Shown here: one piece after another, positions 1 to 64,000 of the stretch
Layout of the letters: every line of letters begins with the position of its first letter
Position numbering within the stretch: the first letter of the stretch is position 1
Assembly (NCBI RefSeq): GCF_012290005.1
Contig: NZ_JAAXMS010000003.1
Span: 496,001-560,000, forward strand
Reading direction: 5' to 3'
Source: Crateriforma spongiae
GTDB lineage: Bacteria > Planctomycetota > Planctomycetia > Pirellulales > Pirellulaceae
DNA: 64,000 nt
Notes under the pieces: model-generated
The model's database searches: none
Seen by the model: only the letters and a program-made list of their open reading frames with translations
What the model was told of the DNA's origin: nothing
Program-made: the position numbers and the translations under genes

Positions 1-239
1 ACATGGGATGGAACGACGATCGCACGACGGTGGGCCAGAATTGGGGCCACGGCCCGACGGTCGTCAACGGCGTTCCCGCAATCCTGTCGATTCCCGCTGA
101 TCAAAAGGCCAGAAGTTTGTACGCCTTGAATGCCAAGGGCCACCGAGTGCGACGGATCTCGGGCAAGGCGTCGGGAACGATGATCCGATTCGAAATCGGA
201 CCGGAATACAAAACATTGTTTTACGAGCTTGCCGAGTGA
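1..239 (+). CDS. C-terminal end of an unknown protein (cut by window edge)
   Basis: Only about 78 codons are visible and the reading frame is open to the left edge, so the true start lies outside the window. The segment is rich in short beta-strand-like stretches and ends in a pattern (PEYKTLFYEL) resembling the last beta-sandwich strand of secreted carbohydrate-active proteins. The family cannot be fixed from this tail. The stop codon (237-239) lies 53 bases before the most likely start of the beta-helix gene that follows, so the two are probably co-transcribed. The first visible ATG is probably internal. Confidence 0.55.
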   Translation, partial: MGWNDDRTTVGQNWGHGPTVVNGVPAILSIPADQKARSLYALNAKGHRVRRISGKASGTMIRFEIGPEYKTLFYELAE

Positions 240-292
240 ATTTGTTTTCAATGCATCCGGTTCGACAAAACAACGAGGCTAGGAAACCAATC

Positions 293-2905
293 ATGTGCGT
301 GACATCGAAGCCCGCAAACGCATGCCAACGTATGACGTCGTCGCTTGCCGTCGGTGTCGTTTTGATGGGCAGCTTGTTGGGGCCCCGTGCATGCGCACAG
401 TCGGTGCTTCGGGTCTCGCCCGACGGGCCACTGCGATCGGTCGCTGACGCCAGGAATGAAATCCGTCGACAACGCAGCCGAATGCCCGATCAAGCATTCC
501 GAGTTTTGATCGCCGACGGGGTTTATTCGATTGAACAGCCCATCGTGTTTGGTCACGGCGATGGCAACGTCGTCTACGAAGCCGACACCGATGCCAAGCC
601 GATTGTCTCGGCGGGGCGACGGATCACCAGTCATTGGACCCAAGGAGCCAACGGTGTCTGGTCGACGAAGGTTCCTCGCGACTGGCACTTCGAACAACTT
701 TGGATCAACGGTCGGCGCGCGGTACGAGCCAGAGAACCGGATCAGTTCTTTCATTACCTTTTGCGAGTCGATCAACAACCGGAGGACCAAAATGGTCGGT
801 TTCGACAAACGTTACATGTTCGCCCGGGTGAAACGGAGGGGCTGGCCGGCTTGAGCGCCGAAGAGATACGTCGAGTCCAATTCGTAGCGTTTCACAAGTG
901 GGACACAACGCGACGCTATTTGGATCGTGCTGATCCGCTGGCCGGCCGATTGGTATCCAGCGGACGCGAGATGAAATCTTGGAATCCGCTCACTCACAAC
1001 ACGGGATATCATCTGGAAAACTTTCTCGCCGCGTTGGACGAACCGGGGGAATGGTTTTTGTCGCCGGAGGGTGTGTTGAGCTATCTGCCTCGCGAAGGCG
1101 AATCGATGCAGCACGCAGAGGTGATCGCTCCGGCTTGTGAAAAGATTTTGGTCATCCAGGGTGACCCGGCGAATGCCCGATTCGTCCGCGACTTGGAATT
1201 CCGCGGCATCACGTTTCAAAACAGCGGATGGACGTCGCCGCCAGAGGGTTTCGAACCGTCACAAGCTGCATCGCCGATCGAAGCCGCCGTGCAAATCGAT
1301 GGTGCCCACGGCGTGGTCTTTCGTGATTGTGAAATTGGCCATGTCGGTGGCTACGGCATCTGGTTTCGTCAGGGCTGTCGTGACGGTTTGGTTCAGCGAT
1401 GTTTGATCCACGACTTGGGGGCCGGAGGCATCCGAATTGGTGAAACCGCCATCGCGGCGAATGAATCGGAACGGACGAGCCACATCACCGTCGACAACAA
1501 CATTGTCTATGACGGCGGGCACACCTTTCCTTGTGCGGTCGGGATATGGATCGGACAAAGCGGTGACAACCAGGTCACACACAACGAAATTGCCGATTTT
1601 TATTACACGGGGATCTCCGTCGGATGGCGTTGGGGCTATGCGGAAAGCCTGGCGAAACGCAACCAGATCCGAATGAACCATATCCATCATCTGGGCCAAG
1701 GCTATCTAAGCGACATGGGCGGTATCTATACATTGGGGCCGTCCGAAGGGACCGTGCTTAGCGGTAACGTCATCCATGACATCGAATCATGGGGATACGG
1801 CGGTTGGGGCTTGTACAATGACGAAGGCAGTTCGAATATTTTGTTGGAAAATAACTTGGTCTATCGCACCAAGTCCGGTGGATACCACCAGCACTACGGG
1901 CGCGATAATCGGATCCGCAACAACATCTTTGCGTTTGGCCGGGAGTATCAAGTCCGACGCAGCAAGGTTGAAGATCATCGGTCATTCACCTTCGAGCAAA
2001 ACGTCGTATTGTTCGAATCGGGTGACTTGTTCCATGGCCAATGGGGCGACGACAAAGTCACCGTGCAGCGAAACCTTTATTGGAATCCCAACAGGCAAGT
2101 CGACATCACGCCGGGTGACCGTAGCAAGACGTCGGTCGTCGCGGACCCGCGATTTGCGGATCCACAGAACGACGATTTTCACTTCATCGATACCACCGCG
2201 GCGAAGCGGATTGGATTTCAACCGTTCGATTGGACCAAGGCGGGCGTGTACGGCGATGAAGAATGGCGAAGCCTTGCCAAGTCCCTGCCGATGCCTTCGA
2301 TGGGCCATCCGCCGGAACCGCCGCCGCTGGAATTGCACGAAGATTTTGAAAGCGGCAAGCTGCCGATCAAATCTCGGACCAGCGTTGATGAAAAACTGGG
2401 CGGGGTCGCGGTGGTTGACGTTGATGATTCCCCCAGCGGGAAGAAAGTGCTGCGTCTGACCGATACCCCGGGGCAACGTCAACGGTATTACCCGATGATG
2501 GTGGTGTCGCCGCACCATGTCGATGGAACCACACGCTGTCGGTTCTGGGTTCGCATGGATGATGCCGCTGTTTTTCAACATGAATGGCGGGACGCATCGC
2601 AGCGATATCAGACGGGACCGAGTCTGTGGTTTGAAAACGGCCGACTTCGAACGCCGACGAAGGAACTGATGAAGATTCCCACGGGACAATGGATCCAAGT
2701 CGATGTGACGGCGAAGCTGGGCGATAACGCTGGAACTTGGGCGGTCACCGTCAAAGGCGATGGCGTACCGGCGCGGACATTTAACAACCTGCCCATCGTT
2801 ACCAGCACGTGGAAAACGCTGGACTGGGTGGGCTTCGTCAGCCAAGCCGACGTGAATTCAACGGTCGACATCGACGACTTGGAAATCATCTGCGAAGCAA
2901 AGTGA
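293..2905 (+). CDS. Secreted right-handed parallel beta-helix protein
   Basis: The protein has about 870 residues. The frame is open from 236, but ATG 293 is preferred: AGGAAACC lies just upstream and the first 35 residues form a signal peptide ending in ACA. The central part has many N/D/G-rich short strands (for example repeated NNIVY, GNVIHD and NNIFAFG-like rungs) typical of the Beta_helix fold used by polysaccharide lyases and depolymerases. The last 200 residues look like a separate beta-sandwich (LHEDFESGKLP onward), possibly a laminin-G/concanavalin-type module. It probably acts on or binds polysaccharide outside the cytoplasm, which fits the carbohydrate genes in the window. No catalytic residues could be assigned, so lyase or hydrolase activity is inference. 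Confidence 0.8.
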   Translation: MCVTSKPANACQRMTSSLAVGVVLMGSLLGPRACAQSVLRVSPDGPLRSVADARNEIRRQRSRMPDQAFRVLIADGVYSIEQPIVFGHGDGNVVYEADTDAKPIVSAGRRITSHWTQGANGVWSTKVPRDWHFEQLWINGRRAVRAREPDQFFHYLLRVDQQPEDQNGRFRQTLHVRPGETEGLAGLSAEEIRRVQFVAFHKWDTTRRYLDRADPLAGRLVSSGREMKSWNPLTHNTGYHLENFLAALDEPGEWFLSPEGVLSYLPREGESMQHAEVIAPACEKILVIQGDPANARFVRDLEFRGITFQNSGWTSPPEGFEPSQAASPIEAAVQIDGAHGVVFRDCEIGHVGGYGIWFRQGCRDGLVQRCLIHDLGAGGIRIGETAIAANESERTSHITVDNNIVYDGGHTFPCAVGIWIGQSGDNQVTHNEIADFYYTGISVGWRWGYAESLAKRNQIRMNHIHHLGQGYLSDMGGIYTLGPSEGTVLSGNVIHDIESWGYGGWGLYNDEGSSNILLENNLVYRTKSGGYHQHYGRDNRIRNNIFAFGREYQVRRSKVEDHRSFTFEQNVVLFESGDLFHGQWGDDKVTVQRNLYWNPNRQVDITPGDRSKTSVVADPRFADPQNDDFHFIDTTAAKRIGFQPFDWTKAGVYGDEEWRSLAKSLPMPSMGHPPEPPPLELHEDFESGKLPIKSRTSVDEKLGGVAVVDVDDSPSGKKVLRLTDTPGQRQRYYPMMVVSPHHVDGTTRCRFWVRMDDAAVFQHEWRDASQRYQTGPSLWFENGRLRTPTKELMKIPTGQWIQVDVTAKLGDNAGTWAVTVKGDGVPARTFNNLPIVTSTWKTLDWVGFVSQADVNSTVDIDDLEIICEAK

Positions 2906-2930
2906 CATTGGCCGATGGTCGATGCCATTG

Positions 2931-3854
2931 TTACTGCAAGCCGATCGTGACCACCGGGGGCGTGACGGCGGGGTGCAGGGCGGAACGGATTTCGTCGGCG
3001 GTGATTTTCCATCCGATGACGGTCAGTCCGTAACGCGGGTTTTTCGCCGTGTAGGGGCGTTCGGTCACGCTGTCAAAAACAGATTCCACCAAGCGGGGAC
3101 CATCACCAAAATTGACGATCCCTTTCATCCTTAATAGCCGGCCCCGGATTTGTTCAACCCCGGTTTGAAACGCCGCTCGGTCAAAATCATGTCCGCTGAT
3201 CGTACAGGCGACTACTTCGGCCGGCGGTGCCTGCAACGGCGCATCTGTGCAGGCAACGTGATGCAAAGATTCAACAAACGGCCAGCCGAAGTGTTTACTG
3301 CCGAATCGGATCTGCTTTGCACGAGGGTTCAAGTCTTTTAACAGCGATGTCAGTTTGCCAACTTGATCGGTGTTCAATCCATCGGACTTGTTGATGACCA
3401 ATCCGTCAGCCCACATCGCCTGGGATGCAACCGCCTTTAACGTTGGCAATACTTTGGTGAAGTTCAACGCGTCGATGACGCAAACGTTGCAGGCGATTTC
3501 AAATCGCTCACGAGTCGCCGGCGTTTCAATGAAGCTGAACAGGTCGCTGGTTTGTGCCATTCCGGTTGCCTCGGTAATCACCAAGTCCGGGCGAACCTGA
3601 TCTGCGATCGCATGCATCGTCGCTTCGAAGTCCGATCGGATGCAGGCGCAAAACAGGCTTCCGCGGTTCAGTTCAAAGACCGTCCCGGCATCATCGGGCA
3701 GTAGTTGCCCGTCGACGCCCAATTCGCCGAATTCATTGATCAGCAATGCGATCCGCTTGGATTTCAACTCGGGGCCGGCCAGCCAATGGTTCAATAGCGT
3801 TGTTTTGCCCGCCCCGAGGCAGCCGGTGATCAAATAGACGGGAATCTTTTTCAT
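2931..3854 (-). CDS. CobW/G3E-family GTPase, putative metallochaperone
   Basis: This 307-residue protein has the P-loop GCLGAGKT at residues 11-18, an INEFG segment near 40, ITEATG in the ExxG position, and NKSD as the G4 motif. These define the G3E P-loop GTPases (CobW/YjiA/ZNG1), which deliver metal ions or assist cobalamin-dependent enzymes. The usual GCxCC metal motif is altered: the local sequence is GSLFCACI, with cysteines 69 and 71. The start ATG at 3854 overlaps the stop of the upstream UroD-thioredoxin gene in an ATGA arrangement, implying translational coupling. An alternative start six codons earlier (3872) is possible. The context suggests zinc or cobalt supply to the neighbouring methyltransferases. 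The exact metal is unknown. Confidence 0.82.
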   Translation of the reverse strand: MKKIPVYLITGCLGAGKTTLLNHWLAGPELKSKRIALLINEFGELGVDGQLLPDDAGTVFELNRGSLFCACIRSDFEATMHAIADQVRPDLVITEATGMAQTSDLFSFIETPATRERFEIACNVCVIDALNFTKVLPTLKAVASQAMWADGLVINKSDGLNTDQVGKLTSLLKDLNPRAKQIRFGSKHFGWPFVESLHHVACTDAPLQAPPAEVVACTISGHDFDRAAFQTGVEQIRGRLLRMKGIVNFGDGPRLVESVFDSVTERPYTAKNPRYGLTVIGWKITADEIRSALHPAVTPPVVTIGLQ

Positions 3855-5503
3855 TGCAGCGATTGAACCCATTGTTTGATCGCCATGCTGTCGGGGACAC
3901 GTTCCGTCGACACGACTTGGTGTCCCGTGGTGACCAACGCCGGCGTTTCATCGGGTTCGACGCCGAATCGAATGAATTCCAGCGGATCGGTCACCAAATG
4001 AACCGAAACGTCGGCGCCGGTTTCAAGCACCGCCTGATCCACCGCATCTTTCATCGCAATGGTGTCGCCGTCATTCTGGCCCAAGACGTGAATTTCACAC
4101 TGACGACGTCGAATGCGAAGTCGTGCTTTCTGATTGATGCGTTTTTGGATCGCGGCGGACAATTCGTCTTTGGGTGGGATCCGCGACACAAATGCGATAT
4201 CGCCGTCGATGCAAATCGTCGGGATGTTTTTGACCGACAAACTGGTCATGAAGCGAATCGCTTCGGGCGTTTTGATTTTGTGTTCACGCCAACGAACGAT
4301 TCCATCAAAATCAGGAGCAATCTTTTCAACGGCTTCCACCATGTACTGACAGGGTGCACATGATTCCGAATCCAATGTGATGATATCGACGATGACATGA
4401 TCGCCCTGCCCATAACCGGACATGTCAGGGATGTCTTGGACATCAGCGCTTTCCGACATGGCCATCACGGCTTCTTGGCGATACGTGTCGCGAACCAGTT
4501 GACCGACCGCTTCCAGGTTTTCCGGCGGGGTCGCATAAGGCAGATCGCATCCGGGGGCCAGCACAAAGCCGGTGTTGTCGCCAACTTTCAAGCATTCCAC
4601 CGCATTCTTTTCAGCGTCTTCGGGGCTGCCCAGCAACAGGACGGTCGTCAATTGCAGATTTCCGCCAAAGCTGGCTTGGTTGTCCCGGCAGGTGTCACGG
4701 ACAAAATCCAGTGGGATGTTTTCGTCGACACACACGTTGTCCGGCCCACACTGACACATCGCTTCGACGTTCTGTTGTGCGTGTCCACAGACGAAGAACG
4801 AACTGAGGCCGCCGGATGTCCGAATCGATTCGAACACAGGTTTGGCATACGGGGTCACAAATTGTTTGAATTGGTCGGGACCGATTTGGCTGGTCATGGG
4901 ATCGACAATGGCGATCACATCACAGCCCGCTTCGATGTAATACCGGCTCATCGCGATCGCGACATCACTGCAGAACTTTAGCAAGCGTTGCACAGATTCC
5001 GGATCGTCAAACATCCGCATGAAAATGTCGGTGCCCTGCAGGTGCAAAGCCAACGTGAATGGGCCGGTCACCAGACCATAAAGTGCGGTGTCCGGATGGT
5101 CCGCACGCAACCGACGGGTGGCGTCCAAGACGATGGGGATGCGGCCTTCGTCCGGGCCGGGAATCTTCAATTGATCCAGGGGCGTGTCCTGGGCCAGCGG
5201 ATGGTCGACAACGGCGGGCGGGGTGTCCGTTGACCAACGCAATTCACAGCCCAACGCCTCGGCTTCGATCTGCAGATCAAACGCCACCGGAATTCCGTCG
5301 GCTTGGTACCGATCGATTGCCAGATTGACGCCACGATGCATCAAGTCGGCGGACTTCAGGTATTCGTCCGCACCGACGCCCATCAAGGCACCGGCGTGGC
5401 ATCCCACAAAGGGAACCCAAGGGGCGCGATCCGTTCGTTGGCCGCTGATCGCAGCATGCACGAGCTCTTTTCCGCCGACCGAAAGATGGGTGCTGGTGCT
5501 CAT
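3851..5503 (-). CDS. UroD/MtaA-type corrinoid methyltransferase fused to two thioredoxin folds
   Basis: The protein has 550 residues from ATG 5503, which is preceded by GAGGGCGAG; an upstream in-frame extension to 5620 lacks such a site. Residues 10-340 are a UroD-family barrel like MtaA/CmuA, enzymes that move methyl groups between corrinoid proteins and thiols or tetrahydrofolate. It keeps APGC near Cys319 and VCG at Cys239, but the His of the usual H-x-C zinc motif is Phe (FFVCGH). Residues 368-455 form a thioredoxin-like domain with C382-A-P-C385 and a cis-proline region NIPT. Residues 468-548 look like a second thioredoxin fold with ETPA but no CxxC pair. The stop overlaps the CobW start. 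It probably transfers or accepts methyl groups with a linked thiol relay; substrate and acceptor are unknown. Confidence 0.8.
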   Translation of the reverse strand: MSTSTHLSVGGKELVHAAISGQRTDRAPWVPFVGCHAGALMGVGADEYLKSADLMHRGVNLAIDRYQADGIPVAFDLQIEAEALGCELRWSTDTPPAVVDHPLAQDTPLDQLKIPGPDEGRIPIVLDATRRLRADHPDTALYGLVTGPFTLALHLQGTDIFMRMFDDPESVQRLLKFCSDVAIAMSRYYIEAGCDVIAIVDPMTSQIGPDQFKQFVTPYAKPVFESIRTSGGLSSFFVCGHAQQNVEAMCQCGPDNVCVDENIPLDFVRDTCRDNQASFGGNLQLTTVLLLGSPEDAEKNAVECLKVGDNTGFVLAPGCDLPYATPPENLEAVGQLVRDTYRQEAVMAMSESADVQDIPDMSGYGQGDHVIVDIITLDSESCAPCQYMVEAVEKIAPDFDGIVRWREHKIKTPEAIRFMTSLSVKNIPTICIDGDIAFVSRIPPKDELSAAIQKRINQKARLRIRRRQCEIHVLGQNDGDTIAMKDAVDQAVLETGADVSVHLVTDPLEFIRFGVEPDETPALVTTGHQVVSTERVPDSMAIKQWVQSLQ

Positions 5504-5707
5504 TAGACTCGCCCTCAGATTGCGTTCTGATCGTCCGCCGTCGCGGTGAAATGGACCCATGCGACACATGCCGTAACTGTGACATGGCGGCACAAAAAAC
5601 GATGTCGACTGTGCCACCAATGATCGATGTCAACAGTATGCATGCTGGCGACGGTCCAAAACCCTGAATGGCCTTGATTGGGCGGACCAGATTGTCGCAT
5701 CCAATTC

Positions 5708-6427
5708 TCAGCGTCGCATGTTGCAGTTCTTCAACTCGCAACGATCACACGGCGTGCCTTCGATGCGGACCGATTCGCTTGGCCCCAATCCGACGAGTCC
5801 CGACACCGACTTGATGGGCGTCATCAAACAGCTTTCGTGAAGTTGGACACCCGCGGTCTGGTTGCCGAAGATCGAAAACAGTTTTTGTTGTTCGGTCAAC
5901 TTCATGCCGCAGTAACCGGGACTGTAGGGCAACGTGGCGGCGAAGCCGATGTCGCCGACGGGATCGCAAGCCCTGCGAACGGCTTCGGTCTCCGCTGCTT
6001 CGGCTCGTTCGGCACCCACCGAATTGACGATCAAAGTGGCCAGGTCGTCGCCCTGTGTCAAAAGGTCGCTGGCGAGTTCAACGATGCGGGGGCCGGCTGT
6101 CGCGATGAAGGCGACGATCAATTCCGACACTCCGAGAAAGCTGCCGATCGCACCCGAAAATTCGATCTTGCCGGTCGACGTGTCGACGATCAACGAACGC
6201 TTGTCTTTGTGAATGACCGGCAGAACGACATAGACCGCGCAAGGCGACGCGGCCTGTTCGGCTTGGTCGATCCAGTGTTCCAGCATCTCCGCGACCGAAC
6301 CGCTTGGCGTGTACCCGGCGGGATAGCCCAAGTAACGCAAGACTTCGGCAACGTCGATCGGTTCGTCGACTTGGGCCACCGTCACCGGTTCCATCTGTAG
6401 GAAACGGTGTGGCGATTTGACACTCAT
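5708..6427 (-). CDS. Free-standing methionine-synthase-type (MetH) reactivation domain protein
   Basis: This 239-residue protein resembles the AdoMet-binding activation domain found at the C terminus of cobalamin-dependent methionine synthase, notably YSPGYCGMKLTEQQKLFSIF in the position of the MetH segment that binds AdoMet. In MetH this domain reductively re-methylates inactive cob(II)alamin. A separate subunit of this kind is known in Thermotoga maritima. The C terminus carries a cysteine cluster, CDRCELKNC, which could bind a metal or iron-sulfur centre. The start ATG 6427 has AGGA eight bases upstream; 6472 is a less likely alternative. It is divergent from the corrinoid protein gene at 6546, so the two probably share a 118-bp promoter region. 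The likely role is reactivating that corrinoid protein. Confidence 0.78.
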   Translation of the reverse strand: MSVKSPHRFLQMEPVTVAQVDEPIDVAEVLRYLGYPAGYTPSGSVAEMLEHWIDQAEQAASPCAVYVVLPVIHKDKRSLIVDTSTGKIEFSGAIGSFLGVSELIVAFIATAGPRIVELASDLLTQGDDLATLIVNSVGAERAEAAETEAVRRACDPVGDIGFAATLPYSPGYCGMKLTEQQKLFSIFGNQTAGVQLHESCLMTPIKSVSGLVGLGPSESVRIEGTPCDRCELKNCNMRR

Positions 6428-6545
6428 CCCATGGTCCTGGCGATCAATGTTACGTAGGGAGAACGACGACATGCTATGTTAACAATCCGACGCGGTCATG
6501 CAGTGAACCTCACCGAGAAACGCAAGCAGGTCGAAGGAAGTTTTG
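6428..6545. promoter_or_regulatory. Divergent intergenic region of the corrinoid module
   Basis: This 118-bp gap separates the divergent starts of the reactivation protein and the corrinoid protein and must hold promoters for both. It contains an AT-richer patch, GCTATGTTAACAAT, at about 6473-6486 and an AGGAAG ribosome-binding site just before ATG 6546. I see no B12-box or other cobalamin-riboswitch hallmark here. Confidence 0.45.
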
Positions 6546-7196
6546 ATGTCTGAATCTGGTGCAAACGGCAGCCCATTGTACGAAGCCATTTTGACCGGCG
6601 ACGCCGACGGCAGCGTCAAGTTGACGCAGGCCGCATTGGCCGACGGCGTCGATCCCAATGACTTGATCAACCAAGACATGATCCCGGCGATGGACGAAGC
6701 GGGGCGGCGATTTGAGAAGCGTGAGTTTTATGTCCCTGAACTATTGATCGCCGCGCGAGCGATGAAGGGGGCGCTGGCATTGATTCGGCCGCTGTTGTCC
6801 GAACGTGGCGTCGAACCGGTTGGTCGTGTGGTCATCGGCACCGTCAAAGGCGACTTGCATGACATCGGCAAAGGCTTGGTCGGTTCGATGCTGGAAGGCG
6901 GTGGTTTCGAAGTGTTCGATTTGGGCGTCGACGTTGCGGCGGAGGCTTTCATTTCCAAAGCCGTTGAACAGAAAGCGGATGTCGTCGCGGTATCAGCATT
7001 GCTGACGACCACCATGACGCAGATGAAGGATGTGGTCAGTGCGCTGCGTGATTCCGACATCAGCCAGACGTGCAAGATCATCGTGGGTGGTGCACCGGTG
7101 ACCCAACAGTTTGCCGATTCCATCGGCGCCGACGGCTACAGCGAAAACGCCAGTGCCGCCGTGACGCTGGTTCGATCGATCGTCACGCCGGCGTAG
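6546..7196 (+). CDS. Corrinoid-binding methyltransferase protein (MtaC/MtbC/MtmC type)
   Basis: The 216-residue protein has two domains. Residues 1-88 are the helical cap, including RRFEKREFYVPELLIAARAM. Residues 92-216 are the B12-binding Rossmann domain with G-D103-L-H105-D-I-G, where His105 is the lower cobalt ligand, then VSALLTTT at 149-156 and VGGAPVT at 180-186. This is the standard small corrinoid carrier that shuttles a methyl group between a substrate-specific methyltransferase and a UroD-type one. ATG 6546 is chosen over TTG 6543 because GAAGGAAG lies at the right distance. Its 3' end overlaps the convergent UroD-like gene by 14 bp. No substrate-specific MtxB-type methyltransferase gene is present nearby. 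Confidence 0.92.
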   Translation: MSESGANGSPLYEAILTGDADGSVKLTQAALADGVDPNDLINQDMIPAMDEAGRRFEKREFYVPELLIAARAMKGALALIRPLLSERGVEPVGRVVIGTVKGDLHDIGKGLVGSMLEGGGFEVFDLGVDVAAEAFISKAVEQKADVVAVSALLTTTMTQMKDVVSALRDSDISQTCKIIVGGAPVTQQFADSIGADGYSENASAAVTLVRSIVTPA

Positions 7197-8259
7197 CTTC
7201 GCCGGCGGTCGGATGAGTGCTTCGGGCGATGCGAACCATCGCTTGTAAGTTTTCAATCGGCGTGTCGCGGGGAACAATGCATCCGGATCCCAAGATGAAG
7301 TGATTGCCGCCGCCGACGCTGTCGATGCAACGCCGGGATGCTTCTTCGACGCTTTTGGGTGTGCCCTGCAGCAAATCGTTGATCGTGTGCACGTTTCCCA
7401 TCAACGCGACCCGGTCGCCGACGATTTCTTTGGCGACGGACAGGTCCACCATATTGTCAACTTCGACGATCGCGGCACCCGATTTGGCATACATGTCCAG
7501 CACTCGCGTGCTGTCACCACAAATGTGAAGCAGGCTTCCTGTGATGCCATGATCCTGCCAGGCTTGGAAGACCTTTTGCTCGTATGGCAGCGCGAACCGT
7601 TCGTACGTCGATGGCGAAATCATGTCGCATGATGCCAGCGAATCACCGCAGTGAATGATGTCAGCACCGGCGTCCCAGCATGCTTTGCCGAACCGAATCA
7701 AGGATTCAGCAGCCACGTCCAGCGCGTGGCGAATCGCGTCCTCGGTTCCCTCGGTCAATCCGGCTTCCAGCATGCCGACTTCGTACAGCCAAGTTTGCGA
7801 TCCGATCAAGTACGATGCCAACGCGAAGGGCCCAGTCCCCGGCGATCGAATCGCCACAGAATCACCCACCGCGTCGCGAACTTGTTTGATGGCGTCGATC
7901 ATGACCGGCATCCGGCCGTCTTGGTACGGATCAAGCGGTTCGATCCTGAACACTTCGTCCAGCGTCTTGGCAGGCGATTCGGTGATCGCCGGCAGTTCAT
8001 CGCGTTCGCGCGTGGTCTTGCAACCAAAGCCTTCGGCGATGTAGCAGTTGTCCGCGCCGACCGCGATCACATCTTGATCCAGCGCTTCGTGCAAAGCCAA
8101 TTGGGCTTTGGTCATCACGTCGGCGTTGGTGTAGAAATCGCGCAACACAACGCCTGAAAATGCGACCGCAACGTCGTACATGTAGGGGCCAACGGCAACG
8201 CAATCCGTTGCCTGACCGCGAATCGAATTTTGAATCCGTTGGCGGGACGTCAATTCCAT
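7183..8259 (-). CDS. UroD/MtaA-family methyltransferase
   Basis: The 358-residue protein is a complete UroD-type barrel with the zinc-site pattern of MtaA-like methyltransferases: His245-I-C247-G-D in LHICGD and Cys327 in LGSGC. It also has the conserved DTPIENLQAM close. In that family zinc activates a thiol or other nucleophile that takes methyl from a methyl-corrinoid protein. Haem-type uroporphyrinogen decarboxylase is less likely because those proteins lack this H-x-C...C set and because of the neighbouring corrinoid protein. ATG 8259 has AGGA four bases upstream. Unlike the fused UroD protein in the same cluster, this one retains the full zinc motif, so the two may be donor- and acceptor-side enzymes. 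Confidence 0.88.
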   Translation of the reverse strand: MELTSRQRIQNSIRGQATDCVAVGPYMYDVAVAFSGVVLRDFYTNADVMTKAQLALHEALDQDVIAVGADNCYIAEGFGCKTTRERDELPAITESPAKTLDEVFRIEPLDPYQDGRMPVMIDAIKQVRDAVGDSVAIRSPGTGPFALASYLIGSQTWLYEVGMLEAGLTEGTEDAIRHALDVAAESLIRFGKACWDAGADIIHCGDSLASCDMISPSTYERFALPYEQKVFQAWQDHGITGSLLHICGDSTRVLDMYAKSGAAIVEVDNMVDLSVAKEIVGDRVALMGNVHTINDLLQGTPKSVEEASRRCIDSVGGGNHFILGSGCIVPRDTPIENLQAMVRIARSTHPTAGEATPA

Positions 8260-8611
8260 TTCCTATGCCTAGGGGTTGGGTGTTGCCAAGAACGGGATGA
8301 ATTGCCAATTGCATCGGGCCGCCCCGGTCGACCGACTTTGCGGGGCACCCAAGCGAAGCGGGAAAACCGTCAACAGTTTACAGCCAACGGTGAACGCAAC
8401 CGCGCTGGCCGTAAAGTCAGTGCGTCAATTTTGCAGACGCGATCGCGACGGCGTGCTGTCCGGAAAAAGGGGAAAGACGATCGGCTTCTGCAAATCGACT
8501 AGAATCGGCGGCCCAAACCCCACTGCGTGATTCTCCCAACATCAGGGATTCGTTCGCGGTCCAGGGTCAATCGTCATCGCCGTTGATTCCGCTTTTCAAG
8601 GCATCTTTCCG
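8260..8611. other. Gene-free divergent region, 352 bp
   Basis: This lies between the divergent starts of the UroD-like gene and the serine hydrolase gene. The only promoter-like element I can point to is TAGAAT within TAGAATCGGCG at 8500-8510, without a convincing -35 box at the usual distance. I see no cobalamin riboswitch, tRNA or small open frame with support. Confidence 0.5.
8500..8510 (+). promoter_or_regulatory. Possible -10 element TAGAATCGGCG
   Basis: TAGAAT matches the bacterial -10 consensus at five of six positions and lies 102 bp before the serine hydrolase start. The same 11-mer occurs at 30234-30244 upstream of a sulfatase gene. No good -35 hexamer is seen, so it may be an activator-dependent promoter or chance. 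Confidence 0.3.
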
Positions 8612-10066
8612 ATGAGCCGTCTGCTTACTTGTGTCGTTCTCCTTGCGTCGCTCGTTCCGCTTTCGAATTCCGCTGTGGCCGCGGAACCATTGAAACCTGA
8701 AACCGTCGCGCTGACCGATATTTCCACTTCGGAAATTAGTGATTTGGGTATCGAGTCAGGCATTGCTTCGATCGAGGGAAGGAGAGCTTTGGAAACGCAC
8801 GAGGGTGCGGCGGAATCGAATCGGGAACGGGATATCAGGTACATCCAAACTCCGTCACGCAACGAAAAGCCTTTGATTGATTCGGATGCCAAAGTTCGGA
8901 TCGATCAGACCCTGCAATCGCTGGTGGATGAGGGGAGCATCGCAGGAGTTTCTGCGTTGATCTATGAGAACGGTGGCGAGGCCTACTTCAACGCATTCGG
9001 CATGGCGGACACGCTCCACGATCGCCCGATGGCTCGGGACACCATCGTTCAAATCTTCTCCATGACCAAACCGGTGACCGGTGTCGCCCTGATGCAACTG
9101 TATGAAGAAGGCCGATTTCAACTGGATGATCCGGTCGCCAAGTTCCTGCCCGCTTTTGCCGACTTGAAAGTTGCCACGGGAACGGATGACAACGGTGATC
9201 TGATCCTTCAGTCCCCCAAACGTCCGATGACGATTCGTGATTTGACACGCCACACATCCGGACTTGCCAACGGAAACGGGTTGCCAATGGTCGGTCCGTT
9301 GCTGGAGAAGGCGGATCCGTTTCACCGTGATCACACGTTGGCAGACGTCGCACAGAAGTTCAGTGAGATCCCGCTGTGGTTTCACCCCGGACAGAAATGG
9401 GCGTACGGTCCATCGGTCGACATCCAAGCACGCTTGGTCGAACGATTGTCGGGAATGGCGTTTGAAGATTACCTGCGGCAACACATTCTTGATCCGCTGA
9501 AAATGAATCAGACACGCTATCGCGTCCCCAAGGCCGACCAACATCGCATGGCGGCGGTCTATTTACGTGACAATGCGACGGGCAAATTGACCCGCCAAAG
9601 TGATGAAGAAGCGTTTTCGTTCAATACCCAACCATGGGCGTTGACGCCGGGCGGTTGGGGGCTGACGGCAACCATCGATGACTACATGCGATTCGCACGG
9701 ATGCTGCAAAACGAGGGGGAACTGGACGGCGTTCGAATCCTGAAGCCTGAAACCGTGCGTTTGATGGCAACGGATCATTTGCCCGACGACGTTGACGACA
9801 AGTCTTGGTTGCCGGGAAAGGGACAAGTGGGGTTTGGAATCGATTTCGCCGTTCGTGTTCGTCCGCCAGCATCCGCGGAGGAGAATTTTGGCGTCGTGGG
9901 TGAATTCTTCTGGGACGGTGCGGCCAGCACTTTGTTTTGGGTCGACCCGGCCAACGATCTAACCGCCGTTCTATTCGTGCAACTACGTCCGTTTGACCAA
10001 GTGGGACTGCACAAAGCGTTTCGCGACGCGGTTTATGGCGCCAACGAACGGGCCGAGCTTCACTGA
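8612..10066 (+). CDS. Secreted serine hydrolase, beta-lactamase/transpeptidase fold (class C-like)
   Basis: This 484-residue protein has a signal peptide (cleavage near AVAA, residue 24), about 65 residues of poorly conserved linker, then a Beta-lactamase family domain from about residue 93. The S-x-x-K motif is Ser150-M-T-Lys153 and the second motif is Tyr265 in WAYGPS, the form common in esterase/EstB-like members. HTSGL at 214-218 is also typical. The family includes esterases, D-aminopeptidases and class C beta-lactamases, and planctomycetes carry many copies. An esterase or peptidase is more likely than antibiotic resistance. It stands alone on its strand; the next gene is convergent. 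Confidence 0.85.
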   Translation: MSRLLTCVVLLASLVPLSNSAVAAEPLKPETVALTDISTSEISDLGIESGIASIEGRRALETHEGAAESNRERDIRYIQTPSRNEKPLIDSDAKVRIDQTLQSLVDEGSIAGVSALIYENGGEAYFNAFGMADTLHDRPMARDTIVQIFSMTKPVTGVALMQLYEEGRFQLDDPVAKFLPAFADLKVATGTDDNGDLILQSPKRPMTIRDLTRHTSGLANGNGLPMVGPLLEKADPFHRDHTLADVAQKFSEIPLWFHPGQKWAYGPSVDIQARLVERLSGMAFEDYLRQHILDPLKMNQTRYRVPKADQHRMAAVYLRDNATGKLTRQSDEEAFSFNTQPWALTPGGWGLTATIDDYMRFARMLQNEGELDGVRILKPETVRLMATDHLPDDVDDKSWLPGKGQVGFGIDFAVRVRPPASAEENFGVVGEFFWDGAASTLFWVDPANDLTAVLFVQLRPFDQVGLHKAFRDAVYGANERAELH

Positions 10067-10259
10067 GCGGGCGGACAGGAGTTTGGCGACAAATGGCAAC
10101 CCGACGCGTCAGGTTGCCAAAATTAAAACGACCTGTCCGCATATTTAGGTGGTCTATTGCCGCATGCGTCTGGGCCGGATGGGTGACGATCGAACGACGC
10201 GTGGCCCGGGTGATCCGAAGAGGTTGTTCCTGATCGTTGACCGAAAGAACCGGGGCCGA

Positions 10260-11246
10260 TCAGTTTTCAATCACGACCTTGCCCATGCCCTTTCCGCTTT
10301 CCAACCGTGCATGAGCCGCGCCCGCGTCGTTCAGCGAGAACTTTTCTTCATCCAAGACGGGTGTCAGATTGCCTGCTTCGGCGATACGTGTGACGTTGGC
10401 CAATATCTCCGCGTGGTCCGACCGGCGATAGTTGTGAAGCATCGGGATCAGCATGAAGACCACGTGCAATGACAGGCCCTTGAAGTGGGCCGGGGTCAGG
10501 TCCAATTCGATCATCGATACCGTCGTGGCGATCTGGCCGTTCAATCGCGCCGCTTCGAATGACTTGGTCAGGTTTGCACCGCCCACCGAATCAAACACGA
10601 CGTCAAAGCCGTCACCTCCGGTGTGCTCGTCGACGTACTGTTGGACTGATTCGGATTTGTAGTTGATCGCGGTTGCACCCAGCTTTTCGATCAAAGCCAG
10701 TTGTTTGTCACCTCCACCGGTGGAATACACGTCGGCGCCGAAATGCTTGGCCAACTGAATGGCCACGTGGCCCACACCGCCCGAACCGCCGTGGACCAAA
10801 ACCTTTTGATTCGGACCTGTACCGGCACGTTTGAGGCCTTCGTAGGCCGTGATCGCGACCAACGGTAATGCGGCGGCTTGCGCCATCGAGAGATTCTTCG
10901 CCTTTAGCGCGATCAAGTCGGCGTCAGCGACGATGTATTCCGCCAAGGTTCCCGGCAGGTCCGCCAAGCCACCGGCGCAACCGTAGACTTCGTCGCCGAC
11001 CTGATATCCGTTGACGCCATCGCCGACCGCTTCGACGACTCCGGCAAAGTCCATCCCCAGGATCGCCGGAGTGTCGGGCGACAATGGCAAGTCCTTGCCC
11101 ATTTTCCGGATCATCGTGTCGACCGTGTTGACACTGGACGCCGCAATTTTGACGAGTACATGTCCGGGTTTGACCGACGGCGTTTCCACGTCGGCAGATT
11201 CAAATACGGCGTCTTCACCATAGGACTGAATGATCATGGCTTTCAT
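10260..11246 (-). CDS. MDR-family NADPH:quinone oxidoreductase-like protein
   Basis: The 328-residue medium-chain dehydrogenase/reductase has the N-terminal GroES-like fold (SSVNTVDTMIRKM, PAILGMDFAGVV) and a Rossmann domain with VLVHGGSGGVGHVAIQLAK near residue 145, the NADPH-binding signature of QOR and zeta-crystallin-type enzymes. Structural-zinc cysteines are absent, favouring a zinc-free quinone or enone reductase. ATG 11246 has AGGAAACC at a good distance and is preferred over 11264. It diverges from an HxlR regulator gene at 11567; pairs of this sort are known, for example QorR with a quinone oxidoreductase in Corynebacterium, so redox or electrophile induction is likely. Confidence 0.85.
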   Translation of the reverse strand: MKAMIIQSYGEDAVFESADVETPSVKPGHVLVKIAASSVNTVDTMIRKMGKDLPLSPDTPAILGMDFAGVVEAVGDGVNGYQVGDEVYGCAGGLADLPGTLAEYIVADADLIALKAKNLSMAQAAALPLVAITAYEGLKRAGTGPNQKVLVHGGSGGVGHVAIQLAKHFGADVYSTGGGDKQLALIEKLGATAINYKSESVQQYVDEHTGGDGFDVVFDSVGGANLTKSFEAARLNGQIATTVSMIELDLTPAHFKGLSLHVVFMLIPMLHNYRRSDHAEILANVTRIAEAGNLTPVLDEEKFSLNDAGAAHARLESGKGMGKVVIEN

Positions 11247-11294
11247 AGCTGGTTTCCTAATCAATGCAATCTGATGAACGATCTGTTGAATGAG

Positions 11295-11528
11295 CTATAG
11301 GATTTCTTGAATGGCCAAAACGATCTGGTTCCAGTTGCGTTGGTTCTCCACGCTGTTTTGGACACCGGTCTCATCCGCCTGAGTGAAACGGCGGATCGCG
11401 GGAGTTCGGCTGGTCGCCTGGTAAAGCTGATAGGCTTCTTCCTTCAACGCTTCCTGAATCGGCAGATCGATCGACGCAAAAACGCACTCGCTTTGTGAGT
11501 ACGCACTGATAGTATGTGTAAGTCGTTG
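11295..11528 (-). pseudogene. Remnant of an enoyl-CoA hydratase/isomerase gene (3' end only)
   Basis: On the minus strand, a frame open after the TGA at 11529-11531 and ending at TAG 11295-11297 reads as the last 60 or so residues of a crotonase-family protein. It contains LPIQEALKEEAYQLYQAT, a segment like the C-terminal helices of enoyl-CoA hydratases, and ends in NQRNWNQIVLAIQEIL. There is no ATG, GTG or TTG start in the frame and nothing upstream matches the missing 200 residues, so I call it a decayed 5'-truncated copy. It lies between the oxidoreductase and the HxlR gene. The family assignment rests on pattern recognition of a short stretch. Confidence 0.5.
11498..11519. promoter_or_regulatory. 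Candidate HxlR operator: direct repeat AGTACGCAC / AGTATGTGT
   Basis: AGTACGCAC (11498-11506), four bases, then AGTATGTGT (11511-11519) form a 13-bp-period imperfect direct repeat 48 bp before the HxlR start. HxlR/DUF24 proteins bind short AGTA/TACT-containing sites in their own divergent promoters. Position and sequence fit, but the site was found by eye and lies inside the decayed gene. Confidence 0.35.
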
Positions 11529-11566
11529 TCAGGCAAGAACGCACATTTACGGCACGTAGGCACACA

Positions 11567-11947
11567 ATGGATACTAATGGGAAATCGCGGCACTCCAGCT
11601 ATGTGTTGCCGGCTTGTCCCGTTGAAGCAACGCTGGAATTGATCGGCGGCAAGTGGAAAGGGATCGTGCTTTTCTACTTGCTGGACGGCCGCCTGCGGTT
11701 CAGTGAACTGAAACGCAAAATCGGCTGCGTGACCCAACGCATGCTGACGAAACAGCTTCGCGAATTGGAAGACGTCGGCTTGATCAACCGCATCGTGTAC
11801 GCGGAAGTCCCGCCACGTGTTGAATACGAATTGACCGAAGAAGGGAAATCCCTGGAGCCGATTCTGTATGCCTTGAAAGCATGGGGAGAGGCCCATGCGT
11901 TGCCGCTACTGAAGAATCGCGAGCTTGAAAAAGTCGACAAAGATTAG
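11567..11947 (+). CDS. HxlR/DUF24-family winged-helix regulator
   Basis: This 126-residue protein has the HxlR signature almost entire: [15 protein letters not shown] near the N terminus, [21 protein letters not shown] as the recognition region, and [17 protein letters not shown] in the wing and dimer helix. Cys17, just before the first helix, sits where redox-sensing members carry their reactive thiol. It probably represses the divergent oxidoreductase gene (10260-11246) and itself, responding to quinones, aldehydes or disulfide stress. The start ATG 11567 is the only one that gives the full domain. Confidence 0.9.
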
Positions 11948-11994
11948 CAGGCGGGCGGCCGATCAATATCCACCACCCGCCAAGAAAGCGACCA

Positions 11995-13845
11995 TCACCG
12001 CGATGCCGGCGTCATGCGGTTGACGTAGACATAGTAGGCACCACAGATGGAATCGCCTTGGGCATCGACGAACGTTGCTTGCAGCAAAAGCGGTCCTTCA
12101 TCCAATTCGACGGTCGTTGTGAAGGACTGGCCGTTTGCATCGGGTGAAAGCTTCGTCTCCGAATCGCCGACCCTCAAAATTGCCGCTTCAATGGGCAATG
12201 ACTGACCAGCCGGAAACACACCATCGGTCACCGGCGTTTCGTCCACTCCGGCTTGCAGGGGCAGTTGCGATTCGCGTGGCCAACGCCGCAGTTCCAACTG
12301 ATACGTCCCGGCTTCAGCGACGTTCAAATGCCATACGCCATCTTTCAGCACTGCATGACGCACCTGAATTTGCTGATCGACGAAAACGTCCAACCATTCA
12401 CAGGCAGTCAACATCATGGGGTTTTCCTGATCACTGCCGATCACGACCCGTTGTGGTGTGTTGACATCGTCCTTCACGCCATCCCACCACTGGTTCAAAT
12501 GTGATCGCATTCTGGCGACCAATTTGGGATGTTTCGCGGCAACGTTACGGTCTTGATGGGGATCCGAATCGACGTTGAACAGTTGGCGGTTTTCCAACAA
12601 ACGCCATTGTTTCCATAACACGCCGGCACCGTTTTTTTGCGGCACGGCGGGGTTACCATTGGTGAATTTGACCTTGAACGTCGGCATTCGACTGTAGTTC
12701 ATCACCAGCATACGATCGTCGAGTGATTCACGCTGGCCGCGAATCAGCGGCGCCAAACTGATGCCGTCCAAGTCGTCGGGAATGTTGGCGATACCGGCCA
12801 AGTCTGCCAGCGTTGGCAACAAGTCTTGTACCTGACAAAGTTCGTCGAAGTCCTTGGGGGCTGCGATCGGGCCATCGGGCCAGCGGATGAAGCAAGGCAC
12901 ACGATGGCCGCCTTCCCACAGTTGTGTTTTCTTGCCCCGCATGCCGGCATTGAAATAGTCCGGCCCCATCGTGCTGCCGTTGTCCGTCAAGAAGACGACG
13001 ATCGTGTTTTCCAGCAACCCCTTTTCCGCCAGGAAACGGTCCAAACCACCAACGTTGTCATCGATGTTGGCGCCCATCGCCAGAAAGCTGACCAAGGATT
13101 CAATCTTCGTTTCCGACAGGTGTTGAACGACCTCGGGATGACGCTTGATCGCGTCACGGATCGGTTGGCGATATTCGTCGGGAACAAACCATGGCCAGTG
13201 AGCCGCGTTGGTCGCGATGTAGGCGAAAAACGGCTGGTCGTCTTTTTGACCGATCCACTTCTGGGCTTCATCAAAGAACACGTCGGTGCAGTAACCGTCG
13301 TAACGTTCACGCTTTCCATTGTGGATATAGACGTCATCGAAGTAATCGTTGTCCCAGTAATCGGGGACACTGTTGATGTGTGACGACGGAAACCAAATGG
13401 CTTCATCAAACCCGCGATCTTCGGGACGGAACGGATAGTTGTCGCCCAGGTGCCACTTGCCAAAGATGCCGGTCCGATATCCGGCGTCACCAAACACGTC
13501 GGCGATGGTTTTTGCATCGTGTCGCAGCAGGGTGCGTCCGCTGCTGACGTTGATGGCCGCATTGCGGAATGCATCCAAGCCCGTCATCAATTGACCCCGT
13601 GTCGGCGTGCACATCGGGGCGACATGAAAGTCGGTCAAGCGAATGCTTTGTGATGCCAACTTGTCGATGTTGGTGGTTTGAACGATGGGGTTTCCATGGC
13701 ACGAAAACTCACCATAGCCCTGATCGTCCGTCATGATGACGATCACATTGGGTTTAGCGTCGTTCGCCGCGGCTTGCAGAGGGGCGAAGGCGATCGGCAA
13801 CGCCATCAACAGCACGGTTGCCAGGTGCGGAATGATTCGATTCAT
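11995..13845 (-). CDS. Secreted sulfatase (type I, formylglycine)
   Basis: The protein has 616 residues: a signal peptide (1-28), then an alkaline-phosphatase-superfamily sulfatase domain starting KPNVIVIMTDDQGYG, which carries metal-binding acidic residues. The modification motif is Cys79-T-P-T-R-G; Cys79 should be converted to formylglycine. GKWHLG and FLTDNGSTMGP supply further active-site residues. The last 150 residues add a beta-rich extension. It is the distal gene of a minus-strand run behind the sugar ABC transporter (78 bp after the permease gene), suggesting desulfation of a sugar or oligosaccharide that the transporter imports. The exact sulfate ester is unknown. Confidence 0.93.
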   Translation of the reverse strand: MNRIIPHLATVLLMALPIAFAPLQAAANDAKPNVIVIMTDDQGYGEFSCHGNPIVQTTNIDKLASQSIRLTDFHVAPMCTPTRGQLMTGLDAFRNAAINVSSGRTLLRHDAKTIADVFGDAGYRTGIFGKWHLGDNYPFRPEDRGFDEAIWFPSSHINSVPDYWDNDYFDDVYIHNGKRERYDGYCTDVFFDEAQKWIGQKDDQPFFAYIATNAAHWPWFVPDEYRQPIRDAIKRHPEVVQHLSETKIESLVSFLAMGANIDDNVGGLDRFLAEKGLLENTIVVFLTDNGSTMGPDYFNAGMRGKKTQLWEGGHRVPCFIRWPDGPIAAPKDFDELCQVQDLLPTLADLAGIANIPDDLDGISLAPLIRGQRESLDDRMLVMNYSRMPTFKVKFTNGNPAVPQKNGAGVLWKQWRLLENRQLFNVDSDPHQDRNVAAKHPKLVARMRSHLNQWWDGVKDDVNTPQRVVIGSDQENPMMLTACEWLDVFVDQQIQVRHAVLKDGVWHLNVAEAGTYQLELRRWPRESQLPLQAGVDETPVTDGVFPAGQSLPIEAAILRVGDSETKLSPDANGQSFTTTVELDEGPLLLQATFVDAQGDSICGAYYVYVNRMTPASR

Positions 13846-13923
13846 GGTGGGATGGGGGCTGGAAGGGGGGAAGAACGGAAGGTCTGGCGAAAGATTGGTG
13901 CAGAGGTCTGACCGAAGGTTGCC

Positions 13924-14883
13924 TTAGGGTCGCGTCGGGTCCCACCGCGAACGCAGGGCATCCAACAAGACGGCGATGACGATCACGGCACCGGTGATGA
14001 TTTGTTTGTTGGCATCAGAGACGCCGATCTGTGCCAGCCCCGTTTGCAGAACAGCGATGATCAGCACCCCGATGAATGAACTGATCACGCTGCCGCGACC
14101 GCCCATCAAACTGGTGCCTCCGATGACGCATGCGGCGATGGCCGATAATTCGATACCGATCGCGGCGTTGGGGTCGGCCGATGACAGACGTGATGTTTGG
14201 GCGAGCGCCGCCATGCCGCACATCAGCCCGCTGATGACAAAGACGGTCATCGCATAGGGCGCGGTGCGGATGCCCGACATTCGCACTGCTTCTTCATTGG
14301 TTCCGATCGCCACACAATACCGACCAAACACCGTTCGGGTCAGTAAGAATTGACCCGCAGCGACGCAAGCCAGTGCGGCCAGGAATGCCGGTGATAACAA
14401 CAAGCCCGGCAGCGGTTGTCCGATGGCTTCAACGGCTGATCCGATATATTTCGTTTGCGAATCCGTCACCACTTTGGTCGCCCCGCGAGCCATTTCCAAC
14501 ATCCCGAGCGTGACGATGAACGACGGGATCCGAAAACCAATTGCGATCGCACCGTTGACCAATCCACAAGCGGCGCCGGTGGCCAGGCACAGCACGGCGG
14601 CGGTTCCCAAAGACCATTGATGGTCGACCATCAGCGAACCCAAGACCGCCGATGAAAGTGCCAGCAACGAACCAACCGACAAATCGATTCCGCCGACAAT
14701 CAGCACCAGCGTCATGCCGACCGCGATGAAGGTTAAATCGGGGATTTGGTTGGCGATGGAAACCAACGTGGAATGTTGGAAAAAATTCTGGCTTTGAAAG
14801 CTGAACACCGCGACGATCACCGCCAAGACGGCCAACAGGCCACCGTACTGGACCAGCACATTGCGAACGTGTTTCGGCATCAT
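13924..14883 (-). CDS. Sugar ABC transporter permease (RbsC-like)
   Basis: A 319-residue integral membrane protein with about eight to ten hydrophobic segments and the BPD_transp_2 signature TLVLIVGGIDLSVGSLLAL, which marks ribose/xylose-type sugar permeases. It contains the family cytoplasmic-loop sequence GTNEEAVRMSGI. Its start overlaps the stop of the ATPase gene (ATGATG around TGA at 14880-14883), so the two are translationally coupled. It forms the inner-membrane channel of a sugar importer with the ATPase and lipoprotein encoded just upstream. Confidence 0.93.
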   Translation of the reverse strand: MMPKHVRNVLVQYGGLLAVLAVIVAVFSFQSQNFFQHSTLVSIANQIPDLTFIAVGMTLVLIVGGIDLSVGSLLALSSAVLGSLMVDHQWSLGTAAVLCLATGAACGLVNGAIAIGFRIPSFIVTLGMLEMARGATKVVTDSQTKYIGSAVEAIGQPLPGLLLSPAFLAALACVAAGQFLLTRTVFGRYCVAIGTNEEAVRMSGIRTAPYAMTVFVISGLMCGMAALAQTSRLSSADPNAAIGIELSAIAACVIGGTSLMGGRGSVISSFIGVLIIAVLQTGLAQIGVSDANKQIITGAVIVIAVLLDALRSRWDPTRP

Positions 14884-16406
14884 GCCCCGGTCTCCTGGGT
14901 TCGATATCCGGAAAACGCGGCTTGCATGATTCGATCATGCGACCAATCGTTGCGTTCAAAGGTCTCCACCAATTGTCCGTCCGACATGACGGCGATTCGA
15001 TCACAAGTTTCCAAAAGTTCCTCCAGGTCACTGCTGACAATCACGACACCTTTGCCGTCTTTGGCCAGCGTATCGATCAGCCGATAGATTCTGCGTCGGG
15101 CGGCAACGTCGATGCCACGTGTGGGTTCATCAAACAGAAAGACATCGGCATCGCGGACCAACCATTTGGCGATCGCCACCTTTTGCTGATTGCCGCCGCT
15201 AAGCGTTCCCACACATTGATCGATCGTGCTGCAACGAATATCCAGCTGGTCACACTGTGTTTGTGTGGCGGATCGTTCGATTCGGCCGCGGACCATTCCA
15301 GCGTTCGCAAAGCGATGCCGAAGCGATGCCAAAGTCGTGTTGAACTGGATCGATTTCGACAGCAACAGACCGTTGTCTTTCCGGTCTTCGGTGACCATCG
15401 CAATGCCAGCGGCGACCGCCTGACGCGGATGATGAAATCGGTACGCCGTGGCATCATCGCGTAAGTGGATGTTGCCCGACATGGCGACATCGGCACCGAA
15501 AATCAACCGCAACAGTTCCGTCCGGCCCGATCCGACCAACCCGGCGATCCCCAAACGTTCGCCGCGGTTAACATTGAATGAAACGTGATCGACGGGGCCG
15601 CCGGTCAATGCGTCGACACGCAGTACTGTGTCGACTTGTCGTCGCGACGGATGCAAGGCGGAATCGCCCGAGCCGCTATCGCCGCTCATCAATTCCACCA
15701 TGCGATCGGTCGAACATTCCACCGCGTCGAAGGTGCCGATTTTTCGCCCGTCACGCAGCACGGTGATCCGGTCGGCAAGTCGCGCGACTTCGTCCAAACG
15801 ATGGCTGATGTAAACGATGCCCACGCCTTCGTCGCGCAGTTTGTTCAACCAACGAAACAAGGTTTCCGATTCAGCAGCACTTAACGCGGCGGTCGGTTCG
15901 TCCAAGATCAAGATGCGACATTGTCGATCCAGCGCGGCGGCGATCTCCACCATTTGTTGTTTGCCGACCCCCAGTTTCGCGACCGGTGTGTCCACCGGAA
16001 CATCGTTCAAGCCGACGCGATCCAGTGCCGCCCTGGCACGATCCTTCAACGGTCCACGCCGGATCACACCACCGATCGACGGCAGACGCGCCAGCATCAA
16101 GTTTTCGGCGACCGAAAGGGTCGCGATCAGGTTCAATTCTTGTTGGACAATTTCGACGCCGGCAATTTCCGCATCGCGTTTGCTGTTGGGCGCGTAGTCG
16201 ATCGAATCCAATTGCATGCTGCCGGCGGTTGGTTCCAACAGCCCCGCCATCATTCGCACTAGCGTGCTTTTGCCCGCGCCGTTGGCGCCCAGCAACGCAT
16301 GGATTTCTCCCCCGCGAATCGCGACATCACAGTCATCCAAAACGGTCACGCGGCCGTAGCGTTTGCACAGCCCCTTGGCCGTGAACAAGTCCGGCGAAGA
16401 CGTCAT
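14880..16406 (-). CDS. Sugar ABC transporter ATP-binding protein (RbsA-like, tandem ATPase)
   Basis: About 508 residues with two ATPase domains. The first has LLGANGAGKSTLVRMMAG, an LGVGKQQMVEIA signature and RILILDEPTAALS. The second has a degenerate P-loop (GLVGSGRTELLRL) with TLSGGNQQKVAIAKW and LFDEPTRGID, the usual asymmetry of RbsA/MglA/XylG. The start is taken as ATG 16406, which overlaps the preceding stop as TGATG; GTG 16409 is adjacent. It powers import of a monosaccharide. The substrate cannot be told from the ATPase. Confidence 0.94.
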   Translation of the reverse strand: MTSSPDLFTAKGLCKRYGRVTVLDDCDVAIRGGEIHALLGANGAGKSTLVRMMAGLLEPTAGSMQLDSIDYAPNSKRDAEIAGVEIVQQELNLIATLSVAENLMLARLPSIGGVIRRGPLKDRARAALDRVGLNDVPVDTPVAKLGVGKQQMVEIAAALDRQCRILILDEPTAALSAAESETLFRWLNKLRDEGVGIVYISHRLDEVARLADRITVLRDGRKIGTFDAVECSTDRMVELMSGDSGSGDSALHPSRRQVDTVLRVDALTGGPVDHVSFNVNRGERLGIAGLVGSGRTELLRLIFGADVAMSGNIHLRDDATAYRFHHPRQAVAAGIAMVTEDRKDNGLLLSKSIQFNTTLASLRHRFANAGMVRGRIERSATQTQCDQLDIRCSTIDQCVGTLSGGNQQKVAIAKWLVRDADVFLFDEPTRGIDVAARRRIYRLIDTLAKDGKGVVIVSSDLEELLETCDRIAVMSDGQLVETFERNDWSHDRIMQAAFSGYRTQETGA

Positions 16407-17383
16407 CACGGCGTCAGCGTTTGTTGGTGGATCAAATCGACGGGCGTTTCGACGTCTTCCGGTTTGGTGTCGGGGTCTTGCAGCATTTGCAGCGCGGCTT
16501 CGATCCCAAAGACGGCCAACTGGTCACCATGCTGGTCAGCGGTGGCCAAGATCTTTCCATCGATGATTGCTTGTTGGACGGCACTGATGTTGTCAAAACC
16601 GACGATCATCACGTCATCGGATCGCCCCGCACTGCGGACCGCGGCGACGGCACCCAACGCCATGCTGTCGTTGGCAGCCAAGATAGCTTTGGCATTCGGA
16701 TGTTCGCTCAGCATGGACGATGCGATCGTGTTGGCCTTGCTCATTTCCCACTCGGCCGATTGGCTGTCCACGATGTCGATACCCGCTTCGGACATCGCCA
16801 GTTCAAAGCCCTCGCGGCGCTGTTGGGCGTTGAAGGAGGTTCGGATGCCTTCCAGCACCAACACTTGATCGCCCTCGTTTAGCTTTTGGGCCAGGTACTG
16901 GCCGACCTTCTTTGCGCCGGCACGGTTTTCGGGGCCGACAAAGGGGATCGTGATGCCTTCGGTCTTCAACACGTCCGCGTCCAATCGATTGTCGATGTTG
17001 ACGACCACCACACCGGCCTGTTGGGCACGTCGCAGTGCGGGGACCAGTGCTTTGGAATCCGCCGGGGCGATCACGATCGCGTCGACGTTGCTGCTGACCA
17101 TTTCTTCGACCAAGGCGACTTGGCGGCTAAGGTCACGTTCGTCTTTGATTCCGTTCACAATCAACGCGTAGTCATCGGCGTGCTCTTCTTGATGCGACTG
17201 TGCTCCGTCGGCCATCGTGGAAAAGAACTCGTTGGCCAACGATTTCATGATCAAAGCGACGCGTGGCTTGCCGCTTTCACCCGGAACCGATGTGCCGTCA
17301 GCGTCCGTCGATGTCGTCGTGGTACTCGGTCGGCATCCCGCCAATGCGACCACCAAAACCACCAGCCCAAACTTGCGTTTCAT
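16406..17383 (-). CDS. Sugar-binding lipoprotein of ABC transporter (RbsB-like)
   Basis: This 325-residue protein starts at ATG 17383 with a short lipoprotein signal, LVVLVVALAGC, giving Cys17 as the lipidated residue. The mature part is a Peripla_BP_4 fold: KPRVALIMKSLANEFF at its start, a VDAIVIAPADSKAL hinge strand and ILAANDSMALGAV later. It should sit at the outer face of the cytoplasmic membrane and pass a pentose or hexose to the permease. It is the first gene of the tightly packed importer set and lies 93 bp after an esterase gene on the same strand. Confidence 0.92.
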   Translation of the reverse strand: MKRKFGLVVLVVALAGCRPSTTTTSTDADGTSVPGESGKPRVALIMKSLANEFFSTMADGAQSHQEEHADDYALIVNGIKDERDLSRQVALVEEMVSSNVDAIVIAPADSKALVPALRRAQQAGVVVVNIDNRLDADVLKTEGITIPFVGPENRAGAKKVGQYLAQKLNEGDQVLVLEGIRTSFNAQQRREGFELAMSEAGIDIVDSQSAEWEMSKANTIASSMLSEHPNAKAILAANDSMALGAVAAVRSAGRSDDVMIVGFDNISAVQQAIIDGKILATADQHGDQLAVFGIEAALQMLQDPDTKPEDVETPVDLIHQQTLTP

Positions 17384-17476
17384 CGTTGCGAATCCCGATA
17401 GACAGCCTGTCAAACATTTCGGTCTGACAGAATACAGCAACCACGTTGCAGACGCAGCAAACCACCCGACCGGATG

Positions 17477-18643
17477 TCAACGGTCTTTCGACGGGGAGTC
17501 CACATCGGCGCCATCCGAATCGGCAGGCGTGTCGTCGGCGCGTTGAGTCTTCAACAACGTGTCCCGCAAGAACTGCATTTGCATTTCTTGGATTTTGGGT
17601 TCACCGAAGCCGGCGCCGCCATGGCCCGCCCCGTCGATGATGTGCAGCTTTGATTTGACGCCGGACTTTTTCAGCGCCGCGTGCAGGGCTTCACTTTGGT
17701 TGGCCGGGACCACGCGATCGGCCGACCCGTGAATGATCAAGAAAGGCGGATCTTTGGGATCGATGTAGGTGATGGGATTGACACGGCGGATGCCTTCGGG
17801 ATTTTCGGTCACGATTCCACCTCCCAATAGACGCGATTCCGGTGATTGATCGCGGTTGTGGCTTTCATAGCCCGGGGTGGTCACGAAGATTTGAAAGTCG
17901 GTGGGGCCGTACAGATCGATGACCGCTTGGACGTCGCTGCGCTGGTCGTTCCAACCGCCGTCGCCTTCCAGATCCTTGACTCCGCCGGACGTCCCCAGCA
18001 ATGCGACCAAGTGACCGCCGGCGGAACTGCCCGCTACGGCGATTCGATTCGGATCCAGGTTGTACTTATCCGCATGGGCACGCAAGAAACGGATGGCGCA
18101 CTTACAGTCATGAATCTGCGCCGGAAAGGCTGCCTCGCCGGTCAGACGGTATTCAATCGTCGCGCCGGCAAAGCCTTCTTTGACCCAGCGGGAAAGACGC
18201 CCCACGCCACCTTCCTTGTTTCCCCCCATCCATCCACCGCCGTGGATCCAGACGATCAGCGGCGTCGGCGAATCGGCCGGCGGGTCGGGCAGCACCAGGT
18301 GAAGCTTCAAGTCGCGGTCGCCCCCCTGGCCAAAGACCACGTCTTTCACCAAACGTGTGCCAGGAATCGAGCGATGCTTTCGCGCCGACGGGGTTCGGTC
18401 ATTGTCGGCAAAGTCCGCCTTGTCGATCTTGCCGTCACCGTTGGTGTCCAGTCGCCGAAACAATGCTTTGGGGCCACTGAATTCCGTAGCGGTCACCGCT
18501 CCATCGGAATCCGAGTCGTCGCGATCGAGTACTGCTGACAACGAAATCCGTGGCCGAACACTTTGGGCTTGGGCGGGGGACAACGCGGCCAGGCCGGTCA
18601 AGCAAAGGCACGCCAGGATCCGCGGCATTTGTCGGTGCAACAT
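17477..18643 (-). CDS. Secreted alpha/beta hydrolase (BD-FAE/acetylesterase type) with EF-hand loops
   Basis: About 388 residues from ATG 18643 (ATG 18667 is also in frame). After a signal peptide ending AQAQ come two EF-hand-like calcium loops, 43-54 (D-S-D-S-D-G...E) and 66-77 (D-T-N-G-D-G...D), then an esterase fold from about residue 98. The oxyanion motif HGGGW is at 134-138, the nucleophile Ser207 is in GSSAGG, and the probable acid and base lie in HGSADRVVP and GAGHGG. Such proteins remove acetyl or feruloyl groups from polysaccharides or act as small-ester hydrolases. Its place upstream of the sugar importer and sulfatase suggests a deacetylation step. The calcium role is inferred. 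Confidence 0.87.
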   Translation of the reverse strand: MLHRQMPRILACLCLTGLAALSPAQAQSVRPRISLSAVLDRDDSDSDGAVTATEFSGPKALFRRLDTNGDGKIDKADFADNDRTPSARKHRSIPGTRLVKDVVFGQGGDRDLKLHLVLPDPPADSPTPLIVWIHGGGWMGGNKEGGVGRLSRWVKEGFAGATIEYRLTGEAAFPAQIHDCKCAIRFLRAHADKYNLDPNRIAVAGSSAGGHLVALLGTSGGVKDLEGDGGWNDQRSDVQAVIDLYGPTDFQIFVTTPGYESHNRDQSPESRLLGGGIVTENPEGIRRVNPITYIDPKDPPFLIIHGSADRVVPANQSEALHAALKKSGVKSKLHIIDGAGHGGAGFGEPKIQEMQMQFLRDTLLKTQRADDTPADSDGADVDSPSKDR

Positions 18644-18947
18644 GGGATAGGGCCTAAGGAACAACATGAATGAAACGGGGCGGCCACCAGAAAATGAGTC
18701 TACCGGACGTCGACCGTTACCGCCGGGGAGGCGAATTCTACCACATGCTCAAAGCGAGCGTTTTGGTGCTTTGCGTTGGCTCGGTTTTCAACTTGCCACT
18801 GGGTCTTTTTTGAAAAGTTGGGCTTCGCCGTCAAAACGATTTGACCGCGACGATTTGTCGACCAAGGGTCCCAGCAGTGACAGTGCAGGCAAGCATCGGG
18901 GGACGCGGAATTGCGTCGGCTGGGTGCGTTAGACACAAGGGTGAAAG

Positions 18948-20294
18948 ATGAAATTGTTGAACTGGTCCAACGGCGCAAGCGAAAACGTATCGCAGGCGGA
19001 CATGATGGATTCCACCACTGCGACGTTGGACATCGACGCCGATCAGTTTGTTGATCTGTCTCAGATCATGAGTTCGTTGCACCGTTCGCAAGCGGTGATC
19101 GAATTCGAACCGGACGGAACCATCCTGAAGGCCAACAAGAACTTCCTGGACACGGTGGGATACACCCTGTCGGAAATCCAGGGCAAGCATCACCGGATGT
19201 TTGTCGACAGCGAATACGCCGGGTCCGAAGAATACCGTCAGTTCTGGGAAAAGCTTCGTGCCGGAAACTTCCACAGCGATCTGTTCCAGCGTTACGGTCG
19301 CGGCGGTCGCGAGATCTGGATTCAAGCCACGTACAATCCGGTTCTGAACGACTCGGGACAGGTCATCAAGATTATCAAATTGGCGACCGACGTTACGAAG
19401 GCGCGGATGATCCAAGCCGACATCCAGAACCGTTCACAGGCAATGATTGAATTCAAGCCGGACGGTACGATCCTGCACGCCAATTCGCTGTTCTTGCAAA
19501 CCACCGGATACTCGCTGGAAGAGATCCGCGGCAAACATCATCGCATGTTCATGCCGGCCGAAGATGCCGCGACCGCGGAATATGCACGTTTCTGGGAACG
19601 TCTGGCTCGGGGGGAATTCCAGCAAGGTGAATTCCGCCGTGTGAACAAGCACGGTCAAGAAATTTGGCTCAGCGGCGCCTACAACCCCGTCTTTGATAAC
19701 GACGGAAAGGTGACCCGTGTGGTGAAGAACGTCAGCGACATCACCGATCAGGTTCATTCCAAGAATCAATCAGAATCGTTGGGCAACTCCATCGCCAGCA
19801 GCGTTTCGGAAATGTCACAGGCGATCGCAGAGATAAGCGAGCGAATCACTCGCACCGCCGGGTTGGCCAAAGACGCCGATGTGAACACCAAGAACGCGAC
19901 CGACTTGGTCAAGGACTTGAATTGCAGCAGCGAAACGATCGGCGAAATCATCGACACGATTCAAGATTTGGCCGACCAAACGAATCTGTTGGCCCTCAAT
20001 GCGACGATCGAAGCCGCACGTGCCGGTGAATCAGGACGCGGCTTCGCCGTGGTTGCCAGTGAGGTCAAAGAACTGGCCAATCAGACCGGCAAGGCGACGT
20101 CGGAGATCCGCAAGAATGTCGAAACGATTCAGTTCAGCATCGGCCAAGTGGTTTCGGCTATCGAATGTATCGCCAACAGCGTCGGCGAGGTCAGCGACAA
20201 CACCACCGGCGTCGCGGCATCGGTCGAAGAGCAAAACGTGGTCATTTCGCAACTCAGTTCGGCCGCCGACGAACTGGTCGGTTGCAGCAGTTAA
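18948..20294 (+). CDS. Soluble methyl-accepting chemotaxis protein with tandem PAS domains
   Basis: The protein has 448 residues and no membrane segment. Two near-duplicate PAS domains span about 44-160 and 166-282; each has the EF(E/K)PDGTIL start and a GKHHRMF loop, as in PAS-PAS receptors like Aer-2/BdlA relatives. The C-terminal coiled coil carries the receptor tip DQTNLLALNATIEAARAGE, which contacts CheA and CheW. The second half of the signalling coiled coil is short. No che genes are nearby, so it is an orphan receptor joining complexes encoded elsewhere. It could sense oxygen or redox state through a bound cofactor, but no haem or FAD ligand can be assigned. A strong terminator follows at 20341-20387. 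Confidence 0.92.
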   Translation: MKLLNWSNGASENVSQADMMDSTTATLDIDADQFVDLSQIMSSLHRSQAVIEFEPDGTILKANKNFLDTVGYTLSEIQGKHHRMFVDSEYAGSEEYRQFWEKLRAGNFHSDLFQRYGRGGREIWIQATYNPVLNDSGQVIKIIKLATDVTKARMIQADIQNRSQAMIEFKPDGTILHANSLFLQTTGYSLEEIRGKHHRMFMPAEDAATAEYARFWERLARGEFQQGEFRRVNKHGQEIWLSGAYNPVFDNDGKVTRVVKNVSDITDQVHSKNQSESLGNSIASSVSEMSQAIAEISERITRTAGLAKDADVNTKNATDLVKDLNCSSETIGEIIDTIQDLADQTNLLALNATIEAARAGESGRGFAVVASEVKELANQTGKATSEIRKNVETIQFSIGQVVSAIECIANSVGEVSDNTTGVAASVEEQNVVISQLSSAADELVGCSS

Positions 20295-20340
20295 GTCTGT
20301 CTGGCCCAACGAATTTGGACGCTGATCCATTGCAGGGGAA

Positions 20341-20387
20341 GCGGCAGCAGGTGATCGCACCGGGTCCCTGCTGCCGCATCTTTTTTT
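20341..20387 (+). terminator. Rho-independent terminator after the chemoreceptor gene
   Basis: GCGGCAGCAGG (20341-20351) pairs with CCTGCTGCCGC (20367-20377) over an 11-bp perfect stem, followed after three bases by seven Ts (20381-20387). It lies between two convergent genes. Confidence 0.85.
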
Positions 20388-20406
20388 GCGCCGACGGAAT
20401 CATGGG

Positions 20407-21672
20407 TCAGGTGCTTGCACCGGAGTCCGGAGTGCTTAGCCCTGACATGCCGACCAGGGAAGCGGCGATGCGATCGTCTTTGAAGGTCAGCGTGCGATAG
20501 GGGAATGGAATCTCGATATTCGCTTCGTCCAGCGACCGCTTGATTGCAGCGACGACTTGGTCACGACTGCGGCGAATGTCGATCGGCTTGGCACCGGTCC
20601 ACCACGCGACTTCGAAATTGATGCTGGAGTTAGCGAATTCGTTGGCGAACACTTCGACCGTGCGAATGCCTCGCACCGTGTCGCACGATTGAACGGCCTC
20701 GCGGATCACCTCCCGTGCCTGGTCGACATCTTCGCCATAGGCAACGCCGCAGATGATTCGAACGCGTCGCTGTGGTTGGCTGGTCAACACATCCACTTTG
20801 TTTTTGAACAAATGGCCGTTGGGGATGACCGCTAATTCGCCATCCAGCTTTCGAATCATCGTGTTGCGAACGGTGATCTGTTCCACTTTGCCGGTGGTTT
20901 CTTCGCACGTGATGTAATCGCCGCGGTCAAACGGGTAACGCCACAGGATCAGAATTCCCGCGAAGAAATTTTCAAAGATGTCTTTGAAGGCAAACCCGAT
21001 CGCCACGGTCCCCAGCCCCAATGTCGTCAGGGCGCGCGTTGGCGTCATGCCGGGAAAGGCAATGATCGTGGCCACCAAGAGACCAATGATCCAGATGCCG
21101 ATCGATGACAGTTGATAGATCAGGTCTTTCAGGCTGGAACGTATTCCACGCGATTCCAGGATGCGTTGTTCGATGGCTTGGCATAGCTTGGATGCCGCAG
21201 CGGTCAGCAATAGAACGATCACTGCGGCTAGCAATAACGGCGACCGGCTGAGCGTTTCCTTGCGCAGCGAATCCAGACTTGCGTTGATTACCTGGCCACT
21301 GGACTTCCAACTGAATTCTTCGCGGACATCCAATTGGTTGATGACCGCCACGACGTCTTCGGTGCGACGCGCAATGTCGCCGGCCCAGTCACGATGCCGA
21401 TCATTGTCAGCGATCCCGGCGATGGTGATCACGCCGTTGCGTGATTCAACGTCAAGATCATCAAACCAACCGGATGCCTGGAACACCGCACGCAGACGTT
21501 TCTCGATCGCCCGGTCATCGGTGACATCATTGACGGCAACCGAAGAAACTTTGGTCGATGCATCCACGCTAGTGGGTTCGTCGACCGGTGGATCTTGAAC
21601 CTGCGCCAGGGCGGTTCCCAGCGCGGCGACGCTGCAGAATTGAACGGTGATTGCCAGGAACAAACGGAACAT
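20407..21672 (-). CDS. MscS-type mechanosensitive channel with N-terminal BON domain
   Basis: About 421 residues from ATG 21672 (an in-frame ATG at 21723 lengthens the tail). A signal peptide is followed by a BON domain (GWFDDLDVESRNGVITIAG near residues 75-93), a fold often attached to envelope or phospholipid surfaces. Then come three hydrophobic segments, the last being the pore helix TTLGLGTVAIGFAFKDIFEN, and the MscS beta domain (NTMIRKLDGELAVIPNGHLF). It should release solutes on hypo-osmotic shock. The BON module would lie in the periplasm. The gene stands alone on the minus strand. Confidence 0.9.
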   Translation of the reverse strand: MFRLFLAITVQFCSVAALGTALAQVQDPPVDEPTSVDASTKVSSVAVNDVTDDRAIEKRLRAVFQASGWFDDLDVESRNGVITIAGIADNDRHRDWAGDIARRTEDVVAVINQLDVREEFSWKSSGQVINASLDSLRKETLSRSPLLLAAVIVLLLTAAASKLCQAIEQRILESRGIRSSLKDLIYQLSSIGIWIIGLLVATIIAFPGMTPTRALTTLGLGTVAIGFAFKDIFENFFAGILILWRYPFDRGDYITCEETTGKVEQITVRNTMIRKLDGELAVIPNGHLFKNKVDVLTSQPQRRVRIICGVAYGEDVDQAREVIREAVQSCDTVRGIRTVEVFANEFANSSINFEVAWWTGAKPIDIRRSRDQVVAAIKRSLDEANIEIPFPYRTLTFKDDRIAASLVGMSGLSTPDSGAST

Positions 21673-21856
21673 CGGGCTTTTGCGGCGCAGCGGTCGGGAA
21701 CGGGAACGCTGCCATTGATGCACGTCTTGTGCCGCGACCTGAACAACCGGGCGACAATCGCCAAACCGCGATCCCTTGGTTGCCGTGACGACGGATTGGT
21801 CGTTTATCCGTCAATGAAATTCGATAGAAACCCGACGGAGAGATCAGCGATGGTGA

Positions 21857-22585
21857 TCAGGCGGATGGTATGCCGTTGGTTGCGTCGCCGGCGATTTCAA
21901 TCCGTCGTTTGGCGTCTGCCAACAACCGGTGCATTGCCTCGCGGGCCGCGTCGGCATCACGTCGACAGATGGCATCCATCACGTCACGGTGCAGCGGCAC
22001 CGATGCGGGGTTATCGGCCGGTTTTCGGTTGGTGACCTTCAAACTGGTCGCCAATGAAATCGCGATCGCGCCGGCGACGGGCGAGAAAAAGGGGTTGCCC
22101 GTGGCGTGCAAGATTTCGGTATGGAACGTCAAATCGGCTTCCTTGAAAGCTTCGACGCTGTCGGTGTTCGCGGCCATCTTTTCAAGGGCCGCGCGTATCC
22201 GATTCAGTTCATCTTCACTGGCACGTTTGGCGGCCAGGGCCGCGGCGGCGGGTTCGACGGTCAGCCGAAACTCCGTCAGGAAACGCAGGTGCTGGCCGTC
22301 ACCGTCGGCGCTGGCGTGCCAGGCCAGGACTTCGGAATCAAGGTAATTCCAGTCAGCGGCGGGACGGACAATCGTTCCACGTTTCGGGCGTGATTCGACC
22401 AAGCCCTTGGCCGCCAGTGATTTGATCGCTTCGCGGACGACGGTTCGGCTGACGCCCAATTGTTCGCACAGCGTGGGCTCCTGCGGCAAAGCTTCGCCCG
22501 GTTTGACCTGCCCGGCCAGAATCTTGAATCCCAAATCGTGGACGACTTGCCCGCAGAGATTTCGTCGCATTCGGGGAATTTCCAT
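21857..22585 (-). CDS. GntR-family regulator, FadR/FCD subfamily
   Basis: The 242-residue protein has a winged helix (EPTLCEQLGVSRTVVREAIK, then SRPKRGTIVRP) and an all-helical FCD ligand-binding domain with the acidic and histidine residues of metal-dependent members (TEFRLTVEPAAAALAAKR; LTFHTEILHATGN). The closest pattern is the DgoR/UxuR-like group that senses sugar acids or uronates. ATG 22585 is chosen; an upstream TTG frame would run across its own operator. A palindrome TTGTAATACAA lies 35-45 bp before this start, so autoregulation is likely. It is divergent from the GH127-GH2-sulfatase genes and may control them. Confidence 0.9.
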   Translation of the reverse strand: MEIPRMRRNLCGQVVHDLGFKILAGQVKPGEALPQEPTLCEQLGVSRTVVREAIKSLAAKGLVESRPKRGTIVRPAADWNYLDSEVLAWHASADGDGQHLRFLTEFRLTVEPAAAALAAKRASEDELNRIRAALEKMAANTDSVEAFKEADLTFHTEILHATGNPFFSPVAGAIAISLATSLKVTNRKPADNPASVPLHRDVMDAICRRDADAAREAMHRLLADAKRRIEIAGDATNGIPSA

Positions 22586-22619
22586 GCCGCAGCCTGTTGA
22601 CAGGGGGTGCTTGCTGTTA

Positions 22620-22630
22620 TTGTAATACAA
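22620..22630. promoter_or_regulatory. GntR/FCD operator TTGTAATACAA
   Basis: This is a perfect odd palindrome TTGTA-A-TACAA. On the minus strand it overlaps TACAAT, a likely -10 box of the regulator gene. It matches the T-GT...AC-A half-site form bound by FadR-group GntR proteins, so bound repressor would block its own promoter. Confidence 0.6.
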
Positions 22631-23280
22631 ATAAGGCCAGTGGTATCGATCGCCACCGTACCGGCCCGTTGCGGGCCACTCGCCGGTGCAAAGTCGTCAT
22701 CGACAACCGGTGGTCTCGCAAAACGGGATGGTCCGACCTGCCCCTGGGCCGCTGTTTCAAACGTGTCGCAGTACCCTCGCGTCAGTGTCGCCGGAGTCGC
22801 ATCGGTCAACGGCACACGGATGCCGTCCCCACCGGGCGAAATCGTCGGCGGTCTCAAGGGCAAAGGCTTCCGCGAAAAAGTGAAGGTATCGATGAACGAT
22901 GTCCTGTTTCCACGATTGCTGGTGCTCTTGGCAAGGGTTGTTCACGGCACTTTCCCGCATGGCCACGAAATGCGTCAAGCCATGGACGCTGGAAGCACGG
23001 TGGTTGGTCCATCGTACCGTAGCGATGCTGCCGTTTCTTTGGTTTGGGCCGCGAATTGTGGTTTCCCATCCAGGTGGCGTATTGTCACAGGCATCGCTGG
23101 TCGCGTCAGGACGAGGTGCCTGCATTCAATCCCTATGGGACATTGACGCGGCCCCGTGTTCGCTGACGGTGAACGCCACAGCGACAGACCGCCGACGAAT
23201 CGAATTCATGTGAGACTGGCCCGAGCGTTCGGCCGATCGAACACCTTCCCACCGCTTCATCCCACCTGCGGAGACCAACC
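22631..23280. other. 650-bp gene-free region upstream of the carbohydrate operon
   Basis: This lies between the divergent GntR and GH127 genes. Several open frames cross it on both strands, but none has a ribosome-binding site, a recognisable family or normal residue composition. It probably holds the operon promoter and a long leader. A GGAGACC ribosome-binding site at about 23270 precedes the GH127 start. I found no second copy of the GntR palindrome here by eye. Confidence 0.45.
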
Positions 23281-25296
23281 GTGCGATTTTCCGCTTTGAT
23301 TGTTTCGCTGATCATCGGTGCATCGATCGTCCGAGCCGATCAGGCAGGCGTCATCGACAATTCATCCAGCCCCCACGTCACGTTTCGCAGCATCGGTATT
23401 GGGGATTGTCGATGGACCGATGGGTTTTGGGCAGAGAAGTTCCAGTTGTGTCAGGACGTCATGGTGCCTCACATGGGCAGTTTGTTGAAAGGCGATGTCG
23501 GTCACGCCTACAACAATTTCAAGATTGCCGCGGGGCTAAAGGATGGCCCGCATCAAGGCATGCACTGGCATGACGGCGACTTTTACAAATGGATGGAGTC
23601 GGCCGTTTACGTGTACGCCATCAACCGTGACGAAAAGATCTTGGTCGAACTGGACGAGATCATCGATGTCATCGGGAAAGCTCAGCTTGATAACGGCTAC
23701 CTGTCGACGCAGATCCAACTTGGTGCACCGGAGCCCTGGACGGCACGCAATTACCACGAGCTTTATAACAGCGGGCACTTGCTGACCAGCGCGTGTATTC
23801 ACCATCGCGTGACAGGGAAGCGAAACTTTCTGGACATCGCGATCAAGCACGCCGATCATCTGTACGAAACGTTCCAGCCACAGCCTGAACGGCTGGCACG
23901 ATTCGGTTTCAATCAAACACAGATCATGGGGCTGGTGGAACTTTATCGCACCACCGGTGACAAGCGGTATCTGCGGTTGGCCGAGATCTTCATCAACATG
24001 CGTGGTCGATCACGCGTCGAACCCGGTCCATCCGTCCGGCATTCGACGATCGGCGATATGGTCCAGGAACGAAAACCGTTGCGGAAGGAAACCGAAGCGG
24101 TCGGCCACGCGGTATTGGCCTTGTATTTCTACGCCGGTGCCGCGGACGTCTATGCCGAAACCGGTGAACGAGCTTTGGTCGAAGCTCTGGATCGGCTGTG
24201 GGAAAACGTGGTTCATAAAAAGATGTACATCACCGGTGCCTGTGGCCAAACCCACCACGGGGCATCAAGCCGGGGTGACGCGGTCCACGAGGCATTCGCC
24301 GGCGAATACGTGATGCCCAACTTGACGGCGTACAACGAAACCTGCGCAAACCTTTGCAACGCGATGTTCAGCCATCGAATGCTGGGGATTCATGGCGAAT
24401 CCAAGTACGCGGACATCATGGAACTGGTGATGCTGAACAGTGGCTTGTCAGGCATCAGTGTCGATGGTCGGCAATACTTTTATTCCAACCCGTTGCGGTC
24501 GATTCATGGCGCTCGTGACTATTCCGCACTGAACACCGAAACGCCTGATCGACAGCCTTATCTGAAATGCTTCTGTTGCCCACCGAATCTGGTGCGAACG
24601 ATCGCCAAGCTTTCATCCTGGGCCTACAGCTTGCCGGAAAACGGGGTGGCCGTGAATCTGTACGGGGCCAACGAACTGGAGACGCGTTTGTGCGATGGTT
24701 CGACGCTTCGCTTGCGACAGGAAACCGCTTATCCGTGGGACGGGGCGATCAAGATCACTGTCCAGCAGTGCAAGTCGGACGCCTTTGACGTTCACTTGCG
24801 TATCCCGGACTGGGCCGATGCGGCCCAGTTGCGAATCAACGGAACCGCGGCGGACGTGGTTCCGGTGGCGGGACAGTTCGCGGTTCTGACCCGAAAGTGG
24901 AAACCGGGGGATGTCATCGAGTTGGACTTGCCGATGCAGGCCCGGTTGATGGTCGGGCACCCGCGGATCGAAGAGGTTCGTAATCAGGCCGCGGTCCAGC
25001 GAGGCCCCGTGGTCTACTGCATCGAATCCCCCGACCTTCCCAAAGACACCAGCATTTTGGACGTCAACGTTCCCTCCGATATCGAATGGAAACTGGAACC
25101 CGGGATCAGCGAATTGGGCAACGTGACGGCGTTGCGTGGCACGGTTCTGTTGCGATCGGAAGACAATCGTTCGATGTATCGCGTTTTGGATGAATCGCAG
25201 TGGCAGGAATACGAAGCCCGGTTTGTTCCCTATCACGCTTGGTCCAACCGGGGACTAAGCGAGATGACAGTGTGGATGCCGATCGTTTGGCGTTAG
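23281..25296 (+). CDS. Secreted GH127 glycosidase (beta-L-arabinofuranosidase-like)
   Basis: The 671-residue protein starts at GTG 23281, preceded by GCGGAGACC, with a signal peptide ending near residue 20. The body is an (alpha/alpha)6 barrel of the former DUF1680 family: GHAYNNFKIAAGL and DGDFYKWMES early, NETCANLCNAMFSHRML for the conserved Glu and Cys, and KCFCCPPNLVRT, the cysteine cluster that binds zinc and supplies the cysteine nucleophile in GH127 enzymes. It probably releases terminal beta-L-arabinofuranose or a related sugar, although GH127 relatives with other specificities exist. It is the first gene of a plus-strand run with a GH2 and two sulfatases. Confidence 0.9.
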   Translation: MRFSALIVSLIIGASIVRADQAGVIDNSSSPHVTFRSIGIGDCRWTDGFWAEKFQLCQDVMVPHMGSLLKGDVGHAYNNFKIAAGLKDGPHQGMHWHDGDFYKWMESAVYVYAINRDEKILVELDEIIDVIGKAQLDNGYLSTQIQLGAPEPWTARNYHELYNSGHLLTSACIHHRVTGKRNFLDIAIKHADHLYETFQPQPERLARFGFNQTQIMGLVELYRTTGDKRYLRLAEIFINMRGRSRVEPGPSVRHSTIGDMVQERKPLRKETEAVGHAVLALYFYAGAADVYAETGERALVEALDRLWENVVHKKMYITGACGQTHHGASSRGDAVHEAFAGEYVMPNLTAYNETCANLCNAMFSHRMLGIHGESKYADIMELVMLNSGLSGISVDGRQYFYSNPLRSIHGARDYSALNTETPDRQPYLKCFCCPPNLVRTIAKLSSWAYSLPENGVAVNLYGANELETRLCDGSTLRLRQETAYPWDGAIKITVQQCKSDAFDVHLRIPDWADAAQLRINGTAADVVPVAGQFAVLTRKWKPGDVIELDLPMQARLMVGHPRIEEVRNQAAVQRGPVVYCIESPDLPKDTSILDVNVPSDIEWKLEPGISELGNVTALRGTVLLRSEDNRSMYRVLDESQWQEYEARFVPYHAWSNRGLSEMTVWMPIVWR

Positions 25297-25444
25297 TCGT
25301 TGTTTCACCAGTAAGCCGCCTGGTGGGCAGACCAATTATCATGCCGCTGTAAAACGGAATCCAGCAAACTTCGTTGGCATGGAACCATTTGATGGCCATG
25401 CAAACGACGTTTGGTATGGTGTCCCTGCGCAACCGTTTCATTGA

Positions 25445-28723
<3,279 letters not shown>

Positions 28724-28771
28724 AAAAGTTCACGGTACGCAATGATTCATTTTTTAATCCAGGTCACATCC

Positions 28772-30175
28772 ATGCGTTTGATTCAAGCTTTTGTGGTTAC
28801 CGGTTTGGTTTTGTCTGCGACGTTCGTTTCGGGCGCGGAAACAAAACCGAATATCATCCTGCTGTTTTCTGACGATGCCGGGTATGCCGATTTCGGATTT
28901 CACGACAGCGTGGTGATGCAGACGCCGAACCTGGATCGGTTGGCGGAATCGGGAACGCGATTGACACAGTTCTATGTGTCGGCATCGGTGTGCGGTCCGT
29001 CGCGGGCTGGTTTGATGACCGGTCGATATCAGCAGCGATTCGGTTTCGAAGAAAACAATGTGCCACCGGTGATGAGCCCCAGCAGTCAACAGCTGGATGC
29101 CGAGATGGGGATGCCAACCACGATTCCGACGTTGGGGCAAGTGCTGCAACAGCAAGGCTATCGCACCGGCATTTTCGGTAAGTGGCATTTGGGTTATGCC
29201 GATCGTTATCACCCGCTGCGTCGTGGGTTCGACACGTTCGTTGGGTTTCGTGGCGGCGCACGAAGCTTTTTCGCATACCCGAATCCGGATAGGGCGCAAC
29301 GCGAAAATCTGTTGGAGCGTCAGTTCGCGCAGTACCAAGAACCTAAGGATTATCTGACCGACGTTCTGGCCGATGCGACGTGTGATTTCATTCGTGAAAA
29401 CCAAGACCGCCCATTCTTTGCTTTTGTGTCTTTCAACGCGGTGCACTTGCCATTGCAGGCCGACCGACGTGATCGCGATGCATTCCCCGAACTTTCGGGC
29501 GATCGCCGCACACTTGCGCAGATGAACCTTTCGATGGATCGGGCTTGCGGCCAGATCATGAAGCAATTGGAAGACCTGGGTTTGTCCCAGAACACCTTGA
29601 TCGTGTTCAGCAACGACAATGGCGGACCCAGCGATAAAAATGCGTCCAATAACTTTCCTTTCGCCGGCGTTAAGGCAACGCATCTGGAAGGCGGCATACG
29701 TGTCCCCGGTTTGATCGCCTGGCCTGGAAAAGTCCCGGCGGGTGAGACGTTCAATGATCCGGCCATCACGTTGGATTTGCTGCCGACGTTCGTGGCCGCG
29801 GCGGGCGGCGACCCTGAATCGATCGATGGACTGGACGGCGTGAACTTGTTGCCGTACTTGCAGGGTAAAAAACAGGGCAGGCCTCATCAGACCCTGTACT
29901 GGAAAAAGGAAACACGAGGCACGATTCGCGATGGGGATTGGAAATTGATGCGGTTTCCTGATCGTCCGGCACAGCTATTCGATTTGGCCAACGATCCAGG
30001 CGAACAAAATGACTTGGCGGCGAAACATCCGGACAAGGTGCGAGAACTGTTTCAAAAGCTGTTCGACTGGGAAGTCGGTTTAGAACGACCGTTGTTCATG
30101 CTGCGTCCAGAGGAAGAAGCTTGGTCGGCCGAACGTTTCGATCAGTTTCGTGTGCCGCCGACCGACAATCGCTGA
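28772..30175 (+). CDS. Secreted sulfatase (type I, formylglycine)
   Basis: The 467-residue protein starts at ATG 28772, with CAGG upstream and a signal peptide ending VSGA. An earlier in-frame ATG at 28742 lacks such support. The modification motif is Cys74-G-P-S-R-A-G, matching the C-x-P-S-R rule. KPNIILLFSDDAGYADFG, GIFGKWHLG and FSNDNGGPSD carry the metal and sulfate-binding residues. It follows the GH2 stop by 48 bp, so the two are very likely co-transcribed. The length is normal for a single-domain S1 sulfatase. Confidence 0.95.
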   Translation: MRLIQAFVVTGLVLSATFVSGAETKPNIILLFSDDAGYADFGFHDSVVMQTPNLDRLAESGTRLTQFYVSASVCGPSRAGLMTGRYQQRFGFEENNVPPVMSPSSQQLDAEMGMPTTIPTLGQVLQQQGYRTGIFGKWHLGYADRYHPLRRGFDTFVGFRGGARSFFAYPNPDRAQRENLLERQFAQYQEPKDYLTDVLADATCDFIRENQDRPFFAFVSFNAVHLPLQADRRDRDAFPELSGDRRTLAQMNLSMDRACGQIMKQLEDLGLSQNTLIVFSNDNGGPSDKNASNNFPFAGVKATHLEGGIRVPGLIAWPGKVPAGETFNDPAITLDLLPTFVAAAGGDPESIDGLDGVNLLPYLQGKKQGRPHQTLYWKKETRGTIRDGDWKLMRFPDRPAQLFDLANDPGEQNDLAAKHPDKVRELFQKLFDWEVGLERPLFMLRPEEEAWSAERFDQFRVPPTDNR

Positions 30176-30233
30176 AACCTAGCACAACGATCGTTCTGTT
30201 TTTTTGCTGCCACAGACGTGCATGACACCGGGT

Positions 30234-30244
30234 TAGAATCGGCG
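30234..30244 (+). promoter_or_regulatory. Possible -10 element TAGAATCGGCG
   Basis: This is the second exact copy of the 11-mer seen at 8500-8510, here 83 bp before the next sulfatase start. It raises the chance that this gene has its own promoter in addition to read-through from the upstream operon. No matching -35 box was found. Confidence 0.3.
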
Positions 30245-30326
30245 ATTCGTCTGCGACGTCCGATGATTTTGATTTCGAAGTCGGGCGCGTGTTCAGTGGT
30301 CCGGTTTTGATTCTCGGGTGTCGATC

Positions 30327-32579
30327 ATGCGAACGTTCCTGCTTGTCTGCGCTTTCGCGGTGTTCTGGATGCCCAACGGTGGCGTCGCCGCAGATGGCGA
30401 TGCGAAGCGTCCAAACATCTTGTATCTGTACGTGGACGACATGGGGTGGGGATCCATCGGACCCAACGGCCAGTTCGCACGTCGAGATCAGGGGCTGCCC
30501 TACGTTCGCACGCCCAGTCTGGATCGACTGGCACGCGAGGGAGTCAATTTTTCGCGTGCCTATGGGTGTCACGTTTGTTCGCCCGCACGATCGTCGCAGC
30601 AGACCGGTTTTCACCAAGGCCACACGTTTGCCGATCGCAATGACCCGGATAACGCCAAGAAGGCGATCCGCCGCGACGACATCACCATCGGTGAATGCCT
30701 GTCACGGTCCGGCTATGCAACCGGGTATTGGGGAAAGTGGGGCTATGGCGGATCGAAAGATCAGCAAGATCCGCGAATCGTCAACGTACAGACACTTCCG
30801 ACATCGCACGGCTACCAAGACGTGCTTGCGGAATTGCATCACGTCCGTGCCCACACGTTTTTCCAGCCCACACTTTGGAAGACTTCCGAAGACGTGAATG
30901 TTATGGGCGGACTGACGCTGGTTCCCAACCGGTTGGATGCTTATCGCCAAACGAGTTTTCCGTCCTTGCCGGCTCGTCAATCAGATCCGGGCTATCCCGA
31001 TCCGTCCTATTGCGACGACCACTATGCGTTTGCGGCTTTGGATTTTGTTCGGCGTGGTGCCGCACGATACCAGGAAAGCGGTCAGCCGTTTTTTGGGCTC
31101 TTGGCTTGTCAGATCCCGCATGCGCCCTTTGGTGAAATCGAACAATTACCCGAATGGGATTCCGAATATCGTGACGATCCGAACTTCAATGCTTTGTCAC
31201 GGCAAACGGTTCAGTGGGCGGCAATGGTGACTCGAATCGATGCCCACATCGGCAACCTGTTGGATGCGTTGGATGATCCCAATGGTGACGGCGATGATTC
31301 CGATTCGATTGCCGCACAGACGTTGGTCATCTTTCAGTCGGACAACGGTGGCCCACGTGGAAACAACTTGAAAGAACTGGACGCCAACGGCGGATTGTCG
31401 GGATCCAAAGGCTCGATCGCTGAGGGCGGAATTCGTGTGCCCTTGTTGGTTCGATGGCCCGACGCGATTCACGCCTCGGGGCATCTCCGACCGGGTACCA
31501 GCGTCGACGACGTGGTCGACGTGACCGACTGGTTGCCGACGTTTTGTCAGTTGGCGGGGACGACGCCACCATTGGGAATCGATGGCGTGTCGTTGGTTTC
31601 GAAATTGACCGGTCGGCCGTCCCCACGCCAGCGTCCTTTCCTGATTCACGAGGCGTCCGATGGACAATCGATCATCCAAGGTCGTTATAAGTTGATCCGC
31701 AGGGTCAGACGAAAAGGTCCGGAACAGTATCAATTGTTTGACCTGCAGCGCGATCCCGGCGAAACGACCGATGTGTTGTCGGAGCATTCGGACTTGGTTG
31801 AGCAACTTCGACGCGATCTGTTGCTGGAACGCGTGACCGAACCCAAAGGATTTGCAGTCACCTATCACGAATGGACGGGTAAAGGGAACGGCGCATTCGA
31901 TGATGCCGGTCGATGGTCCGATTATGTGTACGAGAACGACGGGATTCAGTACATCCATGATTCCGGTGCACCGCAGGCGTCCTGGATTGCGAAGATTGTC
32001 AATGCATCGGCAGCAAAACAAACGGTCACGGTCGATGAGGACGCCAACGTGTTGGCGCTGCACGTCGAAGGGACGTCGACGGCACCACAGGTGTTGGCGA
32101 TTTCGTCGGGGCGACGATTGAACGCCCGCAATGAATTGCGGCTTGGCAAGCATTCCGTTTTGCGATTAGACGGCGGCAGCGTTCATTCACGCCGAACGAT
32201 CGACGTGCAGCGGTCGGCCCGGATCAAAGGCAGCGGGGTCTTGGCGGCTGATGTTATTCTGAACGGCGATTTGCAGATCGATGAATCGATCAAAATCCAC
32301 GGTGATCTATCCATCGGGACCAACAGTCGGATCCAGATGAATGTGGGTACCGACACCCCGGCACCATTGATCGTCAAAGGCAAAGTGTCGCTTGCAGGAA
32401 CCATCCAGCTTCAATTGGCTGACGATTTTCATCCGCGGCCTGGCCAGCGGATCGCAATGGTCCGCTTGGCCGGTGCCGACCAGTCGCCGTCATTGTCACA
32501 AACGCGGATACGATCTAGCGATGCGACAGGGCTTTCGCTGCACTGGGACGCGGGTGTTTTGTACGCCGTGGCGGAATGA
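30327..32579 (+). CDS. Secreted sulfatase with long C-terminal beta-repeat extension
   Basis: About 750 residues from ATG 30327 (GTG 30318 is also in frame). After a signal peptide comes an S1 sulfatase domain (RPNILYLYVDDMGWG) with the modification site Cys84-S-P-A-R, an accepted variant of C-x-P-S-R, plus FQSDNGGPRGN and a GKWGYG segment in place of GKWHLG. From about residue 515 a 235-residue tail follows, made of short strands with G/N/D turns (SGRRLNARNELRLGKHSVLRL and similar), like a beta-helix or autotransporter-type stalk. The tail may bind polysaccharide or anchor the enzyme. It is the last gene of the GH127-GH2-sulfatase run. Confidence 0.88.
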   Translation: MRTFLLVCAFAVFWMPNGGVAADGDAKRPNILYLYVDDMGWGSIGPNGQFARRDQGLPYVRTPSLDRLAREGVNFSRAYGCHVCSPARSSQQTGFHQGHTFADRNDPDNAKKAIRRDDITIGECLSRSGYATGYWGKWGYGGSKDQQDPRIVNVQTLPTSHGYQDVLAELHHVRAHTFFQPTLWKTSEDVNVMGGLTLVPNRLDAYRQTSFPSLPARQSDPGYPDPSYCDDHYAFAALDFVRRGAARYQESGQPFFGLLACQIPHAPFGEIEQLPEWDSEYRDDPNFNALSRQTVQWAAMVTRIDAHIGNLLDALDDPNGDGDDSDSIAAQTLVIFQSDNGGPRGNNLKELDANGGLSGSKGSIAEGGIRVPLLVRWPDAIHASGHLRPGTSVDDVVDVTDWLPTFCQLAGTTPPLGIDGVSLVSKLTGRPSPRQRPFLIHEASDGQSIIQGRYKLIRRVRRKGPEQYQLFDLQRDPGETTDVLSEHSDLVEQLRRDLLLERVTEPKGFAVTYHEWTGKGNGAFDDAGRWSDYVYENDGIQYIHDSGAPQASWIAKIVNASAAKQTVTVDEDANVLALHVEGTSTAPQVLAISSGRRLNARNELRLGKHSVLRLDGGSVHSRRTIDVQRSARIKGSGVLAADVILNGDLQIDESIKIHGDLSIGTNSRIQMNVGTDTPAPLIVKGKVSLAGTIQLQLADDFHPRPGQRIAMVRLAGADQSPSLSQTRIRSSDATGLSLHWDAGVLYAVAE

Positions 32580-32630
32580 CCGAACGACGACACGGCACGT
32601 TGTCGGGCGGATCATCGTCCGCTAGCGGCA

Positions 32631-32659
32631 TTGACAACGTGTAGCAGCGATTCGATAAG
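32631..32659 (+). promoter_or_regulatory. Sigma70-type promoter for the DUF3124 gene
   Basis: TTGACA (32631-32636) is a perfect -35 box. After a 17-bp spacer comes GATAAG (32654-32659), four of six matches to the -10 consensus. It lies 65 bp before ATG 32724 and just after the preceding sulfatase stop. Confidence 0.6.
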
Positions 32660-32723
32660 TTCCTTGGTTCAAGAACCGGCGTCGGTTCGATTTGCATCGC
32701 CCACCGGACAAGCACCAGCAACC

Positions 32724-33335
32724 ATGTCCACAGAATCTGACAGCGACAAGTTCGTTCGATTCGTGAAATACCTGATCTTGCTGGCGATCGTAATCCCGCT
32801 GGTGATTTTTTGGGCTTTTCTGGAGCTGCGTTTCGAGGCGTTGGAATCAGAAATCCAGTCTCTGGAGCCGGGTGGACGCGACCATGCGCGGACGGAATTG
32901 GTCGAATTGCCTTGGCATCCGGTTCAAGGCCAAACGCTGTATGTTCCGGCGTATTCGCATGTTTATCACCAAGATGCCAAGCCGCGGTTGTTGGCGGTCA
33001 CGCTATCGGTTCGAAACACAGACGAGCGAAACGATATCGTGGTGACCCGCGTGGACTACTTTGATTCCACCGGGAAACGTCGTCGCCAACTTTTGGAAAA
33101 ACCCTTGCGTCTTGCCCCGCTGGCGTCGACCGATTTCGTGATCGAGCGGAAAGACACCTCTGGTGGCAGCGGAGCAAGCTTTATCGTGCAGTGGACATCC
33201 GGGTCACTGGTCAACAGTCCCGTTGTCGAAGCGGTGATGATCGACACTGACAACATGCAGGGGATCTCTTTCGTCCGGCCGGCGCGAGTCTTGAATGAGT
33301 CTCTGGACGAAGTCACGGAGATGGGAAACGATTGA
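32724..33335 (+). CDS. DUF3124-family protein with N-terminal membrane anchor
   Basis: The 203-residue protein has one transmembrane helix (about 13-35, YLILLAIVIPLVIFWAF) and then a beta-rich domain with the DUF3124 pattern: LYVPAYSHVYHQDAKPRLLA, SVRNTDERNDIVVTRVDYFDS and DTSGGSGASFIVQW. Function of the family is unknown. It probably faces the periplasm. ATG 32724 is chosen; upstream in-frame extension to 32631 would overlap the promoter. The next gene on the same strand encodes a YitT-like membrane protein. Confidence 0.82.
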   Translation: MSTESDSDKFVRFVKYLILLAIVIPLVIFWAFLELRFEALESEIQSLEPGGRDHARTELVELPWHPVQGQTLYVPAYSHVYHQDAKPRLLAVTLSVRNTDERNDIVVTRVDYFDSTGKRRRQLLEKPLRLAPLASTDFVIERKDTSGGSGASFIVQWTSGSLVNSPVVEAVMIDTDNMQGISFVRPARVLNESLDEVTEMGND

Positions 33336-33433
33336 CGTTGGGTAAGACGCCGCATGGCAAGTGTTTCCGCAGCGCGTCTGGCCCGGTGTTGTTGCTGATC
33401 GACCAGACCCGTTGCTAGGGAAAATAGACATCC

Positions 33434-34315
33434 GTGTTGCGTCAATCGATTGATTTCATTTGGCTGGTGATTTCCGGCTTGTTGTATGCGGTGGCGTTGA
33501 AATATTTCGTGTTGCCGTCGAAGGTCATTTTGACGGGAACCGAGGGCGTTGCCACGGCGTTCTCGTACTACTTTGACAGCTACACGCTGTTCATCGTGTT
33601 GTATTTGATCTTTCAAGCCTGTGTTTTGACTTTCGCGTTTGCAAAAGTCAGTTGGATGTTTGCCGCCCGTTCGTTGTTGGTCGTGGCGACGGTGGTGGGG
33701 TGTTTGGCGATTCTGCCCGAATTGAAGTTTGCCCAGCCTGAGCCCCAGAATGAGCGAATCATTTTGGTCATCTTCGGAGGGTTGCTTGCCGGTGTGGCAA
33801 AAGCCATGGCCTTTCAGCGTCGTGGTTCGACCGGTGATGAAGACGTCTTGGCCGCCTATCTGGCGATGAAATACTTGCGTCCGGTTGGTTCGATCGCGGT
33901 TCTGGCTGCGGTTGCTTCGACGGCGTTTGGGATGCTGATGGACTTGCTAAAGAACGGCCAAGTCGAATCGGTTATCAACACATTGATGTACACCTGCATC
34001 TACATCTTTGCGTCGACCGAAACGCTGAACAACTTGTACAAGAAATTCAAAATCACGATGCTGGTCATCATCACACGCAACGACAACGCCGTCGGCGAAT
34101 CCATTCGAAACACCAGCCAGCACCGAACCTATACCGTCCAGTCGGGCGTGGGTGGACACAGTGGCGAACCGTTTGCAATGGTCCGGACCATCGTGACTCA
34201 AGAAGAGTTGCCACAACTGATCGACGCCGTCGAACAGGCCGACCAAGATTGCTTTTACTATCATCACGACATCGAAGGCGTTTCGAACCGATACTACATC
34301 ACGCCGATTGGTTGA
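33434..34315 (+). CDS. YitT-family membrane protein (DUF161 + DUF2179)
   Basis: The 293-residue protein starts at GTG 33434. It has five to six hydrophobic segments in the first 190 residues, with the YitT-type second half RRGSTGDEDVLAAYLAMKY where the family usually has GGTD, and a cytoplasmic C-terminal DUF2179-like domain (KITMLVIITRNDNAVGESI) ending in PIG. The family is conserved but of unknown function; ion or amine transport has been suggested for relatives. It may be co-transcribed with the DUF3124 gene 98 bp upstream. Confidence 0.8.
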   Translation: MLRQSIDFIWLVISGLLYAVALKYFVLPSKVILTGTEGVATAFSYYFDSYTLFIVLYLIFQACVLTFAFAKVSWMFAARSLLVVATVVGCLAILPELKFAQPEPQNERIILVIFGGLLAGVAKAMAFQRRGSTGDEDVLAAYLAMKYLRPVGSIAVLAAVASTAFGMLMDLLKNGQVESVINTLMYTCIYIFASTETLNNLYKKFKITMLVIITRNDNAVGESIRNTSQHRTYTVQSGVGGHSGEPFAMVRTIVTQEELPQLIDAVEQADQDCFYYHHDIEGVSNRYYITPIG

Positions 34316-34349
34316 TGAATTGTCGGCCCGTTCGGCCATTGGTGCTTCG

Positions 34350-37766
<3,417 letters not shown>

Positions 37767-38786
37767 TCACAGTGTGGCGTCGACGCCGGGATCCATCGAC
37801 AAAACGATCTTGCCGAACTGGCGGGAAGACTGCATGCGTTCCAACGCCAAGTTGCCTTCTTCCAGCGGACACACTTCATCGATCACTGGCACGATTTGGT
37901 GTCGTTCCACAAAAGCGATCATGTTTTCAAAGTCGGTGGGGGAGCCCATCGTTGATCCTTGCAGACGCAACTGCTTCCAAAAGACCTTGAACAAATCCAA
38001 CTTGTCCGGTGCACCTGTTGTTGCGCCGTAGCTGACGATGGTGCCGCCGGACGCGGCGACTTTCAGCAGGTCGGCGTAGCCCGGTCCGCCGGCGCCATCG
38101 ATGATCAGATCGAACTGACCCGCATCTTGGATCGCGCGTTGCGGCCAAGCGTCGTCCTTGTAGTTGAATCCGCCGTTGGCCCCCAAGGCGATCGCCTGGT
38201 CGATTTTCAGCGGGGACGATGACGTGACCCAGGCTTCGGCGCCCGCGGCAACCGCAAACTGCAACGCGAAGGACGCGACGCCACCGCCGATGCCCGTGAT
38301 CAAAACCCGCGATCCCTTTTCGGCTTTGCCTTGGGTAAAGAGCGCACGAAACGCCGTCACGCCGGACAACGGCAGGGCGGAAGCTTGCCGCCAATCCAAA
38401 TGCAGCGGTTTTTCGTGAAGCTGGCTCACGGGGACAACCATCTGCGTTGCGAAAGCCCCGTCGCTGGGCATCCCGGTGATATGAAAGTCGTCGGCTTGGA
38501 AGGCAGGGTTATCACCCCATTGCTGGCCGGGATTGATGATCACCGCGCGGTTTTGCCAATAGTTCCCGACACGAGCCCCTGTTTTGATCACCACACCTGA
38601 CGCGTCGGACCCCAAGACCACTGGCAACTGGATGCCGGGGTACATGCCCTGGGTGATCCAATGATCCCGCCGGTTCAGCGACGCCGCTTTTACGCAGACC
38701 ACCACGCCGTCGGCCGGCGGATCAAGGTCCGGACGCTCTTGCAGCGTCAGCGGAGTCTGTAATTGATGCAAAACCAAAGCTTTCAT
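37767..38786 (-). CDS. MDR-family alcohol dehydrogenase/quinone oxidoreductase-like protein
   Basis: The 339-residue protein starts at ATG 38786; the frame is open upstream but gives improbable protein. The N-terminal GroES-like domain contains LNRRDHWITQGMYPG and LGSDASGVV; the Rossmann domain has VLITGIGGGVASFALQFAVA. Catalytic zinc ligands are not evident (NRRDH replaces the usual cysteine region), so an NADPH-dependent reductase is likely. The substrate is unknown. It is divergent from a GNAT gene. Confidence 0.82.
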   Translation of the reverse strand: MKALVLHQLQTPLTLQERPDLDPPADGVVVCVKAASLNRRDHWITQGMYPGIQLPVVLGSDASGVVIKTGARVGNYWQNRAVIINPGQQWGDNPAFQADDFHITGMPSDGAFATQMVVPVSQLHEKPLHLDWRQASALPLSGVTAFRALFTQGKAEKGSRVLITGIGGGVASFALQFAVAAGAEAWVTSSSPLKIDQAIALGANGGFNYKDDAWPQRAIQDAGQFDLIIDGAGGPGYADLLKVAASGGTIVSYGATTGAPDKLDLFKVFWKQLRLQGSTMGSPTDFENMIAFVERHQIVPVIDEVCPLEEGNLALERMQSSRQFGKIVLSMDPGVDATL

Positions 38787-39016
38787 CTTCGAATCGTCAT
38801 GTCGATCGCGGTTAGGTAAGGTTCCCCTGCACGGAACCTGGCGCATTAGGAACGATCCGCAGCACCGGTACAGATGACAAAGTCTATTTGACCAACATCG
38901 GACGTGACAAAAAGTCACACGCTTGTGGCTGATTGTCGCAGTCGCGGTGCAGTCGTGAAGTAGGTTGCAGACCGCCGCACGGAATCCTTTGCTTTGAATG
39001 TGCCAAGAAACGCCCC

Positions 39017-39595
39017 ATGTTTGAAAACGCAACCAAATTAGGCTATCGCATCGCGGTGCGGATGGGACTGTTGGAGGTCACGAACCTGATGCATGTGCAT
39101 CGAATTGACGCGAACGTCCACGGGATTCCTGACGGCTATCATTGTGAAGTGCTGCCGCAGGGGGATCGAATTCAGGTGCGGATGCGGCGTGGCGACGAAG
39201 TAGCGTCGTCGATGTGGATCGTGACCGGCCGCGTTCCCAGCGAGGAGAACTTCAGCCGTTCAGTCCACTTGGGAACGACGTTGGAATTGCCCAATCGTGT
39301 GGGATACATCTTCAACGCATCGACCGATCCACAGCACCGTGGCCGTCGTTTGATTGCCGCGATGTGCAGCCAAGCATTGGACTCACGCACGATCGATGTG
39401 GATCACCTGATGGCGTCGATCGATTGGACCAATCAGCCGTCGATGCGCGCCTTTCGACGGTTCGGAATGCAATCGGTCGGATCCGTTTGGCGGTCCGGGA
39501 TCGGACACATTCAATTCAGCAGGGTTCCGAAAATCCAATCACCCGGCGGGATTGAAATCGGCGTGGACCAGCCTGGATGGGTTTTGGCCCTCTGA
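39017..39595 (+). CDS. GNAT-family acetyltransferase
   Basis: The 192-residue protein begins at ATG 39017; upstream in-frame codons to 38933 are not convincing. The C-terminal half carries the GNAT core: VGYIFNASTDPQHRGRRLIA provides strand 4 and the acetyl-CoA pyrophosphate loop (Q-x-x-R-G-R), and IDWTNQPSMRAFRRFGM matches the N-x-x-A/S...F-x-x-x-G-F ending. The acceptor (amine, peptide or sugar) cannot be predicted. Confidence 0.75.
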   Translation: MFENATKLGYRIAVRMGLLEVTNLMHVHRIDANVHGIPDGYHCEVLPQGDRIQVRMRRGDEVASSMWIVTGRVPSEENFSRSVHLGTTLELPNRVGYIFNASTDPQHRGRRLIAAMCSQALDSRTIDVDHLMASIDWTNQPSMRAFRRFGMQSVGSVWRSGIGHIQFSRVPKIQSPGGIEIGVDQPGWVLAL

Positions 39596-39714
39596 TCCCC
39601 CGTCCGGCGAAAACGTTTCGGCGAACTCTGACGTCTTTTTGCGTGCTGCGATAAGCTGGATCGGAAACGACTCCGGGTGGGGTCGGCCCTGTCAGCCGTT
39701 GGACGAGACCATTG

Positions 39715-41541
39715 ATGAAGCTTCGCAGAAACGTGCCGTCTGTCATTGCAGCGGTGTTGATCGCCGTTTGTCCGCTGTCACCTGATCTATGTGGACAAAC
39801 AGCTTCCCCGAAATCATCCGATCCGCCGACTGTCAGCACCGCTGGCCCCGCCGATCCAACGCTGCGGCGTTTGATGGACGACGTTTGGGAGTTTGAACTG
39901 GATGAATCGCCGATGTTGGCCACCGACGTGGGAGATCCGCGGGGCCAAGATCGCTTGGCCGATGATTCGATCCAGGCGATCGAGCGTCGATTTGAAAAAC
40001 GGGCGGAGTTCTTAGGGCGTTTGGAAAACATCGATCCGCAATCGCTGAACCGGCAAGACGCAATCGATCACGATTTGTTGCACCGGAGATTGAGTCGTCA
40101 GCGGGATGACTATCGCTTTCAAACGCATTTGATGCCGATCAACAATCGAGAAGGCTTCCACATTAGCTTTCCCGAACTTGCGCGAACAATGAATTTAAAG
40201 TCGGCGCAGGATTTCGAAAACTACATCGCCCGTTTGAACGACTTTGGACGTTACACCGATCAGCAGATCACGTTGCTGAAGGCGGGCATGGACGCCGGAC
40301 TGACACAGCCGGCGATTATCATGCGGGACAGCGTTTCCCAGGCGGAAGCCCATGTGGTGGATGGTGCCGAACAGTCGCTGTTTTTAACCAACATCACGCC
40401 GGAGTCGATCGAACGACTGGATCCGGAACGCTGGCAAACGCTGCGGCTGCAAATCATCCAGGCGATCGAATCAACCGTCGTTCCGGCGTATCGCCGATTC
40501 GCGGCGTTTCTGCGAAACCAATACGTTCCGGCGTGCCGTGGCAGCGTGGCCGCGTATGCATTGCCCAACGGGCGGGAGTTTTACGCCAGCCAGATCTTGA
40601 AGTTCACGACGTTGCCCATGACGGCAACCGAATTGCATCAGACGGGCATTCGAGAGAACGCACGGATTCGCAAAGAGATGGATGCGATCCGCGTGAATGT
40701 GGGCTTCGACGGGGAATTGCCGGAATTCTTGACGCATCTACGGACTGCACCGGAGTTCTATGCAGAGACGCCGGAACAACTGATGAAGGAAGTCGCGTAT
40801 GTCTTGAAACGTGCCGACGGACGTTTGCCCGAAATTTTCGGTCGACTGCCAAGGATCCCCTATGGCATTCGCGAAATTCCAGCCTTCGTTGCGCCGCAAA
40901 CGACATCGGCGTATTACTGGCCACCGGCCACCGACGGTTCACGAGGCGGTTTTTACTATGTCAACACGTACAACCTGCCCGCCCGGCCGCTTTATCAATT
41001 GGAAGCGTTGTCGTTGCACGAAGCGGTTCCCGGGCACCACCTGCAATTGGCTTTGCAGGCGGAATTGGATGGGCTGCATCCGATCCGAAAACAAAGCGGC
41101 TTCACGGCGTTCATCGAAGGCTGGGCGTTGTACAGCGAGCGATTGGGCAAAGAGATCGGCTTCTACCAGGATCCGTACCAGGACTTTGGCCGATTAAGCA
41201 TGGAAGCGTGGCGGGCCAGCCGTCTGGTCGTCGACACGGGGATTCACGCCCTGGGATGGTCCCGACAGCGGGCAATCGAATACATGAAGGCCAACACCGC
41301 GTTGTCGGAGCACAACGTGGTGGCCGAAGTCGATCGTTACATCGGTTGGCCGGGTCAGGCGCTGGCGTACAAGGTCGGCGAACTGTACATCACCGATTTG
41401 CGGCATCAGGCCGAAGAGGCTTTGGGCGATTCATTTGACGTGCGTGAATTTCACGACGTCGTTCTGGGGGCCGGTTCCATCCCGCTGCCCGTGTTGGGAC
41501 AGCGGGTGAAAGATTACATCGGACGCGCCGATGTCCCGTGA
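39715..41541 (+). CDS. Secreted DUF885-family metallopeptidase-like protein
   Basis: The 608-residue protein starts at ATG 39715 (TTG 39712 is adjacent) with a signal peptide to about residue 27. It is helical throughout with the DUF885 metal motif His435-E-A-V-P-G-His441-H and a downstream FIEGWALYSERLGKEIG segment that supplies the third ligand. The family resembles M32/M3-type zinc peptidases and is common in planctomycetes and proteobacteria; few members are characterised. It is convergent with the large cytochrome gene, whose stop lies 12 bp away. Confidence 0.88.
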   Translation: MKLRRNVPSVIAAVLIAVCPLSPDLCGQTASPKSSDPPTVSTAGPADPTLRRLMDDVWEFELDESPMLATDVGDPRGQDRLADDSIQAIERRFEKRAEFLGRLENIDPQSLNRQDAIDHDLLHRRLSRQRDDYRFQTHLMPINNREGFHISFPELARTMNLKSAQDFENYIARLNDFGRYTDQQITLLKAGMDAGLTQPAIIMRDSVSQAEAHVVDGAEQSLFLTNITPESIERLDPERWQTLRLQIIQAIESTVVPAYRRFAAFLRNQYVPACRGSVAAYALPNGREFYASQILKFTTLPMTATELHQTGIRENARIRKEMDAIRVNVGFDGELPEFLTHLRTAPEFYAETPEQLMKEVAYVLKRADGRLPEIFGRLPRIPYGIREIPAFVAPQTTSAYYWPPATDGSRGGFYYVNTYNLPARPLYQLEALSLHEAVPGHHLQLALQAELDGLHPIRKQSGFTAFIEGWALYSERLGKEIGFYQDPYQDFGRLSMEAWRASRLVVDTGIHALGWSRQRAIEYMKANTALSEHNVVAEVDRYIGWPGQALAYKVGELYITDLRHQAEEALGDSFDVREFHDVVLGAGSIPLPVLGQRVKDYIGRADVP

Positions 41542-41553
41542 TGCGATCGCCGG

Positions 41554-44500
41554 TTACGGTCGGCTGGCGACATCCACCGGTTCAACGACACCCAGGTACG
41601 ACATCAGATCTTTGATTTCTTGCAGTGACAGATCGTCCAACAAGCCGCTGGGCATGATGCTGATACTGCTGGGCAAGATCTGGTCGACTTGGTCGGCTTC
41701 GACGATCGCGACTTCGTTGTTGCTGTCGCGGATCTGAAGACCGCCGTCGCGTTGTTCGGTGACCATGCCGATGTAGACGTCGCCCTGCAGCGTGACCACT
41801 TTCTTGCACGCAAAGTCACGTCCCACGATGTGCGACGGGTACAGGATCGATTCCACAATTTCGCGTCGAGTGAATCGCCGCGAAATGTTGGTCAAATCGG
41901 GGCCGACCGATTCCCCGCTGTCGCCCACCGTGTGGCAACTGGCACAGGCTTGCGAGGCAAAAATTTCCGCACCCATGTGTGGATCCGCGTCGGTGCTGTC
42001 ATTGCTGTTCAGCACGGCCACCAGTTGGTCAAAGTCCCAACGTGACAGATCTTTCTTTGGCAATTCGGCCAGCGGACGATCCGGATAGGTCTTGGCGTAC
42101 CATTTTTGCCAAGGACGCATTTCCTTTTTCGCGTCTTCGGGACGCTGCAGACCCGTCCAGTGTTCCAGCAGTTTTTCGACAAGTTCGAAATCGCGACCGG
42201 TCGATTCGAACCGCAGACCCATCAGGATCAGCTGTCGCAAAGCCATCGGATCGTCGGTGGCCAACGGAACCTTTTGCAAAGCGTTGATGACTTCGTTGGC
42301 GGCTGCGTCTTCGACGATGCCCAGGCTGCGGATCAGGTAATCCCAATTGTCACCGTCGGGGTGTTGGGCCAAAGCCATGGCCAGGATATTGCGTCGGTTC
42401 GGTTCGTCACGCCACAGCTGTCGCAGATAGTTTTGCGCCACGTCGTCGGGACAGGTCGCCAGCATGGCAACGACACCGGTTCGCAGACGGCGTTCGACTT
42501 CGCCGTTGCGTTCGTCGTCAGCCAAGTCTTCGTACAAGCCGATCAGGGTCTGGGCGGTGTCGGCACCGATCGGTCGTTTCAGTTGATAGATCGCCGCCAA
42601 TGCTGCATTTCGCCATGTTGCACCTTGTTCCAAGATTGCGTCGATGTCTTCGGCCAACAGCGTGCGTGCGAAGTCACGAGTCGCATGCATCATGTACATC
42701 GACAACGCACCGGACTGGACGTCGTTGGCGGCGTTTTCGAAGTACTTCAGCAATTCAAATCGCTGGCGTGCGGTCCACGGATGTTCGATGAACTGCAGAC
42801 TCATCGCGACCAGTGTCTTGTCATCGCTATCCGCATCGGAGGTCAGGTATTCCAAGGCACGCGGAACCACATCACTGCATTGCAGGTAACCCGCCAGGCG
42901 GATCACTTCGTAATTGATGCGTGATTCACCGGCCGGGAATTCTTGGGCGACACGTGTGGCCAATTCCGGGACTTGCGCGGGGTCGATTTGGCCGCGATGC
43001 AATGCGACTTGGGCCAATCGCAGCAGGTCAATGAAGTCGGCATCACTGAGGAATCCGTCCATCATCACGTTGACCCGATCGATCACGTCCAACGCGTTGG
43101 CTTCGGTAGGTTCGGCAATGACCAAAGCCAGCATGCCGACCAAAGCGACACGTCGGTCGTCGGACGCCAAGACATCGTCAGCCCAGACGTCGGTGGGGAT
43201 GCGTTCCAGGACGCGTCGACCGACGAATGCCAGGGTTCGGTCGTCACTGGCCAACAGCGGCAGCACGTTTTCGGCCGATTCGGGAATTTGGTCGCTGCGT
43301 AGGATTGCTTCGCAAGCCGCACGTCGAACCATCAGGTCGTCGTCGGTCAGCATTTCTTCCAAGCGTTCGGCGGCTCGGTCGCTGGGATGCAGTCCCAACA
43401 GGGTTGCCGATTTTGCACGAACCGATTCGGCCGCCGTCTGGCTTAGCTGAATCAACAGAGCTTCGTTGGGTGTCGGACCATACAGTTCCATCAAGTTCAG
43501 GGCGCGGACGCGATAGTGGGGTGGATTGTCATCGCTGTAGGCGACACCGGCGACTTGGGCCGCCCAATCTTCACCCAGATCACGTTTGATCGCGGCAATT
43601 TCTTGACGCGTCCAAGCGGCATCCAGTTGAGGCTGGCGGACGGCGGCGGCGATGCCAGTGCCCAATTGTTTCATCCGATCAGGAATTTCGCCTTTGTAGA
43701 TCACGCGATAGACCGCGCCCGCAGTTTTCCGACCGCCGGTGCAGAAGTACAGCGCGCCATCGGGACCGACATCCACATCGGTGACGTTCAACGGCGAACC
43801 CTGTAGGAAGACTTCGCTGTCGGCGATGTAGCTGGCACCTCGCGGTTTCAGCCGGACGCTTAAAATTCGTCCGCCTGACCAATCGGCCAAAAACACCGTG
43901 TTGTGATAGCGAATCGGGAACATGTAGTGTTCGTAGGTGACGGCGCCGGTGGGGCTGGCACGACCGGTGTCCAGCAAATTCGGCAGACGGTCATAGTAGT
44001 GATTCGGCCACTTGGCCCATCCCGGACGCCAACCCAATTCGCCGCCTTCGGTCACGTCGAACAATGCGGTCGGGCGGTACCACGGGGTGTTCACGTCGGC
44101 TTCCATATCCGAATCGTGCACAAGCAGAGCGCCGGAGGGATGAAAGACGAAGTCATAGGCGTTGCGGATGCCGCCGGCGACGCGTTCCACCACGCTGCCA
44201 TCGGTGGTGGTTCGAACTAGGGTGCCCCCGGGGGCTTTAACGCCACGGGCATGACCACCGGGATCTTGATAGCGTGGCAGCAGGTCACCCTCATAAACAT
44301 TGATCAGCGTTTCGCCTTTGCCCGTTCGCCCTTTGATTTGGGCTTGGCCACCGATCGAGATATAGATCATGCCGTCCGGGCCCAGACGCAAGGCATGCGG
44401 GCCGTATTCGCCGCCTTTGCCGGCGAACTTCAAAACCGTTTCGATTTCTTCCAGCGAACCGTTTCGATCCAAGTCTTGCAGGTGATACAACGCCCAGCCG

Positions 44501-45390
44501 TCGGGGCCTTGGCCGGTCACATAGACGTCGCCGTTTAGCGGCAAGATGCCTTGGCAATTTCGGACTTCATCACAATAGGTTCGAACGTTTTCCGGAATGC
44601 CGTCATCGTCTTTGTCGTGGACCAACAACAGCGGGCCGTTTTCACGAGACAGCAACAGGTGGCCGAACTCGTTGAAGGCCATCGAAATGACGCTGCCGAT
44701 GCTGTCGTCTTTCAGGATGCGTTGGACGCCGAAACCTTTTTGAATTTGGAACCGTTCTTTGCGTTCCACTTCGGCTTCGGCAACGACGTCTTGGCTTTGA
44801 TCAAACGGGGCGGTATCGCCCAAGGGCCCGAACATACTGGCGGGCGTCCAAGACCGATCGTTGTAGACGGCGGATTGCCAGTTCTGTTCCGCTTCGATGC
44901 TGGTCAGCCAAGAATCATCGGTGCTGAAGGTGTACCACTGGTCGGAGTTTTCTGGGCGGACGCTGACCCGAGCTGCCAAGGCTGCCGTGGTGCCGGTGCG
45001 GTTGGTCACGGCGACCGCCACCATGTTGCGACCGACGTCCATGTATTGGCTGACATCGTATTGCTGCATGTCACGGGACGATTCGCCCTGGCCGATGCTG
45101 TGGCCATTGACGAACAATGCATATTCATCGTCCGCGGTGATTTCGATGATCGCTTCGGCCGCCACACGCAGGTTGATGGCTTTGCGGATGTAGCATGTTT
45201 CGCCGGGCGGAATGGCATCGGAGACTTGCGTGCCGCTGGTCCAGATCCACTGGGCTTCTTCGGCAAGGGCCGTGCCGGCGACGATCGGACTCATCAGCAC
45301 GATCATTCCGAGGCCGAAAATCCAATGGCTGGCGATGGACGTCACGGCGCAGCGGGGCGCGCCGGAGTCACAAAATCGGAAGCGAACCAT
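41554..45390 (-). CDS. PVC-type large secreted dehydrogenase-like protein with HEAT repeats and cytochrome c
   Basis: About 1,278 residues. ATG 45390 is preferred over 45408 because GGAAGGA lies upstream. The order of domains is: signal peptide to about residue 42; a jelly-roll module resembling the rhamnosidase N-terminal domain (AQWIWTSG, DDEYALFVNGHSIGQG); a six-bladed propeller like soluble glucose dehydrogenase (GPHALRLGPDGMIYISIGG, VDVGPDGALYFCTGG); a long alpha-helical HEAT-type region; and a C-terminal cytochrome c with C-A-S-C-H at 1149-1153 and IMPSGLLDDLS carrying the Met ligand. Such proteins are a hallmark of planctomycetes and are thought to oxidise sugars and pass electrons to the respiratory chain. 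The substrate is unknown. Confidence 0.9.
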   Translation of the reverse strand: MVRFRFCDSGAPRCAVTSIASHWIFGLGMIVLMSPIVAGTALAEEAQWIWTSGTQVSDAIPPGETCYIRKAINLRVAAEAIIEITADDEYALFVNGHSIGQGESSRDMQQYDVSQYMDVGRNMVAVAVTNRTGTTAALAARVSVRPENSDQWYTFSTDDSWLTSIEAEQNWQSAVYNDRSWTPASMFGPLGDTAPFDQSQDVVAEAEVERKERFQIQKGFGVQRILKDDSIGSVISMAFNEFGHLLLSRENGPLLLVHDKDDDGIPENVRTYCDEVRNCQGILPLNGDVYVTGQGPDGWALYHLQDLDRNGSLEEIETVLKFAGKGGEYGPHALRLGPDGMIYISIGGQAQIKGRTGKGETLINVYEGDLLPRYQDPGGHARGVKAPGGTLVRTTTDGSVVERVAGGIRNAYDFVFHPSGALLVHDSDMEADVNTPWYRPTALFDVTEGGELGWRPGWAKWPNHYYDRLPNLLDTGRASPTGAVTYEHYMFPIRYHNTVFLADWSGGRILSVRLKPRGASYIADSEVFLQGSPLNVTDVDVGPDGALYFCTGGRKTAGAVYRVIYKGEIPDRMKQLGTGIAAAVRQPQLDAAWTRQEIAAIKRDLGEDWAAQVAGVAYSDDNPPHYRVRALNLMELYGPTPNEALLIQLSQTAAESVRAKSATLLGLHPSDRAAERLEEMLTDDDLMVRRAACEAILRSDQIPESAENVLPLLASDDRTLAFVGRRVLERIPTDVWADDVLASDDRRVALVGMLALVIAEPTEANALDVIDRVNVMMDGFLSDADFIDLLRLAQVALHRGQIDPAQVPELATRVAQEFPAGESRINYEVIRLAGYLQCSDVVPRALEYLTSDADSDDKTLVAMSLQFIEHPWTARQRFELLKYFENAANDVQSGALSMYMMHATRDFARTLLAEDIDAILEQGATWRNAALAAIYQLKRPIGADTAQTLIGLYEDLADDERNGEVERRLRTGVVAMLATCPDDVAQNYLRQLWRDEPNRRNILAMALAQHPDGDNWDYLIRSLGIVEDAAANEVINALQKVPLATDDPMALRQLILMGLRFESTGRDFELVEKLLEHWTGLQRPEDAKKEMRPWQKWYAKTYPDRPLAELPKKDLSRWDFDQLVAVLNSNDSTDADPHMGAEIFASQACASCHTVGDSGESVGPDLTNISRRFTRREIVESILYPSHIVGRDFACKKVVTLQGDVYIGMVTEQRDGGLQIRDSNNEVAIVEADQVDQILPSSISIMPSGLLDDLSLQEIKDLMSYLGVVEPVDVASRP

Positions 45391-45746
45391 CGCAGACAAT
45401 CCTTCCATGGCGGTTCATTCGGTGGGGGCAATCGGCGCAATTCCGGTTCACGCCGGCGGCAGCGTAGCGGGTGTTCCCTATCGGGGGCAATAGAAATTAG
45501 GACGCCCCCCGATCCACCGGCGTGATGTTCGATGCGACCAAAATCTGCGGCGCCAAGACGGCGTTTGGGCGGCTCGGCGAGGCCGGCGAATTCCAGGTCG
45601 CCGTGATTTTTCCAAGCCGTCTTTCGCCCGATTGGACGGTTTTGCTATGTCCGCTGTTCGGGCCGCCCACCACGCATCGGCGTGACGGCGGTCAAGGCGA
45701 ACGCTTCACCGTCACCCTCCCCCCCCCGTCACCGGAAAGCAGATTC
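45391..45746. other. Gene-free divergent region, 356 bp, with a C9 tract
   Basis: This lies between divergent starts of the cytochrome protein and an unknown secreted protein. A run of nine Cs occupies 45719-45727, 19 bp before the ribosome-binding/start region of the plus-strand gene. Frames that cross the gap have no ribosome-binding sites or recognisable products. Confidence 0.5.
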
Positions 45747-46886
45747 ATGAACCGTCCCACCGGATCGATGATGATCCTGTTGATCGCGACCGCGATGCCG
45801 GCCGTCGCCGAACCTCCCAAGTTCTTGTCGCGGATGTTCAACAAATCCGCCAAGCCGATTGAAACGGCCGCCAATGGTCGTGCGTTGGCGGTGGAAGATG
45901 GGCCTTGGATGATTCTGGCTCATACATTCGTGGGCCCCAACAGCCAAGAGAAAGCCGAACGCTTGGCCGGCGAGCTCAGCAGCAGCATGAACCTGCCGAC
46001 GTTCGTGTACAAGGAAAAATTTGACTTCACCGATGGACCCAAAGCCAAGCCGCACGAAACGCGACGGGTTCGCTACGCCAATCCTTACGAATACGAAGCC
46101 TACGCCGTCTTGGTGGGCGAGTATGACGATTTGGAGCACCCCAATGCGGAGAAACACTTGCGTCAAATCAAGTCCGCGACGCCGGCGATCTTCAACGATC
46201 AGCAGGTGATGGCGGAGGAAACGAATTTGATGAATCCGGTGACGGCGATCAAAGCGGTTCACCAAAAGCTGCTTGAATCCCGCGACAACGAAGCCGGTCC
46301 GATGTCGACCGCTTTCATGACTCGCAACCCGATGTTGCCGCCGGAGTACTTTCAATCGCCACGTGTCGATTCGTTCGTCGAAAGCTTGAACAAGGACATG
46401 CCGCATAGCTTGCTGCAGTGCGAAGCGAAATACACCGTCGTTGTGCGAACGTTCCAAGGGTTCGGCTTGATCGCCAACGGGAAATTCGAACAGAACTTTA
46501 CCCCCAGCCCCGAACGTCTGGACAAGTGCGCCATTGACGCGGGCAAGATGGTGACGGAGTTGCGGAAACAGGGCGTCCAAGCGTTTCAGTTCCATGACCG
46601 TGACAAATCGATCGTGACGATCGGCGGTTTTGATAACCTGGGGCGTGAACTGCCCGACGGGACGTTTGAATACGCACGCGAGATTCGTCAGGTGATGGAC
46701 AAGTATCGGGCGTTCAACGTGTCCGAAGACGTCAATCGCCAACTGGCTCAATCCGGCAAGCTGAAACAGAACAACCAGACGGCCGCCAATCACGTCGCGA
46801 ACATCCCGTTCGATGTCCAGCCGGTGCCGATCGCCGTTCCCAAGCCGTCCAAACGCAGCCTCTACAGCCGCGCGTTCAGTCGATAG
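45747..46886 (+). CDS. Secreted protein of unknown function
   Basis: The 379-residue protein starts at ATG 45747 with GGAAAG upstream; a signal peptide ends at AVAE (residue 22). I do not recognise the family. Residues 55-75 (MILAHTFVGPNSQEKAERLA) and a later strand-helix-strand segment resemble SPOR-like peptidoglycan-binding folds, and VVRTFQGFGLIANGKFE and ITIGGFDN segments follow the same pattern. That is weak evidence for envelope location. Codon use and composition match its neighbours. Confidence 0.7.
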   Translation: MNRPTGSMMILLIATAMPAVAEPPKFLSRMFNKSAKPIETAANGRALAVEDGPWMILAHTFVGPNSQEKAERLAGELSSSMNLPTFVYKEKFDFTDGPKAKPHETRRVRYANPYEYEAYAVLVGEYDDLEHPNAEKHLRQIKSATPAIFNDQQVMAEETNLMNPVTAIKAVHQKLLESRDNEAGPMSTAFMTRNPMLPPEYFQSPRVDSFVESLNKDMPHSLLQCEAKYTVVVRTFQGFGLIANGKFEQNFTPSPERLDKCAIDAGKMVTELRKQGVQAFQFHDRDKSIVTIGGFDNLGRELPDGTFEYAREIRQVMDKYRAFNVSEDVNRQLAQSGKLKQNNQTAANHVANIPFDVQPVPIAVPKPSKRSLYSRAFSR

Positions 46887-46922
46887 ACTGGCCGGCCGAC
46901 GTCGGTCAAAAACAACCCAGCA

Positions 46923-46949
46923 TGGCTCTTGATCCAAGCCAAATTTTTT
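46923..46949 (+). terminator. Possible rho-independent terminator
   Basis: TGGCT (46923-46927) pairs with AGCCA (46937-46941) around a 9-base loop, followed by AATTTTTT. The stem is only 5 bp, so the call is modest. A second inverted repeat, CTCGAG at 46953-46958 and 46968-46973, lies just beyond. Confidence 0.4.
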
Positions 46950-47078
46950 GGGCTCGAGTTTTTCTAGCTCGAGATCAGGGCCACAGGGATGCAAGCGGGG
47001 CTCGCCCACCGGGCAGCGTCCACGCCGGTTCGACCGACACGTCCGTCCGTAAGTTCCGAATCGACGGTTGATTCATTG

Positions 47079-47693
47079 ATGTTCGAACTGGTCTTAGGAA
47101 CCGGCAATCAAAAGAAGCTTGTCGAAATCCAACGCATGATGCCCGCCGATCGTGTACGGCTGAAAACGCTGGCGGATTTCCCCGACCCGATCGATGTGGT
47201 CGAAGACGGGACGACATTTGCCGAAAACGCTGCCAAGAAAGCTTGCCAGCAAGCGAAGCACCTTGGCGTCTGGGTCTTGGGCGAAGACAGCGGCTTGTCC
47301 GTGGACGCTTTGGATGGGGCCCCGGGTGTATTCTCGGCCCGCTATGCAGGTCCGGCACAAGACGACGAGGCGAATTTGAATAAGTTATTGGATGCGTTGC
47401 AGGGGGTTCCACCGGAGCGTCGGTCGGCCCACTACACCAGTTCCTTCTGTCTTTCGGACCCCGACGGTGCGGTCCGCCTGACGGCCGAAGGCATCTGTCG
47501 TGGCCGGATCATTACCGAGCGGCACGGTCAGGGCGGGTTCGGTTACGACCCGATCTTTCAGTTGCGTGAATACCATCAAACGTTCGGGCAACTGGACTGG
47601 GTGGTCAAACAGGCACTGAGCCACCGCAGCCGGGCGCTTCGTCAGTTTTTGCCGCGTTTCTTGCGGCTGATCGGGTCCGACGGCGTGGCCTGA
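47079..47693 (+). CDS. rdgB: XTP/dITP diphosphatase (RdgB/HAM1 family)
   Basis: This 204-residue enzyme hydrolyses deaminated purine triphosphates (XTP, dITP) to the monophosphate and pyrophosphate, keeping them out of DNA and RNA. The Ham1 motifs are complete: LGTGNQKKLVEI for nucleotide binding (usually S/T-x-N-x-x-K), FAENAAKKA, LGEDSGLSVDALDGAPGVFSAR, GFGYDPIF and LSHRSRAL. ATG 47079 gives a start right at the first beta-strand; frames upstream to 46989 are not protein-like. It stands alone. Confidence 0.93.
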   Translation: MFELVLGTGNQKKLVEIQRMMPADRVRLKTLADFPDPIDVVEDGTTFAENAAKKACQQAKHLGVWVLGEDSGLSVDALDGAPGVFSARYAGPAQDDEANLNKLLDALQGVPPERRSAHYTSSFCLSDPDGAVRLTAEGICRGRIITERHGQGGFGYDPIFQLREYHQTFGQLDWVVKQALSHRSRALRQFLPRFLRLIGSDGVA

Positions 47694-48003
47694 ATCCGAT
47701 CGAAATCCTGCGCCCCGGCATCGTGGCGGTGGTGCCCACTTCTCAAAGGCGGTCGTTACCGGACCGGCATCAGCGTTTTCGACGGCTGGACCACCAGGTG
47801 TCCGATAGCGGCGCCCGAGTCCGGGTGGTTTCCTGTCGAAACAATTCACCGATCAAAATTTGAATTTCCGGCGGCCGCTGAAACCGGCGAGCCGTACCAG
47901 GGGTAAAACTGTTTAGAACGCTGTGGACCTGAATTTGCACGGGTGCGACGGCAAAAATGAGTTTTCCAGTTCTGAAGTCCCGACATCTAAGGATGAAAAA
48001 CCG
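47694..48003. other. 310-bp region without recognised genes
   Basis: It separates rdgB and the next secreted-protein gene, both on the plus strand. A GGTAAAACTG stretch near 47905 could be part of a promoter, and AAGGATGA at about 47990 is the ribosome-binding site of the downstream gene. Nothing else stands out. Confidence 0.4.
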
Positions 48004-49710
48004 ATGAGTTCCCTTTTCCGGACGCTTTCACTGCGTGCGGCTGTTGTAGCGATGCTTGTCGCCGCGGTCCCGACCGCCGGCAGCATTGCGCAAGCCCAAG
48101 AGCAACTGGCGCCATCGTCCAACCCGGCCGCCGGCGGTCAGGTTTCCGAGCCGGTGGTCGTCTTGACGCTCGGCAGCGTCAGCAAGCTGCAAAAGGACGT
48201 GCAGTACCTGGCGTCCGCCGTGGGCCAGCCACAGGCCGCCGGGATCTTTTTGGGCATGAGTGCAATGTTCACCAACGGCGTGGACACCACCCAGCCGATC
48301 GCCATCACGTTGCCCTTGGTCAACGGCGCTCCCGAACCGGTCGCCCTGATTCCGACCAAAGACGTCCGCACCGTGCTGAAAACGGTTGAGGCACAAACCG
48401 GCGGTTTCGACGAACTGGATGACGGGACCTACGTGATCAGCGTCGCGGGAACCGTGATCTACATCAAGCAAAGTGGTGACTGGGCGATCGTGTCCCGCAA
48501 ACGCGAAATGCTGTCGACCGTCCCGAATGATCCGACCACTTTGTTCGCCGGCATGGGCAACAATTATGACTTGGCGGTTCAGCTGAAGATGCAACTGGTC
48601 CCCGCCAACGTTCGTGCGATGTTGATCGGACAACTGCGTCAGGGCTTCGAACAAGCCATGGAACGACAAGGCGGCAGTGATGATGAGTCCGCCGCGTACG
48701 CCGAATCGACTCTGGATCAGCTGGAACAGTTGATCGAAGACACCGAAGAATTGTTTGTCGGCTGGAATACCAACGTCGAAGCCAAACAGCTGGAATTTGA
48801 TTCTCGATTTGTCGCCGTTGATGGCAGCAAGTTGAGTGCGATGTACAGCGACCAACAGCCGATCCCGTCGCGCTTTGCCAGCGTGATTCGTGACGATGCC
48901 GCCGCCTATTTCCACGGTGCCGCTTCGCTGGGTCCGGCCTTGGTGGAACAGAGTCGCGATAGCATCAGCGGTTCGGTCACCATGGTCAAAAAGGCGTTGG
49001 AACAATCCGACGAACTGAACGAAGACGAAATGGCCGACGTCAACGAATTGATTGACGCGGTTGCCGGTTTGGTCATGGATTCGATCGCCGAAGGCAAGAC
49101 CGACGCCGGCGGTGTTCTGTTGGCCGACACGGGATCCTTGCAATTCGCCATGGGAACGTTCGTTTCCGACGGCGATGAAGCGGCCCAAGTCGTCAAAGAC
49201 TTGGCGGCGAAGTTGGAAGGCAAGCCGAACACGCCGCGATTCAAGTTCGACATGTCCGAGTACGGTGGCGTGACAATCCACTTGATCGAAGCCGACGTTC
49301 CGGAAAGCGAAGACGAAGCGCGTAAAGTGCTCGGCGACGTGCTGAAGGTTTACGTGGGGACCGCCGATGAAGCGGTCTATGTGGCCATCGGAGATGCCAG
49401 CGTCGATTTGGCCAAAGAACTGATCGATTCAGGAGCCACGAATCAAGCCGCTGGTGAAGCGTTGTCGCAAGGACGCATCTTGATGTTGCCGATCTTGAAG
49501 TACGTGCGTTCGATCGAATCGAATCCGGTGATCGATGCCATGGTGCAATCCCTGACCAACGAAAACCTATCGGGTCAGGTCGAGTTCACGGCAAATTCGA
49601 TTCCCAGCGGCCAAAAGGCAAACCTGGTTGTCGGCGAAGGCGTGCTGAAAGCCGTCGGTGCTGGAATCCAAGCCGGTCAGGCGGCCAAACAAGCCGGCGG
49701 TGACTTCTAA
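48004..49710 (+). CDS. Secreted acidic protein of unknown function
   Basis: The 568-residue protein starts at ATG 48004 with AAGGA upstream; the signal peptide ends AQAQ at about residue 33. The mature chain is acidic and alternates helices and strands without cysteines, TM segments or a motif I recognise. Phrases such as GGFDELDDGTYVISV and WAIVSRKREML suggest two repeated alpha/beta lobes, which are seen in planctomycete secreted proteins of unknown role. A strong terminator follows, so this is probably a single-gene, well-expressed transcript. Confidence 0.75.
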   Translation: MSSLFRTLSLRAAVVAMLVAAVPTAGSIAQAQEQLAPSSNPAAGGQVSEPVVVLTLGSVSKLQKDVQYLASAVGQPQAAGIFLGMSAMFTNGVDTTQPIAITLPLVNGAPEPVALIPTKDVRTVLKTVEAQTGGFDELDDGTYVISVAGTVIYIKQSGDWAIVSRKREMLSTVPNDPTTLFAGMGNNYDLAVQLKMQLVPANVRAMLIGQLRQGFEQAMERQGGSDDESAAYAESTLDQLEQLIEDTEELFVGWNTNVEAKQLEFDSRFVAVDGSKLSAMYSDQQPIPSRFASVIRDDAAAYFHGAASLGPALVEQSRDSISGSVTMVKKALEQSDELNEDEMADVNELIDAVAGLVMDSIAEGKTDAGGVLLADTGSLQFAMGTFVSDGDEAAQVVKDLAAKLEGKPNTPRFKFDMSEYGGVTIHLIEADVPESEDEARKVLGDVLKVYVGTADEAVYVAIGDASVDLAKELIDSGATNQAAGEALSQGRILMLPILKYVRSIESNPVIDAMVQSLTNENLSGQVEFTANSIPSGQKANLVVGEGVLKAVGAGIQAGQAAKQAGGDF

Positions 49711-49748
49711 GCATCGTCGACCGTATTGGCGGAACGAGTAAAATGATG

Positions 49749-49787
49749 AAAGCTGGAGGCATCCCACGAGGGTGTCTCCAGCTTTTT
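49749..49787 (+). terminator. Rho-independent terminator
   Basis: AAAGCTGGAG (49749-49758) pairs exactly with CTCCAGCTTT (49776-49785). Inside it CATCCC and GGGTG extend the stem to an ACGA loop, and a run of Ts follows. It ends the transcript of the secreted protein at 48004-49710. Confidence 0.85.
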
Positions 49788-49857
49788 CGTATTGGCAACC
49801 AACAACGTCCACGGCCAACCGGTTCGCCGTTGGACGCTTATCACTTGCGTCAAACGT

Positions 49858-50724
49858 ATGTCGAAAAGAAAAACATGGATCCTGGCCACTGGCGTTTTTG
49901 TGGTGGTCACAACGGTGCTGTTGTTCTGGCCCGAGGGACAACAGAGTGTGCAGACGGATGCGGCGCCGACGTCCGTTTTGATCGACCAGGATTCGGCTGC
50001 TGAAGCTACCCTGCAGGACGTGTTGGAAATGGCCGCCCAGGCGAAAGAGTCCTTGGTCGCCAACGTCGACGATTACACCGCAACATTCGTCAAGCAGGAA
50101 CGTGACGCCAACGGCGTGCTAAGCCCGGTGTCCAAAATGTTCATGAAGGTTCAAACACGCCACCGTGGCGGACGACCAGGGGCGCCGATGCGGGTGTATT
50201 TGAAGTTCTTGGAACCCGGCAGCGACAGTGGACGTCAAGTCATTTGGGCGGAAGATCTGACCAACGGCAAACTGTGGGTCAAGGAAACCGGCATGCTGGG
50301 ATTGGTTCCCATTCCACCGCTGGATCCCAACGGTGCGCTGGCGATGCAGGGGCAACGTTACCCGATCAGTGAACTGGGCCAAACACGAATGGTCGAACTG
50401 TTGCACGAACGCGGTCAGGCCGATTTGGGCGATCCGAATGTGTCCGTCGTCATTCAGGAAGACGTGCCCTTTGACGATCAAACTGCGACGCTGATTCAGG
50501 TCAACCGTTCCAAGCCATCCGGCCGGGTTGATGATTTTTCACTGGCGGAAATCTTCATCGACCAACAGCGCAGTCTGATTCTGAAGTATCAAAGTTTTGG
50601 ATGGCCGAGCGAGGGTCAAGACGACGCACCACTGTTGGAATCCTACACCTTCGAAGATATCCAGGTGAATGTGGGGTTGTCCGAAATGGACTTCGATACC
50701 AGCAATCCTGAATACGGCTGGTGA
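49858..50724 (+). CDS. DUF1571-family protein, membrane-anchored
   Basis: The 288-residue protein from ATG 49858 has one N-terminal hydrophobic segment (TWILATGVFVVVTTVLLFW) and a DUF1571 domain: VDDYTATFVKQERDANGVL, MRVYLKFLEPGSDSGRQVIW, SRSLILKYQSFGWP-like closing strands. The fold resembles lipoprotein carriers of the LolA/LolB type, so envelope lipid or lipoprotein handling is a reasonable guess. Function is not established. Frames upstream to 49792 include the terminator and are excluded. Confidence 0.8.
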   Translation: MSKRKTWILATGVFVVVTTVLLFWPEGQQSVQTDAAPTSVLIDQDSAAEATLQDVLEMAAQAKESLVANVDDYTATFVKQERDANGVLSPVSKMFMKVQTRHRGGRPGAPMRVYLKFLEPGSDSGRQVIWAEDLTNGKLWVKETGMLGLVPIPPLDPNGALAMQGQRYPISELGQTRMVELLHERGQADLGDPNVSVVIQEDVPFDDQTATLIQVNRSKPSGRVDDFSLAEIFIDQQRSLILKYQSFGWPSEGQDDAPLLESYTFEDIQVNVGLSEMDFDTSNPEYGW

Positions 50725-50760
50725 ATTCGCTTGGCGATTTTGTCGTTGGCGCGTCACGGT

Positions 50761-53571
50761 TCAACGGCCTGCCGATTCAAGTGCGTGCGCCATCGCGGCA
50801 CCGCTTGGCGTGTTGGTGTCTTCGGCAATGCTTTCGGGCGTACCCGTTGCCACAATGTTGCCACCGCCCAAACCGCCAGTCGGTCCAAGGTCGATGATGT
50901 GGTCACACGCGGCCAATAAATCGAATTGGTGTTCGATCACTAGCACGGTGTTGCCCGCATCGACCAAGCGTTGCATCACGCCGACCAAACGCGCGACGTC
51001 GTCAAAGTGCAATCCCGTCGTCGGTTCATCCATGACGTACAGCGTTTGACCGGTGGCCGGTCGTGACAATTCGGTCCCCAACTTGATTCGCTGGGCTTCG
51101 CCACCGCTTAACGTGGTGCTGGATTGTCCAAGGTGCAAATAGCCGAGACCGACATCCTGCAGCGAACGTAATTGTCGATAGGGTTTCGGGATGTTTTCGA
51201 ACAACTCCGCCGCCTGGTCGATGGTCAGATCCAAAACGTCGGCGATGTTGTGTCCTTTGAAACGCACTTGTAGCGTCTGGCGATTGAATCGTTTGCCCGC
51301 GCATCGACTGCAGGTGACATAAAGATCGCTTAAGAAATTCATCTCGATCTTTTCCATCCCCAAGCCGCCACACAGGTCACAGCGACCGGCGGATGAATTG
51401 AAGCTGAACCGGTTGGCCGCGAAGCCCAACGATTTCGCTTGCCGCGTGGTGGCGAACACTTTGCGAAGTTCATCCATCACACCGCTGTAGGTTGCCGGGC
51501 AACTCCGCGGTGACCGGCCGATGGGGGCTTGGTCGATCGCGATCAGTTTGTCGATGGCTTCGGCACCTTCCAGGCGTTGGTAAGGCCCCGGTGGATCGGT
51601 CACCAATCCCAGTGCCTGGGCGACGGCCGGATACAGCGTGTCATTGATCAGCGAACTCTTGCCGCTGCCGGAAACGCCGCTGATACCGACCAGGCAACCC
51701 AGCGGGATTGATACGGTGACGTTCCTCAGGTTGTGCGTGGCCGCTTTGTGAAGCACCAATTGTTTGGCTTGGCCACAGTCGCGGCGTGTCGTGGGGATGG
51801 GAATCCGGGAATCGCCGCGCAGGTAAGCACCGGTCAAGCTTTTGGGATCACGAGACACGGCGTCCGGGGTTCCGCTGGCGATCAGTTCACCGCCGGCGGT
51901 GCCCGCACCCGGACCGATGTCGATCAGGTGATCCGCGCCGCGAATGGTGGCTTCGTCGTGTTCAACGATCACGATCGTGTTGCCTTGATCACGCAACTGG
52001 ATGATCGCATCGATCAGTCGGCCGTGATCGGCTGGATGCAATCCGATCGACGGTTCATCCAAGACGTAACAGACGCCGACCAGCCCGCTGCCGATGCTGG
52101 TGGCCAGGCGTACGCGTTGAAGTTCACCACCGCTAAGCGTGTCGCCGCGTCGGTCGAGTGTTAGGTAGTCGACGCCGACGTTTTGCAGGAATCCGATCCG
52201 ACGTTGGACTTCATCCACGATCGGATGGGCGATCTTTTGTTCCAGCGTCTCGTCGCCATGTCCGGCCAAACGCTGGTGCAGTTTGCCGAACCAATCCAGC
52301 GATTGATCCAGCGGCATCGCGGTCAATTCGGCGATGTTCACGTCGGCGATTTTGACACCACGCCCGACCGGTCCGATTCGTGCGCCGTCGCACTCCGGGC
52401 AAATGGCGGTGATGCGGGTCGCATCGGAACGCTTGCCTTCGCGTACGACAATTTCGCCCAGGCCGTCGCAGGTCGGGCATGCGCCGTAGGGGCTGTTGAA
52501 GCTGAACGTTCGTGGTTCGATCTCGGCGAAACTGGTTCCGCATCCTGTGCAGGACATCGACGTGTTGAAGAGTTCTTCATCCCACGACTTGGATTCGTTT
52601 TCGGTCAGCGCGACCAGGCTGCCGTTGCCCAACCGCAGTGACAATTCCACCGAATCGTGCAAACGTGATTCAATGCCTTCGCGGATGACCAGGCGATCCA
52701 CCACCGCTTCGATCGTGTGATCCTTGCGGACCGAAAGCGAGGGGACTTCGTCAATGGGGTGGACTTCGCCATCGACGCGGGCGCGAACCAAGCCGGCTTT
52801 CTGGATGGCTTCGAACACATCCCGATGGGCACCCTTTCGTCCACGGACCATCGGGCTTAACAGCATCATGCGTGTCCCTTCGGGGCGATCGGCCAGTCGC
52901 TTCAGGATCGCGTCGGGTGATAGTTGCGACACCGCGCTGCCGCATTGCACGCAGTGGGCGACACCGATCCGGGCGAATAGCAATCGCAGGTAGTCATAGA
53001 TTTCGGTGATCGTCGCGACGGTGCTGCGTGAACCGGTGGTGCCCGCTTTTTGGTCGATCGAAAGTGTGGGTGCCAGACCGTCAATGCTGTCCAGGTCAGG
53101 CCGCGGGATCTGGTCCAAGAATTGACGCGAATACGCCGACAGGCTGTCGATGTATTGTCGCTGTCCCTCGGCAAACAGGGTGTCGAAAGCCAACGAGCTC
53201 TTTCCGCTGCCCGAAACCCCGGTGATCACCGTGATCGCGTGATGGGGCAAGTCGACGTCGATCGACCGCAGGTTGTGGACGCGGGCTCCGCGGATACGGA
53301 TCGCGTCGGTCTTGGCGGGGCCGGCCGATTTCGAACGGGGCTTGCGGCCGGACGACTTGCGGGCGCCCGTTTGGCGACGGTTGGATGAGCGGGACGTCGG
53401 CTTGGCGGGGGCGGAGGACTTGGATTTCGGCAAGGCTGGTCGCAACGAAAGCGGGAAAGACGCGAACGGTCGGCAAGTCGACGATGATGACCGAATCTTA
53501 TGGCAGTGGGTAGCTTGGGCGTGCATTCCCCATGCCGGGCTTGGTGGTGCGTGGGCGATTGTGAAAGGCAC
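50761..53571 (-). CDS. uvrA: UvrA, excinuclease ABC subunit A, short form
   Basis: The 936-residue protein is the damage-recognition ATPase of nucleotide excision repair. It has GVSGSGKSSLAFDTLF and a second GVSGSGKSSLINDTLY P-loop, LSGGELQRVRLA and LSGGEAQRIKLG signatures, the UvrB-binding region after HCVQCG, and zinc modules CTGCG...CPTCDG, CPECDG and CDLCGG...CSRCAG. Two oddities: about 85 basic, Ser/Pro/Lys/Arg-rich residues precede the core, and the roughly 110 residues usually found between CDGLG and the next C-x-x-C (the insertion domain) are reduced to about 15. GTG 53571 is the listed start; ATG 53526 is an alternative. It could be a paralogue next to a full-length UvrA elsewhere. 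Confidence 0.9.
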   Translation of the reverse strand: MPFTIAHAPPSPAWGMHAQATHCHKIRSSSSTCRPFASFPLSLRPALPKSKSSAPAKPTSRSSNRRQTGARKSSGRKPRSKSAGPAKTDAIRIRGARVHNLRSIDVDLPHHAITVITGVSGSGKSSLAFDTLFAEGQRQYIDSLSAYSRQFLDQIPRPDLDSIDGLAPTLSIDQKAGTTGSRSTVATITEIYDYLRLLFARIGVAHCVQCGSAVSQLSPDAILKRLADRPEGTRMMLLSPMVRGRKGAHRDVFEAIQKAGLVRARVDGEVHPIDEVPSLSVRKDHTIEAVVDRLVIREGIESRLHDSVELSLRLGNGSLVALTENESKSWDEELFNTSMSCTGCGTSFAEIEPRTFSFNSPYGACPTCDGLGEIVVREGKRSDATRITAICPECDGARIGPVGRGVKIADVNIAELTAMPLDQSLDWFGKLHQRLAGHGDETLEQKIAHPIVDEVQRRIGFLQNVGVDYLTLDRRGDTLSGGELQRVRLATSIGSGLVGVCYVLDEPSIGLHPADHGRLIDAIIQLRDQGNTIVIVEHDEATIRGADHLIDIGPGAGTAGGELIASGTPDAVSRDPKSLTGAYLRGDSRIPIPTTRRDCGQAKQLVLHKAATHNLRNVTVSIPLGCLVGISGVSGSGKSSLINDTLYPAVAQALGLVTDPPGPYQRLEGAEAIDKLIAIDQAPIGRSPRSCPATYSGVMDELRKVFATTRQAKSLGFAANRFSFNSSAGRCDLCGGLGMEKIEMNFLSDLYVTCSRCAGKRFNRQTLQVRFKGHNIADVLDLTIDQAAELFENIPKPYRQLRSLQDVGLGYLHLGQSSTTLSGGEAQRIKLGTELSRPATGQTLYVMDEPTTGLHFDDVARLVGVMQRLVDAGNTVLVIEHQFDLLAACDHIIDLGPTGGLGGGNIVATGTPESIAEDTNTPSGAAMAHALESAGR

Positions 53572-53885
53572 ATGGAGGCCTCGTCCGCCGTTGCGGGGGT
53601 GGATGCCGCCGTCCGTGTGGCGGGCAAATTGCGATCGACGCGCCCCAAAACACGTCCTATCCTTGAACGCAGGGCCCCAGTTTCTGCCGTTTGGCGGGTT
53701 TCCAGTTGCTGCCGCTTGGCAGGGATCCAGTTACTGCCGCTCGGCTGGGCTCCAGTTGCTGCCGCTAGGCAGGGCTGCGGTACCGCCGATGGCCGGTGGT
53801 GGCCCTGGCATGACGCGAAATCCACCGCATTGGGGTCGTCGTATCGACCCACACGCTTGCCTCATCCGCCTCGAAACCGATCGCA
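53572..53885. other. Divergent region between uvrA and the dGTPase gene
   Basis: This 314-bp gap holds the promoters of both genes and the tandem repeat array at 53677-53776. The repeat unit of 25 bp is not a multiple of three, so frames crossing it are not constrained as protein. A perfect palindrome GCGGTACCGC (53777-53786) follows the array directly. No LexA-like box was recognised. Confidence 0.5.
53677..53776. repeat. Four tandem 25-bp repeats, each with an internal hairpin
   Basis: Copies start at 53677, 53702, 53727 and 53752, each beginning CCAGTT and continuing nCTGCCGnTnGGCnGG. Within each unit CTGCC can pair with GGCAG over a 4-base loop: perfect in copies 2 and 4, a G-U wobble in copy 1 (GGCGG) and one mismatch in copy 3 (GGCTG). 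Loop bases vary while stems are largely kept, which hints at selection on structure. It lies between divergent uvrA and dGTPase genes. Confidence 0.85.
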
Positions 53886-55055
53886 ATGTCACTGTCGCAC
53901 GAAGCCACGCCGATGATTGACCTCAGCCGGTACGCCGACCGCGAACACCTGTTGCTGGCCAGTTATGCGATGCACAGCCGTGACACCGCGGGACGCGTTC
54001 ACGATGAATACGGGCATTCGTACCGGGGTCCGTTCAGCCGTGACCGGGACCGGATACTACACAGCAGCGCGTTTCGACGCTTGGCCGGAAAGATGCAAGT
54101 CTTCACCGGCGAAATGGGCGTCTATCACCGCACGCGTTTGACACACACGTTCGAAGTCGCGTCGGTTGCCCGCACGATCGCCCGAGTGTTGCGATTGAAT
54201 GAAGACTTGACCGAGGCGTTGGCCTTGATGCACGACATCGGCCACCCGCCCTATGGTCATTGTGGCGAAGACGTGTTGGCGGAATGCCTGGAAGACGTCG
54301 GCGGTTTTTCGCACAACCAATTCGCGTTGACGATCGTCGAGGAATTGGAACAGCGCTATCAAGACTTTGCCGGATTGAATCTGTGCCGTGAAACGCTGGC
54401 CGGACAAGACGTGCGAGCCCACAAGGCCGAAGCCGCCGTCGGACGGGCACCGTTGCTGGAAGTTCAGATCGTTGATCTGGCCGACAGCATTGCCTATGAC
54501 GCACACGACGTGGACGACGCGCTGCAGATGGGTTTGCTGACGATCGAAGAGCTTTCCGAGTTGGCCATCGTGCGACGCTCGCTGGATCGTATCGCCGATG
54601 CAGGCAGCCAGATTCAACGCAAGTATGTGCGTCAGTCATTGGTTCATGAATTGATCGATCTGCAAGTCAGCGATTTGTTGCACGGTGCTTTAGAACGTTT
54701 GCGACCGTTGTCGGGCTATCGTGCCGAAGACATCAGCAGCGAAGGGATTCGTGTCCATCACAGTGATGTGATCGCCCGAGAACGTAGTGAACTGGAGTCC
54801 TTCTTGTTCGACGCCGTCTATCGGCATCCGCGGTTGATGGATGTGCGACGATCGGCGGGCGACCGCTTGCGTCGATTGTTCGACACGTTGTTGGCGTCAC
54901 CGGGACGGTTGCCGTTGCGATTCCGTGAACGATGTGAACACCACAGCGTGCCCCGTGTCATCGGTGAATACTTGGCCGGGATGACGGACACGTTTTGTGA
55001 TGCCCAGTATCGCCATATCTGTCAAAACGATGATGGGCCGCTGGCCGACTGGTAA
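53886..55055 (+). CDS. dgt: dGTP triphosphohydrolase (dGTPase-like HD protein)
   Basis: The 389-residue HD-superfamily protein hydrolyses dGTP or other dNTPs to deoxynucleoside and triphosphate. It shows SAFRRLAGKMQVF, the metal ligand His87 in RLTHTFEVA, His116-Asp117 in LMHDIGHPPYGHCGED, and a late Asp in VDLADSIAYDAHDVDDAL. The length matches the type-2 bacterial enzymes, which are shorter than E. coli Dgt. The preferred start is ATG 53886; ATG 53913 is also in frame. A metallophosphoesterase gene follows 18 bp later, so the two probably form an operon. Confidence 0.9.
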   Translation: MSLSHEATPMIDLSRYADREHLLLASYAMHSRDTAGRVHDEYGHSYRGPFSRDRDRILHSSAFRRLAGKMQVFTGEMGVYHRTRLTHTFEVASVARTIARVLRLNEDLTEALALMHDIGHPPYGHCGEDVLAECLEDVGGFSHNQFALTIVEELEQRYQDFAGLNLCRETLAGQDVRAHKAEAAVGRAPLLEVQIVDLADSIAYDAHDVDDALQMGLLTIEELSELAIVRRSLDRIADAGSQIQRKYVRQSLVHELIDLQVSDLLHGALERLRPLSGYRAEDISSEGIRVHHSDVIARERSELESFLFDAVYRHPRLMDVRRSAGDRLRRLFDTLLASPGRLPLRFRERCEHHSVPRVIGEYLAGMTDTFCDAQYRHICQNDDGPLADW

Positions 55056-55073
55056 TGTTCGGGGCGATCTATC

Positions 55074-55952
55074 GTGGCGGCATCATTGTTTCGGCTGCCC
55101 GTGTCCGCATTTGATGAATGTGCATTGTTTCGCATCGCTTGGATCACCGACCCACACTTGAATCATGTGCCGGCCAGTCGTTGGGACCCGTGGTGCGATG
55201 CGTTGCGATCGTCTGATCCCACCGCTTTGCTGATCACCGGTGACATCAGCGATGGTGACGACGGATGGTTTCAACTGGATCGTCTGACGACGGGCGTGAC
55301 GTGCCCGATTTACTTTGTCCTGGGCAATCATGATTTCTATGGCGGATCCGTCGCCCAGACACGGCGTCGTGCGGTCCAGGCGGCTCGCGAATCCTCGCGG
55401 CTGGTCTATCTGACCGACAGCGAACCGATCCGACTGGCCGATGATGTTTACTTGGTGGGTGAAGACGGTTGGGGCGACGGAGTGATCGGGGACGCGCGGA
55501 CCAGCCCAATCCGCTTGCAAGATTTTCAACAGATCGATGACCTGCGCGGTCGCACCACCGATGATCGTTTGGCAACGCTGCGGGCCCAGGGCGATGAATC
55601 AGCGGATCGTTTGCGTCAAAAGCTGATGCAAGTGCCCGACGCGGCAGTGACCGTTTGGGTGGCCACACATGTTCCGCCCTATCGCGAAAGCTGTTGGTAT
55701 GAAGGCCGAATCGCTGACGATCAATGGGCGCCCTACTTTGTGTGTGGCCGAGTGGGCGAGTGCTTGGATGACGTCGCAGCGCGACGTCCCCGGATGAATT
55801 TGGAGGTGTTATGTGGGCACACTCATCACCGTGGCGTCTATCGCCGAGCCCACAATTTGCGGGTGTACACCGGGGCGGCTGACTATGGCCATCCGGCAAT
55901 CGAGGGCTTGATAGAACCGGGCGGTTTGAAGGGCCTGGCAGGTTCGGCTTGA
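55074..55952 (+). CDS. Calcineurin-like metallophosphoesterase
   Basis: A 292-residue protein starting at GTG 55074. All five metal-binding blocks are visible: ITDPHLN (D-x-H), ITGDISDGD (G-D), LGNHDFYGG (GNHD), VWVATHVPPYRES (H) and LCGHTHHRGVY (GHTH). It binds two metal ions and hydrolyses a phosphoester; the family covers nucleotidases, phosphodiesterases and protein phosphatases, and the substrate cannot be fixed. Its 18-bp spacing from the dGTPase gene hints at a nucleotide-related role. Confidence 0.88.
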   Translation: MAASLFRLPVSAFDECALFRIAWITDPHLNHVPASRWDPWCDALRSSDPTALLITGDISDGDDGWFQLDRLTTGVTCPIYFVLGNHDFYGGSVAQTRRRAVQAARESSRLVYLTDSEPIRLADDVYLVGEDGWGDGVIGDARTSPIRLQDFQQIDDLRGRTTDDRLATLRAQGDESADRLRQKLMQVPDAAVTVWVATHVPPYRESCWYEGRIADDQWAPYFVCGRVGECLDDVAARRPRMNLEVLCGHTHHRGVYRRAHNLRVYTGAADYGHPAIEGLIEPGGLKGLAGSA

Positions 55953-56073
55953 ACCGTGTGGCTTTTCAATGGCGTGGCGTGAATCGGGTGTCGGGATGCC
56001 GGCTGCGAAGTGAAGCGATTTGCCCGGTGGACGAAGAGGGAGGCTGTGCTTTCAGGTTCGAATCGAGTCACAA

Positions 56074-56105
56074 AAAAAGCCCCGCCGGTGATCGGCGAGG
56101 CTTTT
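56074..56105 (-). terminator. Rho-independent terminator of the EF-G gene
   Basis: On the minus strand AAAAGCCTCGCCG pairs with CGGCGGGGCTTTT around ATCAC, giving a G+C-rich stem with one mismatch, followed by a run of Ts (the As at 56072-56078 on the plus strand). It lies 25 bp after the EF-G stop. Confidence 0.8.
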
Positions 56106-56129
56106 CGTGATGTTTGATGGGCAAGTCGT

Positions 56130-58214
<2,085 letters not shown>

Positions 58215-58682
58215 ACTCTTCTAAACCTCTACTGGCGCCGGCGATGGGATTCGACGTGTTCCGGATTCGACGCGTCAGACGATTCGCGTCGCGATTTAAT
58301 ACAAGGCGCCCCGGAAGATCGATGTCGCGGGCCTGGACAATTGTGTTGTTGATGCGGCTCGGGCGAGGCGTTTGAAGCAGAAATATCGCAAAGCTTTGCC
58401 CAGATTGGAAGGGCAAAGGTGCGACGAACTATCCCGGACTCCGGGCGCGGACCGATCGGAGCCCGTCGGTTGGCCGGTCAGGGGCGGGGTGGAGGTGTGG
58501 GACGCCGGACCCGATATCACTGCTTCGGCGTGGTTTTTTATCTTGCATGACCGTTGGGGAAACGCAAGAGCCCCTGTGGCGGATCCGCCGGGTCGGCCCC
58601 AAAACGGGGCGGCCAACGCTCGGATCCAGTGGACGCGACGGCCAGGGATCCGTCGCACGGTCCGGGGGCCATTTTTCTTCTA
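58215..58682. other. Divergent region between EF-G and DegT genes
   Basis: The gap to the DegT start is 568 bp in total. It is G+C-rich and full of short inverted repeats, such as the perfect palindrome GGCGGATCCGCC at 58578-58589 and GGCCCC/GGGGC flanking AAAAC at 58595-58610, so the transcript leader may be structured. No tRNA or known RNA family was recognised and no frame has gene-like features. Confidence 0.4.
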
Positions 58683-58711
58683 TTGACCCACACTCCGGCC
58701 GCGTCTAACAA
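58683..58711 (+). promoter_or_regulatory. Candidate promoter for the DegT aminotransferase gene
   Basis: TTGACC (58683-58688), a 17-bp spacer, then TAACAA (58706-58711). The -35 is five of six to consensus and spacing is ideal, but the -10 is poor. It lies 71 bp before ATG 58783. Confidence 0.35.
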
Positions 58712-58782
58712 CTTGTCCTGTCAGTGTTCAACTCGGCAAGGCGGCCGAGCTTCTGCATTCATCCAAGGAAGGTCATCGAACC

Positions 58783-59943
<1,161 letters not shown>

Positions 59944-60017
59944 ACGAACCGGGGCTGCGGTCGAACCGAATCGCCGTTTGGGCGGGCGGATTTGACTGCC
60001 CCGTTTGAAAGATCAAC

Positions 60018-60057
60018 GAAAACAGGCCGCGTGCGATGATTCGCATGCGGCCTGTTG
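60018..60057 (-). terminator. Rho-independent terminator of the thioredoxin gene
   Basis: ACAGGCCGC (60022-60030) pairs with GCGGCCTGT (60047-60055), and TGCGA pairs with TCGCA inside it. On the minus strand the stem is followed by TTTT. It lies 35 bp beyond the thioredoxin stop and may also end the convergent DegT transcript. Confidence 0.75.
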
Positions 60058-60091
60058 CGTTAATCAGATGCCAAAAGGCGTCCCCTTGGGA

Positions 60092-60424
60092 TCAGGACGT
60101 TGCCGCCGAATCCAGGGCTTCTTGCAGAGCGGCCTTGGGGCGAACGCCGACAAAGCTCTCGCTGACTTCGCCGCCTTTGAAAACCAACAGCGTCGGGATG
60201 CTGTTGATGCCGAAACGCTGGGCGGCGCCGGGATTATCGTCGATGTTGATCTTGCCGATCTTGACCGACGGGTTTTCGCCGGCCAGTTCATCGATCATGG
60301 GAGCGATTTGACGGCAAGGGCCGCACCAGGGTGCCCAGAAGTCGACCAAGACGGGTTGGTCCGATTGCAGCACTTCGGAGTCGAAATTGTCGTCGGTGAA
60401 TTCTTTGACAGCATCGGAAGCCAT
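60092..60424 (-). CDS. trxA: Thioredoxin
   Basis: The 110-residue cytoplasmic thioredoxin has the active site W-C34-G-P-C37 within VDFWAPWCGPCRQIAP and the cis-proline in NSIPTLLVF. It reduces protein disulfides using thioredoxin reductase. ATG 60424 starts right at the usual N terminus; the frame extends upstream to 60559 but that part has no thioredoxin character. A terminator follows at 60018-60057. It is unrelated in sequence detail to the thioredoxin folds fused to the UroD protein. Confidence 0.95.
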   Translation of the reverse strand: MASDAVKEFTDDNFDSEVLQSDQPVLVDFWAPWCGPCRQIAPMIDELAGENPSVKIGKINIDDNPGAAQRFGINSIPTLLVFKGGEVSESFVGVRPKAALQEALDSAATS

Positions 60425-60593
60425 GACAGTGGTCTCTCGTTTTGTACGGATAGTTAAACGGGGAATCGGTCGGGATCGCGGGAATCGTTCACAAGGACTG
60501 ATCGACGGTGATCCATCGGCGGGTGGGGCGTGTCGCATCCGGTCGGCGACGCCTTGCACAGACGGCCGAATTGTAGGATGGCGACACCCGCTG

Positions 60594-61445
60594 TCAATTT
60601 GCCGGTCCGACCGGAACGTCTGACAAGGTAAGCAAGTGCTGAGCCAATTCGTCCAGAATCATCGCTGTGGCACCCCAAACCTTGTGTTCGCCGTGTGCAA
60701 ACGCCGGCGTGCGGAACTGCAAATGACCAACGCGATGTTCGCCCCGACGGACGGATCGTATTTCGGTGTGTCGTGACAGGTTTCCCGCGACGACCTGCCG
60801 CAGAAGTGTTTCCAGCGGCAAATCCAGTACCTCATCAACTTCGGCCGGGTCGGGGCACCAGGGGGTGGGATCTTTGTGTAACCACGCGACCCAGGGAGTG
60901 ACCCGGTTGTCGCTGGCATAGACATATTGGCATGCCAGACGTCCGATCCACTGGCGGACCAAAGCGGGACGACCTAGTTCTTCGGCGAATTCCCGCAAGG
61001 CGGCTTCGCGGGTGTCTTCACCCGATTCCACCCGCCCCCCGGGAAAGCAAATTTGCCCGCCGTGATGCTTCAACAGACTGGGACGCCGCGTCAACAAGAC
61101 ACGCATGTGGCGGAGCGATGTGAGCGGTTGATGGGCATCCGGAACGACCAGGGCATCCGCCGCAGCTTTCTGCGACATCGATCCGCCGTGCAAACCTTCG
61201 GCACTCGACACACCATTGATACCAGACACATCTTCGTAGATACCCACCAGCACCGCGGCACGTCGTGCACGGACCGGTGCGGGGCCGCGGTGGCGACCAT
61301 AGGCAAGTGGCACGGCCGCGATCGAACGATAGCGTCGCGACAGTTCGGGCGTTTCGCCGCGTTGCCGCAAGCGGTCGCTGAGTTGTTGCGGCCAAGTCGC
61401 CGGCAATTGCCACCGATCCGGTCGCCTAGTTGCCGGTATTTTCAC
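60594..61445 (-). CDS. Nudix hydrolase, CoA-pyrophosphatase type (NudL-like)
   Basis: The 283-residue protein has LLTRRPSLLKHHGGQICFPGG, the extra motif of CoA pyrophosphatases (L-L-x-x-R...H-x-G-Q-x-x-F-P-G-G), joined to the Nudix box G-R-V-E-S-G-E...R-E-F-A-E-E-L-G. The expected reaction is CoA or acyl-CoA to 3',5'-ADP and phosphopantetheine. The first 60 residues are variable and basic. The start ATG 61445 lies only 5 bp after the stop of the TIM-barrel gene, so they form an operon. Confidence 0.9.
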   Translation of the reverse strand: MKIPATRRPDRWQLPATWPQQLSDRLRQRGETPELSRRYRSIAAVPLAYGRHRGPAPVRARRAAVLVGIYEDVSGINGVSSAEGLHGGSMSQKAAADALVVPDAHQPLTSLRHMRVLLTRRPSLLKHHGGQICFPGGRVESGEDTREAALREFAEELGRPALVRQWIGRLACQYVYASDNRVTPWVAWLHKDPTPWCPDPAEVDEVLDLPLETLLRQVVAGNLSRHTEIRSVRRGEHRVGHLQFRTPAFAHGEHKVWGATAMILDELAQHLLTLSDVPVGPAN

Positions 61446-61450
61446 GGTTG

Positions 61451-62200
61451 CTAAATCAACGTTTCCAACAATCGACGAAGCTTTCGCAATTCGACGCGAT
61501 GATCCAAGTCTTCCTGGGGCGCCATGTGGATCGTCAAAGCACGATCGTATTTTTCACGTTCCAACTGGGTGACCAGTTTTCCGTAGTCGATTTCGCCCTG
61601 CCCCACGCTGACTTGGAATGCATCCGGGCGGGTGTCTCGGAGGTGCGTGTTGATGACAAACTTCAGGATCTTGTCCAGCGACTTGCCTTTGGCCGGACCG
61701 GCAATGTAGACGCTGGGGTCCAGGGTGATGCCCAGGCCATCGACGTTGTTGCAAAGCACCATCAAGGTGTCGGGGTCTTCGCTGAGGCAGCCCAATTGGC
61801 TGCGGACCGCGACACGTACGCCCTCGGTTTCCGCGATGCTGACCAGCCGCTGAAGGTGTTCGACTTCTTCATTGAAAGGCGTGCCCAGTTCCGCCGACGG
61901 CACGGTCAAATTGACGACCTTGGTGGCCTTGGCGATCCGGCACAGATCGTGGAAGTCGTCGTAGTGCTGGTCACCTGTGCTGTCCAATTCGATGCTGTAA
62001 CCGGAGATGTCCAGCCGGTGGGTGTACCGAAGCAATTGGATTCCGCGGTCCGGATCAGCCAGGATTTCGCTGGGGCGAGTGTGCGCGCCGGACTCGTGGA
62101 TGGCGATCTCGATCGCGCTAAAATCCAGGTCCTGGAGCGTCTCGATGCTGGTTTGCAGGTCATCAGCCGGCCAACATTCCGTCGAAGCAGCGACAAACAA
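61451..62200 (-). CDS. Sugar phosphate isomerase/epimerase-like TIM-barrel protein
   Basis: The 249-residue protein resembles the xylose-isomerase-like/AP-endonuclease-2 superfamily: SAIEIAIHESGAHTRPSEIL, ISGYSIELDSTG, VNLTVPSAELG, LGITLDPSVYIAG and NTHLRDTRPDAFQVSVGQGEIDYGK, the last giving the conserved His-Arg-Asp and the G-x-G-E/D-ID metal region. It starts at TTG 62200, supported by AAAGGA nine bases upstream; no ATG fits. Substrate is unknown; such proteins isomerise sugars, myo-inositol derivatives or hydroxypyruvate. It is the first gene of an operon with the Nudix gene and divergent from the ABC transporter gene. Confidence 0.82.
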   Translation of the reverse strand: MFVAASTECWPADDLQTSIETLQDLDFSAIEIAIHESGAHTRPSEILADPDRGIQLLRYTHRLDISGYSIELDSTGDQHYDDFHDLCRIAKATKVVNLTVPSAELGTPFNEEVEHLQRLVSIAETEGVRVAVRSQLGCLSEDPDTLMVLCNNVDGLGITLDPSVYIAGPAKGKSLDKILKFVINTHLRDTRPDAFQVSVGQGEIDYGKLVTQLEREKYDRALTIHMAPQEDLDHRVELRKLRRLLETLI

Positions 62201-62370
62201 TTCAGGCGTCCTTTCAGCAACAAATCAATCGGTTTTGCGTAACCGGCGCAGTCTACTGCGCCGGCGTCGATCGCTAAACCCTGATTGCCAAACAGGTTCG
62301 CCGGTCGCGGTGCCGGTCGCGCCGGACTGTGGTCTGACAACGTAGGTGACCGATCCGGTAAGCTGCCCGC

Positions 62371-64000
62371 ATGACGTCTGTAAATGATCCCCAGTCCAAC
62401 GGCGACCCAACCTCGGCTGACGTGCGATCGGCCGGGGGACCCGTGCATCTGGAACGGCTTTGCGTGGACGTGGCCGGTCGCCGGTTGCTGGATGACGCTC
62501 GGTTGGATCTGGAGCCGGGGAAACTGCTGGTCGTGGTCGGTGGCAGTGGTGCCGGAAAGTCGGTGTTGCTGCGGATTCTGGCCGGCTTGTTGCCGCGTGA
62601 CGGTTCCGTCGTGCGTTGGTCAGCCGACATTGCGGCTGACATCGCGGAGCATCAAGACATCGATTCCGGATCGAAGGGGCCGGCCCGCCTGGGCGCCGCA
62701 CTGTCGCCTTTGCGTCGGCGCGTGGGCGTGGTGTTTCAACAGTTTGCGTTGTTCGATGAACTGTCGCCGACCGCCAATGTCCAGTTTGCGATGGACCATC
62801 GGGGCGATCGGCATCGACCGCCTGAACAGGATGCGGCCGGTTGGTTGGCGGAATTGGGGGTCCCGGCGGAGGTTCCCGTTGCCGGACTTAGCGGTGGGCA
62901 GAAACAGCGACTGGCCATCGCGCGGACGTTGGCCTCCGATCCTGAAGTGATCCTGTACGACGAACCGACATCAGGACTGGATGCGGCCAGCGGTGCGAAG
63001 GTGGCTTCGTTGATTCGCCAGACTCAGCAGATTCATCACCGGACCAGCGTGGTCGTTACGCATGATTATCAGACGCTGATTCCGATCGCGGACGAAGTCG
63101 TTTTCTTGGACAACCGGCGAAAGCAGCTGGTTTCCGTCCCACGCGATCAGTGGTCGCAGATTCGCCAGTGGATGCATCCTGTGGCAGCCGACCCGGCGAC
63201 GGCAACAGCGCCGGAACAAGCAGCGGTCAAACGTGGGTGGTCGATGGGACGCCGTTTGATCGAACAGCTAGACGCATTTCTGTTGGCCAGCTCCGATGCA
63301 TTGATCAGTGCGCTGCGATTGCCCGTCGATGTGTTGCCAATTTTCCCACGATGGAAATGGGCGGGACGATTCTTCATGCATTACTTGCGATTGGTGGGCG
63401 GCCCGTCGGCGTGCGTGTACTTGGCCATTGCCGGTTTAATCGCCGGGTTCACGACGACCTATTTCACGTTTCGCTTTCTGCCGTTTCGACTGTACACGCA
63501 ACCGTTGTTGATCGACGAATTGTTGGCGTCGATCGGGTTTGCGTTGTATCGAATTTTGGTGCCCGTGTTGGCGACGATCCTGGTGGCGGCTCGCTGTGGT
63601 GCCGCGGTCGCAGCCGACGTGGGCGTCAAACGATACGGCGGCCAGGTCGACGCGATGCGGACGCTGGGTGTTCGGCCGCAGGCCTATTTGTTGGTTCCAA
63701 TTTTGGTGGCCTTTCTGGTGGCCACACCCGTGTTGGAGTGGATCGCGTTTTTTGCCGCGCGGTTGATCAGCATGGTGACGTTCACCGCCACTCATTCCGA
63801 CATCCCGTCCTACTTTTGGGACCAGCATTTCTTTCGAAATCTTCGCGGGCAAGACGCTATTTGGCCGAAGGGGGCGAGTTGGGTTTTCGGAAAGAACGCC
63901 GCGTGCGGTGTGGGCACCGCGGTGATCAGCTACTATCAAGGCCTGCGATCCAAGCAGTCCGCCGCTGACGTCAGCGATGCGATCACTGCGACCGTGCTTT
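62371..64000 (+). CDS. ABC ATPase fused to MlaE-family permease (partial, runs off right edge)
   Basis: One uninterrupted frame runs from ATG 62371 to the window end (543 residues seen). Residues 25-270 are an ABC ATPase: GGSGAGKS at 57-64, LSGGQKQR at 173-180, VILYDEPTSGLD around 193-204 and a His-switch segment VVVTHDYQ. After a 50-residue linker, residues 330-543 are an MlaE-type permease with several hydrophobic segments, the signature AADVGVKRYGGQVDAMRTLG and SYYQGLRSKQSAADVSDAI, as in the conserved end of MlaE. MlaF and MlaE are normally separate proteins that move phospholipids between membranes. The frame was followed codon by codon through the junction. Downstream mla-like genes, if any, are outside. 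Confidence 0.88.
   Translation, partial: MTSVNDPQSNGDPTSADVRSAGGPVHLERLCVDVAGRRLLDDARLDLEPGKLLVVVGGSGAGKSVLLRILAGLLPRDGSVVRWSADIAADIAEHQDIDSGSKGPARLGAALSPLRRRVGVVFQQFALFDELSPTANVQFAMDHRGDRHRPPEQDAAGWLAELGVPAEVPVAGLSGGQKQRLAIARTLASDPEVILYDEPTSGLDAASGAKVASLIRQTQQIHHRTSVVVTHDYQTLIPIADEVVFLDNRRKQLVSVPRDQWSQIRQWMHPVAADPATATAPEQAAVKRGWSMGRRLIEQLDAFLLASSDALISALRLPVDVLPIFPRWKWAGRFFMHYLRLVGGPSACVYLAIAGLIAGFTTTYFTFRFLPFRLYTQPLLIDELLASIGFALYRILVPVLATILVAARCGAAVAADVGVKRYGGQVDAMRTLGVRPQAYLLVPILVAFLVATPVLEWIAFFAARLISMVTFTATHSDIPSYFWDQHFFRNLRGQDAIWPKGASWVFGKNAACGVGTAVISYYQGLRSKQSAADVSDAITATVL

Follow-up and report, generated by a model that had tools for sequence, protein, structure and literature searches.

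Genes and domains at the locus

The window, meaning the whole stretch of 64,000 nucleotides analysed, carries on its minus strand a 550-residue protein, UROT, in which a UroD/MtaA-type barrel is followed by two thioredoxin folds. The open reading frame starts with ATG at 5503, ends with a stop at 3851-3853 and contains zero internal stops. The fusion gene and that of a COG0523 GTPase share 22 bp, and upstream lie genes for a MetH-type activation protein, a divergently oriented corrinoid protein and a second UroD enzyme. The features of this region are as follows:

2931..3872, minus strand: COG0523/CobW-family G3E GTPase (cobW E 1.1e-36, with CobW_C)
3642..3662, minus strand: GSLFCAC motif of the GTPase, at the place of GCxCC in canonical members (motif alignment)
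3851..5503, minus strand: UROT, a UroD-thioredoxin-thioredoxin fusion of 550 aa (intact ORF, Pfam/NCBIfam matches and fold)
3857..4102, minus strand: second thioredoxin fold, residues 468-549, with no CxxC (weak TIGR00412 match and fold)
4139..4402, minus strand: first thioredoxin domain, residues 368-455, with cis-Pro P428 and C431 (Thioredoxin_3 and fold)
4349..4360, minus strand: C382-A-P-C385 redox motif (both Cys in 88/88 aligned rows)
4490..5470, minus strand: UroD/MtaA-type barrel, residues 12-338 (Pfam URO-D E 6.7e-63)
4547..4558, minus strand: A-P-G-C319, predicted second metal-site cysteine (C319 invariant)
4721..4723, minus strand: E261, aligned with a Glu of MtaA (alignment, invariant)
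4781..4795, minus strand: F237-V-C239-G-H241, replacing the His-x-Cys metal motif (alignment)
5708..6472, minus strand: stand-alone protein with a MetH-type activation domain and CX2CX4C at its C terminus (Met_synt_B12 E 1.3e-09)
6543..7196, plus strand: B12-binding corrinoid protein, MtgC/MtbC-like (PF02310 E 4.3e-26, PF02607 E 2e-20, NCBIfam)
7183..8259, minus strand: second MtaA-like UroD methyltransferase with intact HIC...GSGC, i.e. His-Cys-Cys (URO-D E 6.5e-66)

The barrel scores 213.2 bits against PF01208 (cut-off 23.9) and 184.8 bits against TIGR01463 (MtaA/CmuA), below the curated cut-off of 235.4; judged by these profile scores, the fusion belongs to the UroD superfamily but falls outside the MtaA/CmuA family as curated. 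The first-pass annotation had placed a UroD/MtaA barrel at about residues 10-340, a CAPC thioredoxin behind it and a second thioredoxin fold devoid of the cysteine pair. Each of these domains is recovered: the barrel by Pfam URO-D at 12-338, the first thioredoxin by Thioredoxin_3 (PF13192) at 379-452 (E 2.4e-11, 43.9 bits, cut-off 24.8) with C382 and C385 at the residues named, and the second fold by a below-cut-off match to MTH895/ArsE-type thioredoxins at 471-547 (NCBIfam TIGR00412), together with its strand and helix order in the AlphaFold model. The segment FFVCGH, with Phe for His, as well as C239 and the APGC of C319, also lie where they had been claimed. The first tail domain has the fold, CxxC and cis-Pro of a thioredoxin, and the second lacks CxxC in the window protein.

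AlphaFold, run on an alignment of 55 sequences, models the full chain with a mean pLDDT of 88.7 as a barrel followed by two domains of thioredoxin order, with a low-confidence linker at about residues 351-360. MtaA is the methylcobamide:CoM methyltransferase, i.e. a methyl-corrinoid:thiol transferase. The barrel finds its best solved match in Methanosarcina mazei MtaA 4ay7 (VIA-align Z 42.9, rmsd 1.8 over 325 residues), and the next protein reaches Z 36.9. With the UroD barrel of MtaA (PDB 4ay7/4ay8) the fusion shares 26-27% identity and retains the two cysteines and the Glu of the metal site; it differs from MtaA in having Phe (F237) for the His of His-x-Cys and in being joined to one or two thioredoxin folds. 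Unlike for MtaA, a role for coenzyme M would not be expected in these bacteria. Because VIA-align of the whole model returns essentially barrel matches, the tail was folded separately; modelled alone, it has a mean pLDDT of 90.7, and its strands and helices follow the order found in thioredoxins. Its first domain matches thioredoxins with Z up to 11.7. The top Foldseek match of the tail is the Pyrococcus furiosus protein disulfide oxidoreductase 1a8l (E 1.3e-05), which likewise consists of tandem thioredoxin folds; the fusion tail differs from it in relative domain orientation (rmsd 19.8) and in carrying a CxxC pair in just one of its two folds.

Spread and conservation of the family

A scan of species genomes yielded at least 558 relatives among at least 593 matched stretches, the best 80 of which were kept (52-66% identity). 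These best 80 span roughly a dozen phyla: Planctomycetota, Bacteroidota, Lentisphaerota, Spirochaetota, Chlamydiota, Fibrobacterota, Calditrichota, KSB1, Neomarinimicrobiota and SAR324, plus one Clostridiales bin. The spread is patchy: in the order to which Mariniphaga anaerophila belongs, 10 of 198 genomes have a member; in the window organism's own taxonomic family, the thioredoxin domain occurs in the window genome only, among four genomes searched. Fusion genes at two loci on fragmentary contigs are broken by an in-frame stop (L051, about 926-928, and L006), probably through assembly errors or decay.

The alignment examined for conservation has 88 rows, comprising the window and 87 loci, one of these being the window's own locus. 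Invariant throughout are F237, V238, C239, G240, E261 and C319 in the barrel, and C382, C385, E407, H408, cis-Pro P428 and C431 in the first thioredoxin. The metal site had been described beforehand as altered, and the alteration, Phe for His with both cysteines and the Glu kept, is fixed across the whole family. H241 is His in 78 rows and Asp, Tyr or Gln in the other 10, and additional one-thioredoxin forms have Asn, Tyr or Phe at this position. As a general substitute for the missing ligand H241 is unlikely, given the 10 of 88 rows in which it is not His.

Every FxC barrel protein seen carries the first thioredoxin, and the second is optional: it is wholly absent from some relatives, and among the 82 having that domain CxxC is kept in six. 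In a tree built by a quick method, the FxC barrels form a single branch (98% SH-aLRT) separate from other UroD proteins and containing one- and two-thioredoxin forms alike. The one-thioredoxin forms come from planctomycetes, Bacteroidales and one Subdoligranulum record. No stand-alone thioredoxin of the fusion type was found in planctomycetes, all eight matches being part of long open frames, as would fit the fusion.

The Subdoligranulum record (OY725850.1, L137, 25.8 kb, unannotated) encodes a one-thioredoxin relative of 42% identity in which FVCG persists in the barrel, the redox motif reads CAAC and C431 is replaced; the motif of its GTPase is GSIFCAC. In the same record a radical SAM gene lies between the relative and the GTPase, another UroD lies close by, and there is an AraC-like ORF. 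The family is a real, widespread bacterial enzyme type, apparently one with no prior characterisation.

The gene cassette and its GTPase

Neighbours were counted within 5 kb at 46 loci having at least 3.5 kb on both sides. A G3E GTPase is present at 41 of them, a corrinoid protein at 33, a homocysteine methyltransferase (PF02574) at 24, another UroD at 17 and a MetH-activation protein at 15. The usual cassette consists of a corrinoid protein, the UroD-thioredoxin fusion and the GTPase, frequently joined by a MetH-type reactivation protein and by other UroD methyltransferases. The homocysteine methyltransferase belongs mostly to Bacteroidota, whose gene order is, with variations, corrinoid protein, sometimes a UroD, UROT, homocysteine methyltransferase, GTPase and MetH-activation protein. 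Most one-thioredoxin Bacteroidales clusters read UroD, corrinoid protein, UROT, GTPase and MetH-activation protein, which are the five genes of the window. Every readable copy of the motif in the neighbouring UroD proteins retains the His, and the rest of the site varies; the Phe is therefore particular to the fused enzyme.

All MetH-type activation proteins compared among cluster members end in CX2CX4C, which might hold a metal or an Fe-S cluster for reductive activation. A (R)YSPGYC-type segment is also common to the stand-alone proteins of this kind compared. One Bacteroidota cluster has a RACo-type corrinoid reductive activator after the MetH-activation gene (L100, 6428-7912), and succinate dehydrogenase/fumarate reductase genes lie directly 3' of the cassette at several Prolixibacteraceae loci (L084, L087, L082). 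As clues to a substrate, the operon neighbours show no common theme; among them are AraC regulators, fumarate reductase subunits, rhamnose genes, MFS/MatE transporters and peptidases.

The GTPase has both its nucleotide-binding and its C-terminal domain (PF02492 and PF07683, above cut-off) and lies within 5 kb of the fusion in 62 of the 68 loci having at least 2.5 kb downstream. All 72 cluster GTPases aligned have GSxFCxC and lack CXCC; the window genome also encodes two paralogues, one with GCICC and one with GCACC. By this motif, the cluster GTPases may be a separate metallochaperone subfamily. The neighbouring genes and the changed GTPase motif go beyond what the first-pass annotation had described.

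A search for stand-alone pterin methyltransferases gave no match in the window genome or in 12 others. The window genome and 11 of those 12 encode full MetH; ordinary methionine synthesis thus does not depend on the cassette, which is an extra route for methyl groups.

Proposed function and comparison with known systems

Architecture, fold, invariance and gene neighbours are consistent with a corrinoid methyl-transfer system, for which the metal, the direction of transfer, the thiol substrate and the role of the thioredoxin are proposed below. At a probability of roughly 45%, the fusion would be the constant thiol-handling methyltransferase of such a system, with a GTPase-loaded metal and a tethered thioredoxin dithiol. 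The MtaA-like barrel, the fixed residues, the neighbour counts and the altered GTPase motif speak in favour of this reading. Counting against it are the sub-cut-off score with TIGR01463, the six of 68 loci with enough downstream sequence at which no GTPase lies nearby, and the window genome, which has full MetH only and no stand-alone homocysteine methyltransferase.

In the proposed scheme, the second UroD enzyme would move a methyl group onto or off the corrinoid protein, and in clusters with no second UroD this exchange would fall to the fusion itself. The MetH-type protein would re-methylate oxidised corrinoid using SAM. The final methyl acceptor would be a thiol and not folate, presumably homocysteine in those clusters that encode a homocysteine methyltransferase; that the methyl probably goes to a thiol follows from the lack of a stand-alone pterin methyltransferase in the 13 genomes. 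A metal is likely still bound, because C239, C319 and E261 are invariant; these three residues would hold it, leaving a position open where MtaA has its His. The adjacent COG0523 GTPase would load this metal, specific loading being suggested by a GTPase dedicated to the fusion. The CAPC thioredoxin would provide dithiol chemistry at the site of methyl transfer, its simplest role being to keep the substrate thiol, the two metal-site cysteines or both reduced. The built-in thiol relay suggested by the first-pass annotation is plausible; it is less likely that the thioredoxin accepts the methyl group or donates electrons for activating the corrinoid.

The last of these roles belongs to a reading in which the fusion is not a methyltransferase but a repair or activation subunit: it would take electrons from thioredoxin reductase and hand them on either to corrinoid protein that has become oxidised or to a disulfide between C239 and C319. 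The loss of the His ligand, the invariant thioredoxin and the position of the fusion as constant partner of varied UroD enzymes all agree with such reductive maintenance. However, E261 and the remaining barrel active site are conserved, Co(II) is poorly reduced by a dithiol, and the clusters often contain a MetH-activation protein with its own CX2CX4C, with a RACo-type activator also present in one tested cluster. We regard this reading as rather unlikely.

Somewhat less probable still is a role in methyl-selenium/methyl-sulfur recycling of the "type 1 mlp gene cluster" kind (Kountz and Balskus, PMC10418091). Several MtaA-like proteins occur with a corrinoid protein, no stand-alone folate methyltransferase was found, the second UroD of the window has an S-type His-Cys-Cys site, and SelD is above cut-off in 8 of 13 genomes. 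Against it, there is no Ram-type activase, the fusion departs from the His-Cys-Cys rule given for those clusters, and PMC10418091 mentions neither a thioredoxin fusion nor the GTPase. In the window genome SelD is below cut-off (best 45 bits, cut-off 125), so a selenium role in this organism is not supported.

It is improbable that a cysteine of CAPC replaces coenzyme M, with the barrel methylating or demethylating its own thioredoxin, which would carry the methyl group. The free coordination position left by the missing His, the MtaA-like barrel, the thioredoxin fused in every FxC relative seen and the low-confidence linker at about 351-360, suggestive of a mobile arm in the model, would suit this arrangement; a Cys thioether is hard to turn over, however, and the retention of both CxxC cysteines fits redox chemistry better than a single acceptor. 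An equally doubtful variant makes the tethered thioredoxin the thiol substrate or the third ligand, in a self-contained methyl-corrinoid:protein-thiol methyltransferase whose non-zinc or open site would be installed by the co-altered metallochaperone. A sequencing artefact or chance joining of two genes, the frameshift that would have undone the original claim of a fusion, can be dismissed in view of about 90 full-length homologues from many phyla, including the Subdoligranulum relative at 42% identity.

Among UroD-type corrinoid methyltransferases, which are described as zinc enzymes, this family stands out by having both cysteines and no His, with a thioredoxin always in cis and with the GTPase motif changed as well. 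Hundreds of genomes carry it, mostly known from sediment and marine bacteria but also from at least one gut-type Firmicute. The wide occurrence, altered site and altered GTPase together point to an undescribed B12-dependent methyl pathway, probably of methyl-sulfur, and the cassette would be a clean system in which to learn what decides the client and the metal of a COG0523 protein. The first reading of the sequence knew of no described enzyme of this architecture, and no characterised one was found in the literature searched (many subscription papers lie outside it), in NCBIfam or among PDB sequences; no NCBIfam model claims the fusion above cut-off, and no solved structure matched by sequence spans the whole architecture.

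Among the known systems, UroD-superfamily S-methyltransferases use His-Cys-Cys, and O-methyltransferases replace Cys with carboxylate or non-coordinating residues (PMC10418091); having lost the His and kept both cysteines, the fusion fits neither pattern. Like a type 1 mlp cluster, the window has at least two MtaA-like proteins and a corrinoid protein; unlike it, the window has a MetH-type activation domain instead of Ram, a corrinoid gene on the plus strand with the others on the minus strand instead of genes in one direction, an added COG0523 GTPase and thioredoxin fusion, and a broken His-Cys-Cys. The locus is thus outside type 1 mlp clusters as defined (PMC10418091). The separate corrinoid, homocysteine-methyltransferase and reactivation proteins of the split methionine synthase/MtgBCDE (PMC12478193) recur in many relatives' operons, whose cassettes differ in having UroD enzymes instead of the pterin module; in the window genome neither the homocysteine nor the pterin module stands alone. 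The closest likeness for the GTPase, drawn from gene neighbourhood, is to COG0523 subfamily 13, which adjoins corrinoid methyltransferase genes in methanogens and, as here, places the GTPase beside MtaA-like and corrinoid genes; the partner GTPase carries GSxFCxC, in contrast to the CXCC stated to be conserved in all COG0523 members (PMC2770081).
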